This document shows positions 1 through 23,556 of a stretch of 23,556 bases of DNA, in pieces. A model generated the notes under the pieces. It searched no databases. It had not been told where the DNA came from and saw nothing but the letters and a program-made list of their open reading frames with translations. The stretch is from a virus. The stretch spans positions 1 to 23,556 of IMG/VR virus record IMGVR_UViG_3300017735_000104, one strand, 5' to 3'. Positions within the stretch are counted from its first letter, which is position 1. Each line of letters begins with the position of its first letter. The translations under genes and the position numbers were made by a program.

Positions 1-22
1 ATTAAAAGGTAAAAAATAAATT

Positions 23-106
23 ATGAAAAAAGTAACTAAAGGACAATTTTTATTACAGTTAGCGGTAATAAGCCTAGCGGCAGTAATTATATTTTTAATA
101 TTTTAA
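23..106 (+). CDS. 27-residue membrane peptide
   Basis: A short ORF starting MKKVTKGQFL followed by an almost entirely hydrophobic stretch (about residues 9-27) that can form one membrane-spanning helix, with a basic N-terminus expected to stay in the cytoplasm. It sits 12 bases before the next small gene on the same strand and is preceded by an A-rich leader with AAGG at 6-9, too far from the ATG to be a good ribosome site. Function not recognised. Single-span peptides of this size are common near phage structural or lysis genes, but nothing here identifies it as a holin. It could also be a chance ORF; the tight tiling with its neighbours argues for a gene. Confidence 0.5.
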   Translation: MKKVTKGQFLLQLAVISLAAVIIFLIF

Positions 107-118
107 AATAATTAAATT

Positions 119-250
119 ATGGCGAAAAAAAGAAAAAAAGCACCCAGCTGTTGGAAAGGTTACGTTGCTAAAGGAAAAAAGAAATCACCTAGTGGTAAAA
201 AAACTAAAGGTGGTAAGTTTAAAATGGTAAACAACTGTGTTAAGAAATAA
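119..250 (+). CDS. 43-residue Lys-rich basic protein
   Basis: A 43-residue ORF beginning MAKKRKKAPS and ending NNCVKK. About 40 percent of residues are Lys or Arg, with two Cys (near residues 11 and 40) and Gly-Lys repeats. The stop codon TAA shares its last base with the ATG of the next gene (TAATG), the usual sign of translational coupling. Composition suggests nucleic-acid binding, or a minor virion component that neutralises DNA, but no family is recognised. It resembles in style the next gene, also a small Lys/Arg-rich protein with C-terminal Cys, so the two may have related jobs. Confidence 0.6.
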   Translation: MAKKRKKAPSCWKGYVAKGKKKSPSGKKTKGGKFKMVNNCVKK

Positions 251-498
251 TGGCTATACGTAAAACTACTAAAGGAAAAGGTCGTAACTTTCGTACAACA
301 AAAGAAGGTGCGGGTATGACTAAAAAAGGTGTAAGAGCTTATAGGAAGAAAAACCCTGGAAGTAAATTAAAAACTGCAGTTACTGGTAAAGTTAAACCGG
401 GAAGTAAAGCTGCTAAAAGAAGAAAATCATTCTGCGCTAGATCAAAAGGCTGGACCGGTGAAAGAGGCAAAGCCGCTAGACGTAGATGGAGATGTTAA
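250..498 (+). CDS. Small basic marine-phage protein, DUF6321-like
   Basis: An 82-residue very basic protein. It contains an AGMTKKGVRAYRKKNPGS segment, then GKVKPGSKAAKRRKSFCARS, and ends in RWRC. The pattern Thr-x-x-Gly-x-x-x-Tyr, NPGSKLKTAV, Lys/Arg-rich linker, SFCAR-S and a terminal Trp-x-Cys matches the small protein family I know as DUF6321, frequent in marine phages; that name is from memory, not a search. Function unknown, and the charge suggests DNA binding or packaging. It overlaps the upstream stop by one base. A longer frame that overlaps its 3' end opens at 458, but the better start of the following gene is 503. Confidence 0.75.
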   Translation: MAIRKTTKGKGRNFRTTKEGAGMTKKGVRAYRKKNPGSKLKTAVTGKVKPGSKAAKRRKSFCARSKGWTGERGKAARRRWRC

Positions 499-502
499 CA
501 TT

Positions 503-745
503 ATGAAAAAAATTATAGTATTAATGGTATTAATATTCAGTTTGAATATAAATGCACAACAAAGACAAAGACAACCTAAAGATAAATGTATAAGTACATC
601 AATAATTGAGAATAGAGAAAATGTATTTGTTACTAAAAAGAACAAATGTACTAATACTAAAACTACAAAAGTCTACACTATAGAAGAGTGGAAAAAGTTG
701 TTAGAAAAAAGAAGGAAAGAAGCACTTAAAAGAAGAAAGAAATAA
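503..745 (+). CDS. Small secreted protein with signal peptide
   Basis: I start this 80-residue protein at the ATG at 503 (MKKIIVLMVLIFSLNINAQQ) rather than the upstream in-frame ATG at 458, because 503 gives a textbook signal peptide: two Lys, about 13 hydrophobic residues and an AQQ cleavage region. The NINAQ ending is typical of Flavobacteriia secreted proteins. The mature part has two Cys (in KDKCIST and KNKCTNT) about 19 residues apart, which could form one disulfide, and a very basic C-terminus rich in KRRK. It presumably acts in the periplasm or at the envelope, and may be lysis- or exclusion-related. No family recognised. Confidence 0.65.
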   Translation: MKKIIVLMVLIFSLNINAQQRQRQPKDKCISTSIIENRENVFVTKKNKCTNTKTTKVYTIEEWKKLLEKRRKEALKRRKK

Positions 746-868
746 GTGAAGTTTTTTGATTTAAATAATAATGGAAAGTATGATTGGTGGGAATATATCC
801 TACCAATTTTATTATTACTATGTATTGAAGTTATTGCTGAGCTTTTGGCAAAATTTTTGATATCTTAG
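746..868 (+). CDS. 40-residue membrane protein with EF-hand-like loop
   Basis: This ORF starts with GTG directly after the preceding stop (TAAGTG) and encodes VKFFDLNNNGKYDWWEYILP followed by a hydrophobic helix (about residues 18-38). The N-terminus DLNNNGKYDWWE fits a calcium-binding EF-hand or dockerin loop (D-x-N-x-x-G-x-x-D-x-x-E). Function unknown. Its last 38 bases overlap, tail to tail, the end of the minus-strand glycosyltransferase gene, so the rightward and leftward transcripts must converge here. The junction start, membrane helix and acidic loop make it plausible as a real gene, though it is short. Confidence 0.55.
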   Translation: MKFFDLNNNGKYDWWEYILPILLLLCIEVIAELLAKFLIS

Positions 869-1637
869 AATATCTAGGAGCTGTTTTCATAATCTTTAAT
901 CCATTCATCCAGCCAGTGTAAGGTACTTCGCCTGCTTTCAAATCACTGAGCATATGCCAATTTATAATACCTCTTCTTTTAAGAGAGCTCATATATTGTT
1001 GTTCCATATCTTTATCGTGTGCTGGTCTATCTAACACATATACTGGTAGATGCCAACTATGAGGATTACAATTACTTACTTTGCCACGTTTATCACGTGG
1101 TCTTTTATTTATAGTTTTAGCAAAGAAATCAAAACCTATAAGATCAATACTTTTGTATGTCTTTATTTTATCAATAAACCATACAATACTTATAAATCCT
1201 GCACTAGGTCTGTAATCATTCACACCTAATAAATCTTTATCAAACTCTTTCATTATACTTACCAACTCATCATCAGAATACATCTCTGTATATTTGGGAA
1301 AATCTTTTGGTAATCTCTCCTCCAATATCCAATCCTTCAACATTAAATTACCTCTACATCTATTAATTAGAATTTCAGTATTTTTAAATTTACCTGATTC
1401 AAATTCTTCCTTAACGCTATTATATGATGGGGCTCTAAATTGACCAGTTATCCATATGTCACATTTAGTCCCTAAAGACTGTTCTTGTAACTCATTAGCC
1501 TCAATAGCTCTTCCAAATCTGACTACAATATCATAACTGTCAATAAACTCTGCGAGTTTATGATTCATAATCTCTACAGAGTTACCGACAAATATAATAC
1601 GTTTATCTTTTACAAACTGTTGTATACTCTCCACCAT
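831..1637 (-). CDS. GT29 (sialyltransferase)-like glycosyltransferase
   Basis: A 268-residue protein with the signature of family GT29, enzymes that transfer a sugar from a CMP-activated donor. The large sialyl-motif-like region is residues 13-60: IIFVGNSVEIM, then IDSYDIVVRFGRA, then CDIWITG. A small-motif-like region is at 143-170 (RPSAGFISIVWF then IDLIGFDFF), and a His near 207 (HDKD-ME) sits where the very small motif is expected. GT29-like proteins occur in marine phages. Substrate cannot be read from sequence: it could be a virion glycan, a host surface glycan or modified DNA. It overlaps the upstream glycosyltransferase by 28 bases and is the last gene of the leftward train. Confidence 0.75.
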   Translation of the reverse strand: MVESIQQFVKDKRIIFVGNSVEIMNHKLAEFIDSYDIVVRFGRAIEANELQEQSLGTKCDIWITGQFRAPSYNSVKEEFESGKFKNTEILINRCRGNLMLKDWILEERLPKDFPKYTEMYSDDELVSIMKEFDKDLLGVNDYRPSAGFISIVWFIDKIKTYKSIDLIGFDFFAKTINKRPRDKRGKVSNCNPHSWHLPVYVLDRPAHDKDMEQQYMSSLKRRGIINWHMLSDLKAGEVPYTGWMNGLKIMKTAPRYSKISKILPKAQQ

Positions 1638-2263
1638 TCTTCAGAAGCTTCTGCATCTCTATGGTCATCAAACCAAGGTCCGCCGTTTGTATAATGTAAT
1701 GCTTTAGCACCTTTTAAATCATAATGTCCAACTAAACAATTATATTTTTTAGGTATTGAACCTATATTATCTTCATGTATAAAATGGAATTCGTGTAGTT
1801 GTGCTGGTGTTGCTTTATCCAAATATTCTTTTGATAATTTCTTTTCAAATTCATTACATCTAAATAACATTAAACTAGACCAGTTCTTTTTTGGGTATGA
1901 TTTATTTTTTACACCGTCCATTTTATTTGCTTCAGCTTCATAGTCATCATGCTTAACAACTGCCATAGGCTGCATTTGATTTACATACCTTCTTATTACT
2001 CTTGGATCGCCTTTCCATAAAAAATCATTATCACAAAACATTGCTATCCCTCTGTAATTACATAAAAGAGGCACATAAAATCTTGTAAAAGAAAATTCAG
2101 TTGATTCCCCTTCTACATCTTCCCTGCCATACAAGCCTGATTCTTTTAATTTATCTTTGTTTAGCCAAGTTATATCTGCGTCTGGCCAGTAATTTCTAAT
2201 AGATTTTTCGCAAACTTTTGTTGCGTCTTTAAATCTTGAGTCGTGTCCTATAAATATTCTCAT
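1610..2263 (-). CDS. GT8/GT-A-like glycosyltransferase with DxD motif
   Basis: I use the ATG at 2263, four bases from the upstream stop, giving a 217-residue protein starting MRIFIGHDSRFKDAT; an in-frame extension to 2332 lies inside the cupin gene. The N-terminal beta strand followed by D-S-R, the region SFTRFYVPLLC and the acidic triplet D78-N79-D80 (FCDND) are typical of GT-A fold, metal-dependent, nucleotide-sugar glycosyltransferases such as GT8. The C-terminus has H-Y-T-N-G-G-PW, like the donor-binding end of GT8 enzymes. Donor and acceptor unknown. It lies between a cupin gene and a GT29-like gene, suggesting a joint glycan pathway. Confidence 0.65.
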   Translation of the reverse strand: MRIFIGHDSRFKDATKVCEKSIRNYWPDADITWLNKDKLKESGLYGREDVEGESTEFSFTRFYVPLLCNYRGIAMFCDNDFLWKGDPRVIRRYVNQMQPMAVVKHDDYEAEANKMDGVKNKSYPKKNWSSLMLFRCNEFEKKLSKEYLDKATPAQLHEFHFIHEDNIGSIPKKYNCLVGHYDLKGAKALHYTNGGPWFDDHRDAEASEEWWRVYNSL

Positions 2264-2264
2264 G

Positions 2265-2609
2265 TTATATTTTTTTACCTGATGTTCTTCTGTTAATATC
2301 GTCATGATTAAATTCAGCCCAATATAACTCAAAAGCTACACCGTCTTTTAATCCTTCAAATTGATGGAACTTACCGGGTTTTACCATAGTAAAATCACCA
2401 GCTTTTAATATTGTTTCGTCTACAAGACCTTGATCATCTTGCCATACTCTTATAAGCATTTCACCGGATTCAACGAAAAATCCGTTCCATTTATATTTAT
2501 GTTCATGTTCTGAACATTTAAATCCTTTATTGTATTCTATCCTGTGGAATTCTAATACACCATTTTTGTGTATCATTTCTGTTGCACCCCAAACTTTTCC
2601 TGCTTTCAT
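2265..2609 (-). CDS. Cupin-domain protein
   Basis: A 114-residue single-domain cupin. Motif 1 is seen as H35-x-H37 followed by WNGFFVESGE; motif 2 is LKAGDFTMVKPGKFHQFEG with H82. These give the three His expected to bind a metal. Small cupins act as sugar isomerases or epimerases, dioxygenases or sensors; the position between a JmjC oxygenase and two glycosyltransferases favours a role in sugar or modified-substrate processing, but that is inference. Its start overlaps the JmjC gene by 4 bases (ATGA), so the two are translationally coupled. Confidence 0.75.
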   Translation of the reverse strand: MKAGKVWGATEMIHKNGVLEFHRIEYNKGFKCSEHEHKYKWNGFFVESGEMLIRVWQDDQGLVDETILKAGDFTMVKPGKFHQFEGLKDGVAFELYWAEFNHDDINRRTSGKKI

Positions 2610-3406
2610 AATTTATTAAAATAAGGTTTAGACCAATTGGCTTTATTCATGAGTCTAGCTCGACTCTTTGGTTTTTGTTTTTGTTCTGGTTCCCAATTAA
2701 TCCAAACGGGTCTTTTGTTTTGTTTATTTGTAGTTACTTTAAATTTTTCAATTGATTGGTTTTCTTTATTCTTAAAGTGTATACTAATTAATATTCTAGG
2801 CCCAATAGTATCAACTTTATGATATTGGTATTGTGGTATGTATAGCAAATCACCTGGTTCTAAAATAAACTCTTCTGCTATTTCAGTTGGTTTATTAGGT
2901 GCAAACTCTTTATACACTGTCCATTTAGTTTTACCTTGTGTATGGAATAAAAAGTTTTCAGTTCCATCTGCATGAGCTGGAAATGATTTTGAATTAGCTT
3001 TAGGCGAGGCATACACGTTAGCTTGCCCAGGACCAAAATACTTTTCAAACTCAAAGCATATATTAACTAATCCTTCTTTTTCATATTCAACAAATGGAAT
3101 AACAAAAGTTCTATTTTTGTCGGCCCATTGTTTATACATGTCTTCTTTAGATAAAAACACCTCTTTTAATTTCTTATTTCGTACTTTATCTAAACACCAT
3201 CGACCATCGCCTTTTTTACGATAATCAATAATTTGTAAACCTTTTACGTGTGGATATCTATTTAAATAATTATTAAAATCATCCCACGTGAATAAATCTT
3301 TAAATTTATTTCTTCTAATAACTAAGTGTCTTTTACCCCAATAATTTTTAAAGAAGTTTGCAACACCTACCGGTTCTAATATTTGTTCTATTGTTATTTT
3401 ATCCAT
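2606..3406 (-). CDS. JmjC/Cupin_4-type Fe(II)/2-oxoglutarate oxygenase
   Basis: A 266-residue protein related to the Cupin_4 (ribosomal oxygenase/YcfD-like) family. The N-terminus has the family phrase F-x-x-x-YWGKRHLVIRR. The iron-binding facial triad is visible as H145-x-D147 (FPAHADGTENF) and H196 (QYQYHKV), and LEPGDLLYIP before it is the usual cupin turn. Members hydroxylate ribosomal proteins or other protein side chains using 2-oxoglutarate and oxygen. A phage copy could modify a host ribosomal or RNA polymerase protein, or prepare an acceptor for the glycosyltransferases next door. Overlaps nrdA by 8 bases and the cupin by 4. Confidence 0.75.
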   Translation of the reverse strand: MDKITIEQILEPVGVANFFKNYWGKRHLVIRRNKFKDLFTWDDFNNYLNRYPHVKGLQIIDYRKKGDGRWCLDKVRNKKLKEVFLSKEDMYKQWADKNRTFVIPFVEYEKEGLVNICFEFEKYFGPGQANVYASPKANSKSFPAHADGTENFLFHTQGKTKWTVYKEFAPNKPTEIAEEFILEPGDLLYIPQYQYHKVDTIGPRILISIHFKNKENQSIEKFKVTTNKQNKRPVWINWEPEQKQKPKSRARLMNKANWSKPYFNKL

Positions 3407-5123
3407 CGCAAGCTAAACAGTTTTCATCCATAGCTTGTTCAGCAATATCGCCTCTAAGCACAGATTCGGTTCTCATATAATATAATGTTTTAATCCCTTT
3501 TTTCCATGCAGCCATATGAACTTTATTAATCCACTTAGGAGATGCAACAGCCGGGAAGGCTAAGTTTAAACTAACTGATTGATCAATATATTGTTGACGT
3601 ATACCAGCTTGGTTAACTAATTCTAATTGATTTATTTCTTTAAATGTTTTAAAGACTTCTTTTAAAGGTATATCATTATACTTACCTATCATAATGTTAT
3701 CAAGTGCTTTTATACCTTGTACTGAACCACCATCTTTTAAGATTCTGTTCCAGATTTTTTCGTTGTCAAGTTTATGTTTCTTTAGAGCTTTTTTAAGCGT
3801 AGGGTTTTTCCGTATGAACGTGCCTTTTGCGCTTTGCTCAGTAAATACGTTTGCAGCCCAAGGTTCGATACCTGGGGAAACATTTCCACTAAGTTTGCTA
3901 TTGCTGACAGTAGGAGCAATAGCGCGTAAATGAGTGTTACGCATAGCAGAGCCGCGACACCAAAGGGGTTCCCCGAACTCCTCAGCCAATGCCATAGACG
4001 CTCTTTCCGATTCAATTTTAATTTGACTAAATATTCTTCTTGTTTCATATTGTGATAATAATCCTTCAAAAGGTAAACCTTTTTCTTGTAAGTATGTATG
4101 CCAACCTAAAACTCCTAATCCTAATGCTCTTCCTTTTTCAGCTGATCTTACTGAATTATGAAATCCAACTTTACCTTTTGATTTTTGTATAAATTCTTCT
4201 AAGACACCATCTAAAAACCATATACTATCGTATATTAGATTTGTGTTTTTCCATTCATCGTACTTAGCTATATTTAACGATGATAAACAACAAACGAATG
4301 AATGTGATTCATCAGTATGTAATGTAATTTCACTACATATGTTTGTCATGTGTACTTTTAAGCCGTGCTTTCTGTAAGCTGCTGGGTTACCCTTGTTTGT
4401 ATTTCCCTTAAATAAAATATAAGGTTCTCCAGTTGCTTTACGTTTTTGAAGTAGCTTACCCCATAACCTCCTCGCATCTTTATCTCCGACATCAAGTCTT
4501 CGCATGAACTTGTCGCCGACCACAACGCACTGGTGTAAGTTGAGCGACTGACGATTAACGTCTCCTTTAGGTTCTCTAATTTCCAACCACTCTTCAAAGT
4601 CGGGGTGATCAATATTAATATTAACGCTTGCAGCTCCTCTTCGGACAGATCCTTGATTCGTCGCGAGTATAGTGCTATCGTAGATTTTACAAAAAGGCAC
4701 AGTTCCATCAGATGTTCCATTTCCAGTTATATTTGCGCCAGCGGGTCTGATCATATTAAGTCCGATACCAACTCCACCGCCGTGCTTTGCGAGTAGCATC
4801 ATCTCTAGGTTTTTCATTCCGATCTCATATATTGAGTCCCCTACATCAATACCAAAACATGATATTGGCAAACCTCTATCTGTGCCTGTATTAGACAACA
4901 CAGGAGAAGCTAAACATAGCCAACCTTTCCATATGTAATCAAAAAAGATTTCAGCCAATTCTGGGCGATTTAAACGCTTAGCTACAGCAACACAAACACG
5001 TGTATAAGCTTCACGTGGAGTTTCACCATTGAATAAATAACCACCAGTTATAGTTTTTTTGTAAACATCAGTATCTCCCCAGCTAGGGTAATCAATACCT
5101 TTTTTCCAATCTTTATTCCACAT
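3399..5123 (-). CDS. nrdA: Class I ribonucleotide reductase, large subunit
   Basis: A 574-residue R1 subunit that reduces ribonucleotides to deoxyribonucleotides with the NrdB radical. Visible active-site residues: first redox Cys C89 (PISCFG), the NICSE loop with N261, thiyl C263 and E265, second redox Cys around C278-C279 (FVCCLSS), the radical-transfer pair Y548-Y549 (KTLYYMRT), and C-terminal shuttle cysteines C569 and C572 (ENCLACDG). At 574 residues it is far shorter than E. coli NrdA (about 760) and begins directly with the catalytic region, so the N-terminal ATP-cone is absent and overall activity regulation is probably lost, as in many phage enzymes. It forms a unit with nrdB, separated by a small membrane protein gene. 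Confidence 0.95.
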   Translation of the reverse strand: MWNKDWKKGIDYPSWGDTDVYKKTITGGYLFNGETPREAYTRVCVAVAKRLNRPELAEIFFDYIWKGWLCLASPVLSNTGTDRGLPISCFGIDVGDSIYEIGMKNLEMMLLAKHGGGVGIGLNMIRPAGANITGNGTSDGTVPFCKIYDSTILATNQGSVRRGAASVNINIDHPDFEEWLEIREPKGDVNRQSLNLHQCVVVGDKFMRRLDVGDKDARRLWGKLLQKRKATGEPYILFKGNTNKGNPAAYRKHGLKVHMTNICSEITLHTDESHSFVCCLSSLNIAKYDEWKNTNLIYDSIWFLDGVLEEFIQKSKGKVGFHNSVRSAEKGRALGLGVLGWHTYLQEKGLPFEGLLSQYETRRIFSQIKIESERASMALAEEFGEPLWCRGSAMRNTHLRAIAPTVSNSKLSGNVSPGIEPWAANVFTEQSAKGTFIRKNPTLKKALKKHKLDNEKIWNRILKDGGSVQGIKALDNIMIGKYNDIPLKEVFKTFKEINQLELVNQAGIRQQYIDQSVSLNLAFPAVASPKWINKVHMAAWKKGIKTLYYMRTESVLRGDIAEQAMDENCLACDG

Positions 5124-5124
5124 A

Positions 5125-5379
5125 TTATATAGTTATTAAATGTTTTATCCAAGCAAATAAACCATTAAGATTTAATGCTACTAAGTTCCATTGTTTTCTT
5201 GATCCAGTCTGTATCATGACGCAAATAAAACCTACTATGTATAGCATAGGTTCTAAAGTCCATTGCGCTGCCACTAAAAAACCAGCACCCATATATCCAA
5301 TACGAGTAGCCATTCTTTCTAATGGTTTTAATTGTCTTCTTCTTTCAACAAGAAATTTTCTTATTTTATAGTTTACCAT
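5125..5379 (-). CDS. 84-residue membrane protein between nrdB and nrdA
   Basis: A basic N-terminus (residues 1-24) is followed by two hydrophobic segments (about 27-38 and 43-58) and a C-terminal amphipathic stretch, ALNLNGLFAWIKH. The topology and the phrase KQWNLVALNLNGLFAWIK recall one repeat of small transporter folds such as PnuC or SWEET, but this similarity is weak and I do not assign a function. Its start overlaps the nrdB stop by 7 bases and its stop is one base before the nrdA ATG, so it is translated as part of the ribonucleotide reductase operon. It could tether the reductase to membrane or simply be a passenger. Confidence 0.7.
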   Translation of the reverse strand: MVNYKIRKFLVERRRQLKPLERMATRIGYMGAGFLVAAQWTLEPMLYIVGFICVMIQTGSRKQWNLVALNLNGLFAWIKHLITI

Positions 5380-6350
5380 ATATCTTCAAAATCTTCGCCT
5401 TCATTCGGTTTACTATAGTCAGTCGGCCTAACAGCAAAGAAATCAGTGTGAGTGTGACCCCCGGTAAGATGATCAAACCAAGCCATTTTATCAATTGACT
5501 TTTGGTCATATTCAAACTTAAATTTTCCTTCTGCTTTATAACCCAATTCTTTAATTTTATCACCTGTACGTTTTTTAATAAAATGTTGGAGGTCATATTT
5601 TGTTATACCTTCAATATCACCCATTTCAAATAACTTAGATATATAAGTCATTTCAGCATTGTGCATCGTTAAAGCTGCATCATATACATGCTCTTTACAT
5701 TCTTCTTTTAATCCTGGTATTTGTGAACACATGTGTCTAAATAATTGACAACCCATTTTAGAATGTAATGATTCATCTCTTACAGACCATTTCATTTGTT
5801 GGCCAATACCTTTCAGTAAGTTACGCATTTGAAAACTGTATAACACAGCAAATGCAGAATACAAACTAACGCCTTCTGCAAAGGCTGAAAACGTAGCTAA
5901 CGATTTACCTATCCCTACAGGATCATTACCCTCATAAGCAACTAAGTTATCAAACCTAGCGGCTGTTGCGGGCTCATGTAAGAACGCTTCATAATCTTCT
6001 AAGCCTAATGTTTCATTTAAATAACTGTATGCAACTGCGTGGATAGTCTCTTGACTTCCAAACATCATTGCCATTTGTTGAATCTCATGTTTCGGGAACC
6101 AAGATACAACTTTTTGCGTCCAGTAGTCGGAGACAGCGCATTCGGTTTGTGCGAAGCCGAGTAGTATGTTTCCAACAAGGTTTTTTTCTTTATCATTTAA
6201 TTTTTCATTCCAATCTTTAACATCACCAGACATAGGTATTTCGGTATGTAACCAAAACGCTTGTGCCTGTTTTAACCAACCTTCAGTATAATACTCTGGG
6301 TATTCAAAAGGTTTATAAGGTATTCTTTCAGTGAATAGTGGTGCTGCCAT
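5373..6350 (-). CDS. nrdB: Class I ribonucleotide reductase, small subunit
   Basis: A 325-residue R2 subunit that holds the dimetal radical centre. Expected ligands are present: E101 and H104 (SQETIH), E159 (FAEGVSL), E193 and H196 (RDESLH); Y108 (HAVAY) aligns with the radical tyrosine of E. coli (ETIH-x-x-x-Y). The first ligand, Asp in classical class Ia, is Glu here (E70, in AQTECAVSDYW). The acidic C-terminal tail GEDFEDIW is the R1-docking peptide. No N-terminal ATP-cone. The Glu/Tyr combination is discussed under findings. The gene overlaps the next by 7 bases; the starting ATG at 6350 is one base after the stop of the small upstream gene. Confidence 0.93.
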   Translation of the reverse strand: MAAPLFTERIPYKPFEYPEYYTEGWLKQAQAFWLHTEIPMSGDVKDWNEKLNDKEKNLVGNILLGFAQTECAVSDYWTQKVVSWFPKHEIQQMAMMFGSQETIHAVAYSYLNETLGLEDYEAFLHEPATAARFDNLVAYEGNDPVGIGKSLATFSAFAEGVSLYSAFAVLYSFQMRNLLKGIGQQMKWSVRDESLHSKMGCQLFRHMCSQIPGLKEECKEHVYDAALTMHNAEMTYISKLFEMGDIEGITKYDLQHFIKKRTGDKIKELGYKAEGKFKFEYDQKSIDKMAWFDHLTGGHTHTDFFAVRPTDYSKPNEGEDFEDIW

Positions 6351-6351
6351 A

Positions 6352-6513
6352 TTAATTTTCTTTTTCTATTGCGAGATCTACAAATGGTAGATAAAATACT
6401 GTTTGTGTATGTGTTGGTCCTTCATAAGTTCTAACACCAAACAATATTCCTGGGTATACTCCTAGAGCCATACTCCAATTTTTATCTCCCTTGCCCTCTG
6501 TATTTTTTGACAT
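6352..6513 (-). CDS. 53-residue conserved-looking phage protein
   Basis: Begins MSKNTEGKGDKNWSMALGVY and contains GILFGVRTYEGPTHTQ and VFYLPFVDLAIE. The patterned alternation of hydrophobic residues suggests a small beta-sheet protein. Its stop is one base before the nrdB ATG, and its start lies 32 bases inside the upstream small gene, so it is coupled on both sides. I have the impression of similar short proteins beside nrdB in other marine phages, but this is memory and the function is unknown. Confidence 0.65.
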   Translation of the reverse strand: MSKNTEGKGDKNWSMALGVYPGILFGVRTYEGPTHTQTVFYLPFVDLAIEKEN

Positions 6514-6619
6514 AATTTTTACTTGATTTTAAATTTGACGTCTTAGATTTAGCGTGACAACCTGGACGTTTTGTTTTTGCTTTTCTTATATATTGAAATA
6601 TATTTATTTTTTTAGCCAT
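6482..6619 (-). CDS. 45-residue basic phage protein ending in YRGQGR
   Basis: Encodes MAKKINIFQY then RKAKTKRPGCHAKSKTSNLK and ends KNYVKKYRGQGR. The KRPG-x-HAKSKTS and SKNY...YRGQGR phrases are, to my recollection, strongly conserved in a family of tiny proteins of marine phages. About one third Lys/Arg, so nucleic-acid binding is likely. It overlaps both neighbours, which fits a packed, translated gene string. Function unknown. Confidence 0.75.
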   Translation of the reverse strand: MAKKINIFQYIRKAKTKRPGCHAKSKTSNLKSSKNYVKKYRGQGR

Positions 6620-6785
6620 AGCATTTTATTCCGTATTTATCATGTATATATTCTAAGTCTTTCCACTTTAGATGCCCACGTGCAGTTACGGTCCATTTAA
6701 TGAACGTATCAATTTTACGTTCTTTATATTTACGTCTTGCTAAATGCTTGGCTGACTCTGTAAAATTTCTACTACCTTGTCGCAT
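6612..6785 (-). CDS. 57-residue basic hypothetical protein
   Basis: A short ORF starting MRQGSRNFTESAKHLARRKY, followed by KIDTFIKWTVTARGHLKWKD and ending HDKYGIKCYG. It is basic with three Trp/aromatic clusters. Its first 46 bases overlap the end of the PDDEXK endonuclease gene in another frame and its stop overlaps the next ATG by 8 bases. No known family. The long overlap leaves the exact start open: there is no later Met, so if the true start is downstream it would have to be an alternative codon. Confidence 0.55.
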   Translation of the reverse strand: MRQGSRNFTESAKHLARRKYKERKIDTFIKWTVTARGHLKWKDLEYIHDKYGIKCYG

Positions 6786-7195
6786 TCTTTTTGATTTTGT
6801 GGTTTAAATAAAGTATAACTTGGGAACTGTTGAGTTACCAATCTTTTGAATAGTTTCCAACGCATTGGAAAAGATTCATTAGGTCTACCTTTTGTTTCAA
6901 TTATAAAGTCTTTACCAATAAAGTCTGGAGTATATTTAATAGGCAATACTCTTTTACTACCTCTATTTTTAAATAACCCTTTGCTATTAGCTTGTCTTTC
7001 ATGGCATTCGTTTTCAAAATGAAAACCATTTAATAATACAAATGTTTCGCCTTCGTATTTAGCTCGTATGTTTGCATTTTTTAAAGCAACATACATATAT
7101 TTTTCCAAGCCAGATGCAAATTTAATTCCATCGTATTCAACTTTTTTAGAAACTACAGGACCTCTTTTTTTTCTTCTATAGTATTTCTTCTTCAT
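6740..7195 (-). CDS. PDDEXK endonuclease (T7 endonuclease I / DUF1064-like)
   Basis: A 151-residue nuclease. A basic N-terminus (MKKKYYRRKKR) is followed by VEYDGIKFASGLEKYMY with E31, then KYTPDFIG with D91, and FIIETKGR with E100 and K102: the E...PD...E-x-K arrangement of the PD-(D/E)XK fold. The order and spacing resemble T7 endonuclease I and DUF1064 proteins, which resolve branched DNA such as Holliday junctions, or degrade host DNA. The neighbouring primase-helicase, exonuclease, ERF protein and ligase support a role in resolving replication or recombination intermediates before packaging. Confidence 0.8.
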   Translation of the reverse strand: MKKKYYRRKKRGPVVSKKVEYDGIKFASGLEKYMYVALKNANIRAKYEGETFVLLNGFHFENECHERQANSKGLFKNRGSKRVLPIKYTPDFIGKDFIIETKGRPNESFPMRWKLFKRLVTQQFPSYTLFKPQNQKECDKVVEILQSQPSI

Positions 7196-7439
7196 GAACT
7201 TCTATATCATCGGCGCCTGAAAATCTTTTTAAAGCAACTTCTTCTATCTCATCTGTCAATACAGCTTTTGCTTTTTCAATATAATTTACAGCGTCCATTA
7301 ACTCTTCTTGTATATGTGTCAGCCATGTATCTAAAGACTGATCATCCTCGTGTAACGTTACGCCATATTTTTTATAGCCTACGTCTGAGCGGCTTTTAAT
7401 CTTATTAATTACTCGCTCAATTATTTTATCTCTACACAT
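7176..7439 (-). CDS. MazG-like small alpha-helical NTP-pyrophosphohydrolase candidate
   Basis: An 87-residue acidic helical protein. The central block GYKKYGVTL followed by SLDTWLTHIQEELMDAVNYI has the E-E-x-x-D pattern of MazG/dUTPase-type all-alpha NTP pyrophosphohydrolases, in the short phage form where one helix pair binds Mg and nucleotide. It would hydrolyse a (d)NTP to the monophosphate and balance pools. The second half, from residue 60, is acidic with no features. It overlaps the endonuclease by 20 bases and the GIY-YIG/MazG fusion gene by 8. A MazG fold is likely but the substrate is not predictable. Confidence 0.65.
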   Translation of the reverse strand: MCRDKIIERVINKIKSRSDVGYKKYGVTLHEDDQSLDTWLTHIQEELMDAVNYIEKAKAVLTDEIEEVALKRFSGADDIEVHEEEIL

Positions 7440-8217
7440 CTTTTACAAATGTTCCGTTAACCATCTTGCCTGTTCTATTACATATTTCTGAGAATGCAGC
7501 TTTAATACATTCTTCAATAGTAAAACCTTCAAGATAAGCTAAGTTTGTTAATACAACAGTTATATCCCCAATAGCATCTTTAATTTCAGCTTTGTCTTTA
7601 TTAAGTAAAGCTTTTGCTAATTCACCAGCTTCTTCTTGAAGCTTAACATATTGTGTATGACTATTGCCTTTTTCATATATGCCTCTTTCAGCAGCCCAGT
7701 TTCTTATTAAATCAAAATGGGTTATGTCCATTAACTCAGATTTTTTTATGTCTTTTTCTAAGCTTTCTAAGCTATTTATTTCATTGAATGCTTCCCATAC
7801 AGCTTTATTGTATACGTAGCTTCTGTCACTATTGTACATTGATACGTGAGCATTTTTTGTAATCCAGTCTGTTAGTTCTGCACATAATAATATTCTGCCA
7901 AAACCTGTTTTCCAGACCATTCCAATTTGGTTCTCCAAAGTTTCTTTAAGCTTTGTTACTGGAACCGGGAATGTTGTTGTTTGTTCGGTTACGTTTATTT
8001 TCATTTTAAATAAATTTTTATAAAGTTTATGGTCTTTCCTATATCCAAAAGACTGTTGAAGTTCTATTTCCTTCTTAGATATATAATCAATATCTGTAGA
8101 AGATTCTAGAACCTCATATTCTCCAGGCTTGTAGCCCTGCGTTTGCGTAACCCTTTTATTAAGATCACGTGTAACGCCGATTTTTTTACCTGGAATGTGA
8201 TATAAATGATATTTCAT
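7432..8217 (-). CDS. GIY-YIG-like domain fused to MazG pyrophosphohydrolase
   Basis: A 261-residue two-domain protein. Residues 1-60 resemble a GIY-YIG nuclease core: YHLYHIPG, then KKIGVTRDLNKRV with the conserved Arg, and a Glu in KKEIELQQ; the second tripeptide reads IGV rather than YIG, so activity is uncertain. Residues about 80-160 are unassigned. Residues 165-255 are MazG: LQEEAGELAKAL gives E195-E196-x-x-E199 and EIKDAIGDI gives E211, D214 and D218. MazG enzymes hydrolyse dNTPs or ppGpp; the nuclease-like part might bind or cut nucleic acid. The start overlaps the thyA stop by one base (TAATG). Confidence 0.75.
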   Translation of the reverse strand: MKYHLYHIPGKKIGVTRDLNKRVTQTQGYKPGEYEVLESSTDIDYISKKEIELQQSFGYRKDHKLYKNLFKMKINVTEQTTTFPVPVTKLKETLENQIGMVWKTGFGRILLCAELTDWITKNAHVSMYNSDRSYVYNKAVWEAFNEINSLESLEKDIKKSELMDITHFDLIRNWAAERGIYEKGNSHTQYVKLQEEAGELAKALLNKDKAEIKDAIGDITVVLTNLAYLEGFTIEECIKAAFSEICNRTGKMVNGTFVKDV

Positions 8218-9062
8218 TATTTTCCAACGTTTAATTTTGCCGGTATTGCTGGCAAAGGTTTATAATTAATTAATTCTATATGTTTCTTTTTTGGTACTAT
8301 TACATCAGGCTTTTCTCTGCCACCTTTAAACTGAAATCCCTTGCCTGATATTTTAACTTTAGGCAATTTATCAAAGTAATTAGGATTTCTATATATATAA
8401 CAATAAGCTGCATCAGTATGGTTCAAATATAAATGACAATCACCAAGTTGGCCTATAAGTTTGCCAGGTGTGTATTTTGTATTATGACATAACAATTCTA
8501 ATAATAAACCGTACATTGCAATATCATATGGCAAACCTAAGAATACATCTGCAGATCTTTGGATCCACATTAAATCCATTTTATCATTATTTATATTTAC
8601 TTGCATTGCATAATGACATGGTGGTAATACCATATTCTTTAATTTATCCGGTCTCCAAGCACTTATTATATGTCGCCTAGATGAGGGATCATGGTGTATA
8701 GCAAAAAGTAACTCCATCAACTGGTCATAACCATTAAAGTCACGCCATTGAGCGCCATAGACAGGACCTAAAGTTCCATCTTGTCTACCAGATCTTTTAT
8801 AGTCATCATCCCAATAGCTAACGCCATTCTCATGAAGATAACCCATATCTGTTCTTCCTTGTAATATCCATAACAATTCTGTAACAGCATGATTAAAATA
8901 CATTTTCTTTCCAGTTAATAATGGAAAACCTAATGACATATCATGTTCAATCTGTCTACCAAATACTGATTTGGTGCCTACACCTGTTCTGTCTTCTTTT
9001 TCAGGAGCAGACTGTAATAGACTTGCTAATAAAGCTCTATATTGTTGTTCTATATTTGTCAT
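8217..9062 (-). CDS. thyA: Thymidylate synthase
   Basis: A 281-residue folate-dependent thymidylate synthase, converting dUMP to dTMP with methylene-tetrahydrofolate. Seen: EDRTGVGTKSVFG (phosphate-binding Arg), the catalytic loop LPPCHYAMQ with C149, the RSADVFLGLPYDIA block, and the C-terminal LINYKPLPAIPAK. I start at the ATG at 9062 (MTNIEQQYRALL), which matches the usual family N-terminus, rather than an upstream ATG at 9128 that would read through the neighbouring gene. The 3' part is typical in length. It works with the reductase and MazG proteins to supply dTTP. Confidence 0.95.
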   Translation of the reverse strand: MTNIEQQYRALLASLLQSAPEKEDRTGVGTKSVFGRQIEHDMSLGFPLLTGKKMYFNHAVTELLWILQGRTDMGYLHENGVSYWDDDYKRSGRQDGTLGPVYGAQWRDFNGYDQLMELLFAIHHDPSSRRHIISAWRPDKLKNMVLPPCHYAMQVNINNDKMDLMWIQRSADVFLGLPYDIAMYGLLLELLCHNTKYTPGKLIGQLGDCHLYLNHTDAAYCYIYRNPNYFDKLPKVKISGKGFQFKGGREKPDVIVPKKKHIELINYKPLPAIPAKLNVGK

Positions 9063-9318
9063 AATAATATTTACACATTCTATAATATTCTGGCCATAAT
9101 GTATGCTTGTCATAAATTGACGGAGCAAAGTTACATTTTTCTCCCCTTTTATATGGCCCTAAGTTTATACATATCTTCCATTCACCATCTAATGATGTTG
9201 CCCAAGGTGATATCCTTATATTGTTTCTTGTACAAAATAATTTCCACTCTTGTTCTTCCGGGTTTGGCAAATATGGCGGAAGGTAATTTGGTTTTCTTCT
9301 TTTATATAAACTTTTCAT
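9037..9318 (-). CDS. 93-residue conserved-looking phage protein
   Basis: Starts MKSLYKRRKPNYLPPYLPNP and ends CKYYYDKYRTTI, with many aromatic residues and Pro in the first third and two Cys. The phrase SIYDKHTLWPEYYRM looks conserved to me among phages of this type. No catalytic motif. It sits between primase-helicase and thyA: the ATG overlaps the helicase stop by one base and its last 26 bases overlap the thyA start. Function unknown. Confidence 0.7.
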   Translation of the reverse strand: MKSLYKRRKPNYLPPYLPNPEEQEWKLFCTRNNIRISPWATSLDGEWKICINLGPYKRGEKCNFAPSIYDKHTLWPEYYRMCKYYYDKYRTTI

Positions 9319-11039
9319 TAATCCCAGGGCATTGGTTCATCTTCTAAGCTTTGAACTTCGTGTGGAATAAAACAACCTGATCTAGGTTCCCATTTAAAAT
9401 GAGCTTCAGCTCCATTCTCACCAAGATTTTGAAACTTAACTTTTAAAACTTTTGCTTTAACAGTCTTGGCTTCATAATCTCTATGCACTAATAACCCATG
9501 ATAAGATGCATCATACCATTCACCTCCACCTTTAATATTATACATTGTTGGTTCTTCAATCTTACCATTACTATCTTTATACATTTTAGTAGGGTGAGCT
9601 ACAATAAATACTAAGACATCAAACTTTTTAGCAAAGGTTTCAATCTTTGTTAAGTATTCCATTGTATATCTATTTACATCTTCAGTTTTACAGTCTACGT
9701 CTCTAATCTTATTGAATGGATCAATAACTAAACATTTGATTCCTTTACGCTTAACTAACTCTGCACCTTTACGTAATACTGTTTCTAAAGTATAACGTTC
9801 CATATCGATAAAATAAAAGTTATCGTTAACGTGATCTGCTACTTGTTTCCATTTAGCTGTACCAATATCTGATTTTCTAGGCATGTCTTGCCATACTTTA
9901 CGCATTATTTTATGTGCATGTAAATACGTAGGTGCATTCTCGGGAGATGCAAATGCTGTTTTCCAGCCGTAGTTATTATTATAACCAACTACCATCTGAT
10001 CAACGAAATCTGATTTTCCGCTAGATGGTATGCCAGTAACAGTGATAAACTGACCAGTATAAGTACTAAAAATATTATCAAAGTTAGGTATACCAATTTG
10101 GTACCCGCGTTTGAAACCGTTTTGTACAAAGTCTGTAACTTCATGTTCTATATCTTTAAAAGTTGTTACGTTTTCTAATGGTACTGGCCTACATTCATTA
10201 ATTGTTTTAGCTAAATCGTCTTTACTATATTTAAGTAAATAATCATTAGCATCTTTACAATCTATAAAATTAGTTAAGTAACAAACCTCTGCTCCTAACC
10301 TTCTAATTAATTCATTCTGTAATGCTATACCCGCTTCATCTTGATCAACTGCTAATATTATTTTTTCTTTATCTTCAAAATAATCTATACAGTTATCTAA
10401 ATAATCTAAATTGTTATGATTTAATGTAGCTCCATTTGGTACAGATATTACATTGGTTACTCCAGCTTCATGAAATGCTAATGCATCCATTTCACCTTCA
10501 ACGATAACACAAGTATCATAACCCACTATGCTATCAATGTTATAAAAGACCTTTTCAGCTCCTTTAAATAATTTAAAGTTCTTTCTTCCATCGCGGTATT
10601 TAATATTAATTAAATCGCCGCCCATAAAATAATTGAACTTTATTGTGTTCTCGGACTTGCCGGTTTGTGGCATAAACTCAGGACCCTCGGAGACATTTAA
10701 ATCTTCGAGAGTCTTCTGAGATATACCTCTTGTTTTAAACCATTCAACTACTTTACTACCGGGTGCTTTATGCGTTTTGGTAGAAAAATCAGGTTTCACA
10801 TATTCACGTACAGTTTCACCTTTACGTTTATATGTATGTAATTGATAGGTCGAATCACAGTTATGACAAGTACCAAGCCCACGCTCCCAATCGTAACTAG
10901 CACATTGTTGTTTCCTGTTTTCAGGCTTACGTGTAGATGAACACAGGGGACAAATCCCCTGCGTTGCACCAACCTTTAAATCGTGCTGGTTGAACTGGTC
11001 GATTAAAAATCCGTTAATCTCCGTGTTGTTTACTTGCAT
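9318..11039 (-). CDS. DNA primase-helicase (T7 gp4-like)
   Basis: A 573-residue bifunctional replication protein. Residues 30-61 form a zinc-binding domain with C30, C33, C58 and C61. A TOPRIM primase-type domain follows: VEGEMDA at 180-186 and VDQDEAG at 231-237. The C-terminal RecA-like DnaB helicase domain has Walker A GIPSSGKS at 336-343 and a Walker B-like LVIDPFNKI near residue 445. Order and size match T7 gp4 and related phage primase-helicases, which unwind DNA and lay down RNA primers at the fork. It is preceded by the SSB-like gene and followed by a small unknown gene and thyA. No replicative DNA polymerase is in the window, so that partner must lie elsewhere. Confidence 0.93.
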   Translation of the reverse strand: MQVNNTEINGFLIDQFNQHDLKVGATQGICPLCSSTRKPENRKQQCASYDWERGLGTCHNCDSTYQLHTYKRKGETVREYVKPDFSTKTHKAPGSKVVEWFKTRGISQKTLEDLNVSEGPEFMPQTGKSENTIKFNYFMGGDLINIKYRDGRKNFKLFKGAEKVFYNIDSIVGYDTCVIVEGEMDALAFHEAGVTNVISVPNGATLNHNNLDYLDNCIDYFEDKEKIILAVDQDEAGIALQNELIRRLGAEVCYLTNFIDCKDANDYLLKYSKDDLAKTINECRPVPLENVTTFKDIEHEVTDFVQNGFKRGYQIGIPNFDNIFSTYTGQFITVTGIPSSGKSDFVDQMVVGYNNNYGWKTAFASPENAPTYLHAHKIMRKVWQDMPRKSDIGTAKWKQVADHVNDNFYFIDMERYTLETVLRKGAELVKRKGIKCLVIDPFNKIRDVDCKTEDVNRYTMEYLTKIETFAKKFDVLVFIVAHPTKMYKDSNGKIEEPTMYNIKGGGEWYDASYHGLLVHRDYEAKTVKAKVLKVKFQNLGENGAEAHFKWEPRSGCFIPHEVQSLEDEPMPWD

Positions 11040-11050
11040 TAATTAACTAT

Positions 11051-11362
11051 TTAGAATGGTAAATCATTAACTGCTTGTTGTGATTGTTGAGGGGCAGCGG
11101 CAGGGGCATTATCCCTTGGTGCTACGTCCACATTATCACCGTTGGTCCATACTACTTTTACATTACCAAGATAAACTTTCTCAGTTTTGGCATCTCTTTC
11201 GTCCTTTGATTGTTGAACAACCACAGGCCCTTGATTTCCAAACTGATCAACTTCATCGTTGATAGTAACAGTAATAGGTAAGTACTTCCCTTTTTTACCT
11301 TCGATAATCTTATCTTTAGGTATTTTCGTTAGGTCAATACTTGTTGCTATTATACTTGCCAT
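11051..11362 (-). CDS. Single-stranded DNA-binding protein candidate
   Basis: A 103-residue protein. The C-terminus is a Pro/Ala/Gln-rich linker ending in NDLPF, the acidic-hydrophobic tip that SSB proteins use to recruit partners (compare DDIPF in E. coli SSB). The preceding 80 residues contain alternating beta-strand-like segments (KYLPITVTIND, GPVVVQQS, KVYLGNVKVVW), compatible with a small OB fold. It lies just upstream, in transcription order, of the primase-helicase and downstream of the recombination genes, the typical place for SSB. It is shorter than cellular SSB, and the sequence does not match it clearly outside the tail. Confidence 0.65.
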   Translation of the reverse strand: MASIIATSIDLTKIPKDKIIEGKKGKYLPITVTINDEVDQFGNQGPVVVQQSKDERDAKTEKVYLGNVKVVWTNGDNVDVAPRDNAPAAAPQQSQQAVNDLPF

Positions 11363-11365
11363 GTT

Positions 11366-11533
11366 TTAATATGTTTGTATTTGGTTAAACATTCTAGTCA
11401 TCTGATTTTTAGTTGCACCAGTGACTCTTCTTAAGTTATCTACAGCTTTAACATGCGTTTGATTTGCATAAAAGTTGTTAGTACTTGTTTTCATTCCTGT
11501 TACTGAACAGGTTCTAGTTTTAGTTCTAGGCAT
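11366..11533 (-). CDS. 55-residue hypothetical protein
   Basis: A small ORF encoding MPRTKTRTCSVTGMKTSTNN and ending NQMTRMFNQIQTY, basic, with a single Cys. It fills the gap between the exonuclease and SSB-like genes in the same direction: its stop lies 3 bases before the SSB-like start and its start is 11 bases after the exonuclease stop. No family recognised. The CSVTG-x-K pattern near the N-terminus is the only feature that stands out. Confidence 0.6.
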   Translation of the reverse strand: MPRTKTRTCSVTGMKTSTNNFYANQTHVKAVDNLRRVTGATKNQMTRMFNQIQTY

Positions 11534-11544
11534 AATTAATAAAA

Positions 11545-12276
11545 TTAAAGTGTTAAATTAATAAAATATTGTGATGGATCAAATCCATCTGTTTTGTAGA
11601 ATAAATCGTAAGCTTCTACTGCTCTCTTTACCTTGTCTTTTCCTGATTCATAGAATTCAGGTGAACAATCCATAACTGCTATTTGATGAGTAGTTTTATC
11701 CATTGCTATAAATACAAATTCGTACCCAAATAATTTACTATAGATATATGCTTGAGAATCGTAATTCCAGCGGTAGGCGGAGCGTTTAAAAGAATTTATG
11801 TCTTTGGTAGTTTTTAAATCTATGATTAACTTCTCATCGTGATTTACAATATCTGCTTTACCTTTCCATAAAAGACCTTCGAGCTCTGTGATATTGGGCT
11901 TTTCATACTCAACATCAATGCCACGTATTAAACCGCGACATATATCATTTTCCATTATTTTTTCTGTCATTATTTCGATCTTATCGACCTCATGTTGTAA
12001 TAAACATAATTCTCCTCCTGACAGTTCTTTGTAAGCTTTTGTATTTCTTGTTGTTGATTGTATTACCTTATATTTCTTAAGCTTATCTGGCTCAAGTATT
12101 GCGGTATGAAAATAACCACCAACTAAAAATGCTGGACTTGGTTTGGATTGTTCTCCAAGTGCTAAAGGATTATTTAATAAAGTTGATATGTCACTATTAC
12201 TTCTGTATTGTTTTCCAAAGTCTCCATAATAATGTTCATCTTCCCTTAATTTTTCAATAATCTCTTCTTTTGTCAT
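11545..12276 (-). CDS. PDDEXK exonuclease (RecE/Exo VIII or RecB-Cas4-like)
   Basis: A 243-residue nuclease. The PD-(D/E)XK core is seen as LVGGYFHTAILEPD with H57, GLLWKGKADIV with D142, LIIDLKTTKD with D153 and K155, and the helix YDSQAYIY with Q175-x-x-x-Y179, the Q-x-x-x-Y motif of Exo VIII, RecB and Cas4 nucleases. Such phage enzymes resect double-stranded ends to leave single strands for an annealing protein. The ERF-family annealing protein lies one base upstream in transcription order, so the pair functions like lambda Exo/Bet or RecE/RecT. Length is near that of other phage exonucleases of this type. Confidence 0.85.
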   Translation of the reverse strand: MTKEEIIEKLREDEHYYGDFGKQYRSNSDISTLLNNPLALGEQSKPSPAFLVGGYFHTAILEPDKLKKYKVIQSTTRNTKAYKELSGGELCLLQHEVDKIEIMTEKIMENDICRGLIRGIDVEYEKPNITELEGLLWKGKADIVNHDEKLIIDLKTTKDINSFKRSAYRWNYDSQAYIYSKLFGYEFVFIAMDKTTHQIAVMDCSPEFYESGKDKVKRAVEAYDLFYKTDGFDPSQYFINLTL

Positions 12277-12277
12277 A

Positions 12278-12835
12278 TTAAGCTTTTGTTAATTCTGTCT
12301 CCTGTGCTGGAGTCAGATCATATTTAGCTTTGATAGCTTCAATTTTACCACCTGATTTAATATAGCTTATAGCTTTTTGTATATCAGCCAATTTTTGTTT
12401 TGTTGAATTAAACTTTGGTTTATTCGTCAACGTTTGGCCTTTTCCGTGGTTATTTGTTGCGTCACTATCTTGAGTATCATCTATTAATAATAAGTTACCC
12501 AATGCGTACTTCTTACCATAACTCGATGCACTACCAAATTGTTGTGGAGTCTGCATACCCTTTTGGGCAAGATCCACACCAACTATTGCAACAGCTGATA
12601 ATTCCATACCTTTTTCATCAATTAACTTCGCAGTTGTTTTAATTATAGGCATAGGCTCATTTTCAATTAACTCTTCATTAATTGTAACTGCAACTCCCAT
12701 TTCTAATAAATAGGGTTTTATGCTTTCGAGAATGTCTTCGGCGCTTCTGAAGTAATACTTGCCGAATGAGTTAAATCTACTTTTCTTCGATTTAAATTTT
12801 GTCTGAATGGTTGACAATTTTTGGTTTATGGTCAT
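12278..12835 (-). CDS. erf: ERF-family single-strand annealing recombination protein
   Basis: A 185-residue protein with the ERF (essential recombination function) domain: an N-terminal region MTINQKLSTIQTKFKSKKS, the block PYLLEMGVAVTINEELI, a QFGSASSYGKKYALGNLL segment near residues 98-116 and IDDTQDSDATN. The SYGKKYALGNLL-x-I-x-D-T-x-D-x-D signature is characteristic of the family. The remaining C-terminus looks helical. ERF proteins anneal complementary single strands and help phages recombine or circularise. The exonuclease gene starts 1 base after its stop. Confidence 0.87.
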   Translation of the reverse strand: MTINQKLSTIQTKFKSKKSRFNSFGKYYFRSAEDILESIKPYLLEMGVAVTINEELIENEPMPIIKTTAKLIDEKGMELSAVAIVGVDLAQKGMQTPQQFGSASSYGKKYALGNLLLIDDTQDSDATNNHGKGQTLTNKPKFNSTKQKLADIQKAISYIKSGGKIEAIKAKYDLTPAQETELTKA

Positions 12836-12870
12836 ACTAATATAATTACATATTTTAAATTAAACTTAAG

Positions 12871-12885
12871 CGGTGTGTTGCACCG
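12871..12885 (-). terminator. Short hairpin after the sigma factor gene
   Basis: A perfect 5-bp stem CGGTG/CACCG with a 5-base loop begins a few bases after the sigma factor stop codon. On the minus strand it is followed by CTTAAGTTTAATTT, a weak T-rich tract rather than a clean run. It could be an attenuating terminator or an mRNA 3'-end or processing hairpin between the sigma gene and the ERF gene. A real strong terminator is unlikely because the genes continue in the same direction. Confidence 0.35.
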
Positions 12886-12889
12886 TAAC

Positions 12890-13657
12890 TTACAGGTAAT
12901 CAAGTACTTGTGAACTATCTACGTTCTCTATCAGGCAGTGTATAGCATCCCGTTTTATCTGGGAAATACGTACATGCGCTGTGCTCACATTGATTCCTAG
13001 TTTGACCGCAATATCGTTTGCTGAAAGCTTATCGCAGTCTAGTCCATAACTCATTCTTAATACATCATATTGAACAGGTGTTAAATGTGTTCTCATTAAT
13101 CCTAACAAATAAGTATTAAGTAAAGTTATATTATATGGTTCTGATTTATCTATAACTTGGTAAGCCATATTATCATCATCACCGGGTGGCTTTGCATCAA
13201 TACTAGAAAATACACTATTAAAAAACATAGCAACCATCTTTTCATCTTTAGGATTTTTGCGTATTTCATTTAGTTTATGTTCTGGTATTCTTATATCGCC
13301 CCTACAGTTATCTACGGCTCTTCGTATCGCTCCCTTTATTCTTTTTGATAGAAACGACTTTAACGTTTTTTCTTGGTCCTCAGACTTAATTAAAAGATCT
13401 CTATCAAGTTTTGATACAGCAGCACATAATCCTAAGGATCCCTCTTGTAATAAGTCATTTATACTTAATACACCTGAGGCTTGATCTGACGTAGATTGTT
13501 TTCTTGCTAAAGTTTCAACTAAAGGTAAAAAGTTAATTTTGATTTCATCATCATTTAAATATGTGTAATCACCTTCAATAGGTTTTCTAACTTTTTTAAG
13601 TTGTGCTTCAACTTCTTTTTTATACCTAACATAATTAGCTATATTATATTTTCTCAT
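12890..13657 (-). CDS. Phage sigma-70-family RNA polymerase sigma factor
   Basis: A 255-residue sigma factor. Region 2 is residues about 66-118: INDLLQEGSLGLCAAVSKLD followed by FLSKRIKGAIRRAVD. A region-3-like segment contains RIPEHKLNEIRK. Region 4 is about 190-245: LTPVQYDVLRMSYGLD, LSANDIAVKLGINVSTAHVR, the -35-binding helix-turn-helix. It would redirect host RNA polymerase to phage promoters at a given stage. No region 1.1. Eight near-identical two-block promoter-like elements lie upstream on the same strand and are natural targets, but this is inference. The gene is in the middle of the replication train, suggesting middle expression and later use. Confidence 0.88.
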   Translation of the reverse strand: MRKYNIANYVRYKKEVEAQLKKVRKPIEGDYTYLNDDEIKINFLPLVETLARKQSTSDQASGVLSINDLLQEGSLGLCAAVSKLDRDLLIKSEDQEKTLKSFLSKRIKGAIRRAVDNCRGDIRIPEHKLNEIRKNPKDEKMVAMFFNSVFSSIDAKPPGDDDNMAYQVIDKSEPYNITLLNTYLLGLMRTHLTPVQYDVLRMSYGLDCDKLSANDIAVKLGINVSTAHVRISQIKRDAIHCLIENVDSSQVLDYL

Positions 13658-13658
13658 T

Positions 13659-13805
13659 TTATATATATATTCTATCGTTAATAGTATACCAGCTTAAATA
13701 ATCCGTATATTCCACATTTTTATTTAATCTAGTAAGAGTTTTATACCCATTATCTGTCTCAATTTGAGCAGTCTTTTTTTCATGATTGAATTTTATTGTT
13801 TTCAT
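13659..13805 (-). CDS. 48-residue hypothetical protein
   Basis: A small ORF starting MKTIKFNHEKKTAQIETDNG and ending TINDRIYI. It is arranged like a small beta-hairpin protein. Its ATG overlaps the stop of the HTH gene (ATGA) and its stop is one base before the sigma factor start, so it is co-translated with both. The tight junctions on both sides are the main evidence. No family recognised; a partner or regulator of the sigma factor is possible but speculative. Confidence 0.6.
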   Translation of the reverse strand: MKTIKFNHEKKTAQIETDNGYKTLTRLNKNVEYTDYLSWYTINDRIYI

Positions 13806-14443
13806 AGTTCTTTATTTAATAATTCTTTTTCGAGTTTTAATTGTTTGCCGATATTTCTATATATAGTTCGGGTTGAACATTTAAAATAATCAGCTAATTT
13901 ATTATAAGTAATCTTATCTTGTTTTTCGTTTATACTTAACATAGCATCATAGATCATATCTTGAGTAACCATTTTACTTCTACCAATCAATGTTCCTACA
14001 ATACTTAATTTTTCACTTAATGTTAAATGATAAGCAGCCGGTTTAAATATTACTCTACGTCTTCTATTTCGTGGAGGAGTATCACCAGCGCTAAATACTT
14101 CTTTTATCATGTTGTTAAGTAAATTCTGCTTTATAAAGAAAGTGACAAAACCATTTTCTTTATTGGCAATAAATTTAAAGATGTATCGCATATCATCTTC
14201 TAAAGATATTTCATCTCCATCAATGCCATCATAATTTAAATAATATAAAACATGCAAATGCCACTTCAATGATTTGTATGTGGTTATTTTTGCTTTGCTT
14301 CTAAATAAACTATAGCATTCAAACGTACCTTCCCCGTAGTAATCATATAGATCAGTACTTTCAGATGGTAGGTCGGTAATAGGATTACGGTAATAAATTA
14401 CCCTCTTATTGTCCAGCCACTTTAAATTTCTTCCTTGTGACAT
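13802..14443 (-). CDS. Protein with C-terminal helix-turn-helix, possible regulator
   Basis: A 213-residue protein. The N-terminal 120 residues are unassigned and rich in aromatic residues, with segments KWHLHVLYYLNYDG and ANKENGFVTFFIKQ. A basic patch PPRNRRRRVIFKP at about 122-135 is followed by the C-terminal part SEKLSIVGTLIGR and then ITYNKLADYFKCSTRTIYRN, a clear helix-turn-helix with the Leu-Ala-Asp-x-x spacing of sigma or resolvase-type DNA-binding helices. It is likely a DNA-binding regulator or initiator. It is two short genes upstream of the sigma factor in the same transcript, fitting a transcription-control module. Confidence 0.65.
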   Translation of the reverse strand: MSQGRNLKWLDNKRVIYYRNPITDLPSESTDLYDYYGEGTFECYSLFRSKAKITTYKSLKWHLHVLYYLNYDGIDGDEISLEDDMRYIFKFIANKENGFVTFFIKQNLLNNMIKEVFSAGDTPPRNRRRRVIFKPAAYHLTLSEKLSIVGTLIGRSKMVTQDMIYDAMLSINEKQDKITYNKLADYFKCSTRTIYRNIGKQLKLEKELLNKEL

Positions 14444-14460
14444 TAGCTTCTTACTATTTA

Positions 14461-14574
14461 TTATTTTCTAGCTTTCGTCGCCCTCCTCGGCTTTCTAAAC
14501 TGTTTAATTTTATCTGCAACTCCCAAATAATTTACTTTAATTAAATGCTTTGCATTTTGTGTTGTTCTACTCAT
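14461..14574 (-). CDS. 37-residue basic peptide
   Basis: Encodes MSRTTQNAKHLIKVNYLGVA and ends FRKPRRATKARK. Very basic at the C-terminus, suggesting nucleic-acid or protein binding. Its first 8 bases overlap the end of the 3D-domain gene and it stops 17 bases before the HTH gene. It is too short for any family call and could be a chance ORF, but the overlap start and lack of other coding in the gap support it. Confidence 0.45.
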   Translation of the reverse strand: MSRTTQNAKHLIKVNYLGVADKIKQFRKPRRATKARK

Positions 14575-14917
14575 TTAGTTCTATTTTTACGTTAGTCCAT
14601 TTTCCCATAGTGTCTTGGTTAACAAGAAAGTCAATTCGTTTAGTAAAACGTTTATTCATTCTGTCTTGCACAGTCCAATCACCATCAAATTCTTTATTTA
14701 TTCCCTCTACACAGACGGTAGCTCCAAACGTATAACCCAACTTTTCAAGGTCTCGTGAAACTGCTATCCACCGATGACCCGCTGGATTATCAGGGTTTAT
14801 GTGTTTCATAGAGGCAGTGACGAATGGAGTGCTGTCTGTCTGTTCAATTACCGCATGATATACTGTGGCGGTCACTAACTCCTTCAGGAATAGTGTCAAA
14901 AGTATAAGGTGTTTCAT
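14567..14917 (-). CDS. 3D-domain (double-psi beta-barrel) secreted protein
   Basis: I start at the ATG at 14917, giving a 116-residue protein whose N-terminus MKHLILLTLFLKELVTATVY is a signal peptide. The rest contains GHRWIAVSRDLEKLGYTFGA, then TVQDRMNKRF and RIDFL. The pattern with D/M-N-x-R and IDF is that of 3D-domain proteins (RlpA/MltA-like double-psi barrels) that bind or cut peptidoglycan, usual in Bacteroidetes and their phages. A role in lysis or cell-wall remodelling is likely. The upstream in-frame ATG at 14995 would add 26 residues with no clear signal peptide. Its 5' end overlaps the neighbouring gene by 74 bases. Confidence 0.6.
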   Translation of the reverse strand: MKHLILLTLFLKELVTATVYHAVIEQTDSTPFVTASMKHINPDNPAGHRWIAVSRDLEKLGYTFGATVCVEGINKEFDGDWTVQDRMNKRFTKRIDFLVNQDTMGKWTNVKIELNE

Positions 14918-15353
14918 TTTTATTACAAATTTTATGTTTATCAAGTATATAATACCTCCAGTAACCGTGTATAGCATCGGTACTTTTATATTCATCGGGT
15001 ATACATTGTGGTGGTTGATTAAATTTACCAGCAGGTATGTTGGGAGGATATTTATTTAATACTTCTTTGCATTTAATTATCGTTAAATGATTTTTATTAT
15101 AACGTGCAGTATACTCGTCGCTTAAACCTAACATGTGATTGTATAACCATCTATACTGATTTTTGTTTTCACGACACCAAATACTTGATGGGTGATTTAA
15201 GTGTGCAGTTTTATAAGGCACGTCTTCGTTGCCATAATATCTGTGGGCCGTACAAAGCATTTGGGCAGACTCTAAGATCATTTTAACTTTATGCTTATCA
15301 TAAACATAGCTTGCCGCTTTATAGGGATCTTTATGCAAATAAAATATATTCAT
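14844..15353 (-). CDS. 169-residue conserved-looking phage protein, function unknown
   Basis: Starts MNIFYLHKDPYKAASYVYDK, then VKMILESAQMLCTAHRYY. The MNIFYL-x-x-DP-x-x-A, then DKH-x-VKM-x-LE-x-AQ-x-L-x-TAHR pattern is one I recognise as a recurring phage protein family, but its function is not established to my knowledge. Two more conserved-looking pieces are PSSIWCRENKNQYRWL and IHGYWRYYILDK, and it is rich in His, Trp and Cys. Its start overlaps the small gene before it by 4 bases (ATGA). Confidence 0.75.
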   Translation of the reverse strand: MNIFYLHKDPYKAASYVYDKHKVKMILESAQMLCTAHRYYGNEDVPYKTAHLNHPSSIWCRENKNQYRWLYNHMLGLSDEYTARYNKNHLTIIKCKEVLNKYPPNIPAGKFNQPPQCIPDEYKSTDAIHGYWRYYILDKHKICNKNETPYTFDTIPEGVSDRHSISCGN

Positions 15354-15460
15354 TTATATCTTTTATTGTTTAATCTATTATAGTGTTTGTCTAATAAGAG
15401 GTTTGCCACCTCCTCTGAGATCATATTATCGTTGTATAATTGCCATATTAATTTACTCAT
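15350..15460 (-). CDS. 36-residue hypothetical peptide
   Basis: I start at ATG 15460 (MSKLIWQLYNDNMISEEVAN), which overlaps the ligase stop (ATGAGTAA), rather than in-frame ATGs further upstream that lie inside the ligase gene. It ends LLLDKHYNRLNNKRYK. Helical and amphipathic, with a basic C-terminus. Its stop forms an ATGA overlap with the next start. Function unknown; confidence rests on the junctions only. Confidence 0.5.
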   Translation of the reverse strand: MSKLIWQLYNDNMISEEVANLLLDKHYNRLNNKRYK

Positions 15461-16298
15461 AATTTCTAATACATTTAAATAATGGGTGTCTATAGCTTCC
15501 AGCATTAGTTCTCTGGAAATATGTGAATGTAGCTCTCTTACCAATATAACTATCGATATTTTTAAGCATATCAGCCATATCTTTATAAGTAAAACCTTTA
15601 CCGGGAGGACAACCGAACTTGTTACCGTCATCATCCATCATAAAGAACTTACCGAGAGTGCCTTCACGTTTGCCTTTGCCAATCTCATAGCCAACAATAG
15701 TTGCCTCAGTATCGGAAAAATCTTTAAACTTCATTAATCCATATGATCTACCGTGTTTATATATAGCGCTACCGTCACGTAGTATAGAGCCTTCGTAGCC
15801 TTTAGCTAGGAATTCGTCATGGTGCATATTCAATGCTTCCTCGTGTTTATGTACTTTATAAGCAGGTACATATTTAACGCAATCGCAATATATATCAGAG
15901 GCAACTAAATTATTCATTCGGGTTTTGTAATTATCATACAATACATTATCAAAGTAATCATAGCAATGAAATTGTACCATACCCGCCGCTTCAAACCTAT
16001 CATTATCAGTTGGCTTTTGTTTTCTAACAAGAGATATAATTTTTTCAAAATCATGTTTTAACTCATGATTATATAACTCACCGTCTAGTATTACATCAGG
16101 TTGCTGATCAAAGAAAGGCTTAAGTGCCATTTCAATATGTTCAACATTCATAAATTGTTTATTGTTACGCGAGTATGCACCGTCTTTTGTAAAGACACAT
16201 CTTACGCCATCAAGTTTTGGTTGTATATAATACCCTTCAGTTTGTGTATAATCAACTCTGTCGATATCAAACTTGTGGGCTAACATTGGTTTTATCAT
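15453..16298 (-). CDS. ATP-dependent DNA ligase
   Basis: A 281-residue ligase. Motif I is YIQPKLDGVRC with the AMP-accepting K28; motif III lies in FHCYDYFDNV; motif IV is KGYEGSILRDG; motif V is GLMKFKDF. The OB-fold part continues with EATIVGYEIGKGKREGTLGK. The size and the lack of extra N- or C-terminal domains match minimal T7-like phage ligases. It seals nicks at the replication fork and during recombination, alongside the exonuclease/ERF pair. It overlaps the preceding acidic gene by 4 bases (ATGA) and the next by 8. Confidence 0.93.
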   Translation of the reverse strand: MIKPMLAHKFDIDRVDYTQTEGYYIQPKLDGVRCVFTKDGAYSRNNKQFMNVEHIEMALKPFFDQQPDVILDGELYNHELKHDFEKIISLVRKQKPTDNDRFEAAGMVQFHCYDYFDNVLYDNYKTRMNNLVASDIYCDCVKYVPAYKVHKHEEALNMHHDEFLAKGYEGSILRDGSAIYKHGRSYGLMKFKDFSDTEATIVGYEIGKGKREGTLGKFFMMDDDGNKFGCPPGKGFTYKDMADMLKNIDSYIGKRATFTYFQRTNAGSYRHPLFKCIRNYE

Positions 16299-16576
16299 AA
16301 TCTCTTTTTTAAATTTTCAATTCTTTTCTTCATAAATGCAGCATGCTCATACTCTTCATCTTCTTCATATCTTTTCATCACTAGCTCAAGCTGGTTTATT
16401 TCTTCTAATATAATTTCTTTTTCGGAAGTAGCAAATTTTATTAATCCTTTATCTTCCTTTTGTCGCAAGACATCAGCTCCATAAGTAGCTGTTTCAGGGT
16501 TTAAGAATTCGTCGTATAAATCTTGTTTAATACGATCATATAATTCTTGGTACTCTTCTTCACTCATATTATCCAT
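16295..16576 (-). CDS. Acidic coiled-coil protein with UVR-like C-terminus
   Basis: A 93-residue protein. The C-terminal part LVMKRYEEDEEYEHAAFMKK resembles the UVR motif of UvrB/UvrC (E-x-Y-E-x-A-A-x-x-R/K-x-x-I), a short helical hairpin that mediates UvrB-UvrC contact. The middle is strongly helical and acidic. The first codons overlap a promoter-like element: MDN and a second ATG at 16567 (MSEEEYQELYDRI) are alternative starts, and the latter is more likely if the element is a promoter. It leads the ligase gene in the leftward train, overlapping by 4 bases. Confidence 0.65.
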   Translation of the reverse strand: MDNMSEEEYQELYDRIKQDLYDEFLNPETATYGADVLRQKEDKGLIKFATSEKEIILEEINQLELVMKRYEEDEEYEHAAFMKKRIENLKKRL

Positions 16577-16591
16577 ACTATTTCGTATTTA
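16564..16591 (-). promoter_or_regulatory. Two-block promoter-like element, copy c
   Basis: On the minus strand this reads TAAATACGAA, 7 bases, GGATAATATGA. The TAA of the upstream gene's stop at 16589 is inside the first block, and the start of the downstream gene (16295-16576) lies inside the second. If it is a promoter, transcripts would begin within or after the annotated start. It is the only copy before the ligase-to-glycosyltransferase gene train. Confidence 0.65.
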
Positions 16592-17098
16592 GTTTGCAAT
16601 ATTTTTTAATAATTCCATTAATTTATTACTATGGTATTCTAAATCTTGGCATTTACCTTTCATGAATCTAGTTTCACCTTTTTCAAAATCAGTATATTCT
16701 AAATCTTCCCAATACTTTTGAATAATTTTATCAGGTGTTAATACAAATACATTTTCATTACTATATTGGTCCCAACAACTTATCCATATATCGTCTTTAC
16801 CTGTCCATATAATATAAGTATATTGGTGGTCTATATGTTGGTGATCTGCATATAAATAGCAACTGTCATAGTAATTATCGTATACTAATTTTGAAGCCAT
16901 TGCAGCACCGTCTTGTCTAGCGTTAACATTACACCATTGAGCTAATTGTACACCTTGCCATGAAGGATAACCATCATGGTGTATATACATATTTACATAG
17001 CTATTGTCCGCGTATACACACGGATCAGCGGCAAAACCTTCTGAATGATTTTCCGCGTGTTGCCTATTGACAACCATTGTACAGTTTCTTGTGCTCAT
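16589..17098 (-). CDS. 169-residue protein with MYIHHDGYPS motif, function unknown
   Basis: A 169-residue protein. The segment MYIHHDGYPSWQGVQLAQWC recalls the H-x-DGYP phrase found in a phage protein family; the family function is not known to me. Seven Trp and many Tyr and His in the second and third quarters, plus TYIIWTGKDDIWISCWDQYS, suggest a beta-rich globular fold. The N-terminus MSTRNCTMVVNRQHAENHSE has no signal peptide. It begins 2 bases before the next gene's end and ends inside promoter-like copy c. Confidence 0.75.
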   Translation of the reverse strand: MSTRNCTMVVNRQHAENHSEGFAADPCVYADNSYVNMYIHHDGYPSWQGVQLAQWCNVNARQDGAAMASKLVYDNYYDSCYLYADHQHIDHQYTYIIWTGKDDIWISCWDQYSNENVFVLTPDKIIQKYWEDLEYTDFEKGETRFMKGKCQDLEYHSNKLMELLKNIAN

Positions 17099-17100
17099 AA

Positions 17101-17583
17101 TTATTCTTTTATTGTATCACCTTCTTCTAGGTATTCATAACCTTCTTCGATTAATCCATCGACTTTTTCAGAATGTAAATCCTCATATACTTCTGACCAC
17201 CATTCTGCTAATGTAAAATCAAAATCAGGTTCCATTTCGTCCCATACATGATCGGCAATCCATACGTCTTGGTAGTTTAATAGTGATTCTAAAGCTCTTT
17301 CAGAAAATTCTTCACCAGCTACATAGTAGTATACATCACTACCAAAATCTTTAACTCCATTATGATCGCTTGTAACAGCGTATACATCATAATTATCTGC
17401 AGTTGATTCAGTATATATTAGTAATCCTTCACCACCTTTAGCCCAGCCAGACTCATAGTCTAGTTTACAACCGTATTCGCTTTCAATGTATTCAAGAATC
17501 CAGTTCATATCTGGTTCTTCCATTATGCCATCATCCGCTAGGAATTCGACGACATCTTCGTATTCAATTATCTCTTTTTTCAT
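17101..17583 (-). CDS. Very acidic 160-residue protein, possible DNA mimic
   Basis: I count 46 Asp/Glu against 8 Lys/Arg over 160 residues (net charge about -38), spread along the whole chain, with Trp/Tyr-rich segments such as DFDFTLAEWWSEVYEDLH. This composition is typical of DNA-mimic anti-restriction or anti-nuclease proteins (Ocr, ArdA) and some phage inhibitors; there is no direct homology I can see. The family is unknown, and acidity alone does not prove mimicry. It overlaps the preceding gene by 20 bases and lies in the accessory region, where anti-defence genes are often found. Confidence 0.7.
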   Translation of the reverse strand: MKKEIIEYEDVVEFLADDGIMEEPDMNWILEYIESEYGCKLDYESGWAKGGEGLLIYTESTADNYDVYAVTSDHNGVKDFGSDVYYYVAGEEFSERALESLLNYQDVWIADHVWDEMEPDFDFTLAEWWSEVYEDLHSEKVDGLIEEGYEYLEEGDTIKE

Positions 17584-17776
17584 TTATTAAATTTAGTATA
17601 TATTCGTATATTTTTTTCTGTCTCTTCTTATATTCAAGGACACTTAAATGTAATTCCATAGGTATAAACCTAGTAACCATTTTATTATCAATATTGTATT
17701 GATCGGATTTTATCTCGTTTTCTATTGCTTTTACTTTAGCATAGACTTTATCGTAAGCTCGTGTATTGAGACTCAT
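17564..17776 (-). CDS. 70-residue hypothetical protein
   Basis: Starts MSLNTRAYDKVYAKVKAIEN and ends YEYILNLINEKRDN. Strongly helical with regular Lys/Glu spacing. Its start forms an ATGA overlap with the preceding gene and its end overlaps the acidic protein gene by 20 bases. No motif recognised. Confidence 0.65.
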   Translation of the reverse strand: MSLNTRAYDKVYAKVKAIENEIKSDQYNIDNKMVTRFIPMELHLSVLEYKKRQKKIYEYILNLINEKRDN

Positions 17777-18006
17777 TTTACTATTTTATTACCGTACATA
17801 AAGCTGAAGCTATCTAGTTTCCAAGAATCTATATTACCAAAAGCAATTAAATCTTTAGCTTCGGTTATAGTTAGATCGGACCACATAGTTTTAGACATTA
17901 GTGTGTATTTTAATCTTTTAGCAGAGCCGTACTTTCTAGCACTCTCTTGCAATCCTGTTTTAACGTCGGGCAGTAACATGTCGTAGACGGTTTTAATTTT
18001 TGTCAT
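17773..18006 (-). CDS. 77-residue hypothetical protein
   Basis: Begins MTKIKTVYDMLLPDVKTGLQ, basic and mainly helical, with LTITEAKDLIAFGNIDSWKL in the second half. It is the first gene downstream of promoter-like copy b; the leader from the second block to the ATG is about 20 bases and A/T-rich with no Shine-Dalgarno sequence. No recognisable domain. Confidence 0.7.
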   Translation of the reverse strand: MTKIKTVYDMLLPDVKTGLQESARKYGSAKRLKYTLMSKTMWSDLTITEAKDLIAFGNIDSWKLDSFSFMYGNKIVK

Positions 18007-18022
18007 ATTGTATTTAATTTTA

Positions 18023-18050
18023 TTATATTATCCAATTTGTTTCGTATTTA
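18023..18050 (-). promoter_or_regulatory. Two-block promoter-like element, copy b
   Basis: Minus strand: TAAATACGAA, 7 bases, GGATAATATAA. It lies between the stop of the 51-residue membrane protein gene (18056) and the start of the 17773-18006 gene, with about 20 bases of A/T-rich leader to the ATG. Spacing and orientation fit a promoter for that gene. Confidence 0.7.
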
Positions 18051-18055
18051 GTTCG

Positions 18056-18211
18056 TTAAACCATTTCCTCATATATACCAATTAACTCGCTGATTATCAG
18101 TACAATACAAGACACTACAATATTGAATGGTAGTAGTGCATACCCGACAATTCTTACTATACTCTTCAGAATTGACACATAAAAATGTTTCTTTGCATTT
18201 GGGTGTTCCAT
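18056..18211 (-). CDS. 51-residue membrane protein downstream of a tRNA-like element
   Basis: A 51-residue ORF starting MEHPNAKKHFYVSILKSIVR, followed by a long hydrophobic stretch (about residues 18-46) likely to span the membrane once or twice. A longer frame upstream reads through the tRNA-like elements (the residues GSNPATST are a classic tRNA 3' shadow), so I start at 18211, two bases after the tRNA-like 3' end. Function unknown. Confidence 0.55.
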   Translation of the reverse strand: MEHPNAKKHFYVSILKSIVRIVGYALLPFNIVVSCIVLIISELIGIYEEMV

Positions 18212-18213
18212 AG

Positions 18214-18313
18214 TGGACGTGGCAGGATTCGAACCTGCGTTATTAAAATTAGCTGGGTTGCTATTATAAGCGAGTATACTCTCCCTTAATTTTAATCTAA
18301 CCAATTCACGCCC
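18214..18313 (-). tRNA. tRNA-like element, 100 nt, with a long hairpin in the anticodon-arm position
   Basis: The 5' arm GGGCGTG pairs with the 3' arm CACGTCC (7 bp with one G-T), followed by a discriminator A. Directly inside the 3' arm is a perfect T-arm, GCAGG/CCTGC with the canonical loop TTCGAAT (18222-18238). After the 5' arm comes AATTGGTTAGATT, a D-loop-like piece with GG. In place of an ordinary anticodon arm stands a stem ATTAAAATTA/TAATTTTAAT extended by GGG/CCC, about 55 bases in total. No clear anticodon loop. It could be a type II tRNA with an insertion, a degenerate tRNA, or a tmRNA-like RNA (acceptor, D-loop, long P2, T-arm). No CCA is encoded. Confidence 0.6.
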
Positions 18314-18319
18314 TAAAAA

Positions 18320-18420
18320 GGTGAGGCAGGTCTGCTCCCGTTTACACGCCACTGATTAATCACTTCAGCAGTTCAAGTGTACGCTACCTAGACTTTTAAA
18401 GACCCGAATTGGTCCTCACC
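18320..18420 (-). ncRNA. 101-nt element closed by GGTGAGG/CCTCACC, tRNA-sized
   Basis: A 7-bp perfect closing pair bounds the element, and TTTTTA separates its 3' end from the tRNA-like element, like a tandem tRNA pair. Inside are hairpins GACC/GGTC near the 5' end and CACTT/AAGTG (a 9-base loop) near the middle. The T-arm position shows CGGG-AGCAGA-CCTG, not a canonical T-loop. G+C is higher than in flanking genes. It may be a degenerate tRNA, or a structured RNA of another kind; strand is assumed from its neighbours. A 7-bp pair at this distance could arise by chance. Confidence 0.35.
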
Positions 18421-18432
18421 CATAGATTTTAT

Positions 18433-18624
18433 TTATTTTCTACGCCAAGCTTTATGTACTGAGGCCGACACTTCTTGCGAAACGATCTGTACTTCGAGTA
18501 CTTGTTTGTTTGCGATAATTGGTACATAACTATATTGTTGTGTTGTACTACAATTAACACAGGTATTATAACCTAGCTTGACTCTACCTATTGGTATTAT
18601 ATTATTGCATTTGCATTTTCTCAT
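18433..18624 (-). CDS. 63-residue zinc-ribbon-like protein
   Basis: Begins MRKCKCNNIIPIGRVKLGYN then TCVNCSTTQQYSYV. Cysteines in C-x-C and C-x-x-C (residues 4, 6, 22 and 25) make a four-Cys zinc ribbon or DksA/TraR-type zinc finger; the LG-x-x-x-C-x-x-C-S-T arrangement resembles the C-terminal finger of DksA/TraR-family phage proteins. The C-terminus is basic. Such proteins bind RNA polymerase or DNA. It starts directly after promoter-like copy a, with the ATG only about five bases past the second block, implying a very short leader. Confidence 0.72.
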   Translation of the reverse strand: MRKCKCNNIIPIGRVKLGYNTCVNCSTTQQYSYVPIIANKQVLEVQIVSQEVSASVHKAWRRK

Positions 18625-18628
18625 ACAA

Positions 18629-18656
18629 TTATATTATCCATTAGTATTCGTATTTA
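18629..18656 (-). promoter_or_regulatory. Two-block promoter-like element, copy a
   Basis: Minus strand: TAAATACGAA, 7 bases, GGATAATATAA, then TTGTATGAG where the ATG of the zinc-ribbon gene begins. If transcription starts 6-8 bases past the second block, the mRNA would be nearly leaderless. The upstream side is the tRNA-Met. Confidence 0.7.
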
Positions 18657-18667
18657 GTTTGTATTAG

Positions 18668-18740
18668 TTGCGCTGGCCGGATTCGAACCGACGACCTTTG
18701 GGTTATGAGCCCAACGAGCTGGCCACTGCTCTACAGCGCT
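18668..18740 (-). tRNA. tRNA-Met (anticodon CAT)
   Basis: A 73-nt cloverleaf on the minus strand: acceptor AGCGCTG paired with CAGCGCA (6 of 7 pairs, the first A-A mismatched), D-arm GAGC/GCTC with loop AGTGGCCA, anticodon arm TTGGG-CTCATAA-CCCAA with CAT at 18705-18707, and T-arm GTCGG-TTCGAAT-CCGGC. Discriminator A at 18668; no CCA encoded. A CAT anticodon can belong to elongator Met or to an Ile tRNA whose C is modified; the sequence does not decide. Confidence 0.9.
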
Positions 18741-18747
18741 ATGTTAA

Positions 18748-18810
18748 GAGGACACTCCCACCTAACCACTCATTTCCTCCGTTGGTGATCAACCCAACGA
18801 ACGTGCCCTC
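18748..18810 (-). ncRNA. 63-nt element closed by GAGGGCAC/GTGTCCTC
   Basis: Eight complementary bases (one G-T) bracket 63 nt directly upstream of tRNA-Met in tandem tRNA spacing. An inner hairpin GTTGG/CCAAC has the loop GTTGATCA. There is no T-arm or D-arm, so it is not an ordinary tRNA; strand is taken from neighbours. Evidence is weak: an 8-bp complement at this distance can occur by chance. Confidence 0.3.
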
Positions 18811-18819
18811 GTATATAAA

Positions 18820-19023
18820 AAGTGAGGCGGACAGTACTGGAATGTTAGAGATGCCCCGATTTCCGGTGGGCCGGGTTTCGGGAACGACTTATACTCTTTT
18901 CTCTGTTTATCCTGTCTTTCTGGCAATTCACTTATGTGTAGAAATCCATCAAATAACCAACAAGTGGTCAGCTTCAAATCTACCTAATTAAGCTACTCGT
19001 CCTTCCAACCTTAAACCTCACTT
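18820..19023 (-). ncRNA. G+C-rich 204-nt structured RNA candidate
   Basis: No convincing ORF lies here, yet the stretch 18824-18890 is far richer in G+C than the rest of the window. AAGTGAGG and CCTCACTT (8 bp) bracket it, with GGAC/GTCC inside. A nested stable hairpin CCCGA..CCGG-loop-CCGG..TCGGG (about 18855-18882) is the clearest fold. The 5' part, read on the minus strand, contains GTAGCTTAATTAGGTAGA (a D-arm-like phrase), AGCTT/AAGCT, and TGACC-ACTTGTT-GGTTA, an anticodon-arm-like hairpin. Function unknown; a tRNA-derived or larger ncRNA is possible. On the minus strand the 3' end runs into TTTTTATATA. Confidence 0.45.
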
Positions 19024-19204
19024 ATTGTATTTCGTTATACATTTTGGTAATCGCTAACTCCATAACGTGCGAGTGTATAGCATTATACTCATCGCCGTCT
19101 TGTGGGTAGTCTTCCAATTGCCAATGTTTACTATCATACATTAATTCTTTTGTTACTTCTGCAATTCCGTCAGCAATTGCATCTAATTCTTTCATTTTAC
19201 TCAT
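19022..19204 (-). CDS. 60-residue hypothetical protein
   Basis: Starts MSKMKELDAIADGIAEVTKE and ends MELAITKMYNEIQ. Acidic, helical, with Trp-Gln-Leu in the middle (KHWQLEDYPQDGDEYNAIHS). Two candidate starts, 19204 and 19195. Its stop overlaps the edge of the G+C-rich RNA element. No family recognised. Confidence 0.65.
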   Translation of the reverse strand: MSKMKELDAIADGIAEVTKELMYDSKHWQLEDYPQDGDEYNAIHSHVMELAITKMYNEIQ

Positions 19205-19207
19205 AAT

Positions 19208-19324
19208 TTATTTATTATAGAATGCATATATTTCCTGCATTGCGTTTATAAAATCGTCTTTATCGATCATTTCTCTCTCGACACAACCTAGTTGGAAAGA
19301 GATTTCTTTTAACATTTCATTCAT
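19208..19324 (-). CDS. 38-residue hypothetical peptide
   Basis: Encodes MNEMLKEISFQLGCVEREMI and ends EIYAFYNK. Amphipathic helix with a single Cys. Its ATG overlaps the stop of the 19317-19514 gene (ATGAATGA), a coupled junction. No function suggested. Confidence 0.5.
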   Translation of the reverse strand: MNEMLKEISFQLGCVEREMIDKDDFINAMQEIYAFYNK

Positions 19325-19514
19325 AATCTTTAACTATTTTAAGGTTTAATTCGTTTGCTACATAGTTTATATGTTTCTGAGTTGTTACACTCCACCAACC
19401 GTGTTGTATTAAATTTGGGTAATCAACAGTTGCTACATTTGTAGAGTAAGAGAATATCTTATCGCCTACTTGTCTTAAATTTTGTTTGTATCTTGTAAAT
19501 GTTCTAAATTCCAT
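19317..19514 (-). CDS. 65-residue hypothetical protein
   Basis: Starts MEFRTFTRYKQNLRQVGDKI and contains SYSTNVATVDYPNLIQHGWW and HINYVANEL. The S-Y-x-T-x-VA phrase and W-W pair resemble a small family of phage proteins, but function is unknown. Coupled to the next gene by an 8-base overlap at its 3' end. Confidence 0.65.
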   Translation of the reverse strand: MEFRTFTRYKQNLRQVGDKIFSYSTNVATVDYPNLIQHGWWSVTTQKHINYVANELNLKIVKDYE

Positions 19515-19523
19515 ATTATTTAT

Positions 19524-19706
19524 TTAAGAGGCAGTGTATCTGTACCCACCAAATTCTACATATTTTTCATTATTTTTGTTATACCTTATCCAATGAGCGT
19601 CTTCAACTCTTTGAATTTCACTTTTTGTGAAAGTAAACAATGGTTTGTGACTAAAATTCACCGACCGTGCCGTACTTTTCGTAGTATTCTGCTTCTGCTT
19701 TGTCAT
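19524..19706 (-). CDS. 60-residue hypothetical protein, start uncertain
   Basis: From the ATG at 19706 it would read MTKQKQNTTKSTARSVNFSH through KNNEKYVEFGGYRYTAS, overlapping the 3' end of the upstream gene by 56 bases. A GTG at 19661 (VNFSHKPLFTFTKSEIQ) overlaps that stop more compactly and gives 45 residues. The second half, basic then Tyr-rich, suggests a small folded domain. Function unknown. Confidence 0.55.
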   Translation of the reverse strand: MTKQKQNTTKSTARSVNFSHKPLFTFTKSEIQRVEDAHWIRYNKNNEKYVEFGGYRYTAS

Positions 19707-19923
19707 ATTGTGCTTGCCATTTTAAATTTTCTTTTCTATTATCAATATAATTATCGATTTTATCTTGCATCTCAGTGATAGTTATAGCACCGAATGATAC
19801 AGTATTCAAGCCATCGAGTAATTTTTCGTCTTCACAATGATAACCTGTTGCTAATCTACCGTCGAATGTTGTCCACTCGTGGTAAGTGTAAGGTACTTTT
19901 CTGTATTTATATTCTTTATTCAT
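19651..19923 (-). CDS. 90-residue hypothetical protein
   Basis: Starts MNKEYKYRKVPYTYHEWTTF, then GRLATGYHCEDEKLLDGLNT, and ends EYYEKYGTVGEF. The C-terminal half looks like a helical coiled region rich in Lys and Glu. It is the first gene after promoter-like copy d, whose second block ends about 6 bases before the ATG. No family recognised. Confidence 0.7.
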   Translation of the reverse strand: MNKEYKYRKVPYTYHEWTTFDGRLATGYHCEDEKLLDGLNTVSFGAITITEMQDKIDNYIDNRKENLKWQAQYDKAEAEYYEKYGTVGEF

Positions 19924-19928
19924 ATCAA

Positions 19929-19956
19929 TTATATTATCCGATTTTGTTCGTATTTA
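19929..19956 (-). promoter_or_regulatory. Two-block promoter-like element, copy d
   Basis: Minus strand: TAAATACGAA, 7 bases, GGATAATATAA, then TTGATATGAAT (start of the 19651-19923 gene). The element overlaps the end of the preceding gene (19934-20170): its last codons NTNKIG and stop TAA lie inside both blocks. Confidence 0.7.
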
Positions 19957-20170
19957 TTCTGTAATCATTCCACCTACCAGTGTAAGCATATGATTTTCCT
20001 TTTCTAAAAGTACTTTTTTGTTGTACTTTGTATCTTCTGTTACCCATTCCACTACAAGGACCAAATACTTTTGCTACTTCATAATGAGAATGTGCTTGTT
20101 TTCTCTTCTTTTCTTCTACATATTTCAGTAGTTCTTTCATATTATTTACTTTCATACTTATATTATCCAT
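19934..20170 (-). CDS. 78-residue basic protein with Gly/Arg/Lys-rich centre
   Basis: The central part PCSGMGNRRYKVQQKSTFRK followed by GKSYAYTGRWNDYRINT is basic with alternating aromatics, like a small nucleic-acid-binding fold. The first codons (MDNIS) come from promoter-like copy e; later Met codons at 20155 (MKVNN) and 20140 (MKELLKYVEEKKRKQ) are better starts if transcription begins just downstream of that element. The 3' end lies inside copy d. Function unknown. Confidence 0.65.
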   Translation of the reverse strand: MDNISMKVNNMKELLKYVEEKKRKQAHSHYEVAKVFGPCSGMGNRRYKVQQKSTFRKGKSYAYTGRWNDYRINTNKIG

Positions 20171-20185
20171 TTAAATTCGTATTTA
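20158..20185 (-). promoter_or_regulatory. Two-block promoter-like element, copy e
   Basis: Minus strand: TAAATACGAA, 7 bases, GGATAATATAA, then GTATGAAAG. The TAA stop of the upstream gene (20183-20362) is the first three bases of the element. The ATG of the downstream gene as annotated lies within the second block. Confidence 0.7.
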
Positions 20186-20362
20186 GTTTGTAAGTTTTCC
20201 GTCAACTGTATAGTGTCCGTATAGTTTACCATTTACTCTATATTCATTGCAAACTTCATGAGTTTCAATTATACCTAGAACATCTTCTCTAGTTAGTTTA
20301 TCTTCCATTTGCATACCTATTGCCCAAGTAAGATCATTTCCGTAGTTATCTTTATATATCAT
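20183..20362 (-). CDS. 59-residue hypothetical protein
   Basis: A short ORF encoding MIYKDNYGNDLTWAIGMQME, with ETHEVCNEYRVNGKLYGHYT and ending VDGKLTN. The C-terminal repeats V-N-G-K-L-Y and V-D-G-K-L look like beta turns. Its ATG overlaps the stop of the 105-residue gene (ATGA). Function unknown. Confidence 0.6.
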   Translation of the reverse strand: MIYKDNYGNDLTWAIGMQMEDKLTREDVLGIIETHEVCNEYRVNGKLYGHYTVDGKLTN

Positions 20363-20676
20363 ATTGTTACTGTATTTCTTTGGTAGAATCGTTCAACCCA
20401 TTCTACTAGGTATTTATATCTTTCTTGAGGATTTTTTAATAATACTCTTTCGTACATTTCATAGTAATTTCCTTTAGTATTAGGTTTTATTTTTATTACT
20501 TTATTTATTTGGTAAAGTCTATCATTTCCTTCAATTCTTACATATCCACTATTATAACTATAGACATGTTTTACTACACCTTCTCTAACTGGTTCACCGT
20601 TATAGTATATTGTTTTTACTATTGGTTTAAGTTCAAATTTTAATGTACCGTTTTTATTAATGTTTACTAATTTCAT
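20359..20676 (-). CDS. 105-residue hypothetical protein
   Basis: Starts MKLVNINKNGTLKFELKPIV and ends ERFYQRNTVTI. The first half alternates hydrophobic and polar residues as in a beta-sheet domain (TIYYNGEPVREGVVKHVYSY); the last third is basic and helical. ATGA overlaps at both ends. No family recognised. Confidence 0.65.
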   Translation of the reverse strand: MKLVNINKNGTLKFELKPIVKTIYYNGEPVREGVVKHVYSYNSGYVRIEGNDRLYQINKVIKIKPNTKGNYYEMYERVLLKNPQERYKYLVEWVERFYQRNTVTI

Positions 20677-20873
20677 ATTTTTCTGTATTTTAATGTATTA
20701 TTATTTATTAAGTTTTTATAGTATTGTTTACTTTGTTTAGTTAAATCTTTTATTAACATTTCTTCAGTTTCACCATCTTCCAAATCACATTCGAATTTAA
20801 CGAAGTTAGTTATTTCGTTTTGGTGAGTGGAGTAGTATTCTAAAGTTTCTATATTCCAGTAAAATTCTTTCAT
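20673..20873 (-). CDS. 66-residue hypothetical protein
   Basis: Starts MKEFYWNIETLEYYSTHQNE, then FECDLEDGETEEMLIKDLTK. Acidic in the first half and basic at the C-terminus (LKYRKI). It is the first gene after promoter-like copy f, with a leader of about 20 bases. Function unknown. Confidence 0.65.
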   Translation of the reverse strand: MKEFYWNIETLEYYSTHQNEITNFVKFECDLEDGETEEMLIKDLTKQSKQYYKNLINNNTLKYRKI

Positions 20874-20894
20874 ATTATTATTATTTATTTACAC

Positions 20895-20922
20895 TTATAT
20901 TATCCATAACACTTCGTATTTA
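20895..20922 (-). promoter_or_regulatory. Two-block promoter-like element, copy f
   Basis: Minus strand: TAAATACGAA, 7 bases, GGATAATATAA, then GTGTAAATAAATAATAATATG leading to the 20673-20873 gene. This copy has the clearest A/T-rich leader. Upstream is a 235-base non-coding region. Confidence 0.72.
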
Positions 20923-21157
20923 GTTTATAAGTAAAAGTAGGTAAATTGTTTACTAATGTGAAATAGTTTACAGATGTAACACTCACTGTCTACTTGAGTG
21001 AATTAAAAAAAAGTATGACACTAGGTATATAAGGTTTAATAGTAGGTAGCTAATGTCACTGTTTTTATTGTGTTTACTAAGATATTAAGGAATTTAGGTG
21101 GTGCTATACACAGTATGCTATACACCATACCTCTACAGTGTGGTAGTTTGAGTAGAC
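20923..21157. other. Non-coding region with short repeats
   Basis: No ORF is supported here. Short repeats: TGTTTACTAA at 20947-20956 and 21071-21080, and GCTATACAC at 21103-21111 and 21117-21125 (14 bases apart, one of them inside a GTATG/CATAC hairpin). A poly-A run (TTTTTTTT on the minus strand) lies near 21005. A minus-strand hairpin CACTC/GAGTG is at about 20980-21000. It could be regulatory or a replication origin; nothing decides. Confidence 0.4.
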
Positions 21158-21463
21158 CTATTTAGTTAAATCTACTCTTTCAATTACTACATCTCTAACA
21201 TTCTTTGGCATGTCAGTTGATTGAGACCAGTACTTTCTTTTAATCCAACATGGCATTAATTGAAGTTTAGGTAACATTACTTTTAACACTTCATCATGAT
21301 TATAAGTAATCTTTTGATTCTTATTGTTAGTGAATGTGATGATTTGATTTCTACCTAACCAGTTATCTCTTACAACAAAGTTGTTTCTTGTAATTGGTGG
21401 GAAGATGTCTGCTAATTCTTTCTTAGATAGTTTAGCAATTGCTGAGTTTAATTTATTATTCAT
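21158..21463 (-). CDS. 101-residue basic hypothetical protein
   Basis: Starts MNNKLNSAIAKLSKKELADI, with NWLGRNQIITFTNNKNQKIT and PCWIKRKYWSQSTDMPK in the middle, and ends VIERVDLTK. The N-terminal 17 residues look like an amphipathic helix. The gene begins 18 bases from the tRNA-like element at 21482-21566. No function recognised. Confidence 0.7.
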   Translation of the reverse strand: MNNKLNSAIAKLSKKELADIFPPITRNNFVVRDNWLGRNQIITFTNNKNQKITYNHDEVLKVMLPKLQLMPCWIKRKYWSQSTDMPKNVRDVVIERVDLTK

Positions 21464-21481
21464 AGTATTAATTTTAATTTA

Positions 21482-21566
21482 GTTGACATGGTGAGAATCG
21501 AACTCACATTAACCTTTATGTCATTTGATAGATTCAACTTTGTTTAGAGTGGAGAGAATCGTCAAC
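21482..21566 (-). ncRNA. tRNA-like element with canonical T-arm, 85 nt
   Basis: A perfect T-arm GTGAG/CTCAC with loop TTCGATT (21491-21507) is followed by two linker bases and then TGTCAAC, which pairs with GTTGACG (21560-21566; 7 bp with one G-T). No canonical D-arm or anticodon arm is visible in the interior; the best inner hairpin is TTGA-ATCTA-TCAA. An alternative pairing TGACAT/ATGTCA forms a mini-helix with the T-arm. It may be a degenerate tRNA, a tRNA-like structure or an attachment-site remnant. No integrase in the window supports the last. Confidence 0.45.
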
Positions 21567-21584
21567 GCCCACTTACAATAGCTT

Positions 21585-21704
21585 CTAGTAAAACTCTCTG
21601 TAGATTGCAAGAACCTTTCTTTGTTCTTCTTTAGTCAATTGAAAGACATTCTTAGAAGGGTAAAGTTTTTTAGAGATTCTGATTAAAGCTGATTGATTAT
21701 ACAT
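21585..21704 (-). CDS. 39-residue hypothetical peptide
   Basis: Encodes MYNQSALIRISKKLYPSKNV and ends VLAIYREFY. Basic helical peptide. It is the first ORF downstream of promoter-like copy g, with a leader of about 30 bases that is A/T-rich. Function unknown. Confidence 0.5.
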   Translation of the reverse strand: MYNQSALIRISKKLYPSKNVFQLTKEEQRKVLAIYREFY

Positions 21705-21734
21705 AGTTATTTATTTATTATTAGTTACTTACAT

Positions 21735-21762
21735 TATTATTATCCGTTGTCATTCGTATTTA
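21735..21762 (-). promoter_or_regulatory. Two-block promoter-like element, copy g
   Basis: Minus strand: TAAATACGAA, 7 bases, GGATAATAATA. The second block differs from the consensus at one position (AATAATA for AATATAA). It lies between the stop of the membrane peptide gene (21766) and the 39-residue ORF. Confidence 0.65.
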
Positions 21763-21765
21763 CTA

Positions 21766-21936
21766 TTAGTTATAGATACCGAAGGAAGCATTGTCCATGA
21801 TTGATGGGTCAGCGATTATCTGGATGATGATACCGATGATGCCAGTGAATGCTAATGCTGTCATTCCGATTACGACTGCGTTAAGGAACAACTCCCATAC
21901 TCTCCATAGTGTTACGTGGTTAAAAATTCTTTTCAT
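21766..21936 (-). CDS. 56-residue membrane protein
   Basis: Encodes MKRIFNHVTLWRVWELFLNA, then a hydrophobic stretch AVVIGMTALAFTGIIGIIIQ, ending DNASFGIYN. One, possibly two, membrane helices with a basic N-terminus. It is the first gene read leftward from the divergent junction, behind promoter-like copy h. Membrane proteins in this first-transcribed position are sometimes exclusion or host-takeover factors, which is speculation here. Confidence 0.6.
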   Translation of the reverse strand: MKRIFNHVTLWRVWELFLNAVVIGMTALAFTGIIGIIIQIIADPSIMDNASFGIYN

Positions 21937-21974
21937 GATTGTATTATTTATTTATTATTATTAATTACTTACAC

Positions 21975-22002
21975 TCATATTATCCAGTTCGTTCCGTATT
22001 TA
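21975..22002 (-). promoter_or_regulatory. Two-block promoter-like element, copy h
   Basis: Minus strand: TAAATACGGA, 7 bases, GGATAATATGA. The first block has one change (CGGA for CGAA). It lies about 40 bases upstream of the 21766-21936 gene and next to the divergent junction; it is the outermost copy. Confidence 0.65.
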
Positions 22003-22046
22003 GATCAAAAGGAAAAGGCAAAACATTCGGTTGTATCAGGGAAAAA

Positions 22047-22074
22047 GGTGGGGGGGTGGGGTAAATGGAATGGG
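22047..22074 (+). other. G-run tract, possible G-quadruplex
   Basis: The plus strand reads GGTGGGGGGGTGGGG followed by TAAATGGAATGGG, four or more runs of at least three G with loops of 1, 1 and about 10 bases. In an A/T-rich genome this is conspicuous. It could fold as a quadruplex, bind protein, or be a sequencing-sensitive homopolymer. Confidence 0.5.
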
Positions 22075-22088
22075 TTTTATTATTGAGT

Positions 22089-22122
22089 GGTTAGGGTAAA
22101 TACGGTAAGATAACCCATAACC
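22089..22122. other. Imperfect stem-loop GGTTAGGG/CCCATAACC
   Basis: An 8-bp stem with one bulged A and a 17-base loop, about 65 bases upstream of the first rightward gene. It may be an operator, terminator for read-through, or origin-associated hairpin; there is no T-run on either strand after it. Confidence 0.35.
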
Positions 22123-22187
22123 TCTATATGCGACACAAGCTAATAATGTATACTTAATAAGTAGCTCTCGTCACGTAATAATAAAGT

Positions 22188-22418
22188 ATGGCACAAAAAC
22201 TAAGTAAAAAAGCAAAGGCTGCTAAGAAAGCAAGAGATAAGAGATATGCAATGACAGCGGACAGGAGAAGAAAGAAAGCTGAGAATCAAAGAAAGCGTAG
22301 AGCAGCTATAAAGAAAGGTAAATGTATCAAAGGTAAAGATTACGATCACAAGACAGGTAAATTCGTATCTGTAAAGAAAAACAGAGGTAACCACGGTAAA
22401 GGTACTAAAAAAGAATAG
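22188..22418 (+). CDS. 76-residue very basic phage protein
   Basis: Starts MAQKLSKKAKAAKKARDKRY; contains KKAENQRKRRAAIKKGKCIK and ends HKTGKFVSVKKNRGNHGKGT plus KKE. Nearly half the residues are Lys or Arg, with one Cys. It is the first rightward gene and is followed by the tail-fibre-like gene after two bases (the ATG at 22421), suggesting a virion or DNA-condensing role. No established function known to me. Confidence 0.7.
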   Translation: MAQKLSKKAKAAKKARDKRYAMTADRRRKKAENQRKRRAAIKKGKCIKGKDYDHKTGKFVSVKKNRGNHGKGTKKE

Positions 22419-22420
22419 AT

Positions 22421-23556
22421 ATGGCTAGAATCTCAACATATGGCTTAGATGACAGTATAAACGAAAATGACCTGATTGCTGGGTCGGACTATCTAGGTAC
22501 AAAAAATAACCTACCGGGTGGAACGCCTAGGTATGCAACAAAGAACTTTAAACTAAGGGATTTAGCAAAATACTTTGCAAATGGAGGTTTTAAAGATGGG
22601 GATTACTATAACCTAGCTCAGATAACTACGAATATTTCTCAGAATTCCAGTACTATTACAGATAACTCAGTAGCAATAGCTTCAGTAAATGCTACTATTA
22701 CTACAAATACAACTAATATATCCTCCAATGCAAATTTCTCACTTAACTTAGCATCGTCATTTGGTACTGTTAATAGTGCCGGTAACATAACAGCATTCTC
22801 AGAATCATTTGCAAACTTAGTATTAGACGCTACTACAAGCGAAAACTATGCTTCAGCTTCACAATTAACTAACCTAACATCTACAGTAAACACAAATACA
22901 ACAAGTATTGCTGCCAAACCAGCTATATTTAGACAAGATGATGCTCCATCTGTCACAGGAGTGGCTAATGGGTCAATATGGTATGATACAAATGATGGAA
23001 ATAGGATCTATGTATTAACCAGTGGGGCATGGGCATCAACACACGACCCTAGAATTTCTACAAACGAAAACAATATAACAAGCAATGTAGCCTCATTGGC
23101 ACTAAGACCTAAGGTTTTTAAGCAAGATGATCCACCTACACTTAGTGGATTACCCGCAAACTCACTATGGTACGACACAAATGACAATAATAAGCTATAT
23201 ATATTCAATGGTACTGCTTGGGTACTTACAGATGACACTAGAACAGGTTTAAATGTAACTTCTATAGCTACTGCAAACACAAATATTGCTACAAATGCAA
23301 CAAATATCACTTCTAGTGCTAGTAAAATAACAGAATTAGAGTCCCAATTTACATTTTCGGGTACAGATATCAATGGAGTAGCAAATGCACTGTCAACAAG
23401 CATCAGTAGTACAGCTACATCAGCTGCCGGAGCAGTCGCAAGTGACTTAGATAAGCTAGAAGCAGTATTTTCACAAGACGGTAATGGTGATGTAACTGGA
23501 ATTACAGGTGTATTGTCCACCGCGGTCACTACAAATGCAAATGCAGCAATAGCAAA
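22421..23556 (+). CDS. Tail-fibre-like structural protein, N-terminal part (runs off window)
   Basis: The frame is open from the ATG at 22421 to the window end (378 codons, no stop). It begins MARISTYGLDDSINENDLIA, then GSDYLGTKNNLPGG and ATKNFKLRDLAKYF, an N-terminus typical of phage tail-fibre or baseplate-attachment proteins. The rest is low in Cys and rich in Asn, Thr, Ser and Ala, with spaced N-x-x-I-x-x-N segments (TTNTTNISSNAN, NITSN) as in trimeric coiled-coil fibres. Two copies of a 63-codon module (from QDDAPSV.. and QDDPPTL..) contain WYDTND and a YIFNGTAW-like turn. The receptor-binding end lies beyond the window. Confidence 0.78.
   Translation, partial: MARISTYGLDDSINENDLIAGSDYLGTKNNLPGGTPRYATKNFKLRDLAKYFANGGFKDGDYYNLAQITTNISQNSSTITDNSVAIASVNATITTNTTNISSNANFSLNLASSFGTVNSAGNITAFSESFANLVLDATTSENYASASQLTNLTSTVNTNTTSIAAKPAIFRQDDAPSVTGVANGSIWYDTNDGNRIYVLTSGAWASTHDPRISTNENNITSNVASLALRPKVFKQDDPPTLSGLPANSLWYDTNDNNKLYIFNGTAWVLTDDTRTGLNVTSIATANTNIATNATNITSSASKITELESQFTFSGTDINGVANALSTSISSTATSAAGAVASDLDKLEAVFSQDGNGDVTGITGVLSTAVTTNANAAIA
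22925..23302 (+). repeat. Two tandem 63-codon modules in the fibre gene
   Basis: Module 1 starts at 22925 and module 2 at 23114, an offset of 189 bases (63 codons). Both share the order F-(R/K)-QDD-(A/P)-P, S/T, G-(V/L), N/A, S-(I/L)-WYDTND, N, (R/K)-(I/L)-Y, and G-x-W. Base sequence has diverged, so this is an old protein-level duplication rather than a recent DNA repeat. The end of module 2 is set by the 63-codon period, not by a visible boundary. Confidence 0.6.

Follow-up and report, generated by a model that had tools for sequence, protein, structure and literature searches.

The stretch analysed here (the window: all 23,556 nucleotides of IMG/VR virus record IMGVR_UViG_3300017735_000104) carries a minus-strand cluster in the order E5, E4, tRNA-Met, a gene for a 63-aa protein, E2 and E1. 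E5 is about 204 nt long, is read from 19023 down to 18820, overlaps with its 5' end the TAA stop of the preceding ORF (19022-19204, minus strand), and recurs with identical sequence in the independent record L007. It is a noncoding structured RNA gene of a marine bacterial virus, its transcription being inferred; its anatomy is well supported, and its function is an inference. The features are as follows:

18820-19023, minus strand: E5, the whole structured RNA, a scaffold F holding cassette A (itself holding B) in arm 1 and a hairpin in arm 2
19016-19023, minus strand: 5' strand of helix P1, AAGUGAGG, pairing with 18820-18827; covariation
19003-19007, minus strand: UGGAA, proposed pseudoknot strand, partner UUCCA at 18838-18842
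18922-19002, minus strand: cassette A, arm 1 of F, with a loop-E-like AGUA/GAA internal loop and a GCUUA/UAAGU helix; model match E=2e-12
18941-18980, minus strand: cassette B, nested in A; also found in D (L011, L061, L118) and in A (L009, L055, L080)
18888-18921, minus strand: middle strand of F (AGAAAGACAGGAUAAACAGAGAAAAGAGUAUAAG), including the 5' strands of P3 (18910-18916) and P4 (18894-18896)
18855-18885, minus strand: arm 2 hairpin, GUUCCCGAAACCCGGCCCACCGGAAAUCGGG, an exchangeable arm
18820-18854, minus strand: 3' strand of F, with GCAU, P4 3' CUC, UUCCAG, P3 3' UACUGUC and P1 3'
18820-18827, minus strand: 3' strand of P1, CCUCACUU, followed by a U run; covariation of P1
18748-18810, minus strand: E4, a small RNA-like element with closing stem GAGGGCAC/GUGUCCUC
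18667-18740, minus strand: tRNA-Met (CAT)
18433-18624, minus strand: 63-aa protein CxC...CxxC...SVHKAWRRK, a conserved gene beside RNA arrays
18320-18420, minus strand: E2, closing GGUGAGG/CCUCACC and UUUUU, with cassette K (18333-18390)
18211-18313, minus strand: E1, a tmRNA tRNA-like domain without a tag reading frame, with a G3-U70 acceptor pair

A sequence-only reading had already singled out E5 as a G+C-rich island, and 200-base windows over it indeed have a G+C of 0.435-0.52 against about 0.30 around it; the homologous arrays of relatives average 0.42, compared with 0.34 for their loci. The complementary ends AAGTGAGG/CCTCACTT (18820-18827 and 19016-19023) and the nested hairpin CCCGA...CCGG...CCGG...TCGGG (18855-18885, now arm 2) that were reported are present exactly, and the reservation that the 8-bp closing pair might be chance can be dropped, since relatives have GAGAGG/CCUCUC, GAGAAG/CUUCUC or GGUGAGG/CCUCACC. 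The supposed D-arm-like phrase belongs to cassette A, of which it forms one strand, and is not a tRNA D-arm; neither ARAGORN nor Rfam recognised a cloverleaf in E5. The proposal of a structured RNA stands, with compensatory changes in several helices and motifs conserved over dozens of contigs, as does its non-coding status, there being no conserved reading frame and both in-frame stops and indels in relatives; what escaped that reading was the modularity, the parts common to other RNAs, and the tag-less tmRNA in the same cluster.

Folding energy is unremarkable on both strands (z = -0.79 for the minus and -0.90 for the plus strand) and is therefore not used as evidence, which is instead comparative: compensatory base changes in A and F go beyond those in shuffled and slid controls. 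E5 matched no Rfam family at the gathering score or at E<=1 with permissive filters, and permissive thresholds applied to the window, the arrays and the relatives gave nothing convincing beyond tRNA and tmRNA. The strand is established as minus, as for tRNA-Met and the local genes, because G-U pairs that are invariant or recurrent (18-45 in an A helix, GU in 43 of 43; 6-94 in F) would turn into A-C mismatches if the plus strand were the one read.

Relatives were gathered through the phage DNA ligase (the near-identical record L007 and 46 further loci) and through module pattern searches, which placed A in 39 stretches, the tmRNA 3' end in 62 and the F 3' strand in 17. Judged by primase, the closest phages in culture are Cellulophaga phi10:1 (44%) and Tenacibaculum and Flavobacterium phages, from which we infer that the host is probably a marine Bacteroidetes. 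No module was matched in cultured phages, the stretch of phi10:1 that was read has no annotated tRNA, tmRNA or other RNA gene and lacks module A, and module A is also absent from 84,980 bacterial and archaeal species genomes.

The outer frame of E5 is a three-strand scaffold closed by the helix AAGUGAGG/CCUCACUU, and 16 full members, the window included, have in common the strands GAGGUUUAAGGUUGGAA, GAC(A/G)GGAUAAA…CAGAGAAAAG…UAUAAGUC and GCAU…CUAACAUUCCAG…GUCCGCCUC, with two arms between them that vary among the phages. In arm 1 the window carries A(B), L122 an A whose loop is short, L008 and L137 carry J, L123, L124 and L126 carry N, and L153 has a plain hairpin. In arm 2 the window has the CCCGA…UCGGG hairpin, L152 has CCCGC…GCGGG, L154 has K and most members have M; a near-identical copy of the window's hairpin stands free in L106 with a closing stem of its own. 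The helices of F are demonstrated by covariation in 13 sequences (seven pairs with double changes; score 0.289 against 0.152 shuffled), with compensatory changes in P1, P3 and P4. The UGGAA/UUCCA pseudoknot could form in every member, but it remains unproven because its strands are nearly invariant.

Cassette A, represented by 43 distinct sequences, consists of three helices, all with compensatory changes, around two invariant loops, AGUA/GAA (loop-E-like) and AUUAG/ACA. Ten of its 15 pairs show double changes, its covariation score is 0.430 against 0.142 shuffled and at most 0.083 slid, and its covariance model (R1) finds not only the window (E=2e-12) but also, with helices paired, L010 (E=1.4e-12), which had been left out of the training set. 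In cassette N the motif strands are invariant and closing pairs -2 to -4 are paired in 44 of 45 cells, changing together among A-T, C-G, G-C and T-G types. Loop strands that stay invariant while the helices around them co-vary point to selection on the motif itself.

At the other end of the cluster, E1 has the tRNA-like domain expected of RF00023 (acceptor stem, T-arm, G3-U70) and lacks the tag reading frame or mRNA-like domain and the pseudoknots. It matches the tmRNA model at E=1.6e-12, just 35 nt standing against 302 positions of the model, and its 35.9 bits against RF00023 lie under the curated cut-off of 47. E1 belongs to a scaffold type, T, whose tmRNA identity is clear: the median length of 90 distinct T elements is 96.5 nt, and G3-U70, the alanine identity pair, is kept in 83 of the 90 while the neighbouring acceptor pair varies (C-G, A-U, G-C, U-A). 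From G3-U70 we infer that E1 would be alanylated and bound by SmpB. Prevalence was also established, a tmRNA-like element being found in 15 of 18 phage records of 53-72 kb and a SmpB gene in none of the 18. In L157 (record G014, 3054-3134) there is an 81-nt tag-less tmRNA that scores 63.9 bits, above the Rfam cut-off, with a D-loop-like GGTATTGACG, which possibly lies near the ancestral host-derived form.

What ties these scaffolds together is that their contents are exchanged. A carries more than 20 different inserts between its two conserved strands, 20 of 41 recurring inside T, which likewise carries many; 40 of 105 inserts have a partner in the other scaffold (none of the shuffled inserts does), and the 59 A-T pairs at E<1e-3 include several identical over 34-38 nt, among them 38/38 and 34/34 nt. 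A hosts B, C, D, M, N or P, T hosts C, D, J, N or P, D hosts B or C, and B hosts C, so that nesting reaches four levels, as in L011, which reads T(D(B(C))). Whole elements also follow one another in arrays, L158 for example having A(N), H, another element, M and T(P) consecutively, and in 78 non-redundant arrays 10-mers common to at least three arrays cover 64% of the bases, against about 1% when shuffled. The arrays turn over quickly: among 99 phage pairs whose 63-aa genes are at least 85% identical, 63 have less than 30% of the next 200 nt alignable, and between the window and L009, with 63-aa genes 94% identical, none of it is. E5 falls within a large, hitherto unrecognised family of small RNAs whose conserved blocks are nested and swapped among related viruses.

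Nesting produced by assembly chimeras was considered and rejected, because identical nestings recur across independent metagenomes, base pairing is kept intact at their junctions, and two records have exactly the same E5. Among further observations on the arrays, the element at 2957-3066 of L158 (record G015), AGTACAGTATCACGG...GCATGCACGGTGGAAGTCCGA...AGATAACTGTAT, recurs in L028 and others and has no Rfam match, and L009 has an extra tRNA-Asp (4279-4353) separating A(B) from tRNA-Met, a place taken in the window by the remainder of F and by E4.

How would such RNAs work? By inference, E5 would be transcribed with the leftward genes, released as a stable RNA and folded as F(A(B), hairpin). The scaffolds (F, A, H, T and others) can be described as helices interrupted by invariant internal-loop motifs, each helix end being able, it would seem, to accept another cassette, and therefore new RNAs could arise when whole cassettes are exchanged or inserted in register. 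The shuffling might come from the recombination proteins encoded in the window, an annealing protein of Erf type and an exonuclease of RecE type. The conserved loops presumably bind proteins, no partner having been shown, and the RNAs most likely work in trans, as stable decoys or platforms by which RNA-binding factors of the host would be occupied. For T these factors would be SmpB, AlaRS and EF-Tu, with the result that host trans-translation would be damped, as reported for tag-less tmRNA; F and A may have an analogous role. We judge the decoy role most likely because one scaffold is of a known inhibitor type and because conserved motifs together with fast rearrangement resemble an interaction under changing selection; it is only extrapolated from T, since F, A and most cassettes have no tRNA-like feature. 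Our belief is evenly divided on the reading as a whole, a combinatorial family built by cassette exchange whose RNAs are most likely trans-acting decoys or platforms, with transcription, processing, protein binding, decoy role and recombination route all inferred.

Several other explanations have to be weighed against this. The elements could be cis-acting punctuation, structures of 3'-UTRs that act as terminators, stabilisers or processing marks in compact polycistronic phage mRNAs, with the tRNA-like T serving RNase P and a closing helix plus U run serving as terminator; arrays do often begin in or just after stop codons, ahead of the next gene, and U runs follow P1 and E2 in the window's subgroup, yet most F members have none (CCUCUCAAAU), and punctuation has no need for invariant internal-loop motifs, for G3-U70 or for several different RNAs in a row, which leaves it unlikely though still worth keeping in mind. 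The observation itself, a closing helix followed by a U run, applies to the window at 18820-18827 and 18320-18326 (minus strand) and to L009, L010 and L154, and an intrinsic terminator could be a second role there. Alternatively, the cassettes could be neutral or selfish, hairpin ends being interchangeable caps and the shuffling merely recording recombination in a fast-mixing phage pool, as the very different inserts tolerated by one scaffold and the large turnover beside conserved genes might suggest; with loop strands invariant while helices co-vary, and with G3-U70 kept by T, we find this improbable. We also hold out only a slim chance that the cassettes are architectural joints of RNA-only particles or scaffolds, in spirit like GOLLD and ROOL, for which the many recurrent internal-loop motifs, the loop-E-like motif in A and the phage tRNA neighbourhood, as reported for GOLLD/ROOL (PMC12286853), can be cited, but the elements are merely about 60-260 nt, and neither the GOLLD nor the ROOL covariance model matched E5 or the arrays. 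Finally, the 107-aa plus-strand and 62-aa minus-strand open frames that overlap E5 both start with TTG and are broken by stops and indels in relatives, and with the covariation also contrary to it a protein-coding or chance origin is refuted, with virtually nothing left in its favour.

Returning to the trans-acting decoys, a bolder version is that this phage lineage runs a combinatorial RNA system, in which a pool of protein-binding motifs is shuffled among scaffolds, decoy tmRNAs included, so that the set of trans-acting RNAs diversifies to counter host factors of translation quality control or defence as these change. We put this forward tentatively and doubt it more than we credit it; if true, it would parallel, in RNA, the modular anti-defence proteins.

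As a rule, a structured noncoding RNA belongs to a fixed family with a single architecture. The stable RNAs of the T4 tRNA cluster, species 1 and 2, are small, lie in the tRNA region of a phage and have no known function; they are not known to be modular. Single parts of the system described here do have precedents, namely tag-less tmRNA and ornate phage RNAs near tRNAs. Mycobacterium phage DS6A encodes, like E1 and T, a tRNA-like domain without a tag frame ("TLD only"; PMC4131195, PMC11915505), and tag-less tmRNA is reported to inhibit tmRNA strongly, perhaps via SmpB titration (PMC4131195; PMC11915505, citing Mao et al. 2009). By comparison, T is widespread in one marine phage lineage, has exchangeable cassettes in place of the mRNA-like domain and is one scaffold among several, E5 itself not being tmRNA-like. 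GOLLD and ROOL, too, are ornate phage RNAs whose function is unknown and which often lie close to tRNAs (PMC12286853), but they are much larger, and cassette exchange between different scaffolds was not found described for them. Marine phages also encode full or two-piece tmRNA (e.g., OM43 phage Melnitz; PMC9004378), which keeps tag coding, whereas T elements have neither tag nor permutation. Nested cassettes exchanged between scaffolds had no earlier description in Rfam, cultured phages, bacterial genomes or the open-access literature within a limited search, and the novelty lies in the architecture and mode of evolution, not in a proven function.

RNA blocks here behave like protein domains, with invariant internal-loop motifs and free helix borders, re-nested within one phage lineage. 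This amounts to a natural experiment that can show which RNA motifs keep their fold and activity whatever surrounds them; it also supplies many new RNA motifs whose ligands are unknown and a testable case of RNA-based interference with ribosome rescue in marine bacteria, along with a caution that mosaic RNAs are missed by single-family covariance models.

The neighbours of E5 deserve mention as well. A homologue of the 63-aa protein is encoded in 119 of 150 loci, with non-coding arrays directly downstream in most, and it is a possible partner of the RNAs. It has no Pfam family, and searches of Pfam, PHROGs, PDB and viral folds gave no named family; its predicted fold (mean pLDDT 82, pTM 0.44) has no match among solved structures (PDB) and matches two uncharacterised viral proteins in the viral fold search. 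A conceivable resemblance to the DksA/TraR zinc finger gained no support from these searches. The K strands of E2 also occur in L126 and L154. E4, for which no relative was found among the loci compared, has an 8-bp closing stem and also contains GGAGGAA-ATG-AGT-GGT-TAG, possibly a three-codon ORF with a Shine-Dalgarno-like site. Furthermore, a repeat of about 40 nt, AAATACGAAT...AATGGATAATATAATT (minus strand), precedes many minus-strand genes and recurs in relatives; it probably serves as a promoter of the phage, perhaps one recognised by the sigma factor that the phage encodes (12890-13657), and its copies lie at:

16566-16604, minus strand: repeat copy
18022-18056, minus strand: repeat copy
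18624-18663, minus strand: repeat copy
19920-19963, minus strand: repeat copy
20152-20192, minus strand: repeat copy
20890-20929, minus strand: repeat copy
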